64,000 nt of DNA, from positions 264,699-328,698 of the forward strand of contig NW_023365723.1 in assembly GCF_000003815.2 (NCBI RefSeq). The letters are read 5' to 3'. The stretch is from Branchiostoma floridae (taxonomy: Eukaryota > Chordata > Leptocardii > Amphioxiformes > Branchiostomatidae). How positions within the stretch are numbered: the stretch's first letter is position 1; every line of letters begins with the position of its first letter. Made by a program: the position numbers and the translations under genes. The notes beneath the pieces are model-generated. The model was not told the DNA's origin. It made no database searches and saw nothing but the letters and a program-made list of their open reading frames with translations. Below, piece after piece: positions 1 through 64,000 of the stretch.

Positions 1-293
1 ATTAGCAGTTGTAGTTCTGCTGACTTGCTGTAAAGGCCTACACTAATGTCTCTCTACATCGTCCACCACTGTAAGGGGATATTGTAAATAGACATTGGCC
101 ATACAATTCTTGGGAGCAGACCATACTGGTAGCACCAGACTATATCTTCCTGGTAGTTCACAGTTTTCTATAGCTTAATCAGCCCTTCTCGTACTAGCAG
201 CTTAAACTCCTTGACATTCGTCTTATAATCACCTAAAATTGCGTCAAACATCTTGCCAAGGCTCTTAATTGGCTGATGTTCAATATTTGAGAC
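1..293 (-). pseudogene. non-LTR retrotransposon fragment (C-terminal to reverse transcriptase)
   Basis: Read on the minus strand, one frame carries motifs I know from the region just after the reverse transcriptase fingers/palm in animal non-LTR elements. These are 'KSLGKMFDA' (rc of about 258-232), then 'VREGLIKL', then 'WCYQYGLLPRIVWP' (rc of about 140-99). In-frame stops follow 'LIKL' and 'WWTM', so it is dead. It runs off the left edge of the window and stops where the duplicated segment begins at 294. The clade cannot be given from so little sequence. Confidence 0.65.
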
Positions 294-1392
294 TAATGGC
301 TCGGTGAACATGGCAGGTCTATTGTGTCACTTGTGTAGACAGGATGACGACAGAGAACTCTTCATGACCCCGGCAGAAAGCACTGTCTGTAGACCTTGTT
401 AATCGTGAAATCGATTTAATGAATACGATCAGTGAGTGGCAAAAATGCTGTTGTGTACTGAAAAGGGGACGACAAAAAGTTCGTCGTCCTGGCGACAGAC
501 AGGAAGCTCCCCAAGTTCCCAGGCCTCCCCTCTAATTATAAACCGGGAGATCAGTTTGTGCTTGAGTGCAAACGCTCTTTCAAAGTATGGGGGACCCCTA
601 CTGAACAGCAGGGCTTTCTGGTATATAGGCCGCGCGTGCGTCGGGGATCCGAAAACGCACATCCAACTGCTCAGCGACACAGACAAAGACGACGTGGACA
701 TCGTGTTCGCGCACCTGAAAGAGGCGTATGCCGATAAGGAGGCGCGCCACCTCAGTGGAGAGTACGGCACGAGGTACTGTGCACTTTTGGAGATGTCGCT
801 GAGAAAAGGGCACAGATTGTTGCGTCTTTCACCAGCACTAAGTCAGACAGAGATAGAAGAGATCAGACGAGAGCTTCTCCCTGTGGCTGAGAAAAGCTGA
901 GATACCTTCTCGAGTGAAGTGAAGAATGAGCTAGCAAATGTTTCCAACTATTTCTATAAAATGCAATATATCAAACACCAAGCCTACCGAGTCCCCGGTA
1001 ATTCTCCCTGGCCAAAGACATCATGGACAAGTAGAGGCAGGGTAAAAACAGAAACAAGCAACTACCAAAGTGTCACAGTGCCTGTGTGGCATAAATGAGG
1101 AAGGACAGTTGTTCCTTCGCCAATGGCAACATCCAGAAGAAGTTGGACTTCGAGGTTGATGCGAAACGGACCAATGTTAGTAATTTGACAGAAGCGGAGG
1201 CGACGGCATTCACCGCCCTGAACAAGGCCGTCCTCAACGCAGCACTTAACTTCCACGTTGACGTCCAGATGGAGCCTGCAAGTGGAAAAAGCCAAGGAAG
1301 AGTGCAAACACAGATGCGCAAGGTCAACGACTTGGCGCGGTGGAATCCCAAGTCAGACAGCCAATCAACACCCAGCTCAAAAGCTGTAGAGT
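294..1392. repeat. segmental duplication, copy 1, left part
   Basis: This stretch matches 49650-50741 almost base for base (offset 49356). It contains two unknown coding remnants. The match breaks at 1392, inside the target of a transposon insertion, and resumes at 8389. Copy 1 therefore equals copy 2 plus about 7 kb of inserted DNA. Confidence 0.93.
462..899 (+). pseudogene. unknown protein A, copy 1 (frameshifted)
   Basis: This is the counterpart of the open frame at 49818-50252. A 5-bp insertion near 618-624 (ggtatatagg here, ggtagg in the other copy) shifts the frame. The first half reads in one frame and the second half, from the segment 'DKDDVDIVFAHLKEAYADKE' on, reads in another up to the stop near 898. 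There is no recognisable domain. It is acidic and probably soluble, and could be one exon of a larger mobile-element gene. Confidence 0.5.
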
Positions 1393-1394
1393 AG
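1095..1394 (+). pseudogene. unknown protein B, copy 1 (cut by element insertion)
   Basis: The frame opens at ATG 1095 and matches the complete frame at 50447-50809 for its first 98 or so codons. It is then interrupted at 1392 by the inserted TIR element, which supplies an early stop. The lost tail lies at 8389 onward, where 32 bp are also missing relative to the other copy. No family was recognised. Confidence 0.5.
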
Positions 1395-2133
1395 TCAATC
1401 CCGCGTCACTATAGCTTTCTGTTCAGGTTGAGATATGGCTGGTAATACGGGCCCTAGGCCGAGGCCTGAACAGGAGCAAAGTGGTACGCGCGGATGTCAT
1501 CTGCCGACTTAAGGATCCGCATTCTCGGTTTTGTTTTGTGTCTTCCTTTTCACCTAAGCTTAAAGCGTGGCTAGCTACCGTTAACCAATTGCATCTTGCC
1601 CGCTCCCATTCAAATGCTAAACGCTGTCGGCGATTCATGATTCACTCCTAGAGTGCAACTGATCACCTCACTACCACATATTATATATACAACACATCTT
1701 GCTATTCAGGTTTCTACACGGAGAGCTTCATACCAAGTACCCGCGATGCGAAGGTCGGATTATCGGCCAATAAACACAACGTATACCACGTCCAGTTGTA
1801 TTGGCTATAGCATGCTATTCACAGACACTGCAACGGAGCAATCTATTGAGACTGTTTCTATGCCTATCCACAGTATCCATATCCATTAGCCATTGTTGGC
1901 TGTCCAGAAATATCAGCCCTACTAAGTCTACTGTTGACTGGATTCCCTAACGCCGGGCTTTCTTCTTCTTCCTCTTCTTTTTTTTTTTTTTTTCCAAACT
2001 TCCTCCAATTGTAGCCCTAACCCCTTATATCGCGCTATGGCTCACCTTTCCTATCCCTGCCCCGTGCCCCAGAATGACATGTGGGGGGTGTTATCTCTCA
2101 ACCCATCCCACAATGCTATAGTGGACTCGGGAC
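1393..2133. mobile_element. non-autonomous TIR DNA element 1 (741 bp)
   Basis: The left end (agtcaatcccgcgtcacta...) and the reverse complement of the right end (gtcccgagtccactatagc) share tcccg(c/a)gtc(c)actatagc, so the termini are inverted repeats. The trinucleotide agt flanks the element (1390-1392, 2134-2136), and the empty site at about 50741 has a single agt. Its first ~65 bp and last ~75 bp are identical to those of the next element, while the interiors differ. It has no coding capacity. The 3-bp target duplication does not let me name the superfamily. Confidence 0.8.
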
Positions 2134-3495
2134 AGTAGTCAATCCCGCGTCACTATAGCTTTCTGTTCAGGTTGAGATATGGCTGGTAATACGGGCCTCC
2201 ACCCTACAACCCTATCTATCGCTTCCAAACCTCATTCTTTATTCCCCTTTCCTCCAATACTTACAATATTTACTCCTCTCCCTTCTATCTGTCTTCCTAC
2301 CCCGTTCACTTTTACTCTCCCTCACCTCTCGCTGATCCAGCCCAGGTACCCAACACGTCAGACGTGGACATGGGCGTATACCTACACGTTATCCCTTGAG
2401 TTGTTTCTTCTGTCTCTTCTGTCTACATGTGCCGAGTGGTGTCCCAAGTTCTACCGGACGGGTATTCTTACCTAGTGTGTATTGTGTCGCGATTGGAATA
2501 CCAGCTTCCAGGTTCTTGATACCATTCTGATGAGCATCTCTGATGACCTGTGTTGTTTCCTCAGCATCTCAGGCAGCGATGACGTCGGTCCGTCATGTGT
2601 GTCAAATCCTGCCCGGCCGAAAGCAGCATCAGACGTGGACCCGGTCGGGCTGGCTCCTCCCAGGTCCCTGTGGATCAGGCTGGCCCCCTAGTGGCGGATC
2701 ACATTCCGTTTCCTGGCGGTACTCATATGACACCCTGGAAATTCTGTTAGGCACGTGCCGTGTTGTAAGCCACTTCAGAAAGTACTAGGGATTTCATTTC
2801 CCCTTTGGAAATGGTTATACTCTTATGGGAAAATGCAGGGGTCCCCCTGTCCACAACTGCGGACTCAAAGAAGATTCAGTCGCTTGTGTGACTGGTGATT
2901 GCAGATAAATACTACCTGAAGTATACGCTCACAGTGGTGAACCCATGATACCTAGATGTACCCTGTCCGCTGTTCTGTCCGCTGGCAAAAACATGTAACA
3001 GGTTGTTGAGTAAGGATTGTTATGTCATGGAATGTTATGGACTGGCATGTCCATACTTCCTTCTGTCTCTTTCAACATCTCTGAACTGTACCACATTGGC
3101 TCAATGTTCGCCTTTGGCTGCTTTACTAGTAGTTACCTTGCAGTGTTTTCGTAAGGCGTGTATCCATGCCGATTTTGTCACTTTAATAATAATAAAGACC
3201 ATGTCAGGGTCGCAAGGCTTAATTTGGCCAACTCAGCCACTATGTTGTCCCCAAGTTCCCGGTCAAAATACCGCTACACCTGACCTGCTTACTAGTGTCA
3301 ACCCCGGCAAACTCATTACCCAGCGTGTGATGCCGTAAATCACCCTACCAGGTACCTCCGTGTGTGTCTTGTCACGACAGTGGACAACACAGGCAGAGCG
3401 GGGCTGTTGTGGCGAATTTGACTGTGGTCGAGAGACAATGTCCGTCTCCGCAGTTGTCTTCCTTGCATGACAGCTCGGTGATAGCAATCAATAGG

Positions 3496-3515
3496 TTTTT
3501 TTTTTTTTTTTTTTT
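3496..3515. repeat. poly-T tract (20 T)
   Basis: Uninterrupted run inside element 2. It could be the reverse complement of a retroposon A-tail, but no element body was recognised next to it. Confidence 0.9.
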
Positions 3516-5159
3516 AAAGCTATGCCACACCCAAAGTAGATCAACACAATTTTGACCAGTTGTCAATATGATGTAAGTAGAAGCCTTCATCACTGGGCCT
3601 GAGGCTGCCCTCTCGTCTTTCGCCATGCATGCCCCCGCAATCTCTGCTCTTATCTCTTATGGAAGTGTTCTGAGCACCGACTTTTCTACGTGTCTCGTGG
3701 CCATGCTGGGAATTCCATATCTTGATAGCTACTTGTCTGCAATTCGTTACTGCCACCTGGGTCATTTGAGACCACTAATGATCCCCTTTCTCAGGTGACA
3801 CAATACCATTTGTAACGAGAAATTCTGCTTCTTTCCCGTCGCACCAGCTCATACCTTCGCTGAGGTTCAAATGCCATACGACCATTCGATCCAGGTTTGT
3901 CTTGCTTGTTCCGCCACACTCCGCGTGGAATGGATTTCATGAAAATAATGGGGAAGCTTTGGGGGTAATCTATTACTTACAGCGGGATTGGCAATTCCTG
4001 CATGGCCGTTTGACACACATCACGAACGTGCACACCAAAGTCAGTGCGCGTGCACTCAGTCCCTGGAACTGTCAGTTTCGTGCTCCTGGCGTTGTACCCG
4101 TCACATTGTCAACGATCTTCGGGTATGCTTCGCGATCGCTGGAAGGTCGGCCGAAGTTTAGGTTGACAAAGGCTCGCGCGCATTCATCGCCCGAAGACCG
4201 TCCCTGTCATATTTGAGCAAGGCTCAGCCCACATACTGTTGGAGTTACAATGTCGAAAATTACTCGCTGGGTCAAAACACTCTATTATATTTGAAAACAA
4301 ATGGTGAGCCGCGCGGGCGAAACTCAAGGGTCGTACGTCATCTAATTTGTAACCGATTGTCAATAAGTCAGTCACTACTCGCCCGACACCTCAAAGCCCT
4401 GCGGTCTCAAAAGATCACAAATACTCGCTGATGTTAAGAACCAGTTTCTGTGAACAGCGAGTATCGGTCTACTCTTAAAAATCGCAGACAGTTTTAAAAA
4501 TCCCGCACAGGGGTATCATGCAGCTGGTCGTAGCTGCCATCCAGTTGTTAACTTATAGGTTAGGTGCTCTCATCCTGTAATGCCTGTTAATGGTGATATG
4601 CACCCAGAAATGTGTAAACTTTAATTCTCTGTCTTGTGCGCTTGGTCGGTATATTGGTATGGGGATGAAAACCCTTGCTCATTGCTGTCACACATAACGT
4701 AGATTTCGCACTGTCACACACCAAGATACTAGTGTAAACCCCGCATGTTGGTATAATGTAAGCTCCCCATGTTCTCCCCCGTCGAATACTAGTAGTCAAT
4801 CAATCATGAAGTGTTCTACTGTATGTCTGTTTGAAACTTGTCATTGCCATCCAACTGCTGTCTGTTTGCTGGGGGGTTACGTGACATTATCATCATTACC
4901 GCCCCTGTGGGAGAACATACAAACAACGATGTCAACTCTAGTAAGGACCGTACATAACATTGGATGTGTTCCCAGACGATCCGGGGACTGTTCTGCTGTG
5001 TCTGGAGTTTGTCCCTCATTTTAGACACATGAGTAGCACTGACAAGTTTATATTTCTCATGCGTTTTGACAAACCGACAATAGCGAAACCCATACAGTCC
5101 TACATGTTCACTATTACCAAGAAGCGAGAAGAAGCCGAACTTTTGTGTTAAACTAGATT

Positions 5160-5256
5160 TGTGACACCTTTATATGTATATATCCTGACTTGTTGTGACC
5201 TATACTTAGCTCGGTTGGGCAAAATTGTACAATAAAGGTCTTCATTCATTCATTAT
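5160..5256 (+). other. possible retroposon 3' end
   Basis: A non-coding stretch ends in an AATAAA-type signal (acaataaaggtc, about 5230) followed by the short tandem ttcattcattcatt. That arrangement is common at the 3' ends of CR1/L2-like non-LTR elements in lower deuterostomes. No reverse transcriptase lies upstream, so this is only a suggestion. Confidence 0.3.
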
Positions 5257-5784
5257 CGGGTACAGCCCTTCCCCGTAATGCACCAGGTTCGTTGGTGCCT
5301 CCACAACAGCCGGCTATATGATAGTGGACGACCTGTTACGTAACCTCTGTCTCTGCATGTACGTTAAGAGACTATCGCATTTTTTCAAAAACATCACACG
5401 TAGGCACTCACTCCGCTCAGCCGCTGGTACATCCACCAGTATGTATCACTTACTTCATATGTCATACAAAGTGTGATTGAGTACTTTTGTCCCGTTTACG
5501 AACGGCGTTTGCTGTAGATCAACTTTTTGATCACCCATCTAGTCAGACCCTCGCTCTCAGAAATAAGAAACTGCCCAAAATGTTTCCGGTCCATCACCTC
5601 TGCCCATCAAAAGCACTTGTCATGTATTATTCACGGTCCACGCCCGGAAATCTCTGCCCGCCTATATTTCACTCCAAGTTCATGGTAACACTCGCACGGC
5701 CAAACATTCTGGATAAGCCACAGATCGTCACTTTCAGTGTGCTGTGTTCAGTCTCTGCTCACCCTTTACACAACCGTTCAGCTG

Positions 5785-5809
5785 TTTTTTTTTTTTTTTT
5801 TTTTTTTTT
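5785..5809. repeat. poly-T tract (25 T)
   Basis: Uninterrupted T25 inside element 2, immediately before a 58-bp duplicated motif. Confidence 0.9.
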
Positions 5810-5812
5810 CCC

Positions 5813-5925
5813 CACCTGCGGGGACTCTGCCCGGCCCAGGTACCACATACATTGAACTCGAATATCTCTCCACCTCCGGGAACTCTGCCCGGCCTAGGTG
5901 TCACATTCATTGACGTCACACATAT
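5813..5925. repeat. two diverged copies of a 58-bp unit
   Basis: The sequence cacctgcggggactctgcc at 5813 recurs as cacctccgggaactctgcc at 5871. The following ~30 bases (ccggccyaggt.ycacat.cattga) are similar in both copies. Confidence 0.75.
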
Positions 5926-6354
5926 TTCTTTATTACGATATTCGTAGTCTCCTTAATGTCTGGCTGTTCTGTTTCTTATTATGTGTCCCTTTGTTCTGTT
6001 CTGGACCTCTTAGTCATAACCAGATGTGTTTGACAGGCTAATCAATCATGTTGCACAATTTCCAGTTTGTTTACTTAGCGTGTCTTAAGAATTCAGATGG
6101 TCTGTGTATTTGTCAACACATGGGATAAATATGCTCTACATCCGCAAATCAAAAATGTGTAATGTTACATAACCATGCATTCATGGAAGCCCACCTCACT
6201 CTGACCGAACTCAGAAGTCGGAACGGATCAGCGAGAGGGAGGGAGAGGTTAGGGGTAGGAAGACATGAACTGACTTTAACAATAGTGTGTTGTTATTCTC
6301 GTTACCACGTTCGCACCGTACCGGGTCATGATCAAAAGGACCTGGTTAACTTAA

Positions 6355-6617
6355 ACACAGTTCCGTTCATGTTGGCGGGGAAGCCACAACTGAGACCCAA
6401 TCAAGAAAGCCAGATTTTTCCCGTTGGTGTCGGCAGGCAAGTCACAACGTCTGCCCGATACAGAATTTGAAGACGGACTTTGTGTCGGTGAGGATCAGGG
6501 AAACTACAACTTCTACCCGATAAACGAGCTTGAGAGACAAACTCTTCCATTCGCGTCTGCGGGGGAGCTACAAACTTCCACCTGATAAAGTTGAGACAAA
6601 CAGTCATTCCATTTGTA
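6355..6617. repeat. degenerate ~75-bp tandem repeat
   Basis: About four poorly conserved units share the pattern ttcc.tt.gtgt.ggcggg..agctacaac..c..cccgataa..gagttgagacaaac. They run straight into the regular 114-bp array and may be an older, decayed stage of it. Confidence 0.5.
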
Positions 6618-7375
6618 GCCAACACGCACCTTCAATATGACAGGTCATCAGCTTGCGGGGGGACAAAACTTCCCTCCCGTCTCAAGCTCCGTTAAAACTC
6701 ATGCAGTACACATACAGATGCGCGGCCTGTCGCCAACACGCACCTTCAATATGACAGGTCATCAGCTTGCGGGGGGACAAAACTTCCCTCCCGTCTCAAG
6801 CTCCGTTAAAACTCATGCAGTACACATACAGATGCGCGGCCTGTCGCCAACACGCACCTTCAATATGACAGGTCATCAGCTTGCGGGGGGACAAAACTTC
6901 CCTCCCGTCTCAAGCTCCGTTAAAACTCATGCAGTACACATACAGATGCGCGGCCTGTAGCCAACACGCACCTTCAATATGACAGGTCATCAGCTTGCGG
7001 GGGGACAAAACTTCCCTCCCGTCTCAAGCTCCGTTAAAACTCATGCAGTACACATACAGATGCGCGGCCTGTAGCCAACACGCACCTTCAATATGACAGG
7101 TCATCAGCTTGCGGGGGGACAAAACTTCCCTCCCGTCTCAAGCTCCGTTAAAACTCATGCAGGACACATACAGATGCGCGGCCTGTAGCCAACACGCACC
7201 TTCAATATGACAGGTCATCCGCTTGCGGGGGGACAAAACTTCCCTCCCGTCTCAAGCTCCGTTAAAACTCATGCAGTACACATACAGATGCGCGGCCTGT
7301 AGCCAACACGCACCTTCAATATGACAGGTCATCAGCTTGCGGGGGGACAAAACTTCCCTCCCGTCTCAAGCTCCG
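6618..7375. repeat. 114-bp minisatellite, 6.6 copies
   Basis: Units start at 6618, 6732, 6846, 6960, 7074, 7188 and 7302; the last stops after 74 bp. They are nearly identical, with rare single-base changes such as gtagcc/gtcgcc, aggacac/agtacac and atccgc/atcagc. The 114-bp length is a multiple of three, so a 107-codon frame is open across the first three units until a c-to-a change makes TAG. I judge that frame an artefact of the repeat. Confidence 0.95.
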
Positions 7376-9271
7376 GTGTATCCATGCATCATCGAAAAAT
7401 CACAAGTGCCACCTCTGGGTATGCCACGTATTAAAAACTTACCTGCGGGTACACAGTTTAGTTTCACTCGTCTCCGCCTCAAAGTATAAACATGAACGTC
7501 AGTCGAGGAATTGACCGACTCAGAATAAAGACACCTACAGGTAAAACAGTTTCCGGCGATCAATCAGTCTTCTTTATTTTTAATTTTTCCCATACATCAT
7601 TTCCCATCTGAGCGCAAATCATGGAAATATAAACCGACCCCACACTAGCACAAATGAGTCCCCCCTAGCATAGCAACAGTGATGGGAACCCAGTGGAGCA
7701 ACAATGCACTCTTTAACGTGAACCAGATGTTTCCACATTCTGGCCCATGCCTCATGGCTAAAAATAAGTAGAATATTTGCACCAGATTACCACACAAAAC
7801 AACAAACACAAATCTGAGAAATCTATGTTAACTATTAATACTGTTTGGGGCACTCAGGCCAACAACAGGCGAAAGCGGGACACAATACTGATGGGACAGT
7901 TGCAACAGTTATGATCTCCCATCCCAAAAAAGGCTGACCAAAACATTGATACTGTGGAGACTTACGCCTTGCACATGCAATCCACTACATGTGATCAGGG
8001 ATCAGCAGGAAATGGTAAGTTATCGTACCTGGCAAAACCCAAATGGAATGTCTCATCAAAGTCCAACTGTCCTAAGATACCCGAAGGATGTATGGAGAAA
8101 AGGTGGCCATCGGTGTCCTCATGTTGACCCCATAGCAGTGGTGAACAAAAACACTGCAAAATTCTCCAAAAGCTGCACAACGTCGTTCCTCTCATAGCAA
8201 CATGCATCCTTGTTTCTCTACCCTTCCACTTACACCATTAAACTAAGGTGGCATCCGCGCGTAAAACTTTCCAAAAGGAAAGAGCAGTCATGGTGTTACT
8301 GTTCTGGTCCAAGGCGTGCCCCAGAATGACATGTGGGGGGTGTTATCTCTCAACCCATCCCACAATGCTATAGTGGACTCGGGACAGTCTTACAAGCAAC
8401 AGTGCGCCTTCAAGTCTAGAGGATTTGATCAATCAGAATATACGATGATCGACTGAGAAAAGATCATAGACTGGTGCAGATAGAAGAACAACTGTCGATT
8501 GCACACGACCTGATCTATAGTTTGGCCGTCTTCGTATTATCGTCATTGTTGCTATGCATAATTTTTACTAGCAATGTTTCAGTAGATCTGGTCTTCAAGC
8601 AGTAACAGAACTCACATTATCTAGCAGATTCCCATTATCGCATTACAGGACAACCGACTTTAACTCTGTTCATAACCAGTCAGTTTTAGTTTAGAAGTAG
8701 CTAACATTCATTTAGTTATCAAGGTTCGTAGATTAGTTAGGTTAGCAGTTATATAAGATTCGTGAGCAGAAAGGCTCACATCAAGCTCTCAAGCACTTGG
8801 AAGATGCCCGTTCTCCACAAATGTATTTATCTAGTTAGCTTACCGACTCGTTCCGCCGACTAGGTCACTCGACTCCTATTATACTTAAGTTTGCTTACCT
8901 CGTTACCTTGTGTTACCTAACTCGTTCACCTGTTAACGCATGCTTTCGACGTTATTCCTACAAGCGCAGTTCTCGATTGTAATGTTAAAGCATCCTCTTG
9001 ACGCCTGGGTCACGCCCATGGCCTTTGACATCCAGCTATGTACAGACTCTGGACTAGCATTAAAGATGTCATGCACCAAGCCGTCTGTTCGTGATAACGA
9101 GTTGGTGTGATTATGATTTGTATTCTCAGTGCCAGATTTATGGGTATGTCAGTTGTATACATGTAGGCATGGAGTCATTTTCTTTACCATTGAAATTCAA
9201 TTACAATTTTAGACCGACCTGGCAGCAAAAAAAGTGAGTATTATATTTAGAAAACCTGGTGAGAGAGAAAG

Positions 9272-9560
9272 ATGCGAAGATGCCTAAATAAGAATCGCCT
9301 GAGTTTCACCTTCGATCATTCATCAACAGCCATTCACAACTGGAAGGCACACATCTTGCGTGCGGTCAATCAGGAGCTTGGAAAACAATCAGCATTGCAG
9401 CAACTAGACAATCAAACGGACCTTATCATCACTGATTGGGCCATGAAGTTCCTTCCGATGAAATACAGACCACATGCCTGGGTTTTTCGGTAAATGTGGG
9501 TGGAGCTGACACGTGGCGTCAGCCATCACCAAAGGAAACTTTGCGTGCAACTGATAAGGC
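9272..9560 (+). pseudogene. 'DWAMKFLP'-family transposon protein fragment, copy 1
   Basis: The ORF from ATG 9272 reads WKAHILRAVNQ, then LIITDWAMKFLPMKYR near its end. A frameshift follows, after which FFGKCGWS continues the family pattern. I remember DWAMKFLPxKYR...WFGKRGxSWH from multi-copy uncharacterised lancelet, coral and mollusc proteins that behave like transposon proteins; I have no firm family name. The fragment is truncated and joined directly to RAG1-like sequence at about 9580. The same joint occurs in three other copies. Confidence 0.5.
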
Positions 9561-9588
9561 ACAAGATAGTTGTACGTTGATCAAGGTC

Positions 9589-10172
9589 CAGCCATGAATT
9601 TGTTGCGATAATGAAAGAGGTTGTCAAGGTTCTTAGGTCTGCCCTTTTATCCAGAATGCGTGGCCTTTCATATGAGCGGTCCTTTTTAACTTCATTCCAG
9701 AGAAAGTATCCAGATGGTCAAGCGATTGTACTCAAGTTGGCAAAACAACGGAAGACAGCAAACTCAAAGCTGTAAATGACCATAGATGGATACAATTCGG
9801 TGGCTTGGGAGATAAAAGAGCTCAATTCCCACGTGTCTGCTCACTTTCGGGAGGCAACCGACCCCTCTGGGCAAACCTCCTCGTGCCTGGACCCAAATAC
9901 AGTCGAAGTCGGACAACATACAAAACGTATCAGAGCGTCAACAATAGTCGTAGTTATATGAAGTAAACATATCGTTGTGTCAGTTATTTTCCCTCTTAAT
10001 ACAAATTACCTGCCGGGGAAGATATTGCAGTCGTTTTGAAACCATGTATTATCGCTACAAACTTGCAATTGGTAAAATGCAGTGATGGACACTATGAAGT
10101 GTGTCTTGACTACGGCAGACGGAAATGATGCGCTCTTCGATGGCTCTTTCGAGAGTCCGAAACGTGCACACT
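9589..10172 (+). pseudogene. RAG1L: RAG1-like fragment, N-terminal/early catalytic part, copy 1
   Basis: Successive segments line up with my memory of vertebrate RAG1. 'SHEFVAIM' resembles DELEAIM. 'YPDGQAIVLKLA...' and then 'IDGYNSVAWE' resemble the stretch ending LLPGYHHFEW. 'EDIAVVLKPC' precedes 'VKCSDGHYEV', which resembles NGPFTVVVKESCDGMGDV; RAG1 has its first catalytic aspartate (D600) in that last stretch. The frame is broken, including a stop after CLDYGRRK. In RAG1 this core acts as a DDE recombinase; this copy cannot make protein. It is followed directly by the zinc-binding part at 10189, making 9589-10792 the most complete RAG1-like stretch in the window. Confidence 0.68.
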
Positions 10173-10188
10173 AAGCTTCCTAAGTAGT

Positions 10189-10792
10189 ATGATAGATGAA
10201 AAGTGGGATAGGGCCCAGGGGGGTCTTGTTGGGGCAGGCTCCAGATTTTTGTGTACCCAATGTGAAGCAATGAGGGATGAGGCACTCCATAAAGTAGGTT
10301 CATACAGTATTTCAAAGACCTTGTCGGACATGAAGAAGATAAGGCTAAATCCAAACAAGCTATCAGATGCTGCTCTCAGTCAGCAAGGTCATGGCGTAAA
10401 ATGTGAACCCTTGCTTACCACAGAGCCATGGGAACGAGGGATAAATGCTAGCTATGCAGATATCAACATTGGCACCTTTTTCAAAACAATAATCATTAGG
10501 GACGTAGTCTGGGTTACAAGCTGGGAGAAAACAGCTGATGTGAAAGATCTATTAGATGATGCGGAGAGGAGATTTGGTGCACATCTGCATGAAGGCTACT
10601 GTTGGCCTCAATCTGACATAAATGTTTTAAAATGTAGAGCAGCTGGTAGCACTTGTGAATGATCCAACAAGAAGTGCACTCATAGATGTGTTGGGTCAGT
10701 TTTGCTAACTGGGAAGGGTGTACAGGGCCAAGTGGCCGTTGATTGAAATGCCAGAGGAAGTAAAAAAATATAATCATGCAGCAGTGGAAATG
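10189..10792 (+). pseudogene. RAG1L: RAG1-like fragment, zinc-binding part, copy 1 (most complete)
   Basis: A 157-codon frame begins 'IDEKWDRAQGGLVGAGSRF' and runs into 'LCTQCEAMRDEA'. I align this to RAG1 YDEKLVREVEGLEASGSVY then ICTLCDATRLEA, so both zinc-binding cysteines (C727 and C730 in mouse) are kept. Further on, 'YADINIGTFFKTI' matches HCDIGNAAEFYKI. A frameshift near 10620 leads to 'VEQLVALV', then 'SALIDVLGQF', a TAA, then 'RAKWPLIEMPEEV' up to 'HAAVEM'. That follows RAG1 VDAVCELI, ALRELMDLY, RSSCPAKECPESL. A gtaact donor follows VEM. The D708 region and everything after VEM, including the catalytic glutamate, are absent. Confidence 0.72.
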
Positions 10793-10973
10793 GTAACTAA
10801 CATTCGCATCCATTTTCCATGTGTATACTGTACCATAAAATAATCGATCATATCAGACATACCAATCGAAACCCTTGTTCTCTACATACATTTTTAACGT
10901 TGTTAAGGCTGTAGAAATTGTTGAAGTATTAAGCTACTAGTAAATTGAGATATCAAACCCTTTCTTATCTCAG

Positions 10974-11060
10974 GATGAGGAGTGGCAATACCTGAAAATT
11001 GTTGGAAACAACAATCTGGAACCAGTCATTGGAAGGATGGCAGGATGCTTTTATGTTTAT
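10974..11060 (+). pseudogene. orphan exon with a twin at 18555
   Basis: An acceptor (ttatctcag) is followed by an open stretch beginning DEEWQYLKIVGNNNLEPVIG. The exon at 18555 begins similarly (NQWEYMKVICSNNLKPL), also right after an acceptor. Function unknown; both look like relics of one multi-copy gene. Confidence 0.4.
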
Positions 11061-11136
11061 CCTTGATACCTGTATTTCTCAAGAAACATATACGAAAGTA
11101 GAGTTTCAATTGAATTGAATTGGTTGTGGTGAACCG

Positions 11137-11340
11137 ATGCCCTGTCACAAGGCGGGCCAATACGGCAAGCACTGCCAGGGGATTTCTACAGATCCGCCGG
11201 CAGACAGGCAGCCCATCGAGCTCGAGGACCCCAACCCCAAGTCTGCGATGGTCGTCCTGGAACAACGCTGGAGAAGGCCACCGCGGAAGCAGAGCTTAAA
11301 AAAGAGGTGGCAGTTCTGGAGAAGAGATTAGGGGCTCTGA
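11137..11340 (+). pseudogene. unknown exon, coiled-coil segment
   Basis: One frame (about 11262-11350) reads LEKATAEAELKKEVAVLEKR, a strong heptad pattern. A second lysine-rich open stretch follows an acceptor at about 11410 (ENDSVSEEAKKNKKRTAFLA). It could be the ORF1 end of a non-LTR element, since a retroposon-like 3' end follows, but no RNA-binding motif is visible. Confidence 0.3.
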
Positions 11341-11479
11341 AGACAAGCGAATTGGACAGGAACATGTTTCTGCTCATTTATCAATAACATTGATTTTTTT
11401 CCTTACTAGGAAAATGACAGCGTCTCGGAGGAGGCAAAGAAAAACAAGAAAAGGACAGCATTCCTGGCTGTAAAGAACA

Positions 11480-11752
11480 CGTCGGGGGGGTCGAGGCTTA
11501 CGTTGTGGTCAACGCTTTTGTATATAATCAATTCCGTGTATAATTGTCACCGTATTATATATTCATGTCTACTGACTTTTGATGTCTAATGTTTATTGTT
11601 TGATTTTGGTTTCGCATTGTTTTCTATTATCATTTCAGGTTTGGGAGGACAACTTGTAAAGGTGTTGATACACCTGTTTTGTCCTCCCTTCCACTTGTTT
11701 TTGCATGTGGTAAATTCAAATAAAGAAATAAAGAAATAAAGAACGGTAAGCC
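11480..11752 (+). mobile_element. 3' end of a non-LTR retroposon
   Basis: An AT-rich 3' UTR-like stretch contains a stem-loop: gggaggacaa (11643-11652) pairs with ttgtcctccc (11679-11688), with an inner stem aggtgt/acacct (11660-11665 / 11670-11675). Downstream is a short (aaataaag)n tail at about 11717-11742. A 3' hairpin followed by a simple-repeat tail is the usual recognition end of CR1/L2-like elements. The coding part is missing. Confidence 0.6.
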
Positions 11753-12421
11753 AGTGACCGTAACTGATTCAGTCGTTGACGGTTTCATCGCCCTGATAGG
11801 AGCACTCTACTGCAAGTGCCAGTTTTTAATGAATCATGCAGTTGCAGTCACCTGTGTGAGAGGGTGTCCCTACAACCTGCTACAATGAACACAAAGACTG
11901 GTCATCAATATTTCGTACGTTTGATCGAGTGTATGACGATGCATATTGACAACATTTTATTTACCTCGTGCGGACGGAAAATAAACAAACTCATGTGAAC
12001 CCACATTAAGGCGTTCAGTTTTCTTCAAACAGGTTGCCACCTGGACAGGAACGATGATGGTTTGGGAAATGGCTAACATCATCTCCCAGTAAAACTTTTG
12101 TCCTCCCTGTACCGCTTTCCAGGACTGAGCAGGAACTTTGTTTTCCTTTTCGCGGTTTATAAATATGGTTTGGGAGAGGGCTCCGTTGCTACATATAGAC
12201 AAATCCCATGTACCTTGTACACAATACATATTGAAACATTCATATCTGTATATCATGGGGAAATCTTGTACTAAGTTCATGATGGTGCATTCATCACTAT
12301 ACATTGGGTATCCTCAAGACGAAGTTGCAGACCTGCTTTCCAGACTCAACGCTTTTACTGTACGGGGGCAGCAGCGAGAATGCAAATCCCAACTCCACTA
12401 GCAGGGAGAATGCTTACTCTA
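11753..12421. other. no gene seen
   Basis: Short ORFs on both strands overlap each other. None has splice context plus a recognisable motif. Confidence 0.5.
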
Positions 12422-14665
12422 CACTACAAAAAATCTTTTTTCTTATTTTTCTTCTTTTCTTGTTTTTTCTTACGGAGAGAAAAAGTTTCTTGTATAAAGA
12501 AAGGTTGAGAAAAGCAAGAAACCTCCTGTAAAACCTTTGTATGCTAATTCCTACACAAAGATTTCTATTCTTGTTTTTTCTTAACTGAAGAAAATATTTC
12601 TAATATAATGATCACTGAGCAAGAATGTTCAAGAAATTAAAGTAGAACTTTCTTTTCCAGTCTTCACACAAGATTTGCTTCTTGTTTGTTCAAATGGAAA
12701 ATATTGCAGAATCTATCCTGAAGATTATTATTCTTGCCTTATACCAGTTTTTTCTTTAGGATTTGTTTTTACCAGAATAAGATTCTTGAACTTTCTTGTT
12801 GTCTCAATGTAGAATGTCCGAGAAACGTAATTCTTGGTTTTCATGTTATAACTTAAGGAAATGCAATAGTTTTTTAATCAGTTTCTTGAGCAAATACTGC
12901 AAATAAATCAAGAAATTGCAAAACAACTTATAACTAGCATGAAATTCTTAAATGTTCTTGAATGTTATCTTTATCCATAAAGTTTAAGAAAAGACGTTTC
13001 TTGTTTTTCTTGATGATATGTAAGGAGATATTTTTTCAGAACTCACTTGACTGAATACTAATAAGAAAAACAAGAAATTATGAAACAAGCTATGACTAGC
13101 AGAATATTCTTGAATGTTATAATCATGTTTCTTATCAAGAAAATCTAAGAAAGATGATTCTCGTTTTTCTTAATAATATTTAATGAAAACAATAAAAGTA
13201 TAATTTTCTCCTTATATTATTGACAACTACGTTTAAACAATTGGAGCATCAAGATATGAAAAATAATTTTGAGCTAGCATTGATTTTCTTTTGTTTTCCC
13301 AATACGAGAGTTAAGAAATATTTTCTTGCAGTAAGATTCTTCATTTTGCTAAGGATCATGGGAAATTACTCCCATCATCCTTTGCTGCGATTTTGAACTG
13401 GGAGTCACAGTTGCAAGTCACAGTGCTCCAGCTCTGTAGTTTTTTTGCCTCAAATGTCCTTTAGTTCTTACATTAACAGGGAACAAATATGATGTGTTTC
13501 GTAAAGACGATTTTCTGCATCATGTGGGACCTTGCATACAACGTGGCTAGCTTTTTTAGAGTTTCAAAATGCTACCGAAGCCAAGGCCAAGCCGGATGCC
13601 CCCCTCCCCCATGCAGGTATGTTAGCCATCGTACTTGGAATACGATTTCCAAAGCTACTATTTCTGTAGATGTTTATCATAAAACCAAACAGTAATTACA
13701 GAATATGTAAGTAAAGTGCATGAAATTCTGCAAAATACAAAGAATTGACTATAATATTTGTAAGGAAGGAAATGTATAGAGATGTTGGCCTTTACAGGGG
13801 GAGGGGGGCGATATAAGAATTGATGATCATTCATGGTCTTTGTGTGTTGTTCTAGGCTCAGAAACCTACTGGTACAAGGAGGATGTTCCCATGATCCCAT
13901 CTCAACTTTGGAAAAGCCCTTAACAAGGAGAATTCTTCATTATAAATACAGCAACGGCAACATTGTAGCTCTAATGGTTTCAGATAAGGACAATTAGTTA
14001 TAGTTGGCTGCACGGTACTGTATCAGGAAAAAATGTCAATAAGCAAGCGTAAGTTACAAAATGGTTGATTTTTGCAATCTTTGGTAAGGAATGAGTAATC
14101 GAGGAAAACACCACAAAACTTGTATGAATCATATTGATGATAATAAATATGATTGCCATCATGTATTGACATAAATGTCAACATTGAGTTGTTTGTACTC
14201 TTTATATAAGAATGTTAATCTTAGTGTAAGAAACTGATTCTAGGTTTGTAGTTGCAAGAAATTTAGTCTTGAAGACAGAATGGCATTGCAGGCACAAAAA
14301 AGCTCAATCTTCATGCAAGAAAGCGATTCTTGTACTACATATAAGAAATTTACTCTTGCAGACAGAAAGTAATTCCTCATACAAGAACCTCAATCTTCAT
14401 GCAAGATTAAGAATTCATTCTTGATGTAAGAAATTCATTCTTCAGCATGCATGTGTTAGAAATAGATTCTGAACACAAGAAAACTATTCTAGAAGTTTTG
14501 GTCCATTAGCTATAAGAAAAAAATTCTTAGCACAAGAAAAATATGGGTTTCTTGAATTTTCTCAAAACAGGGATTCTTGAATACAGAATAATATTCTTGC
14601 TGAAAGATTAGTTTTCTTTGTTCAAGAAAAAACAAGAAAGATAAGAAAATTCATTTTTTGTAGTG
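12422..14665. mobile_element. 2.24-kb non-coding TIR element with TA flanks
   Basis: It begins CACTACAAAAAAT and ends ATTTTTTGTAGTG. The inverted repeat continues imperfectly for ~50 bp as a cttatttttcttgttttttctt-type sequence. TA lies on both sides (12420-12421, 14666-14667), as expected for a Tc1/mariner-type TA target. The CACTA-like tips would also suit EnSpm, but no matching 3-bp duplication is present. The interior is AT-rich and packed with ttcttg/caagaa on both strands. It has no plausible transposase. Near 13354-13384 it carries the imperfect palindrome ggatcatggga...tcccatcatcc. Confidence 0.78.
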
Positions 14666-14869
14666 TAGAAGCCGTACTATGGTCTACAGGAAGTGAGGGG
14701 AACAAGGGGTGGTAGGAGTGGTGGTGCGATCAACATATATTACAATCACTGATTGATTTACAGAGCAGTGACAGCGGCGCAGCCGAATGACTAACCGGGA
14801 CCAGGTGGCGGCACAAGGTCTTCTATGTCGCATGACACATTAATAATATATAGTTCGGTATTTAGTCTT

Positions 14870-15310
14870 TGTAGTTCTTTATAAGCATGTTCTTCCTCCA
14901 ATGACAGTGGCTCATGTCCCAGTATGAGACTTCGGCAAGTGTTAAAAAGCCCAACTCGGACCAGGCAAAACTCCACATCCACCTTGGATTGGTAAAAAAT
15001 ACACCACAGGATGCTGTGAGGACAGTTGCAAGAGCAACGGTAACGGTAACAACAACTGCAAGGAACAAAAGCGACAGTTAACATTGTTATCAGCTGACAA
15101 TGCAAATGAATCTGAAGGTGAGGAAAGAAGGACTTTCAGACATACCACTGTTCCCAACACAAAGCTTTACTTTCTTTCTTTCTTTTCTGCCGGTGTGAAT
15201 TAAAAAAGACCTAATAGGATCATTAGGTCAGCATAAAACCTTTATTGCCTTTCCAACATGGGTTTTGCAGGAAGAGGACATGAGCATCGACGGAGAGTTG
15301 GTTGAAACAA
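14870..15310 (+). pseudogene. repeat family D exon, copy 1 (damaged)
   Basis: It matches 33780-34240: cccagtatgaga.ttcggcaagtgtt..aaagcccaactcggaccaggc, then the exon end atgaa.ctgaaggtgag, then gacctaataggatcattaggtcagcataaaacc. Relative to the other copy it has small insertions that break the frame. A third scrap is at 17725-17815. Function unknown. Confidence 0.6.
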
Positions 15311-15431
15311 CTCTCTTCACACAAAAAATCACAATCAACCAGAATGCCGTCTGAATGAAAATTCTTTGTATACTCTAAGCATTTTAAGTCTTCTAGAGTC
15401 CAGACTTAGGAGGCTATCTGTGCGCCTCTGA

Positions 15432-15845
15432 AAGGTTGCCTTAATAAGGGAAGAATCAGTTGATGCGGGCAGAGAAAGTTGTCTGAAGTCTACTGATGAT
15501 ATGCCCTTGGCAGAAATTCATCCAAAAGCGTACGTTGGAACAAACGGAACAACGTGGGGGTCGAACTTAATGCACCTGAGGAGGAAATGTCCAGTGGAAG
15601 TTGAGATCGACCTGTCACCGGACAATGTCCAATACAGCAAACCAGTCCGGAAACTATGTGCTTGGGTAGGGGACAGTACAGCATATTTCATGGACTGCAC
15701 AATGAAGGGAGACGCCATGAAAGTGACACAAAACCGTGACTGCCCATTCCAGATGTATGAACTCCAGTGGATACAGTCCTTCAAAGATCAATTCAAGCGT
15801 GCCAAAGAAGAATGGTGTGACGAGAAGGGGATTTTTGCCGGGTAG
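15432..15845 (+). CDS. unknown exon or gene (138-codon open stretch)
   Basis: Open from 15432 to the TAG at 15843, with a first ATG at 15501 giving 114 residues. It reads like real protein (balanced composition; WVGDSTAYFMDC, then PFQMYELQWIQSFKDQFK near the C-terminus). The last codons overlap a possible donor (ccgg|gtaggg). It follows directly on repeat family D. No domain was recognised. It could be an internal exon of a mobile-element gene. Confidence 0.4.
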   Translation, partial: KVALIREESVDAGRESCLKSTDDMPLAEIHPKAYVGTNGTTWGSNLMHLRRKCPVEVEIDLSPDNVQYSKPVRKLCAWVGDSTAYFMDCTMKGDAMKVTQNRDCPFQMYELQWIQSFKDQFKRAKEEWCDEKGIFAG

Positions 15846-15963
15846 GGAGATTGCGACAGGAAGTGAGGTGGTGGAGTACTCTCCAAAGTAGAGGTTAGGC
15901 TCATAGCAGTTTGCTGGCTAAAAGTAGGATGAGCCAGAAGGTACCCCAGTTCAGGAAGTTGCC

Positions 15964-16269
15964 ATGGAGATCTCTACAGTGCATACAACAGTCAGTCTCC
16001 CAAACAAAGGCACCTGGTTCCCAGGCAGTTTTGCAGCCACTTCACTGACAGTCACCACAGGAAAATTTGTCAAGCACACTCAGTCTGGCTTCTCCTGTAA
16101 AATGAACTTTATGAAATTTGTCGTGACCAATCAGGTTCCGTTCCCAAAATCTGACACTATAAATAACACGCTCAGTGTGCATGATTTCATTCCGAGATGG
16201 CAGAGCCAAAGAATCCTAGACAAGAGGAAGTATTATTTGCTGTCTTGTACTGTTTGTCGTTTGCACTGA
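15964..16269 (+). CDS. unknown 101-residue ORF
   Basis: ATG 15964 to stop 16267. It is rich in Ser, Thr and Val (GTWFPGSFAATSLTVTTGKF). Its 3' part overlaps the start of the next gene model in another frame, so at most one of the two is real. No motif was recognised. Confidence 0.2.
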   Translation: MEISTVHTTVSLPNKGTWFPGSFAATSLTVTTGKFVKHTQSGFSCKMNFMKFVVTNQVPFPKSDTINNTLSVHDFIPRWQSQRILDKRKYYLLSCTVCRLH

Positions 16270-17405
16270 AACTTACTGATGAACTATTTAAGGCGAAAAA
16301 CAGTGTATTACAGGTAAAAACGGAAATTTGCATTTTGTCCACTGTCAGAATATCGATGTTTCCTTTGTGCAACACATTGCACATGGGCACGTACAAGAAA
16401 GTCACGTTTCTTGTACCGTTTCATTTGTGTACCAATATATGAAATGACTCAATTTGGCTATTTCTTGCAGCATGGACGTCGACATCGACATGGGCGAGAG
16501 GGGTGGCGGAGGTCAGCGGCTGGCCGCGGAGGAGGAAGAGAGGCAAAGGTTGGTCAATTATGACATTTTATTTTGACGTGAACTAACATTAAGGTTTTAA
16601 ACCTCCCTTTTAGGGATGTGTTATTGTTTGCGGTTCCTAACAGCCCATATTATTTGCTTTTAATACATTGAATGACTGAAGCGTTCGATTGTGACATTCC
16701 TTAATAACGGAGTTTATGACGCAGTACAATTTTCGATGAGCTATCCAAGAAGATGAAATATTTTCGGAAAACCAAGGATGCATTTGAATATTTCATGTGC
16801 CAATGATGTTACGTTTGACCTTCTTATAATGTTACAAGAAAACGCTAACCCGTATTCATTTCGTCTTTTTCTCAGGATAGTATTCCCGCGTCGCTGACCT
16901 TCGCCCCCGAGTGGCTCCGTTTTGGGCCGGATCAGGGACAGGGACGAGGTGTCGGAGGAACCAGGCTTACCCAGGGCCCGTCGGGCGGACGAGGTGTCGG
17001 AGGAACCGGGCTTACCCAGGGCGCGTCGGTCGGAGGTGTCGGAGGAACCGGGCTTACCCAGGGCCCGTGGGGCGGAGGAGGTGTCGTTATTCATTCCTTT
17101 GTGCGTTTATTCGTGATTGATTTATGTGTTGATTTATTAATTTATTCATGTGTTGATTTATTAATGTATTCATGTGTTGCTTTATTAATCATTAATGTAT
17201 TCATGTATTGATTATTCATGTCTTCATTTATCAATTTATTCATGTATTGATTTATTCATGTCTTCATTCAGGACGAGGAGCGTCGAGGCCTGGAGGGAGG
17301 GGTAGGGGCGGGCGGAGGATGACGTCAACGAATAAAGGCACATACATTGATCTCAGGGTCATGCGACCGCATGCGTCTTGTCCGCCATCTTTGTCCCAAT
17401 TGTAA
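16197..17405 (+). CDS. four-exon model, Gly/Arg-rich repeat protein
   Basis: The exons are 16197-16313, 16471-16548, 16876-17080 and 17272-17405. The introns are GT-AG and the phases agree across all joints, giving 177 codons. The N-terminus is MAEPKNPRQEEVLF with a short hydrophobic helix (LFAVLYCLSFALKL). The middle is arginine-rich. Exon 3 has three imperfect ~45-bp repeats (GVGGTGLTQG). Exon 4 is RGG-like (RGASRPGGRGRGGRR). The third intron is an AT-rich tandem repeat. A similar Gly/Arg-rich tail sits after the RAG1-like exon at 40.26 kb. Function unknown; it may be host or transposon-derived. Confidence 0.38.
17108..17271. repeat. AT-rich tandem repeat in an intron
   Basis: About six imperfect copies of a gttgatttattaatnTATTCATGT-type unit end at the acceptor cttcattcag. 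Confidence 0.8.
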
Positions 17406-17724
17406 CTACTGTTCGTGACCGCATTAAATACTGTAGTACCCGTAGCTCCGTCTCGAGTCGTCGTTAGTGTCCATAAACTGGCGTGAAGTGCGCCAAGGAC
17501 TGCTGAGAAATCAAATAAAATGAAGTTTGCATGGTATTTTAGAAGTAGTGATGTAATAGTGCTGAAGTTTGTTGTTGCTATCATATCGTTGTTCTACTCT
17601 TGCCAGTCAGTCTATGAACAAAGTGTGCAAAGCAGCAAATACAGACATATGTTTTTACATTGCATTCGTGTACTCAATTTTAACCATAATTTTTAACCAT
17701 TTTAATCATTGGTCCAAAAAGACA

Positions 17725-17815
17725 GAACAGTTAACATTTCAGCTGACAGTGCAAATGAATCTAGTAAAGGTGAGGAAAGAATGATTTTCAGACATACCAC
17801 TGTTCCCTACAGAAA
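17725..17815 (+). repeat. repeat family D, scrap
   Basis: Matches 15080-15165 and 33985-34075 (acagttaaca..tcagctgacartgcaaatgaat, then cagacataccactgttccc). Confidence 0.7.
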
Positions 17816-17846
17816 GCATGACGATTGATAGGATGACCTACACACG

Positions 17847-17945
17847 TTTGAGGAATGCGGTAAGAAGTTCAACAAGACGAGTCATCTTAAGACCCACATT
17901 CGCACTAGTATTCACAGGGGAGAGACCCTACAAGCGTACATGGAT
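17847..17945 (+). pseudogene. decayed C2H2 zinc-finger repeat
   Basis: The frame reads FEECGKKFNKTSHLKTHIRT, the standard C2H2 finger pattern. The first cysteine is replaced by Phe, the region after the first histidine is disturbed, and the linker is partly kept (HRGET). It is a one-finger remnant of a zinc-finger gene, fused behind repeat D. Confidence 0.6.
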
Positions 17946-17984
17946 GCGGTCCAACCTTCAACATCCCAAATAACGCTGGGCACA

Positions 17985-18230
17985 ACAGCAAACAAAAGTC
18001 AACAATGATTACACAACACCGGCACTGATGAGGATTTCGGCCAGAATACCGTTTACCTCGGCCCGACACGTTCAACGCCAGAAGACTCTCCCACAAACGG
18101 CCGCCATGACTTCTCACAACAAAAACGATTTTCCCTCACCAGGAGTCATTTTGAAGCTTCAACCTGTAATGTACTAAGTAACCAGCTAAACTACAAACAT
18201 TTATTTTATTTTTTTCATTCACAAAGTGGT
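17985..18230. repeat. repeat family C, fourth (shortest) copy
   Basis: Shares gcactgatgaggatttcggcc, ttccctcaccag and cttcaacctgtaatg...aaccagctaaactacaa with the copies at 36.6, 41.9 and 56.1 kb. It is non-coding and its function is unknown. Confidence 0.55.
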
Positions 18231-18285
18231 ATCTTAGGGTTTATATAGGTGTGGGTTCACAACAAGAAAGCAAATCAGACGAATT

Positions 18286-18426
18286 ATGGGAGCCGTCGCA
18301 GCGATTTATGTTGTGAGAAGACATACTGACAACGAGCTGCAGGGGATAGTTCATCGGGCCTTTGAACGAACAGGGCACATTCAACAAACCCGGCTGCTGC
18401 AAGAAAAGTTAGAAGATTACTTTTAA
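18286..18426 (+). CDS. 46-codon orphan exon
   Basis: Open frame MGAVAAIYVVRRHTDNELQG... ending at TAA 18424. It lies upstream of the orphan exon at 18555-18620 (twin of 10974). The two might be parts of one decayed gene, but no intron links them clearly. Confidence 0.25.
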   Translation: MGAVAAIYVVRRHTDNELQGIVHRAFERTGHIQQTRLLQEKLEDYF

Positions 18427-18754
18427 GAAGAGATCCTACTGTCACAAATTCAATTTATATCACAGATAGTAATTCAGCTTTGACTAAGAACCCATTTTCT
18501 AGATGTAATTATATTTTCAAATATATGTTTAACTCCTTTCTTATAAATTTTCAGTGCCAACCAGTGGGAGTACATGAAGGTTATATGTTCCAATAACCTG
18601 AAACCGCTCAGTGAAGAATGACTGGCAGCCGGCTGTTGCATGTAGCCAACCGATCCACCAGCAGCCTGTGTATCATGACCACGTTGACTGTAAATGGAAC
18701 TAGAAAATGTATACATGTACGCAATAAGGGGTGGGTGCCGATAATTCTTAATAA

Positions 18755-18881
18755 TGCTGGTCAAGTGCACATGCTTGACTTTTCTAAAACGTTTGATTCT
18801 GTTCCACGCTTACTTCTAATCCATAAGTTACAAATGTTTGGTTTTGGTGGTGAACAACCTCTGGCTAGATCATTCATCTGA
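18755..18881 (+). pseudogene. non-LTR reverse transcriptase fragment (motif A region)
   Basis: The frame reads VHMLDFSKTFDSVPRLLLIH, then KLQMFGFGGE. This is the non-LTR RT pattern vayLDFsKAFDtVphxxLLxKLxxxG, containing the first catalytic Asp. A stop comes soon after. Only ~40 codons survive, and neighbouring sequence is unrelated. Confidence 0.75.
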
Positions 18882-19299
18882 TTCATGCCATGCCTGCACT
18901 GCTGTTGAGAACATTACGAAGGGGGTAGGCCGACAAAGAGGGGGAGGTAGGGGGACGAGCTAGGAAAGGCGATAGCACCTACTGGTGCTTTAAACCTGTC
19001 ATCACAGGTGACACCCCAGCAAGACAGGCCTTCTTTATGACAACATCAAGGTACTGCCAATATTCAAGACACATGGGCATTCCTCGATAGTAAGTGATCT
19101 AGGCAGCTCTACTTTGGGAAGTTGGCTGTTGGCTTGAGCTTACCGAAACGGACATGGGACGAGTTGCAAGTGATAGCACCCAGTTCAAACGGGCGATCCT
19201 ATCAGAGTCTACAGATCTGACTGGGCACATTTTGCCACGGCGTTTGACAGTGACAAGGCGCAGTATGCCACCAGTGACGAAGAAAAGGGCCCATTCGAA

Positions 19300-19817
19300 G
19301 TGAGAACACTTCTTGAATATTTCGGACCGAAGATGAGCGACAGCACCGCCAATAACGCTACTCAGATGGACCAAGTCGGAGCAGCACCGGATGGAGATCC
19401 ATTATGGACACTTGACGACTTGCAGTTGCGAAGAAAGTTTGTAGAAAGATGTGCGTTCACACAGGCGTGTCCGTCACTCTCGAAGATAGCGAGTTTGCCT
19501 CACTGTGGCAGCGAAATTTGCGCTACCGACTGTTTCCTCGCGACTGGCAAATGTTTAACGTCATGGGCTTGGATTCGGTAGCCAACATGTGTGGTCGTAA
19601 GGACAGTAAACCAACAACACTACTGACAGGTACAATGGCAACCGACATGTTCCATCTCACTTTCGCGCAGTCATATATATATCCCAGTATCTACAAAAAT
19701 GTCGGATGGTTGGAGGAACTGGCTGCCCGTCACGCTAGCAGCAACCTCATGTTCGACAGCCCAGACGAGCTTATCCGGGACTTTGCGAGGAAAAAATGGC
19801 GACAGGCCAGGATTTAG
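19300..19817 (+). pseudogene. unknown protein remnant in two overlapping frames
   Basis: One frame (from about 19270) reads RTLLEYFGPKMSD...LWTLDDLQLRRKF. After about 19445 the next frame continues well (ASLWQRNLRYRLFPRDWQ, then LFTFAQ-like and DELIRDFARKK) to a stop at 19815, close to a donor (cacc|gtaagt). The switch suggests one frameshift in a formerly longer exon. Family not recognised. Confidence 0.35.
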
Positions 19818-20149
19818 TTCCACCGTAAGTTATTCGTGTTTTTTTTTTCATTGCAACAAGATAACAATTATTAATATGCCCAACTGTCATTAGAATACGA
19901 TGTTAAGTTTGAATAATACACGTATTTCTAAGGAAGAGCGTTTATCAGACGAGGTTCAGACTGAACACAACTACGTCTTTCAGCTTGTTTCCTCAGCTCT
20001 GCTCAAAGAAACCCATATGTCGAAGATGGCATGAAATAAGGTACTAGGTTCAATGTTGTTAATCCTACCACAGAACAAAAACTTTGACCCTGGAAAGCGA
20101 ACTTCATGAAATAAAGAACAGAAAGGAAATGTTTATTCATATAAGAGGA

Positions 20150-20379
20150 GGTTCACTGCAACGGCTCTGTCATCGTTCACATTGGCGTTTCTGGCTCCCC
20201 ACATTTCTGGGCACCGGGAGGTCCCAGTACAGCACAGAAGCAGTCAACTTCATTGCCAAACTTTCTGTCGACTGGTCTGAAGAAGTGGCTGTCCTGGCTA
20301 CCAACAACAGGACTGTCAACACCCATGGCAGAGAGGGGTACGGCAAGTCGATTGACATGATGGTGGAACACCAGAACAA
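20150..20379 (+). pseudogene. DUF6589-like exon (C-terminal part)
   Basis: The frame reads FWLPTFLGTGRSQYSTEA, then ATNNRTVNTHGREGYGKSID and MMVEHQNK up to a donor (gaacaa|gtatgt). The pattern NRxVNTxGxxGxxxxxDxxxEHxNK is what I associate with DUF6589-type proteins, multi-copy and probably transposon-related in invertebrates. The last ~120 bp recur at 58791-58918 fused to a different upstream segment. Confidence 0.5.
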
Positions 20380-21175
20380 GTATGTTCATCATGATTTCTA
20401 ACATGCGATGTCTATATATTACTGGGTAACGATACCAGACGAAGTTCAGACTGAACACAACTACATCTTTTGCCGAGATGAAAGATTTACTTACAGCTCA
20501 AATCGACATAAACTTAAAACATCAAAATACACCAAAATAAACAACACAGTCAACCATAACTGTACGGTAATCAAACATTTCCCTTTCTGGACGGACAGTT
20601 TTATACATAAAAATAAAAAAAATAAAGGTGTAGCCACCCTGGAGGAAACCAGGCACCTTGTATGGAAAGCTGGTTTCCGGGAAATGTGAAAGTATATGAG
20701 AAGAGGATGGATCAGCAGATCACTGGTCAACGTGGGAACTTAGCAGATCACCTGCAACATTTCATTAACACCATGAATGATAACCCGTTTGTGCAAAGTG
20801 CACCATGAGCCTGTCACAATATTATACACCTAAAGTCAGATAAAGGACATCAAGAGATTCTGCTGCTCAGGATCCCTGGCGCATCGACATATATGTGTTG
20901 ACCGAAAATTTAATTTGTCAGGATTCCATGTGACAACAACAACTGGACCGGAGCTATGTGGCTTCGATGTTTGAGGACTATGACCTCGTTTATGTGGGAG
21001 GGGAGCTAAAATTGCTAGGTAATTGATGGTTATCCCATTGAAACTAGGGTCGGCAGGTTTTTCTAGGGTACGTCGGAAAACATTTTGTTTTTAACGTTTT
21101 CAACACTTAATGAATTCAACTTCTTTTTAATGTAGCATTTTGATACATTTATTTTTCTTTGTCACTTATAATTAG

Positions 21176-21406
21176 GTTCTGGGACAAAGTGCTTCCCCTT
21201 GGATCTGACAGACGACCAGCCTGGTACAAACGTGACGTCAGCAGACAACACCAGCTATGCACCTAAACCTGTCCTCAACGAGATCTCTGACTACTCGAGG
21301 CAACTAGCAGAGTATGTGGATATTTACCGTGCAAAACAGGACCATTACAAGAGTTCAATAATGTTCAACTATCAACTCTTAACCATGATGCTTGTTATTC
21401 AGGCTG
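21176..21406 (+). CDS. unknown exon
   Basis: Acceptor attag before 21176 and donor ctg|gtagag after 21406. The open frame reads TKCFPLDLTDDQPGTNVTSA, then PVLNEISDYSRQLAEYVDIY. It is amphipathic, with no known domain. Its phase does not join the next exon cleanly, so the link is uncertain. Confidence 0.35.
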
Positions 21407-21475
21407 GTAGAGAGTAGCAGTGAGCTGTCTTATTTCAATTCCATTTCATGACTTCAATCTTGTCTCTAAATCCAG

Positions 21476-22003
21476 TGGACTGATGAGGATGGTGGTTTCT
21501 CTGATGTATCGTTAAAATGGGAATGGGTTGAGATCGCCAACATTACACCAAACATCCCTGTTAATAGCTTGGTGCACTCATATATGCCCGAAGTCAACAA
21601 AGGAAACTATTCACACTGCTGCCCTGCCACCCCAACGCCTAAGCTGAGGAACCAATCAAGTGCTGGGATTCTGACATCATCAGGTGCGACACGCCCTCAA
21701 GCACTTGGAACCAAATCTGAATTAAAAAATGTGCAGCCAGAGTTGCAGAAATTGCTCCATAGTGTTGACACAGACCTAGGTGTAAGGCAAAGAATTGGGT
21801 ACCACCACAAGCCAGATCACACTGCCGACATACAGAGGCTTGTTTTTCAATATGAACAGGCCAATGTGTTGGATTTTCCACCAGGCAAGGAGTACAGATC
21901 TTTTTGTGGTATGTATAGAAACCCCATATCCAAACTGCATGTAGATGAGATGCTAGACTGGATGCGAGATAAGCTGAAAAACTGGGAGGCACTGTATGAA
22001 TAG
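21476..22003 (+). CDS. unknown terminal exon (175 codons)
   Basis: Opens right after an acceptor (aatccag) with WTDEDGGFSDVSLKWEW and stays open to TAG 22001. The middle is Ser/Thr/Pro-rich (CCPATPTPKLRNQSSAGI). The C-terminus is helical and charged (LHVDEMLDWMRDKLKNWEAL). It looks like a genuine last exon. The non-LTR element at 22.05 kb begins right after it. Family not recognised. Confidence 0.42.
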   Translation, partial: WTDEDGGFSDVSLKWEWVEIANITPNIPVNSLVHSYMPEVNKGNYSHCCPATPTPKLRNQSSAGILTSSGATRPQALGTKSELKNVQPELQKLLHSVDTDLGVRQRIGYHHKPDHTADIQRLVFQYEQANVLDFPPGKEYRSFCGMYRNPISKLHVDEMLDWMRDKLKNWEALYE

Positions 22004-22045
22004 TTTCTGATGCAGTATTTTAATGTGTAAACATAATTTTGTCCA

Positions 22046-22999
22046 ATGGCTGTATTACGATGTAGGAGTAAGAAGAGGATCCACAAGTTTGGTGTATTAT
22101 CCCCAGAGTTAGTCTTTAAATTGTTTGATACTATGATTTTGCCTATTATGATGTACGGGTGCGAAATTTGGGGGTTCCATCCGTGTAAACAACTAGAAAT
22201 AATACACAACAAATTTTGTAAGTATTATCTAGGAGTTAGACAAAATGCTTCAAATACAGCAGTCAGAGGAGAATTAGGGAGACACCCTCTTTATATACAA
22301 AGACAAATTAGAATTATTAAATTTTGGGTGAAAGTGTTAGAGATGAATGAGAACAGATATACAAGGAAATGCTACAAATTACTATACGAACTTGACCAGG
22401 TGGACAGGAAGTCCTGGTTAAGCCAGGTAAAGCTGCTGCTGTTTTCTCATGGTTTGCAAGAAGCATGGTATGGCCAAGGTGTAAGTAATAAGGAAGTATT
22501 TTTTGAAATCTTTAGAAAAAGGTCCAAACTACAGGCAACTCAAAGATGGAACTATGAAATTGAAAACACTAATAGGCTAGACACATATTGCTTAATCAAA
22601 GACAGATTTAAGACAGAAAAGTATCTGAGTGTAATCAATGTTTTTAATCACAGAAAGGCACTAGCACAGCTGAGATGTGCTGCACATGGGCTAAGCATAG
22701 AAACAGGTAGGCATACTAATATAGACAGGCAAAATAGATTATGTCCTCTATGTGAGGAAGGCATCATTGAAAATGAATATCACTTTGTAATGGAATGCCC
22801 ATTTTTAAATAGTTTGAGAATACAACACCTGCCAAAATATTACGCCACACGACCGGACCCACACAAGTTCAAGGAATTAATGTCTGGTCCCACTGTAAGT
22901 TTGACAAGACAGCTTGGAAAGTTTATTTACAAGGCCTTTGCTTTAAGATACAGCTATATCAATGACCAACAACCGTTTCTGTCGTCCTTGTCTACTTAA
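22046..22999 (+). mobile_element. non-LTR retrotransposon, RT C-terminus and zinc-ribbon tail (317 codons open)
   Basis: The frame starts in the RT thumb region (SPELVFKLFDTMILPIMMYG, then CEIWG). It continues through the usual GxxPLY.R......W.K-type region and ends in a CPLCEEG...HFVMECP motif, the CCHC-like C-terminal domain of many non-LTR proteins. No stop occurs in 317 codons, so the insertion is fairly young. The upstream RT palm and endonuclease are missing, as in a 5'-truncated copy. The clade is uncertain (CR1/L2 or relatives). Confidence 0.8.
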
Positions 23000-23440
23000 C
23001 CTTTGTCCTCCATATGTTTTTGATTTATTTTGTGTCAATGTGCAATTACTTTCATTTGACGTAACTAATTGAGAGGACTAATCCTTGTATGGTTTTTGTT
23101 CTTTTGATTTATGTATTCATTGAGTTATTGTTGTATGTTCCTTATAAGTTCATGTCCTTATCAGGTTTTATGATTTCACTATTGTTCATCGATGTTGTAC
23201 AATATTATAACTATGATTTTGGTTCTACCCTTATATGGATCATATTTCATTTTAATTTAGGCACAATTGGCCGCTTTGTTTTATTGATTTCATTTGTAAC
23301 TTGTGTCTAATTATTTATGATTTCATTGTCCTGTTGAGTATATGTTTATACCTACATGTATGTTATGTTGCTATGGCCCATAGGTGGCAGAAAGCAAATA
23401 AAGAGACTCTAAGTTAGTAAGTTCACTATAAGTATTGTAA
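23000..23440 (+). mobile_element. 3' UTR of the preceding non-LTR element
   Basis: AT-rich non-coding sequence follows the stop and ends near gcaaataaagagactctaagttagtaag (about 23393-23420), a plausible polyadenylation-type end. Confidence 0.5.
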
Positions 23441-23538
23441 TGCGTCAACATTATTTCCTACAATGGCGGTTACCGAATTGTTGGTGTGAAAAGAAAACGA
23501 AGAGAAGGTTGTGACAATGATCCTTTTTTACTAGTTTA

Positions 23539-23573
23539 TTATTTATTTATCTATTTATAAGATAAATAAATAA
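23539..23573. repeat. perfect AT hairpin
   Basis: ttatttatttatc (23539-23551) and gataaataaataa (23561-23573) are perfect 13-bp inverted arms around a 9-nt loop. Confidence 0.9.
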
Positions 23574-23635
23574 AATCATTCAATCTATTATGAGTCAATT
23601 GTAGCAGCCAATGCAAATTCTAAAAAAAGTTGTCT

Positions 23636-23770
23636 AAAAAAAGCCCTGGATCACTCCAGATGTGCGTGAGATGATACGGCACAAAACGGATCTCTACCAC
23701 GAGTATAAATCATCACAATAACAGGAAGCCTGGAAAAACTACACCAGTTACAAAAACAGGCTCAATTCCG
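23636..23770 (+). pseudogene. non-LTR fragment (endonuclease-RT linker)
   Basis: The frame reads KPWITPDVREMIRHKTDLYH, then EYKSSQ, a stop, and EAWKNYTSYKNR. It matches the PWiTxxirxxikxRdxlyxxyk...WxxYkxxrN pattern found before RT in jockey/CR1-like elements. It is broken at 23771, where an EnSpm-like fragment starts. Confidence 0.65.
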
Positions 23771-24010
23771 AGCGGCACTTTTGTGCTGTGCTGCCGACAT
23801 ACATGCTGCACGGAAATTGTGCGACTTTTTGGTCATGCAGCGGAATTAGGTTGTTCAAAATGTAAAAAGGCATTCAAGGGAGTTGGTAAGAAAGCCAACT
23901 ACTCTGGTTTTGAAAGGCACACAGAACACAAACAGCAGGCTCAGTTGCCTACGGTCTTATCTTTTTCTCACAACCTTCTTTTTGACAGTGAATTGAGAAG
24001 AAGCAAGGCC
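23771..24010 (+). pseudogene. EnSpm/CACTA Tnp2-like transposase fragment
   Basis: One frame reads ALLCCAADIHAARKLC. After a one-base shift the next reads GHAAELGCSKCKKAF, then YSGFERHTEHK. Animal EnSpm transposases (Tnp2 family) carry the sequence DIPAxRKvCGFxGHxAxxGCSKCxKxF....YSGFdR at this point. So this is a short frameshifted remnant of the zinc-binding part of such a transposase. Confidence 0.6.
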
Positions 24011-24396
24011 GCAGAACCCAAGGGAATCTCGGCACTTCATTCCACAGCAAGGGGGGTACAAGGCGTAAGACAGTATCATAATGTCGATAAAGGGAGTTAA
24101 CTCCTTTATCACGCATGGGGCTGTCGGCGTCATTGTGTGGTTACCAGTTTGATGACGATCGAGGGTATGTTAAGCCTTTCATTGATATTTTAAAGTCACA
24201 AACTGCCGGCTGACATCAAGTTTCAGAATGTTTGTATCATCTAGTTTCAGCATGGGTCTAGTCGAAGCCATCCACCCCGCCCTCGGGACCATAGACTACA
24301 GACAGCCGATGACCATCTCTCGCCATGCTACAGCGTTTTTTGCAACGCAACTGTATGGAGCACAACAAATATTTCAATCAAGGTGAAGGACCTACT

Positions 24397-25475
24397 GAGA
24401 GACTTATTCTGAGTATTCTATGTTTATTTGACATTCAGAGGTGACAGGATTCTCAGTGATTTATGACGGCCCGGCATCTCACACGAGGCCTGACAGACGG
24501 CTAACGAAATTCACACAGAGCACACGGACAAACAAGTCACTCTTCAACTCTCGTCAACTTTGGAAAAGTACAGCAAGACCAGCATGCCGTGGCTAAAAGT
24601 TGTGGACCAGGTTCACGTCAACACCCACACCTGGACAATCTTTTTGAGCGTAAGTAATTCTTTATCTGGTAGTTTTGAGTCACTTTAACCATTGCTTAGG
24701 TCACATAATTTTCCAAACCGGGGCTCCGCCGGTCAGCTTTAATAAAACAATGAAACAAAAGTACTTCAAAATACATGAAATGTCGAAATAAGATTCATGG
24801 GCATGATTTGTGCATATTTCTAGGTATACATTTAAATTTTTCGTTTCTTAAATCATCTGACCGGGCCTGTTGTCGAAATGTGCCTTATCGCAACCCCCAA
24901 AAAGCTTGTAATTGACTTGACTTGACGTTTTGCCAATGTATTTTGATACAGACTGTTGGACTGGCGACAGATCTCTTAGATCGCGATGTGATCTTAAGGT
25001 ACAACGAGATTCGTGGAGAGAACATGAGCGTCGCCACATCCATCCAAGTTTCGTAAGTAATTTGTGATATTTAAATTGACTATATTGTAGCCTTCTGAGG
25101 CTGAGAACTTCACAAAGTGCCCCGGCCGGGCAGTTTTGGGGAGCAAAAAATACGACACCGAAAAGACAAAAATAATTCCGCTGCATACCTTGTGACTGTT
25201 CAATGGCATATTTTTTTCTCGTTTAAACCTCATTTAACAGACTCATCAAATTAGGCTGACGGGGTACTAGATAAAACCCTGGATAAATCTTCGGAAAGAA
25301 ACAGAGGACAATGAAGAACACTTCGACGTGCCAACCTTTCATAGTAACAGCCCACCTCCCAACACTATGTCCGATCCTGCTTTCGTAAATCCCAACTCAG
25401 CAGCATCCATGCGGAGAGTTCTCCGTCATGTTGGAGAGATTTTAAACATTCATAGGCACAATAACACGCCGAAGT
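24397..25475 (+). pseudogene. tandem repeat A: decayed multi-exon transposon-like gene
   Basis: Matches 30240-31335. Exon-like pieces are 24441-24649 (VIYDGPASHTRPDRRLTKFT, donor gagc|gtaagt), 24952-25052 (TVGLATDLLDRDVILRYNEI, donor gtttc|gtaagt) and a third starting after the acceptor at about 25240 (HFDVPTFHSN, MRRVLRHVGEI). The third piece is cut at 25475, where the zinc-finger composite begins; the 30-kb copy continues. The family looks like the one with the C2H2/EFDW segment at 31.3 kb. Confidence 0.55.
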
Positions 25476-26525
25476 AATTATACATTACAGTGAAAATGTA
25501 ATTGAAATGTTTATTCATTGAATAAACAACCACAAACATGTTTCACTGTATATACACTCAGAACATGCACATTCTGGGGGGGGGGGGGGGGGGGGAATAA
25601 TTTCAGATTTATTTTCAGTAATTTGTACAAAGGTTTGAAGAATGTGAAAGAAAAGCAATCTAATGCCAGATGTAGATGGAACCACTGTGAGGAATGTTTT
25701 CCCTCAATTTCTGACCTTAATGAACATTTATCAACTTGCCATGTAGAGTTTTGATACTGATGTTGCACCATGCAAACGTTCATATTCCTGTCTGTGGGAC
25801 AACTGTAGTCATAAGAGTCTGAAACTTTTGAAATCTCACATAAGTGAGCATACAGGTTTAGAGACTGACAAGTTCATATTGATTTTGTTAGCCGACCAGG
25901 TCAAAGCTTTAGTTACACCAAAGCGGCAATTGCGCTGGCACCCGCTTGTAATCAGATGGTGCCTGCGACATTACCATTCAACATCTAAGTATGATGCTTT
26001 TTCTAAATCTGTTTTTTTTAGACTCCCAAGTGTTAGGGAACAGGCCCAAATCATTGATTTTAGCTCTGCCTTTTTGCTGCACCGACCGGTGTTATTCATG
26101 TCAGGGAACAGGGAACATGCCCACCATGTGTCCCAGATGGGGGAAGGTCTCCAGCGGAAAGTGAACAAACAAACCCAGACGTGCCGAAGAGTGGTCGTCT
26201 CCCTGAGATCTGCCGGGAGTCTTCCTGGAGAATTTTCCGATCCATCTCTATCTTTCGCCGATGATATGGCTTTTCCCGATTCTATCGTTATAGCTGGGCA
26301 CTCTTTCGTGTCGCGGCTCGAGTCGTATATTCGCCACACGCCTCTGACTCAGTGTTTCAAAACCCGAAAGGTCAGCCCTGATTTTGATCTACAAAGTCAC
26401 CCAGTAGTACATTACTTTGGTTCGCCCGGATGCACTATCCCCAGGTTTAGTGCTGAAATTCTGCCTAGGCTGCCGTTGGTGGCCCCGACTATTGTGTATG
26501 TTGAGCTGGGCCACAACGACCTGTA
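25476..26525 (+). pseudogene. composite: C2H2 fingers + P-element-like segment + SGNH-hydrolase-like segment, copy A
   Basis: Two zinc-finger-like units come first (CRWNHCEECFPSISDLNEHL, then CLWDNCSH...KSHISEH; a stop after HVEF separates them). Next comes RWHPLVIRWCLRHYHSTSK, then LRLPSVRE-type residues as in P-element/THAP9-like transposases before the RNase H fold. After a linker, SIVIAGHSFVSRLESY and VVHYFGSPGC lead to YVELGHNDL. The GHS and GHND motifs resemble SGNH-hydrolase blocks I and III. A single 232-codon frame (25828-26526) spans the second finger to the SGNH end and stops exactly after GHNDL. Confidence 0.55.
25576..25595. repeat. poly-G tract (20 G)
   Basis: Uninterrupted G20 in the composite. 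The equivalent position has gggaggggggggg at 31.92 kb and only gggggg at 59.15 kb, so this copy is expanded. It lies just upstream of an acceptor (aatttcag). Confidence 0.95.
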
Positions 26526-26679
26526 GTATTCTCAGTGCCAGATTTATGAGTATGTCAGTTGTATGCATGTAGGCATGGAGTCATTTTCTTTACCATTGAA
26601 ATTCAATTGCAATTTTAGACCAACCTGGCAGCAAAAAAAGTATTGAGAGTATACTTAGAAAACCTGGTGGGAGAGAAAG

Positions 26680-27020
26680 ATGCGGAGATGCCTAAATAAT
26701 GTTGGTGGCAGCAGCGTTAACTTGATAACCCCTTTCCATCTCTTCAACAGCAAGCACAAGAATCGCCGGAGTTTCACCTTCGACATTCATCAACAGTCAT
26801 TCACAACTGGAAGGCACACGTGTTGCGTGCGGTCAATCAGGAGCTTGGAAAACAATCAGCATTGCAGCAACTAGACAATCAAACGGACCTTATCATCACT
26901 GATTGGGCCATGAAGTTCCTTCCGATGAAATACAGACCACATGCCTGGGTTTTTCGGTAAATGTGGGTGGAGCTGACACGTGGCGTCAGCCATCACCAAA
27001 GGAAACTTTGCGTGCAACTG
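26680..27020 (+). pseudogene. 'DWAMKFLP'-family fragment, copy 2
   Basis: Same segment as at 9272, but with a ~65-bp stretch absent from copies 1 and 3 (gttggtggcagcagcgttaac...). The frames are broken; ITDWAMKFLPMKYR is still readable at about 26890-26935. It follows the SGNH-like segment directly. Confidence 0.5.
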
Positions 27021-27056
27021 ATAAGGCACAAGATAGTTGTACGTTGATCAAGGTCC

Positions 27057-27640
27057 AGCCATGAATTTGTTGCGATAATTAAAGAGGTTGTCAAGGTTCT
27101 TAGGTCTGCCCTTTTATCCAGAATGCGTGGCCTTTCATATGAGCGGTCCTTTTTAACTTCATTCCAGAGAAAGTATCCAGATGGTCAAGCGATTGTACTC
27201 AAGTTGGCAAAACAACGGAAGACAGCAAACTCAAAGCTGCAAACGAACATAGATGGATACAATGCGGTGGCTTGGGAGACAAAACAGCTCAATTCCCCAG
27301 TGTCTGCTCAGTTTCGGGAGGCAACCGACCCCTCTGGGCAAACCTACTCGTGCCTGGACCCAAAAACAGTCGAAGTCGGACAACATACAAAACGTATCAG
27401 AGCGTCAACAGTAGTCGTAGTTTTATCAAGTAAATATATCGTTGTGGCAGTTATTTTCCCTCTTAATACAAATTACCTGCCGAGGAAGATATTGCAGTCG
27501 TTTTGAAACCATGTATTATCGCTACAAACTTGCACGTGGTAAAATGCAGTGATGGACAGTATGAGGTGTGTCTTGACTACGGCAGACGGAAATGATGCGC
27601 TCTTCGATGGCTCTTTCGAGAGTCCGAAACGTGCACACTA
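27057..27640 (+). pseudogene. RAG1L: RAG1-like fragment, N-terminal/early catalytic part, copy 2
   Basis: Nearly identical to 51976-52559. An open stretch of 127 codons from 27123 covers YPDGQAIVLKLAKQRKTANS and IDGYNAVAWET. The next block, EDIAVVLKPC...VVKCSDGQYEV, lies in another frame. It continues at 27681 into the truncated Harbinger exon, not into the zinc-binding part. Confidence 0.65.
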
Positions 27641-27680
27641 AGTAAGCCTTCATTTAAACGTTGCATCAGTGCTAATTCAT

Positions 27681-28282
27681 CGAACAGGCTTGAACCAGGC
27701 GTTCTTCGTCCTCCCCGCGCTGGCGATAGTGGAAGCCGGGCGCGTTGATCGTGTTGTAGGGGAACTCCCGAGAAGCAGCCACTGGTGGGAGGTCATTGCT
27801 CTTGGAACATTTGACGACCTTCAATGGTACAAACGGTTCCGAATGAGGAGAAACACATTTATGATCGTACTGAATCACCTGGAGAATGCGCTACTTCACA
27901 CCAACACCCGTATGCGTTCCGCGATCACAGCACAGAAGCGCCTCGCCATTGGTATCTATTGGCTGGCTTCAGGAGACCTTATGAGAACTGTGGCTGACCT
28001 GTTCGGTGTAAGCGAAGCTTCTGTAAGCAACATTATCCATGAGGTGTGTACTGCAATCGTGGACATCCTGGGACCACTGTACCTGACCTTCCCCAGAAGA
28101 GAAAAACTCAGAGAAATCATACAAGGGTATGAAGAGGTGTGGGGCTTTCCGCAGTGCGGAGGTGCTGTGGATGGGTCGCACATCCAGGTTAAGGCCCCAT
28201 CATCGAAGAGCCGGACAGACTACTACAACAGGAAGGGCTTTTACTCCATGATTTTGCAAGGCACTGTGTATTACCTTTACAG
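27681..28282 (+). pseudogene. PIF/Harbinger (HARBI1-like) transposase exon, 5'-truncated
   Basis: Matches 52927-53524 almost exactly but lacks the element's 5' end and first ~48 codons. Relative to the other copy, 52602-52926 is deleted. It keeps RLAIGIYWLASGDLMRTVAD (helix-turn-helix-like region) and GAVDGSHIQVKAP, which holds the first catalytic Asp of the DDE_Tnp_4 fold. It ends at a donor (cttacag|gtacac-type), and the rest of the transposase is absent. Confidence 0.82.
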
Positions 28283-28340
28283 GTACACTTTCTATAATTT
28301 CTAGCAAATGTGCTCTTTATACCTGCCCCAATATTGACAG

Positions 28341-28587
28341 GAGTGAGGGATGAGGCACTCCGTAAAGTAGGTTCATACAATATTCAAAGGACCTTGTCGG
28401 ACATAAAGACGACAGCTGTCTTTGTGAGGCTAAATGCAAACAAGCTATCAGATGCTGCTCTCAGTCAGCAAGCTCATGGCGTAAAATGTGAACCCTTGCT
28501 TACCACAGAGCCATGGGACGAGGGATAGATGCTACATGGGCAACTTTTTCAAAACATTAATCATTAGGGAAGTAGTCCAGGTTACAC
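28341..28587 (+). pseudogene. RAG1L: RAG1-like fragment, zinc-binding part, copy 2
   Basis: Begins right after an acceptor (attgacag) with VRDEALRKVGSY and runs to LLTTEPWDEG then TAG. Against 10260-10520 it lacks the CxxC cysteines, has lost one base at the EPW(E)RG point and lacks the DINIG segment. It fades into cattagggaagtagtccaggttac. Confidence 0.62.
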
Positions 28588-28647
28588 GAGTAATTTCAGA
28601 AGTGCAGAAGAGTAATTTCAGCCGCTGCTTTTGAGCTTTATTAACTA

Positions 28648-28749
28648 TGAACTCTGCATTATAATACAGCCTGTCCTGCGATGTTCAAAACTTTTCCTCC
28701 AACTCTGCATTATAATACAGCCTGTCCTGCGATGTTCAAAACTTTTCCT
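28648..28749. repeat. 51-bp tandem duplication
   Basis: aactctgcattataatacag... occurs twice head to tail with one or two differences. The 53.9- and 58.3-kb equivalents have a single copy of the first part. Confidence 0.9.
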
Positions 28750-29464
28750 GCACCGTGCATTTTTCACTTATGAATACGAATGCTTCTACTTAATTCCTTT
28801 TTTGGAGGGCGGACAACCATGACAATGTGAGATTTTCATGTTTTTTTACTCAGGTAGGTGATTTTTCTCTTTCTCATTGTGAAGAATATGCATAGTAACT
28901 ACTGCAATGTGGCCTGCGTGCCAAAAAGATGCACCAATTAATTCACAACTTTTTGATACTTCGCTTAGTTGGAAACCAGTTACTTCAAAATATACAACAT
29001 TTTGGCTGTTTTTCTGACTTTGTAAATGAGTCAAAATAGAGCATTGGCGCTTGGAATACAGAAGAAAGATTGAGGCTAACATACGTACAGATCCTGCATC
29101 AACGAGTCCGATTTGGACAGGAGCTATGTACAGCTGCACCCTAACAGAACTCTACAAATCTCGTATCTCTGTCATGAACCTCTCTGTGTAAACTGTAAAC
29201 TACCTCTCTGTGTAATCTACATCTATCTTTGGAGCCGCAGTCAGTCAACAATGAGAGAAAGGCCTGCGGACACGGCGGAGAATGTCTGAGACATACAGGT
29301 TGGCCAGCCTGTATTCTGTAGGTAAGCTACATTCTATCAGTCCTAGTCTACATCTGATCCACTTGGTGACTCCTGCTCTGCGGGACGGGTGTATGAATGT
29401 TCTCTTTTGTCTACCATCTTCTTTCTTGGTGCCCTACCTCCAGCACAAATTGACGTTCGCCAAT
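28750..29464. other. no clear gene
   Basis: A 97-codon minus-strand frame (28846-29139) and a plus-strand frame from 29282 are open, but neither shows a motif or clear splice context. acctctctgtgtaa is repeated near 29170-29215. Confidence 0.4.
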
Positions 29465-29602
29465 GTACGTCAGAGTTTACCTGGAGGCCTTGGTCATCAT
29501 CAACCCCACGCTGTACATAAGGGAGATCAGACAGCTTCTATAGGACTTGGCACTTCAAGATGCGGACACCCCAACCAAGTCTACCATCTGCAGGTGGCTG
29601 GC
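29465..29602 (+). pseudogene. paired-like helix-turn-helix exon fragment
   Basis: The frame reads YVRVYLEALVIINPTLYIRE, IRQLL, stop, then TPTKSTICRWL up to the donor ggc|gtaaga. The NPTLYIREIRxxL...STICRWL pattern is that of paired-like/Tc1-type HTH DNA-binding domains. One in-frame TAG interrupts it. It may derive from a mariner-like transposase. Confidence 0.45.
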
Positions 29603-29880
29603 GTAAGACAGCTTCACCTTGTAACGGGCAGCTAGAATGCCAATGGGGAGATACGCAGCGGTGAACAGCTTTCGTAAGACGACATATTTTGCTGCTTTCA
29701 ACATGTTCTTATCGTTCTTTCTGTAAAATAGCAGTACATACTGAGGCAGAATTCTGTTTTTATTTTTCCTAATACTGGTAGTAATATGCAAGTAACCATT
29801 CAATTCGTATAATGATATATGTTGTGAAATGTTTGTAAAAGAGCACATTGGTGTTTTACAGATGACTGAAACTCATCTCA

Positions 29881-30078
29881 ATGGAGAGCGAGAGGCAGTC
29901 TTGTCTCTCGAGAGGTGACTGCCTCGCGCCTCCAAAAGCAGCAGGTGGAGGTTGTGCTTCTTCCTTAGGTCACCAAGGTCAAAGACGAGAGAGTGCACAA
30001 CTGAAACCATGTGCTCGAGTGATGGATCTACATGCCTCTATTGTAGACACACTGGATACGAACGTCACAGAGGGGTAA
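29881..30078 (+). pseudogene. unknown exon-like stretch
   Basis: Follows an acceptor (gttttacag) and ends by a donor-like gggtaagt. The 65-codon frame has no recognised motif. Another frame ends STCLYCRHTGYERHRG. It sits just upstream of tandem repeat B. Confidence 0.2.
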
Positions 30079-30239
30079 GTGAAAAATTGTAACTGCAAAA
30101 TGTACACATTCTAGACATTGAGATAGATGAAGTTGATTGGTCTCTCAAATGCTTCATTTCATTATTTCTAACATTTTGTTCGCAGACACCTGATATGGTA
30201 TGACGGGAAGATTTCTGGTGTGGCTAAAGGTCTCCGGGG

Positions 30240-31805
30240 ACCATGGAGGCGACTTATTCTGAGTATTCTATGTTTTTTTGACATTTAGAGGTGACGGGAT
30301 TCTGAGTGATTTATGACGGCCCGGCATCCCACACGAGGCCTGACAGACGGCTAACGAAATTCACACAGAGCACACGGACAAACAAGTCACTCTTCAACTC
30401 TTCAACACTCGTCAACTTTGGACAAGTACAGAACGACCAGCATGCCGTGGCTAAAAGTTGTGGACCAGGTTCACGTCAACACCCACACCTGGACAATCTT
30501 TTTGAGCGTAAGTAATTCTTTATCTGGTAGTTTTGAGTCACTTTAACCATTGTTTAGGTGACATAATTTTCCAAACCAGGGCCCCGCCGGTCAGCTTTAA
30601 TAAAATAATGAAACAAAAGTACTTCAAAATACATAAAATGTCGAAATAAGATTCATGGGCATGATTTGTGCGTATTTCTAGGTATACATTTAAATTTTTC
30701 GTTTCTTAAATCATCTGACCGGGCCCGTTGTCGAAATGTTCCTTATCGCAACCCCCAAAAAGCTTGTAATTGACTTGACGTTTTGCCAATGTATTTTGAT
30801 ACAGACCGTTGGACTGGCGACGGATCTCTTAGATCGCGATGTGATCTTAAGGTACAACGAGATTCGTGGAGAGAACGTGAGCGTCGCCACATCCATCCAA
30901 GTTTCGTAAGTAATTTGTGATTATTAAATTGACTATATTGTAGCCTTCTGAGGCTGAGGACTTCACAAAGTGCCAAGTGCCCCGGCCGGGCAGTTTTGGG
31001 GAGCAAAAAAATACGACACCGAAAGACAAAAATAATTCCGCAGCATACCTTGTGACTGTTCAATGGCATATTTTTTTCTCGTTTAAACCTCATTTAACAG
31101 ACTCATCAAATTAGGCTGACAGGGTACTAGATAAAACCCTGGATAAATCTTTGGAAAGAAACAGAGGACAATGAAGAACAATTCGACGTGCCAACCTTTC
31201 ATAGTAACAACCCACCTCCCAACACTATGTCCGATCCTGCTTTCATAAATCCCAACTCAGCAGCATCCATGCGGAGAGTTCTCCGTCATGTTGGAGAGAT
31301 TTCAAACATTCATAGGCACAATAACACGCCGAACAGTCGAAGATGGCTTGTGGTAGCCATGGACTGCAAATGGGTATCACAAGGAACATTATAAGAGATA
31401 CCTCGTACTGCACCATCTGTAACATGTCCTTTGACTCAACAAAATCCTTCTACTCACATGTTGCTGAACAACACCCGGATAATCCTGTGACAAAAGTCAA
31501 GGAATTTGACTGGGTCATTTTCCGGGTTGGAAAACTCCACCTGGAAATGACTGCCCTGAAGTCATCTGTAGACTTCAACTTTGACGTATGGTTTGGAGCA
31601 CTTGCAGAGGAAATGGGATTCAAGTCGGAAAGTGCACAGAGTGGCCAGAAACTGCGCAGACCATCACAAGAGCATGGAGCTACTAAAACTAACAGTCAAA
31701 TGTGGAATAGATGAGAAGCTTGTGACATATGCACGGCAAAAACTGCAAAGGGGAGAGCAGGACTCTATATCTGCAGATACTTGTCTGTTCACATGGATAA
31801 TAGCT
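30240..31805 (+). pseudogene. tandem repeat B: decayed multi-exon transposon-like gene with C2H2 segment
   Basis: Exons 30291-30507, 30805-30905 and 31101-31805 have clear GT-AG borders and match copy A at 24.4 kb for the first ~1.1 kb. The third exon continues with MRRVLRHVGEI, a C2H2 finger (CTICNMSF...HVAEQH), KEFDWVIFRVGKLHLEM, EMGFKSESAQ and, after a frameshift near 31640, NCADHHKSMELLKL up to donor agct|gtaagg. I recall the EFDWVxLxPGxGHxEMN...GFxSE...DHHK order from multi-copy lancelet and coral proteins. In-frame stops after the second exon joint show decay. Confidence 0.55.
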
Positions 31806-31886
31806 GTAAGGAACAAGAACTTCTTATTCTTTCAGCAGCAGATAAGCGAGCAAAATAGATAATAACATAACGCCACGCGAGTAGAT

Positions 31887-32866
31887 TTCACTCTATGTAC
31901 ACTCAAAACATGCACATTCTGGGAGGGGGGGGTGATAATTTCAGATTTATTTTCAGTAATTTGTACAAAGGTTTGAAGAATGTGAAAGAAAAGCAATCTA
32001 ATGCCAGATGTAGATGGAACCACTGTGAGGAAGGTTTTCCCCCAATTTCTGACCTTAATGAACATTTATCAACTTGCCATGTAGAAACTTTTGATACTGA
32101 TGTTGCACCATGCAAACGTTCATATTCCTGTCTGTGGGACAACTGTAGTCATAAGAGTCTGAAACTTTTGAAATCTCACATAAGTGAGCATACAGGTTTA
32201 GAGACTGACAAGTTCATATTGATTTTGTTAGCCGACCAGGTCAAAGCTTTAGTTACACCAAAGCGGCAATTGCGCTGGCATCCACTTGTAATCAGATGGT
32301 GCCTGCGACATTACCATTCAACATCTAAGTATGATGCTTTTTCTAAATCTGTTTTTTTGAGACTCCCAAGTGTTAGGGAACAGGCCCAAATCATTGATTT
32401 TAGCTCTGCCTTTTTGCTGCACCGACCGATGTCATTCATGTCAGGGAACATGCCCACCATGTGTCCCAGATGGGGGAAGGTCTCCAGCGGAAAGTGAACA
32501 GACAAATCCAGAAGTGCGGAAGAGTGGTTGTCTCCCTGAGATCTGCCGGAAATTTTCTGGTGAGTCTTCCTGGAGAATTTTCCGATCCATCTCTATCTTT
32601 CGCCGATGATATGGCTTCTCCCGATTCTATCGTTATAGCTGGGCACTCTTTCGTGTCGCGGCTCGAGTCGTATATTCGCCGCACGCTTCGACTCAGCGTT
32701 TCAAAATCCGAAAGGTCAGCCTTGGTTTTGATCTACAAAGTCACCCTGTAGTACATTACTTTGGTTCGCCCGGATGCACTTTCCCCAGGTTTAGGGCTGA
32801 AATTCTAGGCTGCCGTTGGTGAGCCCCGTCTATTGTGTATGTTGAGCTGGGCCACAACGACCTGTA
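31887..32866 (+). pseudogene. composite: C2H2 + P-element-like + SGNH-like, copy B
   Basis: Homologous to 25545-26525. A 200-codon frame (31895-32497) covers both zinc fingers (CRWNHCEEGFPPISDLNEHL and CLWDNCSH...) and RWHPLVIRWCLRHYHSTSK. A frameshift follows, and the SGNH-like part is read from 32461 (SIVIAGHSFVSRLESYIRR). Small deletions then spoil it (near 32690 and 32805), yet GHNDL is still present at the end. Confidence 0.55.
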
Positions 32867-33065
32867 GTATTCTCAGTGCCAGATTTATGAGTATGTCAGT
32901 TGTATGCATGTAGGCATGGAGTCATTTTCTTTACCATTGAAATTCAATTATAATTTTAGATCAACCTGGCAGCAAAAAAAAAAAAAGTAAGGAGAGTATT
33001 TAGAAAACCTGGTGGGAGAGAAAGATGCGGAGATGCCTAAATAATATTGGTGGCAGCTGCGTTAA
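32867..33065 (+). repeat. start of the 'DWAMKFLP' module, truncated
   Basis: Matches 9122-9290, 26527-26710, 51513-51675 and 60073-60250 (tattctcagtgccagatttatg...gatgcctaaataa). The match ends at about 33065, where an A-rich unrelated sequence begins, so this copy has lost the RAG1-like part. Confidence 0.85.
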
Positions 33066-33689
33066 CTTCATAAAAAAAAAAATGATGCAACAAGGAGGAA
33101 AAAGCTGTCAAAAATATTGCCACCAAAAAAATTCCCTCGTGGGAAAGGCGACTACCCAACGTCATGGGACGGCAAGTTTCACTCATCGAAGGATCCCAAC
33201 CTTGAGATGATTTAGCGGACTTATGGCCTACGGACAGGCTTGACTGGAAGACTCATGGCGACCCCTTGGTATCCACGTGGTGCCATCGGCCCTACAAGCC
33301 AAGTCGGACTTACCGACACCCCCGTCAGGTCATTTTCAACAAAGATTTCTTTTCTCATGGACATTGACGATCCTATTTCACCCGCTAAGCTAAAGTGACC
33401 GACCGTTAGCTGACAATTTCTGTAACATCATAGATAAATCCTGCTAATAGAGAATTCTTGCAGGGAAGAATTTCTGCCACATACATGATTTATGCGGATA
33501 CAGCTCTTTGATTATTTGATCCAATCAGTGACTAGTTTAACATCCAGCTGAATTATCCAACATTCCCTTCTGCAAAATCAACTAAAATATCATGTCCAAT
33601 ATTAGGGCCTGTCCAATACACAGATGTTAAGCCAACGCGGCCAAGATGGGCCGAACGACAACTCTGCTTTCCTGCGATGGCTCAGAAAG
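33066..33689. other. no gene seen
   Basis: Non-coding; short frames only. No repeats shared with the rest of the window were noticed. Confidence 0.45.
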
Positions 33690-34027
33690 TTTCTGAAATG
33701 TCATCTTCGGCTGGGACAGTCAGGAACTGTTTCCACGGAAATTTGATACGCAACATCAGAAAACAATTTTCTTCTCTTCATAGCTCTGGACAACATGACT
33801 TTCTCCATTGGCAGTGGCTGATGCCCCAGTATGAGAATTCGGCAAGTGTTGAAAAGCCCAACTCGGACCAGGCAAAACTGCACATTTACCTTGACTTGGT
33901 AAATAATACACCACAGGATGTTGTGAGGCCAGTTGCAAGAGATACCGTAACGGTAGAACAACTGCAAGGGTCAGAACAAAAGCCACAGTTAACATTGCAT
34001 CAACTGACAATGCAAATGAATATGAAG
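33690..34027 (+). CDS. repeat family D exon, best copy
   Basis: Open for about 110 codons from an ATG at 33677 to the donor atgaag|gtgagt. It includes LHWQWLMPQYENSASVEKPN, then VRPVARDTVTVEQLQGSEQK. Copies at 14.9 kb and 17.7 kb are damaged. It is rich in Gln and Val with no known domain. The downstream intron-like sequence (cctaataggatcattaagtcag) is conserved too. Confidence 0.4.
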
Positions 34028-34249
34028 GTGAGTAAAAAATGACTTTGACATACCACTGTTCCCTACACAAAGTTTTGCTGCATGAAGATTTTGTACCGTT
34101 CTGCCGGTGTAAATAATAAAACAAGTGTCTGTATTATGGAACCTAATAGGATCATTAAGTCAGCATAAAACCTTCATTAACTTTTCAGCCTTTTCGTTTC
34201 TAAAATAGGTTTTGCAGGAAGAAGAGCCATGCTCATTGACGATGACGAG

Positions 34250-34844
34250 TAGGAAATAATAAAATCGGAATGCCAGAAAGTCAACACCAGCATCTGGGCC
34301 TGAACCTACTGACCGAAGGAATCTGAACAAACGGAAGGCAGAATATCAGCAATGCATTGCAAGGGGTGAACTGCCATGGAAATGACAAAAAAGGACTTTC
34401 AGATACATCTGGTCCTCATGTTCAAAGCAACAATGCGCAAAGACTCGTCACACACAATTCAAAGTACTGCCCTTCCCTTGGGATTACCAAAGAAAATGGA
34501 GGGAGTCCTTAAAATTGTAATCAACATTAGATGTTATTAAGAATATGTCACTTCAGACGCGTTCTATGCTGATGCTCACAATATATATATATTTTTAAAT
34601 TTTACCTTTGTAGTATTAGACTGGACCACAACTTGCTGTATGCAGCTATAGTGATGCACACATAATGCGAGAAAATTCTTTTATGTGATTAGAGCTGTTG
34701 ATTAGAACTGTGATTAGAACATTGACCTCTCTAAGTGGGTAGAATGTGTGCTTTTCCAGGCATGTATTATGCCAATAGCCTTCACATTTGTGTAATAGAA
34801 TATTTCATGGATATATGAAGTCTGACCTCTTGTTGTACTTCCAG
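34250..34844. other. no gene seen
   Basis: AT-rich non-coding stretch between two exons, with a short (at)n run near 34580. Confidence 0.45.
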
Positions 34845-35054
34845 AGATGGACAAGGTGGAGGAAGTTCTCGGGCGTGTCATGAAAAAGCACAAGCTCACC
34901 ATTGCACCAGACATGCTGCAAGAATTCAAAGACTATGTCACTCCATGCCTGAGGGAGAAGTGTTTCTCCGCCGTACATATCTATAAGGAAGAGCCCCATC
35001 GCCACCTAGTTTTTGCAGGGCCTCCGGGCCTCAAGGCGTCAACGACACTCGCTG
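34845..35054 (+). CDS. unknown exon
   Basis: Acceptor ttccag before 34845 and donor gctg|gttagt after 35054. ATG at 34847 gives MDKVEEVLGRVMKKHKLTIA, then YVTPCLREKCFSAVHIYKEE. It looks like real coding sequence, with no family recognised. Its phase does not fit the exon at 35309, so they may belong to different transcripts or an exon is missing. Confidence 0.38.
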
Positions 35055-35308
35055 GTTAGTAACACTTGCATGGTTGTACACTGTTGTGGAAAGGGGTTTA
35101 TAGTAAGAGACAGCTCCGTTCAACTGACACTTTTTAACTTGTTATCTGTACATGTAATACCAAAACATTAACTTTATCTTACTTCAGCCATATTGTACTT
35201 ATCTGGAACACTTAACCTGTAACAATCCGCCAACATGTATGTACTGAAACCTTACGATTCCATCTGAAATTCCTGGTCAAAATTTATACATGTCAAAGTC
35301 GATTCTAG

Positions 35309-35851
35309 GGGAGGAGAAAGGGCGGCGGAGGAGATGGCTCAGAAAATCAGAGCCGTGAAGGAATTGATCGGTGGTGAAGAGGACACCACGATGACGGAAA
35401 TGTCACGGCACTCTGATGGACCTCTATTTGTTCACACATTAACAGTCCTCGTCATCAGTTCCCCTGATGGTACATCAGGGACTTGGGTTGCGTGTGAAAT
35501 CTCTAAGCTTGGACATTGAACATTTTCACATCAATTTGAATCAAATAATTCTGAAATCTTTCATCAGTGTATATTTATCATAGTATAATTGTTCCCTGTG
35601 TGGATTTTAAGACCAGTGGAAAGAATCCCCAGCGAATTCATACATGTAGTATTGTCAAGTAGTTTGTATTAGACTTACTTTAAATCAGATGCTGCATAAC
35701 TATTTGTCTTCCAGCTGCCACAAGGACAAAGTTTCCAGAGGATCAATCGCAGGACAGTTTGGCAGTCTGCAAGAATTGCTCCAAGACCAGAAAATACATC
35801 GCCCTGAAGAAGGCTGCCCCACAGTACCACAAAGACAACTCCCTAGGCTGA
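35309..35851 (+). CDS. unknown gene, last two exons
   Basis: Exon 35309-35469 (ERAAEEMAQKIRAVKELIGG, donor gatg|gtacat) joins exon 35715-35851 in phase. The joined frame continues AATRTKFPEDQSQDSLAVCK, then NCSKTRKYIALKK to TGA 35849. It is lysine-rich with two cysteines (CKNC). No domain was recognised. The intact phase and stop make it a credible 3' end. Confidence 0.42.
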
Positions 35852-36109
35852 TTTTTTTTGTGTTGTGCATTCTTCACTATGTTAATATTAACAAGATACA
35901 AAGGCACATGTATGAGTTTTTTTGTTACAACTACGATTCATAATAAGCATACATTGTATACAAGTAATTTTCTACCATCAGCCATCAATTGGTTGGTGTC
36001 TTCAAACTGTAACTGTAGAAGTGATAAAGAGCATGAAGAGGCTGCTTACAAAATATTTCTGTAGTTTATTTTCAAGAGTTAGCATAACACTAGGGACGAC
36101 AGCAAAATG

Positions 36110-37295
36110 AATGAAACATCATTTGTGGCCTCGACATCCAGCAAACCCGTCTAACTTAGATGAACCAGCCCCCACTGAGCCAGAGGCACAGTCCCCGAAG
36201 TCTGGGTTTCCAAGAGGCTGGACAGCTGTAATAACAGACCAAGCTAAACAAACCATGAGTAAGCTGGATGTCCTGCCGTTTCCAATAATTTTGCTTCTTA
36301 TGTTTGTATCTGGGTGTACAGAAGAGTAGTTGCAGCCGCTGCTCTTGATCTAGTCAAGAGGCTGGTAGTGTTGTGACAGCATCCTGCTCTGGATATTGAG
36401 GCGATTTGCCACACTTCTATTCTAAGGAACACTCCAGAGATCACCACATTCATGTGTCATGCTGAACACCTCAGGGTTGATCTGTGGGAAATAAAAAAAA
36501 AATACATAATTGCATAACTTCTGCAGACGTGACCGTAGAGCTTGACACAATTTTTTTTTTTCACAAGATAAAGGTCCGGCCTCCGATAATTGAAACCATT
36601 TGTATGATGCAAAATTCAGTGAACACAAAGAAAGCGTGTTCTTCGAAAATATCGTTCACAGCCTCTCTTTTCCAAAGGAGTTCAAAATTTCATATTCGTT
36701 GCCACATTTTCTGCGCCAGAAAATTTACCCCACATACGGTCGTCATTACATTCACACAACAAGAACTATTTTCCCTCGCCAGTATCCTTTTAGGGGCTTC
36801 AAGCTGTAATGTTTCAACTAACCACCGAGCCAGCTATACTACAAGATGTTTGCTAAGGACTTTCTATGTAAAGGTAAGCTAAAAATACCTAAAATGCAAA
36901 GACACTTTCAGTCGTGGCAAATATCCGCCTCACCTCACACATGGTTTATGGCCGCCCTGTACTGACTGGATTCCACACAGGGTAGAAGCACTCCACTTGT
37001 ATCAATGCGCGTAAAATCTGGACTATCGCCAGAGTCCAAATGAAAGACTTACGCGCAAGTTACAACGTCAAAAATTGCACCGAACAGACTAAAATAGTCA
37101 AAAACAAACAAAACAGCATATTGTATCGATATATTGATCTAACATTTCCTTTCTCGGCCGAACAGCATATTCCGTCTACGGAGGGTACTGTATTCGGTGG
37201 AGGCTGGACGATGACGCAGTGAGGCTTACTTGGGGTTTTAAAGGACGTTCTATCAAATTATAGAACGTCCTTGGGGTTTTGGAAAGCACCGCTCC
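36110..37295. repeat. 1.2-kb repeat (families G + C), copy 1
   Basis: Matches 55390-56650 in the same order. The first block is tgacatccagcaaaccc... with an open stretch NLDEPAPTEPEAQSPKSGFP. The second is gcagccgctgctcttgatc...gggttgatctgtggga. The third is the family C block (cgttgccacattttctgcgccag...; ggccgccctg.actga...; cttggggtttt). Only family C recurs at 41.9 and 18.0 kb. Mostly non-coding; class unknown. Confidence 0.8.
37241..37272. repeat. perfect 13-bp hairpin inserted in repeat C
   Basis: aaggacgttctat (37241-37253) and atagaacgtcctt (37260-37272) are perfect inverted arms around caaatt. The same 11 bases, cttggggtttt, stand on both sides. The 56.6-kb copy has cttggggtttt once and no hairpin. 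Confidence 0.88.
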
Positions 37296-37389
37296 TTACA
37301 AAAAAAGGAGAATATAGTTTATAATGTACACTTGTGAAGAGCAGCATCAAAAATATCCCTTTTAATTGCAGTTCTAATAGGAGTGGAAG

Positions 37390-37796
37390 GTGAAACCATA
37401 AGAAGACCAAATACGCCAACAGCATCCTGCCCACATTTTACAAGGAGTATTTCCCGACTTGCTTGGACGAGAGGATTTTCAAGAGAGTCTTCAATTGTGA
37501 GAGGAACCGGAAGTTTGGTATGAAGGAAAAGGTCACGAAACTGACAGAAGCTGTGGACTTTGTACAAAGCAACAACCCAGCGGCTGCTGGAAGGTTCTTG
37601 AAGGCTAATTTCCGAGTGAAGGGTGAAGACAGAACAACTATCCAGCGGAGCATTGAAAAACTCACACGGGTACAGGAAGAAGAAGGCAAGTTTGAACAAG
37701 AGTTAAAAAGCCATGACAAAGATCTCTTCAAGCCCGGATGGCACTTCCATATGCTGGGTTGCGACAAAATAAGTAACAAACAGAAAATACAGATAG
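37390..37796 (+). CDS. unknown exon (about 134 codons)
   Basis: Open from just after a TGA at about 37391 to the donor atag|gtatct. It contains KKTKYANSILPTFYKEYFPT, then ERIFKRVFNCERNRKFGMKE and a charged helix (RVQEEEGKFEQELKSHDKDL). It looks like a genuine helical protein piece with no family recognised. An upstream acceptor in phase is not obvious. Confidence 0.4.
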
Positions 37797-38675
37797 GTAT
37801 CTTTTAAAGAGCAAGGAATTATCTCTAAGTTTAACTTCAGTCCTTACATTCATACATAAATGTCAAGAAATATGTTGAAATATAGTAAGGATGTATATAT
37901 AGAAGCACTGTGCCAATAAGATAGGTATTATTTGGCTGCATTTATAACGGTATGGTCTGCATATGTGGTTTTTGTATATTCAACACATGTATAGTCAAAT
38001 TATGATCATTGTTTGATCGTTTATGGTCACTTGGTATTAAATGTACAATTATTTACTGTAACAGTAAAGCGTCTGACTGGGAAATCAAGTGCGCACTGAA
38101 GAGAGGAAAATAGGATAATGATCATTAGAGAGGGCCCCGGTGCACGAGAAAGACCAGCAGCAAGATCCGGTGCTCATAATCTGATCTAATTTCAGGTCCC
38201 ATTGATGGAGATACCGTCTGGACAGCCAGGTCCCCTCCAACCCATCCCATACCTCCATCAGACTAGGCTGAAAGCTACAATTAACAAGTTGGCAGACGTG
38301 GTTAAGCTCACACAAGACGACTAGGCATGGTGGACAACATACACTACAACCATTAGCTCCAGAGAACACAACACAGCGACTATGGAAACTGCTCCAACTT
38401 GGACACTACACTACTGGGGCAGAGGTATGGAACTATGCATATTGTGAACTTCGGTAGGACGAAACACTACAAGTACTTCATCATCGACCACCAGATGCTT
38501 ACAGGCGTGTCCCTGTCTCATACTGTCACACCGACGTGACTGTACAATCTATTCCAGAGTAATTTTACACACCATTTTTTTGCTATCCCTCAAAGACACC
38601 TGCAGAATGACATGAAATAACAATTTCCCAATGAAGACATTAGTTTAAGTCCAAGGTCATCAAATATTTTTCCAG

Positions 38676-38823
38676 GAATTGGAGGCTTCCGAGAATGAAC
38701 TGAACTGAACTGTAGGCTTCCTGCCTACAAGGCTGAGGCATGACTTGGTGTGGAACCGGGTGGGGAACACCAGAGAGGGCGCGGGGAAGAACATCGGACT
38801 CGACCTCATCAATGACTTGAAAG
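38676..38823 (+). pseudogene. DUF6589-like short exon
   Basis: After an acceptor (ttccag) and early stops, the frame reads LVWNRVGNTREGAGKNIGLD, then LINDL to a donor (gaaag|gttctt). This follows the NRxxNTxxGxGxxxxxDL motif seen better at 20.3 kb, in a diverged form. An upstream stretch at 38440-38510 (FGRTKHYKYFIIDHQML) may belong with it. Confidence 0.38.
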
Positions 38824-39928
38824 GTTCTTCAAGTTTTATATTGTACATTGACATACAACTCAACATTCGGTATCAAGGAGCTTGACTGTTGTTTCATGTT
38901 TCTTAAGCTTGCGAGAAAGTCTGAAGCCTTGCCCACAACTGAAGGACATTGGATCACTTTTGGATGACTTCCACCAATCATCAAACGAAATTGGAAAATT
39001 CACAAACGACTCTAATATGCAGTGTATATGGAGCAGTGACCTTGTGTACCAATTGCTTTAATCTTGAAACCGGACTAACTCAACATAACTTGAAGAAGAA
39101 TACGTAGGACTTGCTATGTCCCACTTTATCTTCTAAGAATTTCATTTCTTATTCAACTTGCTAATGTAATGGGGAAATGTATGATAAATATTGTAGGTTA
39201 ATGTTTTACAAGAATCGTTCCTGCGGTAGCCATTCTGTTCACATGCACTGGTCGATATATTTCTTCTTTATTTCATATGAAATGTTTTCCTTGTTCTTTT
39301 AGCCGGTGCTACAAAGACCCACTTGTACTGGGCGATGAAGAACTGTACAAAAGACGCCGGAAGGCTGCGGGGTAATATCGACAACATCATCAACCACTAG
39401 TACTACAAGGTTATTTGGATTTTGGAAAAGAAATTACAATCACAATAATGTCATTCTTATCATATTATCGCAATACATCATACATGCATGTAAATCTATA
39501 CACAGGGAAATAAATATCACATTGGTCATATCTTCGGTGGCACGCTAGAAAGGCGAGGGTCAGAGAAACTTGGGAAATCGAGGTAGAAAATCTGACGAAC
39601 ATGCTTAGTGACGCGCAACCTACCAAGGTTTTGCAGCTCTGAAGCCATGATTGGCGAGATATCACGACTAGGAATCACAGTGGAGACTCATGACTGTAGT
39701 AACGTGATTATATCTAGAATCTTAGAAGTATTGAAGTGTGATCTTCTCTCAATGTTTAACCCGCTAGAAAGTATCTTCTTCTCTGAGTCAGCTTTTTGTA
39801 ACTCAGGGTTACTAAGACTATGTAACATGGAACAAAAATAGCTTTGAGTTTTACGTACAAGGCTTATGTCAATATTGTGAAGAAAGGGAGTTGGGAAAGG
39901 GATTACATGAACTTCAAGTATAATTCAG
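38824..39928. other. no clear gene
   Basis: Mostly AT-rich. A short open piece at about 39302-39373 (DPLVLGDEELYKRRRKAAG) with a possible donor could be an exon scrap. Other frames look random. Confidence 0.4.
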
Positions 39929-40481
39929 TAATAATTGTAACATAGAATCTGACAAACTGATTCCTGGAAACTATGCTCGTGAGTTCTTTGCTGAACAGAA
40001 TGAAGAACATGCCCTGTATCATCTTGCACCTGACATTCGAGTTAGTATAACATCCATTCAAGCCAAGTTCATATTGCTACGGCGAGTTTTCAGGGCAATT
40101 CTCCCTATGGAAACTTGTGCAGAAGATGTTACTCAGTTAAAAAAAAAACTGCAGTTGAAATGGGTCCGCTTTTGATGTCACAGTTTCCATATTGCAGAAT
40201 TATAAATTATATGCACAAAGTGATAGAACATGTGCAAGAAGTGGGCAGATCAGCACTGTTGAATGACGAGGAGCCGGAGGAGGCACAGGTGCGGCCAGAG
40301 GTGCGGGGGGACCCAGTGGTGCGGGAGGACGAGGAGGCGGAGCTAGAGGCGCCCGGCGTCGATGGACAGCCAGTAAGTTCTAATTTTTCAAATTATTCCT
40401 AACCAATGTAACGCAAGTTCACCTTTATTTATTCATTCATTCATTCAGGACGAGGAAGACCCGCGTCGACTATGCATGTGA
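39929..40481 (+). pseudogene. RAG1L: RAG1-like fragment, distal zinc-histidine part, with foreign tail
   Basis: Exon 39929-40372 follows an acceptor (aattcag). It reads DKLIPGNYAREFF (RAG1: MRMNGNFARKLM), then LAPDIRV and ILLRRVFRAILPMETCAEDV (RAG1: KMKPVWRSSCPAKECPESL). A frameshift in an A10 run (40139-40148) follows, then MGPLLMSQFPYCRIINYMHK and VIEHVQEVG (RAG1: [28 protein letters not shown]). Both zinc-binding histidines (H937 and H942 in mouse) are kept. The sequence then leaves RAG1 before the catalytic Glu (E962) and enters an acidic tail (NDEEPEEAQVRPEV). That tail splices in phase at 40373/40449 to DEEDPRRLCM, stop. In another frame the tail is Gly/Arg-rich like exon 4 at 17.3 kb. 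Confidence 0.66.
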
Positions 40482-40706
40482 GAGGAGGGGGGTGATGCGT
40501 GGAGGGCGCCGCTACTCTACGTACGTGGCACATATGCGCGTTTCTAATTATGTCGCTTAGATTTTAGTTGACTTTTAGTTAGTAGGTAACAATTTTATTT
40601 CTCTGCAATTCCTTCTTTTGTCGATGTACTTTTGACACATTATTAGTCTAATGACTTGTTTTGAAGGAGGCCCTATATTAATGTTTTATACTGTTGATTT
40701 TTGTTG

Positions 40707-41376
40707 GCCACCAGCAGTAGGGAGGTGGCGGCCACCAGCAGCAGGGGGGTGTTCGCCACCAGCAGCAGGGAGGTGTTCGCCGCCAGCAGCAGGGAGATGT
40801 TTGCCACCAGCAGCAGGGAGGTGTTCGCCACCAGCAGCAGGGGGGTGTTCGCCACCAGCAGCAGGGAGGTGTTCGCCACCAGCAGCAGGGAGGTGTTCAC
40901 CGCCAGCAGTGGGAAGGTGTTCACCGCCAGCAGTGGGGGGGTGTTCGCCACCAGCAGCAGGGAGGTGTTCGCCTCCAGCAGTAGGGAGGTGTTCGCCACC
41001 AGCAGCAGGGAGGTGTTCGCCACCAGCAGCAGGGAGGTGTTCACCGCCAGCAGTGGGAAGGTGTTCACCGCCAGCAGTGGGGGGGTGTTCGCCACCAGCA
41101 ACAGGGAGGTGTTCGCCGCCAGCAGCAGGGAGGTGTTCGCCGCCAGCAGCAGGGAGGTGTTCACCGCCAGCAGCAGGGGGGTGTTCGCCACCAGCAGCAG
41201 AGAGGTGTTCGCCGCCAGCAGCAGGGAGGTGTTCGCCGCCAGCAGTAGGGGGGTGTTCGCCGCCAGCAGCAGGGGGGTGTTCGCCTCCAGCAGCAGGGAG
41301 GTGTTCGCCGCCAGCAGCAGGTGGGTGTTCGCCACCAGCAGCAGGGAGGTGTTCGCCACCAGCAGCAGGGAGGTGT
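40707..41376. repeat. 24-bp minisatellite, about 28 copies
   Basis: The consensus is ccagcagcagggaggtgttcgcca, with variants agcagt, tcaccg, gcctcc and gggggg. The pattern tcaccgccagcagtgggaag recurs at 40897 and 41041, exactly 144 bp (six units) apart. The unit is divisible by three, so frames on both strands stay open (275, 262 and 238 codons). I regard these as repeat artefacts. Confidence 0.95.
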
Positions 41377-41899
41377 CAGTTTTGTTGCGAGATAGAACGA
41401 GATCGGAAGAAACCTGAGCCCTGTGGATGTGTGGTACCCACTGTACAAGCTCAGGAGCCACCAGACGGAGACACCTGATGTTGGCAGCTCAGCTGACCTT
41501 ATGATGACATATAAAGAGACACCAATCTTTTTCTTTTTGATGTTATGCGGCAAGGAGAAAGCAACAACAGTTTGCAGATTCCCTACGGTACCTACTAGTA
41601 GACCTACTTGCTGTTGCAGAAAAGCCCTTCAACAAGCCTCAAGTACCTGATGGCTGTCCACAGAAAAAGAATGACAAATCCCTCTCATTCTTGCCACTTG
41701 TGAGGGAGTCGGGGAAAGTTCGTGGCAGATGGAAAGCAAGGCAGTGATAAAATGGTGCTCAAAGTCTGCTAAAGGCAAGGACATCCATCACTTCTACCCG
41801 GGACGTTTCAACTGCATTGTGATTATGGTACGGTATTCAAAATAAAATCAACTCTATTTATTCACATATTAACATAGTTGTTCCTTCCATTCATTCAGG
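41377..41899. other. no clear gene
   Basis: Possible short exon 41700-41830 (a frame with ESGKVRGRWKARQ-like residues), but nothing recognisable. The remainder is non-coding. Confidence 0.35.
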
Positions 41900-42400
41900 C
41901 ATCGTCCAATGAGCATGACACGAAGATCCGGCCATGTATGGGACACACACTTTGTGATTTCGGCCCAAATCTCATATTCGTTGCCACATTTTCAGCGCCA
42001 GAAAATTTGCCCACACACGGCTGTCATTACCCCGCACAAGAAAACCTTTCCACGCCAATAGTAGTTTTTTTTTTACCTTCAACCTATAATGTTTCCAATA
42101 ACCGCCTAATCAGCTATACTACAAGATGTTTGTTAAGGCTTTTCTATACAAAGGTAAGCTAAAATACCTAAAATACAAAGACATTTTCTGTCGTTCCAAA
42201 TGTCCAACCTCAGCTCACGAATGGATGTGGAATGCTCTTCTACTCAAGTCATTCCGAAGAGACTGTACAGAGGACAAGGCATGGATGAAAGAGATACAGA
42301 AATGGCCGCCCTGCACTGACAGGATAGAAGCACTTCCCTTGTATCAGTGCGCGTAAACATCTGGAATGCCGCCAGACTCAAAATGAAAGACTTACTTACT
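41900..42400. repeat. repeat family C, copy at 41.9 kb
   Basis: Matches 36690-37060 (ttcgttgccacattttcagcgccagaaaatttgcccacacacgg; ctataatgtttccaataaccgcc; cagctatactacaag; ggccgccctgcactgac; gtatcagtgcgcgtaaacatctgga). It lacks the upstream G block. About 120 bp (42185-42300) have no counterpart in the other copies. Confidence 0.75.
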
Positions 42401-43190
42401 TCGGAGAAACTGTGCTGTTCTATTGTACATATGGTGAGACCTTGGCTGTTCTTACAAGTTTTTTTCAAAGGTAGGGGCTCAGCTTGTCAGTACACGTGAA
42501 GTGACATTGAGGTGAAAAATGCTTTGGTAAATGATCTGAACAACAACGTGATGAAGTTACCCCTACTGAGACACTAAAAGCTGTCCCACTCAGTTGTGTG
42601 TATAGGAAATGTGTAAATGTATCCGTAAAAAAGAAGATGAGACATAAAGCAATGTTTGCCAGTTTCCCAACCTTTTGACCATGACTAATTTCTATATACA
42701 TGTGGTATAATCAGTTAAACACTTGCTAGATGTGTTATGGTGGAACCAGTCTTATCTCTTGGTGGTCAGGCGTGTTACACAGCAGGTTACACATGTGGAA
42801 TGCCCAGCAATGGATCATGCTACCTGCAGCAGTGCATTGCAGTCTAAGTCAAGACTGCAGGGAGAAATTGTTTAGGAGAGTATCAACTTTTCACGTAGAG
42901 GCTATAAATGGCGTAAATCTATAATGGGATAATGGTATTAGCACGAGTACTAGTAGTCACTGGCTTGGATGTTACCATTTGTAATGGTAATACTTCCATG
43001 GCTATCTTAGTCGCTCTTCTCTAAGATTGCTGGGTGAGCCAATAAAACATTGATAATCCCAATCCTATTTAAAATATGAAAGAATGTTTTCCTTATCTCA
43101 CAGGTCTCCATGCAGAAAATGTAAACCTAGTTGACGAAAAAACGGGGTGCCTTGTGGTCACAACTGGGGGATAAGAATACAGACCCAGAG
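42401..43190. other. no gene seen
   Basis: Non-coding, with scattered short frames on both strands. Confidence 0.4.
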
Positions 43191-43268
43191 AAGATGGCGG
43201 CGTCGTCGTGTAGTAACATGTGCGACCTCAGATTCGATCAGTGGACTGGGTATCTTTTCTTTTTCTAG

Positions 43269-43596
43269 CGCCATCATGCGAGGCATTCGGTTGCAGCCGA
43301 CAACCCTCCTCAGGATGGAGACGACTTCAGTCTATCCGACAGGGACGGCAGTGCGCGTGTATGTGTACCAGGTAAACATAACAATACATTTTGCAGACAA
43401 ATGTAGAAAATAACAAATTTTCAAATGATGTTGACACTTCAATCAATGTGTTTGTTTCTCCTGACTAGAATTTAGACTTACATGTACTTTTTTCGTTTAT
43501 TTACACAGGGACAGGGCCATGCCAGCAGCTAAACAACAACGCAGGGACAGGGCCAGGACAACAGCTAAACAACAACGCCTTTGAACATTAAATAAA
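43269..43596 (+). CDS. 3' end of a small gene with polyadenylation signal
   Basis: Exon 43269-43371 follows a good pyrimidine tract and acceptor (tttctttttctag). It joins exon 43509-43591 in phase, reading ADNPPQDGDDFSLSDRDGSA, then two copies of a 12-residue unit (GTGPxQQLNNNA) and FEH, stop. AATAAA follows at 43591-43596. The 36-bp duplication in the last exon makes the repeat. An upstream ATG region (43193, MAASSCSNMCDL) lies in a possible first exon, but the intron between would be too short. Function unknown. Confidence 0.38.
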
Positions 43597-43599
43597 AAC

Positions 43600-44260
43600 T
43601 TAGAAAACTACCTTTTGATTTGCGCTGTGTTTTTTATTCGCTTTATTTACCACTATTGTGGAAAGGCAATTTTGAAACTGAATACAACTCTTATGACACA
43701 AAAATTTTCTCAGACTGACAACTGTGTCTATTTATATCAAACATGACACAGGTATAAAAGAGCGGTGTAAGAACTAAGATACTAATCGGAGGGACAACAG
43801 GTTCCCTATCTCCAACAAGGAGAAGGAGAGAAAGGACCTGGATTACACAGACAGGCAGCTGCCATAAGGACGCCGAGATCTACACTTGAACGCTTGAGGA
43901 TGAAGACGGCATGGGCAGTCCATTCCTGGCTGGAGTGGATTCCATGCCACTATCACGCCTTCGGCTCCGTTACTTAACATTGAAATTGGTTACTGTCCAA
44001 GGATCAATGGGTCACCAACAGAATATTCCTATACAGAGCAGAAACGATTATGTAAAGCACGTCTGATTGATGTATCTTCTGTAATGCAGATAAGAGTTTG
44101 ACGTTTTATTTCTGATTTAAAAGCCATTGTCTATCTATACCGTCACTCCGACTCAGTGTGTACTATTACAATGTTCAAAGTTAATGGCTCGGATGTACTT
44201 TTTTAAATACTTTCTTAACAAGCAAAGGACACAAATTACATAAAGAGCTTTAATAATGCA
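43600..44260. other. no gene seen
   Basis: Non-coding; no repeats shared elsewhere in the window were noticed. Confidence 0.4.
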
Positions 44261-44341
44261 ATGCTTGTGTACCACGACAAGCGCATCGCTTTCGGCAAAG
44301 ACAACTACCTGCTGCCGGTGAACCTGGCCATCCTTGATTGG
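44261..44341 (+). CDS. short orphan exon
   Basis: ATG 44261 reads MLVYHDKRIAFGKDNYLLPV, then NLAILDW to a donor (attgg|gtgagt). A second lysine/alanine-rich open piece at 44677-44780 (KKGAKEAKAAEEEPSMVVRI) could be a further exon. Family unknown. Confidence 0.25.
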
Positions 44342-44989
44342 GTGAGTGCTACGTATACTGTCACATTTTCTGTAACCATGATGTGAGCTTAGGAATGTTC
44401 TATGTTGGAGCTGGAGGTTATCACATGTGACTACAAAACTCTGCCAACCATCATAACAGGTACGTAGGTACATACAGCTGTTAGCTTGAAGATTAAGTTA
44501 ATTTAGTAGTAGGACACTGATTCCAAAGACCGACCGTTTTCAAGCAGGATTCCTGAGCCATGAAAAAAATGTGATTAAGGCCACACAACAGTTTAGCTAA
44601 GTTACGTTTTTGGTAAAGAAATCTGGTGTAATTATATTGCAACAATTATTTACTCACAGTAAAAAAGGGGCTAAAGAGGCCAAGGCGGCAGAAGAGGAAC
44701 CCAGCATGGTTGTCAGAATATTGCTAATCGACAAACGTTTCTCTAAAGAACCTTTGAACGTATCTGCCCAGGACCTAGGCAAGTTATTTTAGTAGTAGCT
44801 TGATGGCTAGTTTGATAGACATTCGAACTTTAAATACATTACAGTTAGAATTCACTGGACCGTGGTTACTTGTAGAGTAGCAGACACCATGTGGTGTTTG
44901 CACAATGTAGCGAATATCATAGCATAGAGCTGGAGGTGCCATTCACTATTTATAAAAATGTGTTGTCACAGTAGTAACAATTAACAGAA

Positions 44990-45640
44990 CATAAAACACA
45001 GTCTAACCCCAGGTATGATAGCCGCGGACGGAGTAACGGCCCCCAGACTAATAGTTATGGACAGGGGTACAGGGAATGGGACGACCAGGGTCGTCCAATC
45101 TGTTATGGGTGTCGGGAGCCCGGCCACTTCCAGCGGTACTGCCCTAGCCGTGAGGAACAAGTGTATTGCCGGTGTAAGGAGCCGGGGCACATAAAAAGGG
45201 ACTGCCCCAAAGGCGCTACAACTAACTATGGCAGGCAAAACTTCAACACTCAGACTCCCCCAAACTAGATAGGCCCGCGGCTGAGGGACCAGGCTTGCGG
45301 GAGGGGGCTGTCATCGACATGTGTGTCCCAAAATCCAAACATACGTAGCAGTAGTGAGGATCTCGGATCAGTGTTAGCTAGGACGACCGGGAAGTTTGAC
45401 GTGGTGGAAGTGGATTTTGAAGGTGTTTCCTTCCATTGCCTGATTGACACCGATTCACAGGTGAATTCTTTAACTTATAGTTGTTTCAAAACACATTTCG
45501 GGGACAGGGGGAACGTCTGAAGGACGCGTCAAGTTGGTTGAAGTTGACAGGCGCTAACGGGCTGCCAATCAAATTTGTGGGTTACTGTGAATTAGATGTG
45601 ACGTTTAGGGGACGGACGGTGTCATTCAGGCACACGCAGT
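44990..45640 (+). pseudogene. Ty3/gypsy-type retrotransposon gag-pro remnant
   Basis: The nucleocapsid part has one good CCHC knuckle (CYGCREPGHFQRYC) and a second with altered spacing (CRCKEPGHIKRDC). After a stop, an aspartic-protease segment reads FHCLIDTDSQVNSL, where the usual DTG has become DTD. A frameshift follows, then LTGANGLPIKFVGYCELDV, typical of gypsy proteases. Reverse transcriptase, integrase and LTRs were not found nearby. Inactive: the protease motif is altered and the frames are broken. Confidence 0.72.
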
Positions 45641-46158
45641 AATATGAAGTGCCATTGAAACATGTGAAGCATAACCCTAACGCACAGCCTCAGTAAGGAG
45701 ATTTTTTACTGCCTGAGCAGATGGATATTCGCATCGGCTGCTACAGCAAAACGTAATTTTATCTTTGATTTGGAACTGAGTTATGGATGACCTTATGGGT
45801 GGCTTTACCCTCGCCTTCCTGGCTGGGGTTCCCAGAGAACTACAACTACATGGCGACTGGAATCTATGTAATATGGGCACACACAAATAGTAAGGGAGGG
45901 CTTGATGCCCGTTTCCCAGTTAAGAAAACCCCCAGAGCATTTACCATGAAATTAATCCTAGTTTAATGTGATAACCTTTAGGAATAGCATTTTATACAAT
46001 ATTAACTTGTTATATTCTAACATTGTGTTAATCCCTATGAACTTTATAATGCTAGCTAACCTTTATCCGATGGATTACCTATACCTGTTTGAAAAAAAAG
46101 GCAATGTATATAATATATGACGTCGACAGCGTCGACAGTGGTTTCTTACTGCAATATC
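45641..46158. other. no gene seen
   Basis: Non-coding up to the assembly gap. Confidence 0.4.
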
Positions 46159-46258
46159 NNNNNNNNNNNNNNNNNNNNNNNNNNNNNNNNNNNNNNNNNN
46201 NNNNNNNNNNNNNNNNNNNNNNNNNNNNNNNNNNNNNNNNNNNNNNNNNNNNNNNNNN
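46159..46258. other. assembly gap (100 N)
   Basis: Exactly 100 N, the usual placeholder for a scaffold gap of unknown length. Sequence on either side need not be adjacent. Confidence 0.99.
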
Positions 46259-46781
46259 GGGTTATCAAGTCTCAAAACCTGACATGCCTGCATGACTGGC
46301 AGCTGAAATTCGCAAACTCGTTCAAATGCATTATGCATATGCACATTGTTGATTTGTAGATGTGTACAATTGTTGTTGTAACTTATGCTGGCTAGAAATA
46401 CTTCCAATTTACCAAAAGCAGTCTCAGTTTTACCAAACGTAATATTATACCAATGCTATTGCATCTCTCTGTATGTTGTTTTATTTCCTACAAGACTAAA
46501 TGTTTATGACAACATTGATATTTAAGTGCAATATTTTCTTAGTAGTTTCAAGGAATATAGACATTTGTGCCCTCACCAAATGTGCACCATTCCGATAGTA
46601 TTACTGTCAATCACAGTGGATGATAGAAGACTTTTCTCTTTTCTTCCTTAAACTGGGAAGACATCACAGTGAACATGGCAGAAAAGAAGAAACAATATGT
46701 CATCAATTAGACATCAGGGATACTTGCACAGCTTTAATTTTACCTGCCCTGAATGTACTGATGAATATTTTCTTTTCCCAG

Positions 46782-49577
46782 TGCCCTGTTGTTCGAATCC
46801 TTCGAAAGGGATGCCAGAGTTGTAACTAAACAATTAGATGAGATGGAGGACGTCACCGAAGAGGTTTGTACCCTGTGGCCTTCCTTTGTAGTCTGAAATT
46901 TTCTCGGAATAAACTGAAATTCCACACCTACTCAGGTTGGACAAGTCAACTAGCCCCATTGTCCCGGGCAAGTGAAAATGCTGTTCGGGCAAGTGCATGA
47001 CCTACCCTCAGATTTTTCCATTGAGTGTTACCTTTTACAGTCTGACATAACATCAAGCAAATTGGTCAGCATTGAAAAATAGAGGCAATGATAAGAATCC
47101 ATTGCTGGAAGTGAATGGTTTTACTTTTGGATTCCCCTTGGAATTTGGGCCGAGAAACAGCTCATTGTTTACGATAATAGTACAATAAAGATAACCAAGT
47201 TTTACATAAGCTTTCCTGTGTCCTCAAAGGCCGCTATTGAGAACGTTGAGGCATTGAACGTGACTGATAAACCGTCTGCTTCATTGCTCTGTTGATGGAG
47301 CACGCAAAGTTTTTCGGGGCAACAGCACAAACGACCAGTGCCCCTCCACAACACCCAACCCTCCACAGCAGCCCGGATCTCTACCACAACCGTATCACTA
47401 CCCCAAAAAATGTTACCCTAGATCTACACGATGATCCCAAATTTCTTGTCCCAGTCATGTCATATGATGCAGAATGAGTGATGGGACTTAATGGCAGCAA
47501 CGGATATCCACGTTTCAGCAAATAAAGGGCATCAAAATGTAGCATCAATGATATCAGTTGTGTAAAGCTGTGAACTATCAGGATTTTTTACTTTACCCTT
47601 GTATCATTCGTCTTAATTAGGACTTTGCATCTGACGAGGAATGGCTGTTACCAAGGAACAATGAAGTCCAGCTCGTAGAGCGACTCCCCCCAGCCAGCCA
47701 TAGACCACAGCTTGTGGCGCCAAAGATCGAGAGGTTGGAGCTTGCTGAGTTTGAGACTGGGCTGTCAGCCCTTTGGCAAACAGGAAAGGTAAATACCACT
47801 AAATCTGGAAGAAACGTTAGGCCATTATCAGCAATTATAGCCTAGTAAAACTGTGATTGCAAGCTGATTTACCCTGTATCAGCATCGCCTGTACAAGTCA
47901 TATCTGGTGTTGTGTGAACTCTTAAACATGAACCGGTATCTCATACGGAGACTAAAAGACTACAAGGCTTTAGGATGCATGCAGTAATGTTCGACTGTAG
48001 AATTCCATCATGGCACCCAAGTTTGTTAGACCCATCGGCGATGGCCACACTGTGGCCCAAACAGCACCACAGCAGGGGGCTGGTAGTATTTATTTCTCTA
48101 TCTATTTTTCTCATCTCTTCAGTTGACAGCTTCACAGAAGAGAGCGCTCGACGAATACACTACAAAGCAACTGTGAAAATGTGAAAGGAGGTATCAAACT
48201 CCGTTCCAATTGTTGTTCAAATATCGGAAATTAAGGAACACATCTTGCATATAATAAAAAGGACTTTTCTTTCATTGGCGTATTTTTTTGGTTATAATAA
48301 TAATGGTTATGTAAAATTGGATAATGTGTGTTTTTCCAGATGCTATCGGTAACTCTGCCAACGGCCCCGCACACGGCCCCGGTCCCGCCATCGGCCACGC
48401 CAACCGCAAACCAAAAGGTTAGTAACACAACACTCGCCTACGACCCCGCCAATGGCCCAGCCAACGGCCCAGCCAGCGGCCCAGCCAGCGACCACGACAG
48501 CGGCCCTGCCCACGGTCCCGCCAAAGGCCCAGCCAGCGGCCACACCATCGGCCATGCAAACCGCAGACCAAAAGGTTAGTGACACGATAGTCACTGTTTA
48601 GATATCTTAATTTGTCTTATACAACAGGGTTGTAGAGGCATTCCATAACTGAAGCTAGTTTTAAAGTTAAACTCACTGCTCAGACTGTAATTGTACACAT
48701 GGTCTGGCTCACAGCTTGGCCATGCCAAGTCACTCTTCAAGACACTGTTCCATATGGAGGTATTAGCAAAGACGTGATGATTCATCAACAAGGAAATAAG
48801 GATTGATTAATACTAATAACCACAAAGATACAGTAAGCCATTGAGCCCAGTAAAGTCGCTTGGCTGGCACGAGTGCTATGGGCACTGGGTACACTTCTTC
48901 CGCAATGGCAGAGTTATTAAGGTCAACATTTCTTTGCTCAAGTGCCTATTAGGTAAAATGGCCATGTTTCCTCAGTTAAACTGTAAGGTCATCAAAAATC
49001 CTTTTTATCTACGTCAAGTTTATAATCTATGTTCCCCAGCCACATGTCTCAGCAATGTTTCTGACATGGTGATGGTGGGAACTCAGCTCAAATTAAATGT
49101 TACCCACACTCCAACAAAAATTCAGTTTTAAAGATTATTTCCCCCTAATCAGGTTCTAACCTAAAAGATACGTTTGGTTGTATGGTTGGTGTGCTCATTT
49201 CGGAGTTTAGGCACTTCAGGTACAAACACATCAATCCACAGTTGGATGATGGAACCAGCTGCCCAGTATGCCCCAAGGTACAACTCTTTTGATTTATCAG
49301 CACACCTGAATAATTTTGATTGAGAATATATGGCTAATTGCCATATATTGATTTGTTACCAGGCAGAAATTCAAATAGAAGTATTGCTACTGTTTTTGTA
49401 CTTAAGTAATGCTCAGATCTTTTGTTTTTTGTCTAAATTATTGAATTTGATTATCAATTATTATTACAGAGTGTCGGAAAGAAAATCGTTACGCTTGATG
49501 CCAATTTTGGATTGGTGAGGAAAGCTAGTTCGGGCAAGAGCTATGCAGATCCCTCAACATGGCACCAGAATGTTTGA
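46782..49577 (+). CDS. five-exon KDZ-transposase-like gene model (3' part)
   Basis: The exons are 46782-46863, 47621-47788, 48340-48574, 49153-49277 and 49470-49577. All borders are GT-AG and the phases agree, giving one frame to TGA 49575. Exon 2 is acidic (DFASDEEWLLPRNNEVQLVE), and exon 3 is Thr/Pro then GPA-repeat-rich. Exon 4 ends DDGTSCPVCPK. Exon 5 continues KKIVTLDANFGLVRKASSG. CPxC followed by a vxxDANFxLxRK segment is the signature I associate with KDZ (Kyakuja-Dileera-Zisupton) transposases, D being catalytic. The rest of the transposase is missing, so the product is truncated. An alternative exon at 47230-47295 also joins exon 1 in phase and ends in a stop. Confidence 0.5.
48435..48560. 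repeat. 12-bp GC-rich repeat in exon 3 of the KDZ-like model
   Basis: Imperfect copies of ggcccagccarc (encoding GPA-x). An exon-end motif (aaccgcaraccaaaag|gttagtracac) occurs at both 48404-48428 and 48560-48586, so part of the exon with its donor has been duplicated. Confidence 0.7.
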
Positions 49578-49649
49578 AAAGTAGACTAACATAAGGTATG
49601 CTGTAGGTGCTCAACGCAATTTCCTGAACAAAACTAGGATAACTTTAAG

Positions 49650-50741
49650 TAATGGCTCGGTGAACATGGCAGGTCTATTGTGTCACTTGTGTAGACAGGA
49701 TGACGACAGAGAACTCTTTATGACCGCGGCAGAAAGCACTGTCTGTAGACCTTGTTAATCGTGAAATCGATTTAATGAATACGATCAGTGGGTGGCAAAA
49801 ATGTTGTTGTGTACTGAAAAGGGGACGACAAACAGTTCGTCGTCCTGGCGACAGACAGGAAGCTCCCCAAGTTCCCAGGCCTCCCCTCTAATTATAAACC
49901 GGGAGATCAGTTTGTGCTTGAGTGCAAACGCTCTTTCAAAGTATGGGGGACCCCTACTGAACAGCAGGACTTTCTGGTAGGCCGCGCGTGCGTCGGGGAG
50001 CCAGAAACGCACATCCAACTGCTCAGCGACACAGACAAAGACGACGTGGACATCGTGTTCGCGCACCTGAAAGAGGCGTATGCCGATAAGGAGGCGCGCC
50101 ACCTCAGTGGAGAGTACGGCACGAGGTACTGTGCACTTTTGGAGATGTCGCTGAGAAAAGGGCACAGATTGTTGCGTCTTTCACCAGCACTAAGTCAGAT
50201 AGAGATAGAAGAATTCAGACGAGAGCTTCTCCCTGTGGCTGAGAAAAACTGAGATACCTTCTCGAGTGAAGTGAAGAATGAGCTAGCAAAGGTTTCCAAC
50301 TATTTCTATAAAATGCAATATATCAAACACCAAGCCTACCGAGTCCCCGGTAATTCTCCCTGGCCAAAGACATCATGGACAAGTAGAGGCAGGGTAAAAA
50401 CAGAAGCAAGCAACTACCAAAGTGTCACAGTGCCTGTGTGGCATAAATGAGGAAGGACAGTTGTTCCTTCGCCAATGGCAACATCCAGAAGAAGTTGGAC
50501 TTCGAGGTTGATGCGAAACGGACCAATGTTAGTAATTTGACAGAAGCGGAGGCGACGGCATTCACCGCCCTGAACAAGGCCGTCCTCAACGCAGCATTTA
50601 ACTTCCACGTTGACGTCCAGATGGAGCCTGCAAGTGGAAAAAGCCAAGGAAGAGTGCAAACACAGATGCGCAAGGTCAACGACTTGGCGCGGTGGAATCC
50701 CAAGTCAGACAGCCAATCAACACCCAGCTCAAAAGCTGTAG
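49650..50741. repeat. segmental duplication, copy 2, left part (empty site)
   Basis: Counterpart of 294-1392. It runs without interruption into 50742 onward (ctgtagagtcttacaag), so it shows the state before the insertion at 1392. Confidence 0.93.
49818..50252 (+). CDS. unknown protein A, copy 2 (open)
   Basis: Open from after a TGA at 49815 to TGA 50250, 144 codons. It begins KGDDKQFVVLATDRKLPKFP, then SNYKPGDQFVLECKRSFKVW, and ends EEFRRELLPVAEKN. There is no in-frame ATG near the start, so it is probably an exon (the preceding tgaaaag could serve as acceptor). No domain was recognised. Copy 1 carries a 5-bp frameshift, so this copy is the better one. Confidence 0.45.
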   Translation, partial: KGDDKQFVVLATDRKLPKFPGLPSNYKPGDQFVLECKRSFKVWGTPTEQQDFLVGRACVGEPETHIQLLSDTDKDDVDIVFAHLKEAYADKEARHLSGEYGTRYCALLEMSLRKGHRLLRLSPALSQIEIEEFRRELLPVAEKN

Positions 50742-50809
50742 AGTCTTACAAGCAACAGTGCGCCTCCAAGTCTAGAGGATTTGATGTCAGATCTATCCGT
50801 GTCGAGTAA
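50447..50809 (+). CDS. unknown protein B, copy 2 (120 codons)
   Basis: ATG 50447 (MRKDSCSFANGNIQKKLDFE) to TAA 50807. It includes NLTEAEATAFTALNKAVLNA and ends RGFDVRSIRVE. It could be a last exon of the same unit as protein A. In copy 1 the reading frame is cut by the transposon and lacks 32 bp at the end. No family recognised. Confidence 0.42.
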   Translation: MRKDSCSFANGNIQKKLDFEVDAKRTNVSNLTEAEATAFTALNKAVLNAAFNFHVDVQMEPASGKSQGRVQTQMRKVNDLARWNPKSDSQSTPSSKAVESYKQQCASKSRGFDVRSIRVE

Positions 50810-51657
50810 GGTTGCCAATCAGAATATACGATGATCGACTGAGAAAAGATCATAGACTGGTGCAGATAGAAGAACAACTGTCGATTGCACACGACCTGAG
50901 CTATAGTTTGGCCGTCTTCGTATTATCGTTATTGTTGCTATGCATAATTTTTACTAGCAATGTTTCAGTAGATCTGGTCTTCAAGCAGTAACAGAACTCA
51001 CATTATCTAGCAGATTCCCATTATCGCATTACAGGACAACCGACTTTAACTCTGTTCATAACCAGTCAGTTTTAGTTTAGAAGTAGCTAACATTCGTTTA
51101 GTTATCAAGGTTCGTAGATTAGTTAGGTTAGCAGTTATATAAGATTCGTGAGCAGAAAGGCTCACATCAAGCTCACAAGCACTTGGCAGATGCCCGTTCT
51201 CCACAAATGTATTTATCTAGTTAGCTTACCGACTCGTTCCGCCGACTAGGTCACTCGACTCCTATTATACTTAAGTTTGCTTACCTCGTTACCTTGTGTT
51301 ACCTAACTCGTTCACCTGTTAACGCATGCTTTCGACGTTATTCCTACAAGCGCAGTTCTCGATTGTAATGTTAAAGCATCCTCTTGACGCCTGTGTCACG
51401 CCCATGGCCTTTGACATCCAGATATGTACAGACTCTGGACTAGCATTAAAGATGTCATGCACCAAGCCGTCTGTTCGTGATAACGAGTTGGTGTGATTAT
51501 GATTTGTATTCTCAGTGCCAGATTTATGGGTATGTCAGTTGTATACATGTAGGCATGGAGTCATTTTCTTTACCATTGAAATTCAATTACAATTATAGAC
51601 CGACCTGGCAGCAAAAAAAGTGAGTATTATATTTAGAAAACCTGGTGAGAGAGAAAG

Positions 51658-51930
51658 ATGCGAAGATGCCTAAATAAGAATCGCCTGAGTTTTACCTTCG
51701 ATCATTCATCAACAGCCATTCACAACTGGAAGGCATACATGTTACGTGCGGTCAATCAGGAGCTTGGAAAACAATCAGCATTGCAGCAACTAGACAATCA
51801 AACGGACCTTATCATCACTGATTGGGCCACGAAGTTCCTTCCGATGAAATACAGACCACATGCCTGGGTTTTTCGGTAAATGTGGGTGGAGCTGACACGT
51901 GGCGTCAGCCATCACCAAAGGAAACTTTGC
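51658..51930 (+). pseudogene. 'DWAMKFLP'-family fragment, copy 3
   Basis: The ORF from 51658 ends ITDWATKFLPMKYRPHAWVF. A +1 frame continues FFGKCGWS, then TGA where Trp is expected. It joins RAG1-like sequence at about 51950. Confidence 0.5.
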
Positions 51931-51975
51931 GTGCAACTGATAAGGCACAAGATAGTTGTACGTTGATCAAGGTCC

Positions 51976-52559
51976 AGCCATGAATTTGTTGCGATAATGA
52001 AAGAGGTTGTCAAGGTTCTTAGGTCTGCCCTTTTATCCAGAATGCGTGGCCTTTCATATGAGCGGTCCTTTTTAACTTCATTCCAGAGAAAGTATCCAGA
52101 TGGTCAAGCGATTGTACTCAAGTTGGCAAAACAACGGAAGACAGCAAACTCAAAGCTGCAAAGGACCATAGATGGATACAATGCGGTGGCTTGGGAGACA
52201 AAACAGCTCAATTCCCCAGTGTCTGCTCAGTTTCGGGAGGCAACCGACCCCTCTGGGCAAACCTACTCGTGCCTGGACCCAAAAACAGTTGAAATCGGAC
52301 AACATACAAAACGTATCAGAGCGTCAACAGTAGTCGTAGTTTTATCAAGTAAATATATCGTTGTGGCAGTTATTTTCCCTCTTAATACAAATTACCTGCC
52401 GAGGAAGATATTGCAGTCGTTTTGAAACCATGTATTATCGCTACAAACTTGCACGTGGTAAAATGCAGTGATGGACAGTATGAGGTGTGTCTTGACTACG
52501 GCAGACGGAAATGATGCGCTCTTCGATGGCTCTTTCGAGAGTCCGAAACGTGCACACTA
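51976..52559 (+). pseudogene. RAG1L: RAG1-like fragment, N-terminal/early catalytic part, copy 3
   Basis: The cleanest of the N-terminal copies. A 142-codon open stretch from ATG 51997 reads through KYPDGQAIVLKLAKQRKTAN and IDGYNAVAWETKQLN. The segment EEDIAVVLKPC...VVKCSDGQYEV (about 52398-52490) lies in another frame. The upstream frame has a TGA where the 61-kb copy has Trp (VRWPTSSHEF). It ends at cacacta|agtaagcc, then Harbinger sequence follows. Confidence 0.68.
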
Positions 52560-52651
52560 AGTAAGCCTTCATTTAAACGTTGCATCAGTGCTAATTCATC
52601 GAATTGAACGGATACTTGTCAGGTAAGAGGTGTCGACAACTCTCTGTGTAA

Positions 52652-53524
52652 GGCCCGATTTAGACACAAAACGCTTTAACCGACCTGCGTCGGTTAACCG
52701 TCACATGACGCTTAACCGACACGGTGACAGTTCCCTTTAGACACACCGGCGGAAGCGTTTTCGAATCCCGCGTATTTCAAAATGGCGGGGGAAGAGGCTC
52801 TCATCTTCGTGTTGCAGCAGTTCGTGTTTTTTATGCTCGCCACACGCGTTTTCATGCATGTGGCACGCCGCGTGCGCACACAGAGAAGAAAGAGAATGAG
52901 GCGCATGTTGAGGGATGCGCAAGACACAGGCTTGAACCAGGCGTTCTTCGTCCTCCCCGCGCTGGCGATAGTGGAAGCCGGGCGCGTTGATCGTGTTGTA
53001 GGGGAACTCCCGAGAAGCAGCCACTGGTGGGAGGTCATTGCTCTTGGAACATTTGACGACCTTCAATGGTACAAACGGTTCCGAATGAGGAGAAACACAT
53101 TTATGATCGTACTGAATCACCTGGAGAATGCGCTACTTCACACCAACACCCGTATGCGTTCCGCGATCACAGCACAGAAGCGCCTCGCCATTGGTATCTA
53201 TTGGCTGGCTTCAGGAGACCTCATGAGAACTGTGGCTAACCTGTTTGGTGTAAGCGAAGCTTCTGTAAGCAACATTATCCATGAGGTGTGTACTGCAATC
53301 GTGGACATCCTGGGACCACTGTACCTGACCTTCCCCCGAAGAGAAAAACTCAGAGAAATCATACAAGGGTATGAAGAGGTGTGGGGCTTTCCGCAGTGCC
53401 GAGGTGCTGTGGATGGGTCGCACATCCAGGTTAAGGCCCCATCATCGAAGAGCCGGACAGACTACTACAACAGGAAGGGCTTTTACTCCATGATTTTGCA
53501 AGGCACTGTGGATTACCTTTACAG
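52652..53524 (+). mobile_element. PIF/Harbinger element 5' end and HARBI1-like transposase first exon
   Basis: The terminus ggcccgatttagacacaaaa follows taa (52649-52651), the TWA target typical of PIF/Harbinger. A subterminal perfect inverted repeat ttaaccgac-ctgc-gtcggttaa lies at 52676-52697. The exon from ATG 52782 encodes about 247 residues. They include a basic N-terminus (RRVRTQRRKRMRRMLR), an HTH-like region (YWLASGDLMRTVANLFGVSE) and GAVDGSHIQVKAPSSKSRTD with the first catalytic Asp. It ends at a donor (ttacag|gtacac). The exons with the other two catalytic residues and the 3' terminus are missing. Confidence 0.82.
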
Positions 53525-53582
53525 GTACACTTTCTATAATTTCTAGCAAATGTGCTATCTATACCTGCCCCAATATTGACAG

Positions 53583-53828
53583 GAGTGAGGGATGAGGCAC
53601 TCCGTAAAGTAGGTTCATACAATACTCAAAGGACCTTGTCGGACATAAAGACGACAGCTGTCTTTGTGAGGCTAAATGCAAACAAGCTATCAGATGCTGC
53701 TCTCAGTCAGCAAGCTCATGGCGTAAAATGTGAACCCTTGCTTACCACAGAGCCATGGGACGAGGGATAGATGCTACATGGGCAACTTTTTCAAAACATA
53801 AATCATTAGGGAAGTAGTCCAGGTTACA
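53583..53828 (+). pseudogene. RAG1L: RAG1-like fragment, zinc-binding part, copy 3
   Basis: Same boundaries and damage as 28341-28587 (starts VRDEALRKVGSYNTQRT, ends TTEPWDEG, TAG). It follows the Harbinger exon after 58 bp, so the Harbinger element separates two RAG1-like parts. Confidence 0.62.
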
Positions 53829-54368
53829 CGAGTAATTTCAGAAGTGAAGAAGAGTAATTTCAGCCGCTGCTTTTGAGCTCTATTAACTATGAACACTGCA
53901 TTATAATAAAGCCTCCCAACACCCAGATAGCAGTCTTCTGAAGTCAACTTTAAGTCAAGTTTAGTGATTGAGTAACCCATGCGGCATAACATTATAATAG
54001 CCATAAAGACAACCATTTCATACTAGTATTTCTAAGATTTACATGTATGGTTACAGTCTGTATGTTTTATTGATTTTTAAATGTACTTGTAGAGGTTGGA
54101 AGGATGACCTGACCCTCTGGCCAGACACCGACTATGGCTGCATTTACACCTATCTGATCAGCAAACCTGGCCCATTTAAAGGAGAAGCACTGCGAGCCTA
54201 CACGTCCCTCGAGGCCTACAATCTGTCCGCCAGTGGGCATGTGCGGGAGTGCAGGTTCCATGCCATAGGGAAGGATGTCGAGATGCTGTAGGCGCACTTG
54301 TGCAGTCTAACACTAGCGAACATCGATGTTCTGGCAGCAATTGGGGCAGCACTGGAAACAATGACGCT
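53829..54368. repeat. duplicated tail shared with 58252-58790
   Basis: The 786-bp block 53583-54368 is nearly identical to 58007-58790. It includes this non-coding part and the exon at 54093. The two copies diverge exactly after gaaacaatgacgctt. Confidence 0.9.
54093..54291 (+). pseudogene. SWIM/YqaJ-associated-type exon, copy 1
   Basis: After an acceptor (acttgtag) the frame reads GWKDDLTLWPDTDYGCIYTY, LISK, then ALRAYTSLEAYNLSASGHV and a stop at 54289. The W-P-x...IYxYLI...AYxSLEAYNxxxSGHV pattern is one I recall from multi-copy lancelet and cnidarian proteins that also carry SWIM or YqaJ-like domains; the name is uncertain. Confidence 0.38.
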
Positions 54369-54472
54369 TTCTTTATGTCAAGTTGAAAGTCTTTAGTCTT
54401 AAGTTTAAGGCCAAATATTTCTTTAAACCTGCCCAACCCATGTAAACCTTACCTTTACCTAGTCCCATCCTC

Positions 54473-54718
54473 ATGTCTGAGGGTCACAAAATATATATAA
54501 ATTGTGGAGCTCGGCAGAAAAACGCAGAACACCTGGCAGGAGCTGCTAACCACCTGACCCTGCGATGGCACGTTAGCTTAGAAAACGTTGTCTACCAAGT
54601 TGAGATTGTTGGTGGTAAGCCCCTGAAGCTTCAAATCGTCAAGTTCAAGGACATCGTCGCCACTGTGCAGCTGCCAAAAGACCGGACGCTGCCAGTGGTA
54701 GAGATGGAAAAGGCGTGA
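54473..54718 (+). CDS. unknown 81-residue ORF
   Basis: ATG 54473 to TGA 54716. It contains CGARQKNAEHLAGAANHLTL, then PLKLQIVKFKDIVATVQLPK. No domain was recognised. An exon-like frame follows at 54875-54983. Confidence 0.28.
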   Translation: MSEGHKIYINCGARQKNAEHLAGAANHLTLRWHVSLENVVYQVEIVGGKPLKLQIVKFKDIVATVQLPKDRTLPVVEMEKA

Positions 54719-54874
54719 CACGCCTTGGGGCATTCAGGGAGTGTTAGTACAGACATTGCTTTTATCCCAACATCATAATATTTTGTGTACAAATTATATA
54801 TTCTTTATAACACAGTATTACTCTTAGATTTACAAGACTCTTCATCTGAGAATTTTCTTTAAAATTCTTTATAG

Positions 54875-54983
54875 AACTTGAAGACGTGTCACAAAGCTTC
54901 CTGCGGGAAGCCCTTAACCCAGGAGAGAATCTCCTGTATAGGAGGAGGCTTTGGGTCCGTTATCTACGTTCTGTGGGAAAGAT
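54875..54983 (+). CDS. unknown exon
   Basis: Acceptor ttatag and donor agat|gtaagt flank LEDVSQSFLREALNPGENLL, then YRRRLWVRYLRSVGK. After the next acceptor (tcttcag, about 55078) the frame stops quickly. Family unknown. Confidence 0.35.
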
Positions 54984-55389
54984 GTAAGTATCATTCTGGT
55001 TTCTTGTATGTGTATACTTAAATACTTAACCTTAAACGACATGTCATGAATTTACTTCTTTTTTCGTTTTTCTTCAGTCAAGAACCCACGTGCAGTGGTC
55101 ATGAGACTTGTTTAGTACAGTGTAGCTGCCAGGTTTGTAAGGCAGGGTGATGTAATCATTATCATTTATCTTGCCGTACGTTTATCTCTGAGTGTATCTT
55201 GTTTTCATCTACTCTTATTTTGAGCTCGTGTGAGCGACACACATGTAATCAGAATACTTGATATATATCTTATGTCTGCCTGTGTTTCTCGAAAAGTGAG
55301 CAGAGATGAAACTTTTCCAAGTCGGCCAAACTGCGTGTCCTTGTGGCTTGTTGTGTAAGCTGCTATGGTAAGTTGGTTTATTTGTTTAC

Positions 55390-56650
55390 AAGAGCTAGTG
55401 GCCTTGACATCCAGCAAACCCATCTAACTTGGCTGAACCAGCCCCCACTGAGCCAGAGGCACAGTCCCCGAAGTCTGGGTTTCCAAGAGGCTGGACAACT
55501 GTAATAACAGACCTGACTAACAAACCCTGAGTAAGCTGGATGTCCTGCCATTACCAATAATTTAGCTCTGTGCTATGTTTGTATCTTGGTGTACAGAAGT
55601 GAGAAGAATAATTGCAGCCGCTGCTTTTGAGCTCATCAAGAGGCTGTTCAGTTGTGACAGCATCCTGCTCTGGATATTGAGGTGATTTGCCAGACTTGTG
55701 TAGAACACTTCACACCCGTGTGACATGCTGAACACCTCTGGGTTGATCTGTGGGAAAGAAATAGATAACAAATTTAGCAGACGAGACAGTAGAACAAGAA
55801 AAAAAATTTAGGTACAGGTTAGGATGCAGGTCCTGCCTCCGGTACTTCTGCCCTTCCTTTAACACTTCCTAGTTAACACTGACCAAGGCGATTTACAACA
55901 TAATTCAGTGAACACAAAGGAAGCGTGTGACCCGACCACGCCACCCAGATCCTTTGCTGTCCGAAAAACGGTACTTTTAATAGCTAAAATCACAAAAAAA
56001 TATCGTCCACAGCCTCCCGGTTCCGCACGAGAGCCATACATGATTACATCACTTTGGCATTGACAAGGATTTCGGCCCAAATGTCATATTTGTTGCCACA
56101 TTATCAACGCCAGAAAATTTCCCCCGGACATATGCAGCTGTCATTTACACACAAAAAGAACTATATCCCTCGCAAGTAATATTTTTGGAGCTTCCAGTTG
56201 TAGTATAGCTGGCTCGGCGGTTAGTTAAAACATTACAAGACGTCAGCCAAGGTTTTATTTAAGGCAAAAGTAAGCTAAAATACAAACTTCACTAATACTG
56301 TGTTCTGCTACCTTAAGGCCGCCCTGCACTGAGAAAATTACTCACAGAACCAAAGACCTTCTCCTGTATCAGTGCGCATGAACATCTGGAATACCTCCAG
56401 ACTTCAAACGAAAGACTTACGTATAGCTTACATCGTCAAAAATTACACAAAACAGAATAGAATAGTCAAAACAGCCTAAGTTACCCTAACGTATCGACAT
56501 ATTGATCTAACATTTCCTTTCTCGGCGGGACTATTTTATGGCGGCACGTGCGCATATTCCGTCTGGGGAGGGTATTCGGTGGAGGCTGGATGTTGATCAC
56601 GTACGAAGCGCACAGAGGCTCACTTGGGGTTTTTCAAAGTGCCGCTCAAA
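55390..56650. repeat. 1.2-kb repeat (families G + C), copy 2
   Basis: Counterpart of 36110-37295, moderately diverged. Within it, 56199-56237 is inverted relative to the other copies. It lacks the small hairpin found at 37241. Confidence 0.8.
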
Positions 56651-56879
56651 ATTAAAACCGAGAAGGCCCCCGCGGAAATCGAACAGGGCGACCAAGTAAG
56701 TAGAAGAGGTGCCAATGAGAAGTCTTACAATTCATTCTAAGGTAAAGTAGGCTTAAGGTGAGGGCCACCAGTGTTGGGTCATCTGTGACAATTATTACAC
56801 ATCCCCACAACTCTTCCTTGACCTGTACGATACTCCAGAAAATACTGCTAAAAGCAGCCGCCCAGGTCCAGACATACGA

Positions 56880-57070
56880 ATGAGAGTAGATCCCATGAAG
56901 CTTGATAACTTCATCTCTTTCATCACAAGTACACATTTAGTACAGGATCTTCCATTCGGCGAGAAAACCTTGAAAATGTTAGACGTGGTGTCAATAAAAC
57001 TTTACGAGCCTGTCCTTTTTTTCGATTTTACGGATTATAAATGTCTACATGGACATGATTGTACAGAGAG
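56880..57070 (+). pseudogene. exon of the EFDW/DHHK-type transposon-like family (N-terminal part)
   Basis: Reads MRVDPMKLDNFISFITSTHL, then VQDLPFGEKTLKM, to a donor (agag|gtaaac). I recall DPxKLDxFxSFITSxHxVQDLPFGxxxL from the N-terminal half of the same multi-copy family as the 31.3-kb segment. The part after LKM does not follow the family. Confidence 0.45.
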
Positions 57071-57243
57071 GTAAACTACAGGTGGGTGAATTTATAAATT
57101 TCAGCATACATTTATTTCACGTGTGTGCCAATTGTCTGCCAACTGTATAATCTATCTCATTAAAAAGAAAACAATCTGTTTCAAAGATTTTATGAATATA
57201 TGTCGATGGCATTAAGAGCAAACTCTGATCATTCTCTTTTGTA

Positions 57244-57441
57244 ATGTGTATGGATATGTGTTATCGTTGTTTGCCTTTGCAAGAGGAAATAGTGATCGAC
57301 AGAAAGAGAGTCTATCCAGACGCAATTCCGGGACAAACAAGTTATAAATCATACTTTGATTTAAAATCAAATGTCCATGCTTTCAACCCGTTCAGAGGTG
57401 GACGCACAAAACCGACATTTTCACGATGGACTTGGTGCTGA
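57244..57441 (+). CDS. unknown ORF
   Basis: Contains EEIVIDRKRVYPDAIPGQTS, then YKSYFDLKSNVHAFNPFRGG. No family recognised and no clear splice sites. Confidence 0.25.
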   Translation: MCMDMCYRCLPLQEEIVIDRKRVYPDAIPGQTSYKSYFDLKSNVHAFNPFRGGRTKPTFSRWTWC

Positions 57442-57476
57442 TTCCGATTCACATTGAGGCGCACTGGTGCATGGCG

Positions 57477-57610
57477 GTAGGCCCCCTTTCCACTTGACGG
57501 CGCTCTCGCTCCGATGGCAAATTGACCAAAGCGCGGTGAGAGAGCAACGACGCCAGAAAAAGCTGCTCTAGATAGTGGAATCTCTCCGGCGACTTTCTTT
57601 CTTTATTGAC
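57477..57610. mobile_element. possible MITE-like terminus
   Basis: taggccccctttccacttgacggcgctctcgctc resembles Harbinger- or hAT-type terminal sequence. gatagtggaa near 57573 could be part of an inner inverted repeat. No matching second end with a target duplication was found, so this is weak. Confidence 0.25.
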
Positions 57611-58006
57611 TATGAAATTTGTCAACCCTGACTGTGAGGGAGCTGTGAGACAGAACCCAGTTTCCGTTGAAAGACAAAACCCAATTGCAGGTCCCGCTTA
57701 GAGACACTGAAAGGTACAGCCTAGTTGACTATGAAACAACTCACATACAAGCAACTCATAGTACTGTATTCCAACATGTTAGAAATTTTGAATACATTAT
57801 CTAATCTATCATTATTACATTCTGAAATGAAATGAAGTGTAATACTTTGGATTGCAGCTAATTTTGCTACCAAAACATGTTAAGATTGTTGTAGCCCTCT
57901 GACAATAGTTTCCTTTTATAATTCCAGCTGGGCAAGATAAACAGCAGGAATGGGATTCACATAACAGTAGCCACCCTAAGCAAGCGCTGTTTCAGGCTGG
58001 CAGAAG

Positions 58007-58251
58007 GAGTGAGGGATGAGGCACTCCGTAAAGTAGGTTCATACAATATTCAAAGGACCTTATCGGACATAAAGACGACAGCTGTCTTTGTGAGGCTAAA
58101 TGCAAACAAGCTATCAGATGCTGCTCTCAGTCAGCAAGCTCATGGCGTAAAATGTGAACCCTTGCTTACCACAGAGCCATGGGACGAGGGATAGATGCTA
58201 CATGGGCAACTTTTTCAAAACATAAATCATTAGGGAAGTAGTCCAGGTTAC
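58007..58251 (+). pseudogene. RAG1L: RAG1-like fragment, zinc-binding part, copy 4
   Basis: Same as 53583-53828. Upstream, the sequence differs (cgctgtttcaggctggcagaag), so the duplication boundary is exactly gagtgaggg, the former exon start. Frame reads VRDEALRKVGSYNIQRTLSD to TTEPWDEG, TAG. Confidence 0.62.
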
Positions 58252-58509
58252 ACGAGTAATTTCAGAAGTGCAGAAGAGTAATTTCAGACGCTGCTTTTGA
58301 GCTCTATTAACTATGAACTCTGCATTATAATACAGCCTCCCAACACCCAGATAGCAGTCTTCTGAAGTCAACTTTAAGTCAAGTTTAGTGATTGAGTAAC
58401 CCATGCGGCATAACATTATAATAGCCATAAAGACAACCATTTCATATTTCTAAGATTTACATGTATGGTTACAGTCTGTATGTTTATTGATTTTTAAATG
58501 TACTTGTAG

Positions 58510-58708
58510 AGGTTGGAAGGATGACCTGACCCTCTGGCCAGACACCGACTATGGCTGCATTTACACCTATCTGATCAGCAAACCTGGCCCATTTAAAGGA
58601 GAAGCACTGCGAGCCTACACGTCCCTCGAGGCCTACAATCTGTCCGCCAGTGGGCATGTGCGGGAGTGCAGGTTCCATGCCATAGGGAAGGATGTCGAGA
58701 TGCTGTAG
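58510..58708 (+). pseudogene. SWIM/YqaJ-associated-type exon, copy 2
   Basis: Identical in protein to 54093-54291 (LWPDTDYGCIYTYLISKPG). Here the following sequence joins a DUF6589-like fragment at 58791. Confidence 0.38.
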
Positions 58709-58790
58709 GCGCACTTGTGCAGTCTAACACTAGCGAACATCGATGTTCTGGCAGCAATTGGGGCAGCACTGGAAACAATGACGCTTAGAG

Positions 58791-58918
58791 AGGTAACCTT
58801 TCTGCCGACTGGTCTGAAGAAGTGGCTGTCCTGGCTACCAACAACAGGACTGTCAACACCCATGGCAGAGAGGCGCATGGCAAGTCGATTGGCATGATGG
58901 TGGAACACCAGAACAAGT
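58791..58918 (+). pseudogene. DUF6589-like fragment joined to the 58-kb repeat
   Basis: Matches 20258-20379 closely (EEVAVLATNNRTVNTHGREA, then EHQN up to donor gaacaa|gtaagt). The joint lies at agagaggtaacctttctg, so two unrelated repeat families were fused here. Confidence 0.55.
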
Positions 58919-59051
58919 AAGTTCATCATGATTTCCAACATGTTATGCCTATATATATTACTGGTTAACGATATATAGAACTACATTTATTGGAAGGGGT
59001 GGGCTGGATTTTACGGGAGGAGGATAGAAGAGTGTTTTAGGTTGCCTGTTG

Positions 59052-60072
59052 AAGTAATTATACTTTACAGTGAAAATGTAATTGAAATGTTTATTCATGG
59101 AAAAAACAGCCACAAACATGTTTCACTGTATATACACTCAGAACATGGGGGGTAATTTCAGATTTGTTTTCAGTAATTTGTACAAAGGTTTGAAGAATGT
59201 GAAAGAAAAGCAATCTAATGCCAGATGTAGATGGAACCACTTCGAGGAAGGTGTTCCCTAGATGGAACCACTTCGAGGAAGGTGTTCCCTCAATTTCTGA
59301 ACTTAATGAACATTTATCAACTTGCCATGTAGAAACTTTTGATACTGTGGGACAACTGTAGTCATAAGAGTCTGAAACTTTTGAAATCTCACATAAGTGA
59401 GCATACAGGTTTAGGGACTGACAAGTTCATATTGATTTTGTTAGCCGGCCAGGCCAAAGCTTTAGTTACGCCAAAGCGGCAATTGCGCTGGCATCCGCTT
59501 GTAATCAGATGGTGCCTGCGACATTACCATTCAACATCTAAGTATGATGCTTTTTCTAAATCTGTTTTTTTGAGACTCCCAAGTGTTAGGGAACAGGCCC
59601 AAATCATTGATTTTAGCTCTGCCTTTTTGCTGCACCGACCGGTGTCATTCATGTCAGGGAACATGCCCACCATGTGTCCCAGATGGGGGAAGGTCTCCAG
59701 CGGAAAGTGAACAGACAAATCCAGACGTGCCGAAGAGTGGTCGTCTCCCTGAAATTATTTGGTGAGTCTTCCTGGAGAATTTTCCGATCCATCTCTATCT
59801 TTCGCCGATGATATGGCTTCACCCGATTCTATCGTTATAGCTGGGCACTCTTTCGTGCCACGGCTCGAGTCGTATATTCGCCGCACGCCTCTGACTCAGT
59901 GTTTCAAAACCCGAAAGGTCAGCCCTGATTTTGATCTACAAAGTCACCCAGTAGTACATTACTTTGGTTCGCCCGGATGCAATATCCCCAGGTTTAGGGC
60001 TGAAATTCTGCCTAGGCTACCGTTGGTGGCCCCGTCTATTGTGTTTGTTGAGCTGGGCCACAACGACCTGTA
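59052..60072 (+). pseudogene. composite: C2H2 + P-element-like + SGNH-like, copy C
   Basis: Homologous to 25476-26525. The second finger is shortened. RWHPLVIRWCLRHYHSTSK is intact in a 123-codon frame from 59339. The SGNH-like part is open from 59759 to 60073 (SIVIAGHSFVPRLESYIRRT ... VELGHNDL, stop). A 31-bp tandem duplication (tagatggaaccacttcgagg...) lies at about 59225-59289. Confidence 0.55.
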
Positions 60073-60224
60073 GTATTCTCAGTGCCAGATTTATGAGTAT
60101 GTCAGTTGTATGCATGTAGGCATGGAGTCATTTTCTTTACCATTGAAATTCAATTACAATTTTAGACCAACCTGGCAGCAAAAAAAGTAAGGAGAGTATT
60201 TACAAAACCTGGTGAGAGAGAAAG

Positions 60225-60610
60225 ATGCGGAGATGCCTAAATAATGTTGGTGGCAGCAGCGTAAACTTGATAAACCCATTCCAGCCCTTCAACAGCAAGC
60301 ACAAGAATCGCCGGAGTTTCACCTTCGACATTCATCAACAGTCATTCACAAATGGAAGGCACACATGTTACGTGCGGTTAATCAGGGGCTTAGAAAACAA
60401 TCAGCATAACAGCAACTAGACAATCAAACGGCCATTATCATCACTGATTGGGCCACGAAGTTCCTTCCGATGAAATCATCATCATATCGTTCCGTGCGTT
60501 TCCGATGAAATACAGAGACCACACGACCGAGTTTTTCGGTAAATGTGGGCGGAGCTGGCACGTGGCATCATCAAAAGAAACTTTGTGTGCAAGAGTTTGG
60601 CACTCAGGCT
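60225..60610 (+). pseudogene. 'DWAMKFLP'-family fragment, copy 4 (longest)
   Basis: ITDWATKFLPMK is followed by a ~35-bp local duplication, then KYRDHTTEFFGKCGRSWHVA in an open frame from 60448. This extends the family motif (KYRxxxxxWFGKRGxSWHV) beyond the other copies and keeps the Trp they lost. Confidence 0.52.
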
Positions 60611-60904
60611 CTATTTTCCTACTTCCAGACTCAGCATTGTTTTTAATTCCAGGTATTCAAAAAATCTTCTTGATGTGGTCTTGTGAAATGATTTTTTTCC
60701 AACTACAGTGTCCGGTTTGTCACGGTGCTGAATCATTCACCCAGCAATTGCAAGCTTAAGGTTGTGGAGATCCACATAAAGCCGGGACCAATCGAAGAAA
60801 TGTACGAAACCGGGGATCACGAGGTACTGTAAAAGTTTGTGGAATTCAAATATTTCTATAATATTATAATTAAAATATGTTGGGTCACATTAATCCTACA
60901 AGCA

Positions 60905-61443
60905 AGACAAATCAAGCAACTGACTGAACTTGAAAGAAGGCACAAAGTACGTTGGCCAACGTCCAGCCACGAATTTGCTGCGATAATGAGGTTGACTGGG
61001 TTGTTAGGTCTGCCCTTTTATCCAGAATGCGTTGCCTTTCATATAAACGGTCCTTTTTAACTTCACTCAAGAGGAAGTATCCGGATGGTCAAGATGGACA
61101 GCAAACGCAAAGCTGCAAAAGACCATAGATGGATACAATGCCGTGGCTTGGGAGCCAAAACATCTCAATTTACCAGTGCCTGTTCAGTTTCGGGAGGCAA
61201 CCGATCCCTCTGGGCAAACCTCCTCTTGCCTGGACCCAAATATAGTAGAAGGCGGACAACATACAAAATGTATCAGAGCTTCAACAGTAGTTGTAGTAAT
61301 ATAAAGTACATAAATCATTGTCGCAGTTATTTACCCTGTTAATATAAATGGACCTGCCGAGGAAGATATTGCAGTCGTTTTGAAACCATGTATTATCGCT
61401 ACAAACTTGCACGTGGTAAAATGCAGTGATGGAAAGTATGAGG
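60905..61443 (+). pseudogene. RAG1L: RAG1-like fragment, N-terminal/early catalytic part, copy 5
   Basis: More diverged but least truncated at its 5' side: KQLTELERRHKVRWPTSSHE, then FAAIM. After indels, QKTIDGYNAVAWEPKHLNLP matches the RAG1 GYHHFEWQPPLKNV stretch, with the Pro kept. INGPAEEDIAVVLKPC then VVKCSDGKYEV matches NGPFTVVVKESCDGMGDV, including NGP, which the other copies lack. It ends at a donor-like gag|gtcaga. Stops and frameshifts remain between blocks. Confidence 0.66.
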
Positions 61444-62566
61444 TCAGACACTCAACTGAATATTTCTTTCTAACAACCAATCGCCGATCTTCAACTAATT
61501 AACGTACAGAATGTCCATGTGATTCAGTTCAGCTGTTCCAAAGAGTTCGTTTCTCAGGAAGCTTTGGGAGTTTGATAGGTCGGATTAAAAGACTATCTTT
61601 GTCTTTTTTTGTGTATTTACTTTCTGACGTTTTCGAGGATAACTTTGTAGTTGTGCGATTGTTCTAGGGCGGTTTTTATTCTAGCATAGCGGTGAGTCCA
61701 TTCAATTGTGCATTCATTGAGCTTAAGAAGCAAGGACTCAAGGAGAAAGAGATTGCAAACGTTGCTGTTGATCGCAAATGAAACAAAGAACCAGAAGGTA
61801 ACCAGAAGGCCATGGATGCACCATCCAAAAACAACAGCTTGATGATGGATGGGATCGGACCAAAAATCGACCCGTGTTTCCCATTTCTGGAAACGCAAAG
61901 GTAAGTATATTATATGTTGGTGATATGGCATATTAAATGGTAACTATTATTGTGTAAGCAGCAGAGGACGCTGTCAAGTGGCCAAACAAGAGTGTTTCGG
62001 TGAGTATACGTATAGACTATAGCTAACGAAAAAGATAATAAATATTGGGAAATGAACATTTAAAATGTATTCCTTGTCTTCTACCATCATCAGCATCAGT
62101 TGACCTGATAATCTGTGAGTATTATCAAAAATAGTCGGTAGCAAGACTTAATTGGCGACGTGACGTGACTTCCTTGTACTTACCTTGTGTTCGTGTGTCA
62201 TATTCACTGAAGGTTCTGCGAAGCCACAGCTTTAGAATGACCCTGCGCCCTCAACAAAGGTAATTGCAAAACAAGGTAATTGCTAAAAATTTGATTGACT
62301 TCAAACCTGAAGTCATTTTCTGTTTCTTAGCATAATTCAAGCAATTAATCCAGGGCCAGAAACTAAATTTCATTTTCTATGTCACAGTATGTTGTGCTAG
62401 TATCATGCTCATTTTCCATGAAGATAAATCCTAAGATTGAAACAGGGTTTACCGCTTTATAATACATTGTTATATTCTTTACCGTGGCAGTTAAAAGATG
62501 TGCTCATAACACAGTAGAGGGAATAATATGATTGACACGCTTGCCTACTTCTATGTTTTGTTTCAG
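61444..62566. other. no clear gene
   Basis: Non-coding by eye. A minus-strand 104-codon frame (61617-61931) is open but has no motif or splice support. Confidence 0.4.
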
Positions 62567-62659
62567 GCGGGCAAGAGAACACTAGGCAAGAAGGACAAAC
62601 AGCCCAAGACCATTCCCATTGTGACAGCAAATTTCCAGCGCTGCGATACTACAGCTTAA
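62567..62659 (+). CDS. unknown terminal exon
   Basis: After acceptor tttcag the frame reads AGKRTLGKKDKQPKTIPIVT, ANFQRCDTTA, stop. It is basic, with no family known. No partner exon was identified. Confidence 0.3.
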   Translation, partial: AGKRTLGKKDKQPKTIPIVTANFQRCDTTA

Positions 62660-63021
62660 GCAAAGATGATATTGATATTATAATTAATGAATCTCTGTTT
62701 CCGAAACTGTTTCAAAATCAAAATCACTCCACTTTGATTTGTAGTGTTAAAAGTTATGTATTTCTGACATTTATACCATTTTATACCTTGGGACATGATT
62801 AGTTATGAATGTGTGGAAATGTTTCAACAGTTAAGTGTATAAGGACAAAGTAAAAGGAAAGGTCACATGTAAACAAGATAAACTCAGGTATTGATTAACT
62901 ATCGTGAAACCAAGTGAATTGATCCAAGCAGAACATTGAAATACCAATAAGAGGACTTTGATATGGGTTTAATATGACTTTTATCACCAAACGTAATATA
63001 ATTTCTGTCTATTTTTAACAG

Positions 63022-63864
63022 TATGACATCAAGGATAGCTGTCATACCGTTCATTCCAACTGACAAGCCCCACGACGCGATGACGGACACTGAATTGAGT
63101 GCTGATCTCGAGGAGGCAAAAGCGGAGGCACCTAGAGCTATTGGAAGTCTCATCTCCCTTGGCGAAGTGTTTCCAAGGGAGGAGGAGCAAGCGCTGCTAA
63201 GCAAAATTGAGAAAAGACTGGCAGCTATATTCCCACCTGGAACTCTGAGAACTACACAGGTCTATGCTCTGGTGTTGTGGTTCACAAAGAAGGTGAGTAT
63301 CACAATCCATTTTATATATGTGCTGCACAATGCTTCTTAACTGTTATATAGATTTTGAAATTTAAGTCAGAGACGATTCTTGGGTAAGATGTAGAATTAC
63401 ATGCAGCTGCCAGTGTTTTCACCTATATTCATTCTGATAGTATCTTAAAAGGAGCCGAAGTGTGTAGCATGCCCTAAATAGTGTTATCAAGTTTTACATG
63501 ACATACAAAATGTATTTGCAATTATGCTTAGGCCCTGGAACTTGCCGAACTTGATGATGAAATGGTGGCTGTGTGGGACTATGTCAAAACAACTGTGGCA
63601 CAGTTAGTCAGCTCAAACCTTGGAGCCACCCCAACGGCAGAAAACACGAAATCAGACATCATTGAGGCAATCAAAGTTACCATGTCTTCATTGACCTTCA
63701 GACAGGTATCATTAAGTTATGCTAATCAAAGCACGTACTTAGTACATCTATTTCCTAGCATTTAACATTGATTTCTTGTCAGTTGCATTCACATAACGCA
63801 TGGTCTGAAATGTGCATTGTAGGAACCTCGAGCTAATCAACTGTGTGGTGAAGTCACCATTTAA
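63022..63864 (+). CDS. intact three-exon gene of unknown function (161 residues)
   Basis: The exons are 63022-63292, 63532-63705 and 63823-63864. Introns are GT-AG and all joints are phase 0. ATG at 63023 lies one base after the acceptor, so an upstream exon may exist. The protein begins MTSRIAVIPFIPTDKPHDAM and is acidic and helical (ELSADLEEAKAEAPRAIGSL; ALELAELDDEMVAVWDYVKT). It ends ANQLCGEVTI. No stops or frameshifts, unlike its neighbours. No domain was recognised; it could be host or a mobile-element accessory gene. Confidence 0.5.
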
Positions 63865-64000
63865 ACAGTCCATAACAATATTGTGCATGTACATGTGTGT
63901 GTTTTCAAAATCTACAGAAGGAACATCTGAAAATGTTTGACTATACTAGACAAAGGGTTATGTTAGTGTATGTTAGTGTTGTTTCAAGGTATGTACCATA

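What the first reader, a model, noticed from the sequence alone, without database searches (positions are those of the whole stretch)
9589..10792. RAG1-like sequence in a contiguous 1.2-kb stretch
Several separate blocks follow vertebrate RAG1 in order: SHEFVAIM, IDGYNSVAWE, EDIAVVLKPC...CSDGHYEV, IDEKWDRAQGGL, LCTQCEAMRDEA (zinc CxxC kept), YADINIGTFFKTI, and VEQLVALV...MPEEV. Ordered, spaced similarity over several hundred residues is hard to explain by chance. RAG1-like transposons are known in lancelets (ProtoRAG; RAG1-core-like fragments). Here the D708 region and the catalytic Glu region are missing and the frame is broken, so it is a fossil.
Basis: partly seen in the sequence, partly recalled or inferred. 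Interest (0 to 1): 0.9.

Follow-up and report, generated by a model that had tools for sequence, protein, structure and literature searches.

The report
Dead lancelet RAG1-like transposon fragment
The right-hand half of the stretch is a real but dead piece of a RAG1-like jumping gene, related to the ancestor of our antibody-shuffling enzyme, in a lancelet, a kind of animal in which such relics are already on record; the left-hand half is a different repeat.

Summary
Partly right. About 0.7 kb (10147-10862, +) is a true RAG1-like (RAG1L) fragment: the 177-aa frame 10129-10662 matches Branchiostoma belcheri ProtoRAG RAG1L (PDB 6b40) at E 2.7e-46, vertebrate RAG1 at E 7e-6, and Pfam RAG1 above its cut-off. 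The left half (9301-10097: SHEFVAIM, IDGYNSVAWE, EDIAVVLKPC/CSDGHYEV) has no RAG1 match and is another repeat unit that occurs elsewhere on the contig without RAG1L joined to it. The zinc CxxC and HxxxxH are kept. No TIR, TSD or RAG2L was found. The genome is a lancelet's. A census with BbRAG1L pieces gave 40 matches on four contigs, 26 of them on this one. The six longer copies compared on this contig differ by 7-11%; four of four that span them share deletions, one frameshifting. So a dead ProtoRAG-type copy was most likely multiplied by segmental duplication. More divergent RAG1L pieces are also present, one in the window (39942-40243). Lancelet RAG1L relics are known in print; this is one more, in an unusual cluster.

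The parts
10147..10862 (+). RAG1L fragment of ProtoRAG (RAGL-B) type, from the SDSxKRAHYLSFLSSMIDEK block to the HKIIDHI zinc half
   Evidence: 6b40 E 2.7e-46; tblastn pieces 10171-10593 and 10589-10834; nucleotide similarity to other copies starts at 10150-10160 and ends at 10862
10129..10662 (+). stop-free frame of 177 aa carrying the best part of the fragment; the last 22 codons are out of the RAG1L frame
10252..10263 (+). zinc CxxC (ZnC2 position), CTQC
   Evidence: aligned with CTLC of 6b40
10459..10461 (+). Asp codon at the position of mouse RAG1 D708 (numbering recalled)
   Evidence: alignment to 6b40 and to 3jbw
10834..10851 (+). HKIIDH, the two His of the ZnH2 position, behind a 10-bp frameshifting deletion
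   Evidence: compare YLHKVIEHV of 6b40
10098..10146 (+). linker between the two units; 40 bp of it (10105-10144) recurs at C165:143891-143930; two further fused copies in the window keep it
9263..10097 (+). different repeat unit (reads WKAHILRAVNQ...ITDWAMKFLPMKYR, SHEFVAIM..., IDGYNSVAWE..., CSDGHYEV); unknown family, not RAG1; its copies were aligned from 9300
   Evidence: no RAG1 match; other copies without RAG1L join
26769..27642 (+). second copy of 9301-10175 (97%), RAG1L cut after its first 26-29 bp by a transposase-like insert
28331..28583 (+). RAG1L fragment resuming behind the insert
51686..52561 (+). third copy of 9300-10175 (97%)
53573..53825 (+). RAG1L fragment
57979..58249 (+). 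RAG1L fragment
39942..40243 (+). more divergent RAG1L fragment (AVEMGPLLMSQFPYCRIINYMHKVIEHVQE), sister of C165:349839-350309

Best explanation
10147-10862 is the middle of the RAG1L transposase gene of a ProtoRAG-type (RAGL-B) transposon that inserted in an ancestor of this lancelet, died, and was then copied many times as passenger DNA by local segmental duplication; in this copy the 5' part was lost and another repeat unit (9263-10097) was joined to it. When alive, the protein would have cut at CACTATG-type TIRs with RAG2L and moved by cut and paste (inferred from ProtoRAG); today the fragment makes no enzyme: it lacks two of three catalytic acids and its frame is broken. Shown: homology, truncation, shared lesions, copy cluster. 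Inferred: order of events and absence of any present function.
For: Ten RAG1L copies compared on the contig differ by 0.8-12.7%, the six longer ones by 6.8-10.9%, and all ten differ from the C11 copy by 23.2-26.4%. A 10-bp frameshifting deletion and a 21-bp deletion relative to C11 are shared by 4 of 4 copies that span them, this one included. Farther 5', where this copy does not reach, a deletion on the D600 side (37-47 bases left where C11 has 124) is shared by 7 of 7 copies compared and an in-frame TGA by 6 of 7 (the 202k copy lacks it). 53% of C165:135000-398000 is covered by internal repeats of 400 bp or more. Differences of six contig copies from C11 fall 134:87:287 by codon position, as expected of an element that was once selected; those private to one of the six fall 20:15:33 of 68 (sums).
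Against: The 177-aa frame is still open. Differences among the contig copies keep a third-position excess (pooled pairs 146:122:214, not independent; private ones 20:15:33), so some copies may have separated before death or been levelled by gene conversion. No TIR, TSD or RAG2L ties the fragment to a whole element. The shared deletions were judged against one outgroup copy (C11), itself broken and partly N.
Confidence: 0.88

Rival explanations
1. The whole 9589-10792 stretch is one contiguous RAG1L gene relic.
For: Block order looks RAG1-like by eye; the two units lie side by side in three copies in the window.
Against: No RAG1 match for the left-half pieces; the left unit occurs elsewhere without RAG1L joined to it, and seven other RAG1L copies have their own, different 5' part with a DGMG-like block.
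Confidence: 0.04
2. It is a domesticated short gene (like the published Florida lancelet fragment bfRAG1L, said to encode a working central domain), the open frame 10129-10662 being its product.
For: 177-aa open frame over the central part with one catalytic Asp and the CxxC; bfRAG1L is reported from B. floridae (passages of PMC7916673 and PMC7057966); a mild third-position excess.
Against: Frameshift before VEQLVALV and a shared 10-bp deletion; no match in the genome covers the 386-residue query, the longest covering 1-278 with six stops (which ignores introns).
Confidence: 0.06
3. It is a relic of a Transib transposase without RAG2 partner.
For: RAG1 core and Transib are related (PMC7204232, passages).
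Against: Best matches are RAG1L then vertebrate RAG1; no chain named Transib among 19 PDB matches at E<=10.
Confidence: 0.01
4. The copies on the contig are independent ProtoRAG insertions, not duplicates of one dead copy.
For: Mild third-position excess among private differences; the 202k copy lacks the shared TGA.
Against: Shared deletions and long shared flanks, e.g. 167365-169473 with 397524-395413 at 97% and 273128-274873 with 315514-317259 at 98%; no TIRs.
Confidence: 0.1

Closest known systems
ProtoRAG of Branchiostoma belcheri (BbRAG1L, PDB 6b40), RAGL-B family
   Same: RAG1L sequence, about 55-56% identity over the matched part; ZnC2 and D708 position; lancelet host
   Different: only the middle of the core; D600 and E962 blocks and CTT* absent; RAG2L, TIRs and TSDs not found; frame broken
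bfRAG1L, B. floridae RAG1-like fragment (Zhang et al. 2014, paper not held; seen only in passages citing it)
   Same: RAG1-like fragment of the core from a lancelet
   Different: reported to make an active protein; whether it is this copy, a sister or another locus could not be tested
Vertebrate RAG1
   Same: significant match over 105 residues (E 7.2e-6)
   Different: much weaker than to ProtoRAG; no gene here

Membership tests
RAGL-B (ProtoRAG) transposon, intact element | RAG1L core homology | tested here: met
RAGL-B (ProtoRAG) transposon, intact element | three catalytic acids (mouse D600, D708, E962 positions; numbers recalled) | tested here: not met
   only the D708 position is kept; the D600 block seen in the C11 copy and the E962 block seen in the C165:349839 copy have no counterpart here
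RAGL-B (ProtoRAG) transposon, intact element | TIRs CACTATG...GCCATCTTG (from PMC7481187, PMC8289069) | tested here: not met
   0 in window; 1 of 10 CACTATG sites in C165:135000-398000 has a TR5 within 2 mismatches, 104 kb away; CACTATG at 10090 is a private point variant, the 7 copies compared with it differing there
RAGL-B (ProtoRAG) transposon, intact element | 5-bp target site duplication | tested here: inconclusive
   no element ends were found, so no TSD could be read
RAGL-B (ProtoRAG) transposon, intact element | convergent RAG2L gene | tested here: inconclusive
   Pfam RAG2 finds none in the genome, but rang in no control either; within 5.2 kb 3' of the C11 copy the convergent frames of 45 aa or more are one of 51 aa and three that read through a tandem repeat; not searched around the window copy with a RAG2L profile
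RAGL-B RAG1L | C-terminal CTT* motif Cx2Cx3GHx4C | tested here: not met
   fragment ends before it; a motif of this shape, with a stop inside, is visible in locus L015 on C6 (CGVCGE*GHNCTTC)
Relic of a RAGL-B RAG1L gene | significant, collinear RAG1L homology with disabling lesions | tested here: met

The most novel reading that the evidence does not exclude
Lancelets once carried at least one further RAGL lineage besides ProtoRAG. Its clearest remains are broken pieces on C6; more divergent pieces on C165 (window 39942-40243 among them) may be the same or a third lineage. Over one stretch of about 65 residues the C6 copies score higher against vertebrate RAG1 (35.7-39.8 bits) than ProtoRAG's own RAG1L does (26.6-33.7 bits), and they share a CPxxxCP motif with vertebrate RAG1 that BbRAG1L lacks. 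It could be a chordate relative of the lineage that gave rise to RAG.
Probability: 0.07. Interest if true: 0.65.

Novelty: new member of a known kind. Interest (0 to 1): 0.3.

Why it matters
RAG1L relics show where the ancestor of V(D)J recombinase lived. This one is expected in a lancelet, where about 53 mostly broken ProtoRAG copies are reported (PMC7481187, passage). What it adds: a cluster of relics that looks made by segmental duplication rather than transposition, a warning that such clusters can be miscounted as insertions, and more divergent RAG1L pieces worth placing in a tree.

Tried and rejected
RAG1 reading of 9581-10097: searched as pieces and as a less broken copy, no support. 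ProtoRAG TIRs: pattern in window, contig and genome; the five genome-wide matches are not near RAG1L matches. CACTATG at 10090 looked like a TIR end, but the seven other copies compared read AAGTATG or CAGTATG there. Inverted repeats in 8000-13000: three weak pairs (73-80%), none TIR-like. A nuclease motif DxN(D/E)xK, recalled for bfRAG1L, occurs once in the RAG1L regions scanned on the contig, with a stop inside it. RAG2: Pfam search silent, control silent. An intron at VEM|GTAAC (10793) was considered and dropped, since BbRAG1L continues colinearly. Structure prediction was not run; the match to a solved structure by sequence was enough. A tree of the divergent pieces was not tried: no sea urchin, hemichordate or RAGL-A sequences are on hand. 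My first reading that the divergent C6 and C165 pieces are one lineage did not hold on checking: 31 of 59 identical residues between them, against 32 of 66 and 29 of 54 to BbRAG1L, so I lowered the novel case from 0.10 to 0.07.

Full report
What was checked. The window is C165:264699-328698 of a 513-Mb genome in 431 contigs.

The right half is RAG1L. The frame 10129-10662 matches the RAG1L chain of PDB 6b40 (ProtoRAG of B. belcheri; so named in PMC7204232 section 8) at E 2.7e-46 over residues 15-156 and 15 further RAG1 sequences at E 7.2e-6 to 2.9e-4; of 19 distinct PDB sequences at E<=10, 16 are RAG1L/RAG1 and three, at E 1.1-1.3, are unrelated. Pfam RAG1 is over its cut-off (27.1 bits, cut-off 25). 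In the genome-wide Pfam search this same place scores 24.4 bits, just under the cut-off. Against pieces of 6b40, tblastn gives 10171-10593 in one frame and 10589-10834 in another, so a frameshift lies near 10590.

Catalytic and zinc positions. The CxxC is CTQC (10252-10263). The Asp at 10459-10461 aligns with the Asp of THTDINMG in 6b40 and of HCDIGNA in 3jbw, which is mouse D708 by recalled numbering; so the D708 region is not missing. The D600 block reads KDEADGMGEVSV in the C11 copy and has no counterpart here. The E962 block (SGEGNEAGNKLF, read in C165:349839-350309) is absent too. The His pair HKIIDH (10834-10851) is kept behind a 10-bp deletion.

The left half is something else. Pieces 9581-9772 and 10000-10125, and a copy at 27048-27503 that is open over 152 aa, find no RAG1 chain at E<=10, and Pfam is silent. 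The unit 9572-10097 gives 23 matches on C165, C11 and C6; at four of them, C165:160k, 195k, 239k and 326k, the sequence after the end of homology was read and is unlike the window's. RAG1L copies at 170k, 202k, 224k, 249k, 257k, 333k and 394k carry a different 5' part. Three copies in the window share the junction (9301-10175 at about 97%), two of them with a DDE_Tnp_4-like frame (below Pfam's cut-off) between RAG1L pieces.

Census. With 386 residues of BbRAG1L as query the genome gives 40 matches at E<=0.01 on four contigs: 26 on C165, 6 on C6, 5 on C8, 3 on C11; the tool calls such counts lower bounds. The longest, on C11, covers 1-278 and has six stops; 11 short ones have none. By Pfam RAG1 there are 10 matches, 7 with stops inside and 3 partial ones without. 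No whole RAG1L gene was seen in these two searches, which ignore introns.

How it came about. The ten C165 copies compared differ from each other by 0.8-12.7% (the six longer ones 6.8-10.9%) and from C11 by 23.2-26.4%. Four of four copies that span them share a 10-bp deletion relative to C11, which shifts the frame, and a 21-bp deletion. On the 5' side seven of seven copies have 37-47 bases where C11 has 124, on the D600 side, and six of seven an in-frame TGA; the window copy does not extend there, so only the first two lesions include it. 53% of the 263 kb read (6.7 kb of it N) is internal repeat of 400 bp or more, with alignments up to 6.6 kb. A dead copy multiplied by segmental duplication is the simplest reading. 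Against it: the 68 differences private to one of six copies fall 20:15:33 by codon position, and pooled pairs 146:122:214, a mild third-position excess; against C11 the figures are 134:87:287.

Transposon ends. The lancelet TIR is CACTATG, 27 or 31 bp, GCCATCTTG (passages of PMC7481187; PMC8289069 sections 5 and 7). None is in the window; of 10 CACTATG sites in C165:135000-398000 one has a TR5 within two mismatches, at 379407; five genome matches are not near RAG1L matches. Only exact patterns were sought in window and genome, so decayed ends could be missed. RAG2L was not found, but that search had no working control.

What is known. ProtoRAG is described from B. belcheri, with TIRs also from B. 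floridae and B. lanceolatum (PMC8289069, passages and section 5); about 53 lancelet copies, mostly not intact, are reported (PMC7481187, passage); a B. floridae fragment bfRAG1L is reported to encode a working central domain (PMC7916673 and PMC7057966, passages; the original paper is not held). Other papers seen: PMC7204232 (abstract, passages, sections 8 and 9), PMC4411706, PMC4284660 and PMC9816338 (passages), PMC9435367 (first of two parts of the text), PMC12373286 (main text searched for three RAG terms, none). I saw no description of this cluster in the listings of six paper searches or in the passages read; the library covers only open-licence papers.

Divergent pieces. C6 copies (L010, L015) and pieces on C165, among them window 39942-40243, are more divergent RAG1L. 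The two C6 copies agree with each other (46 of 59 residues), and so do window 39942-40243 and C165:349839 (67 of 87), but the two groups are no closer to each other (31 of 59) than to BbRAG1L (29 of 54 and 32 of 66), so one lineage is not shown. A 70-residue composite of the C6 copies scores 64.7 bits to 6b40 and 35.7-39.8 bits to vertebrate RAG1; the same stretch of BbRAG1L scores 26.6-33.7 bits to vertebrate RAG1. The C6 copies share CPxxxCP with vertebrate RAG1 (the C165 pieces read LPxETCAEDV), and L015 has a CTT*-like CGVCGE*GHNCTTC with a stop in it. Still the best match of the C6 copies is ProtoRAG, so a subfamily of RAGL-B that kept ancestral residues is likelier than a RAGL-A relic. 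RAGL-A is recalled from print beyond a passing mention in PMC7204232; no sequence of it was on hand.

Noticed in passing
39942-40243: Fragment of a more divergent RAG1L, sister of C165:349839-350309; other divergent copies on C6 (L010, L015) have a CPxxxCP motif shared with vertebrate RAG1.
   Followed up: partly
C6:25.6-28.0 Mb and C165: All six C6 RAG1L matches and six of nine C6 matches of the left-half repeat lie in the last 2.5 Mb of contig C6; C165 may belong there.
   Followed up: no
27642-28301 and 52728-53543: Two similar frames with weak HTH_Tnp_4 and DDE_Tnp_4 matches (PIF/Harbinger-like by eye), sitting between RAG1L pieces.
   Followed up: partly
9263-10097 and its copies: Repeat unit reading ...ITDWAMKFLPMKYR...SHEFVAIMKEVVKVLR..., no Pfam family; C11:6158783-6158920 and 6159310-6159508 hold successive parts of it 390 bp apart, as if split by an intron.
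   Followed up: partly
6614-7375: Tandem array of 6.7 copies of 114 bp at 99% matches.
   Followed up: no
40702-41376: Tandem array of 28 copies of 24 bp, open in several frames on both strands, GC-rich.
   Followed up: no
31871-32494 and 25747-26523: Related C2H2-like frames (CRWNHCEEGFPPISDLNEHLSTCHV in the first) repeated along the contig; Zap1_zf1 match just under its cut-off in one.
   Followed up: no
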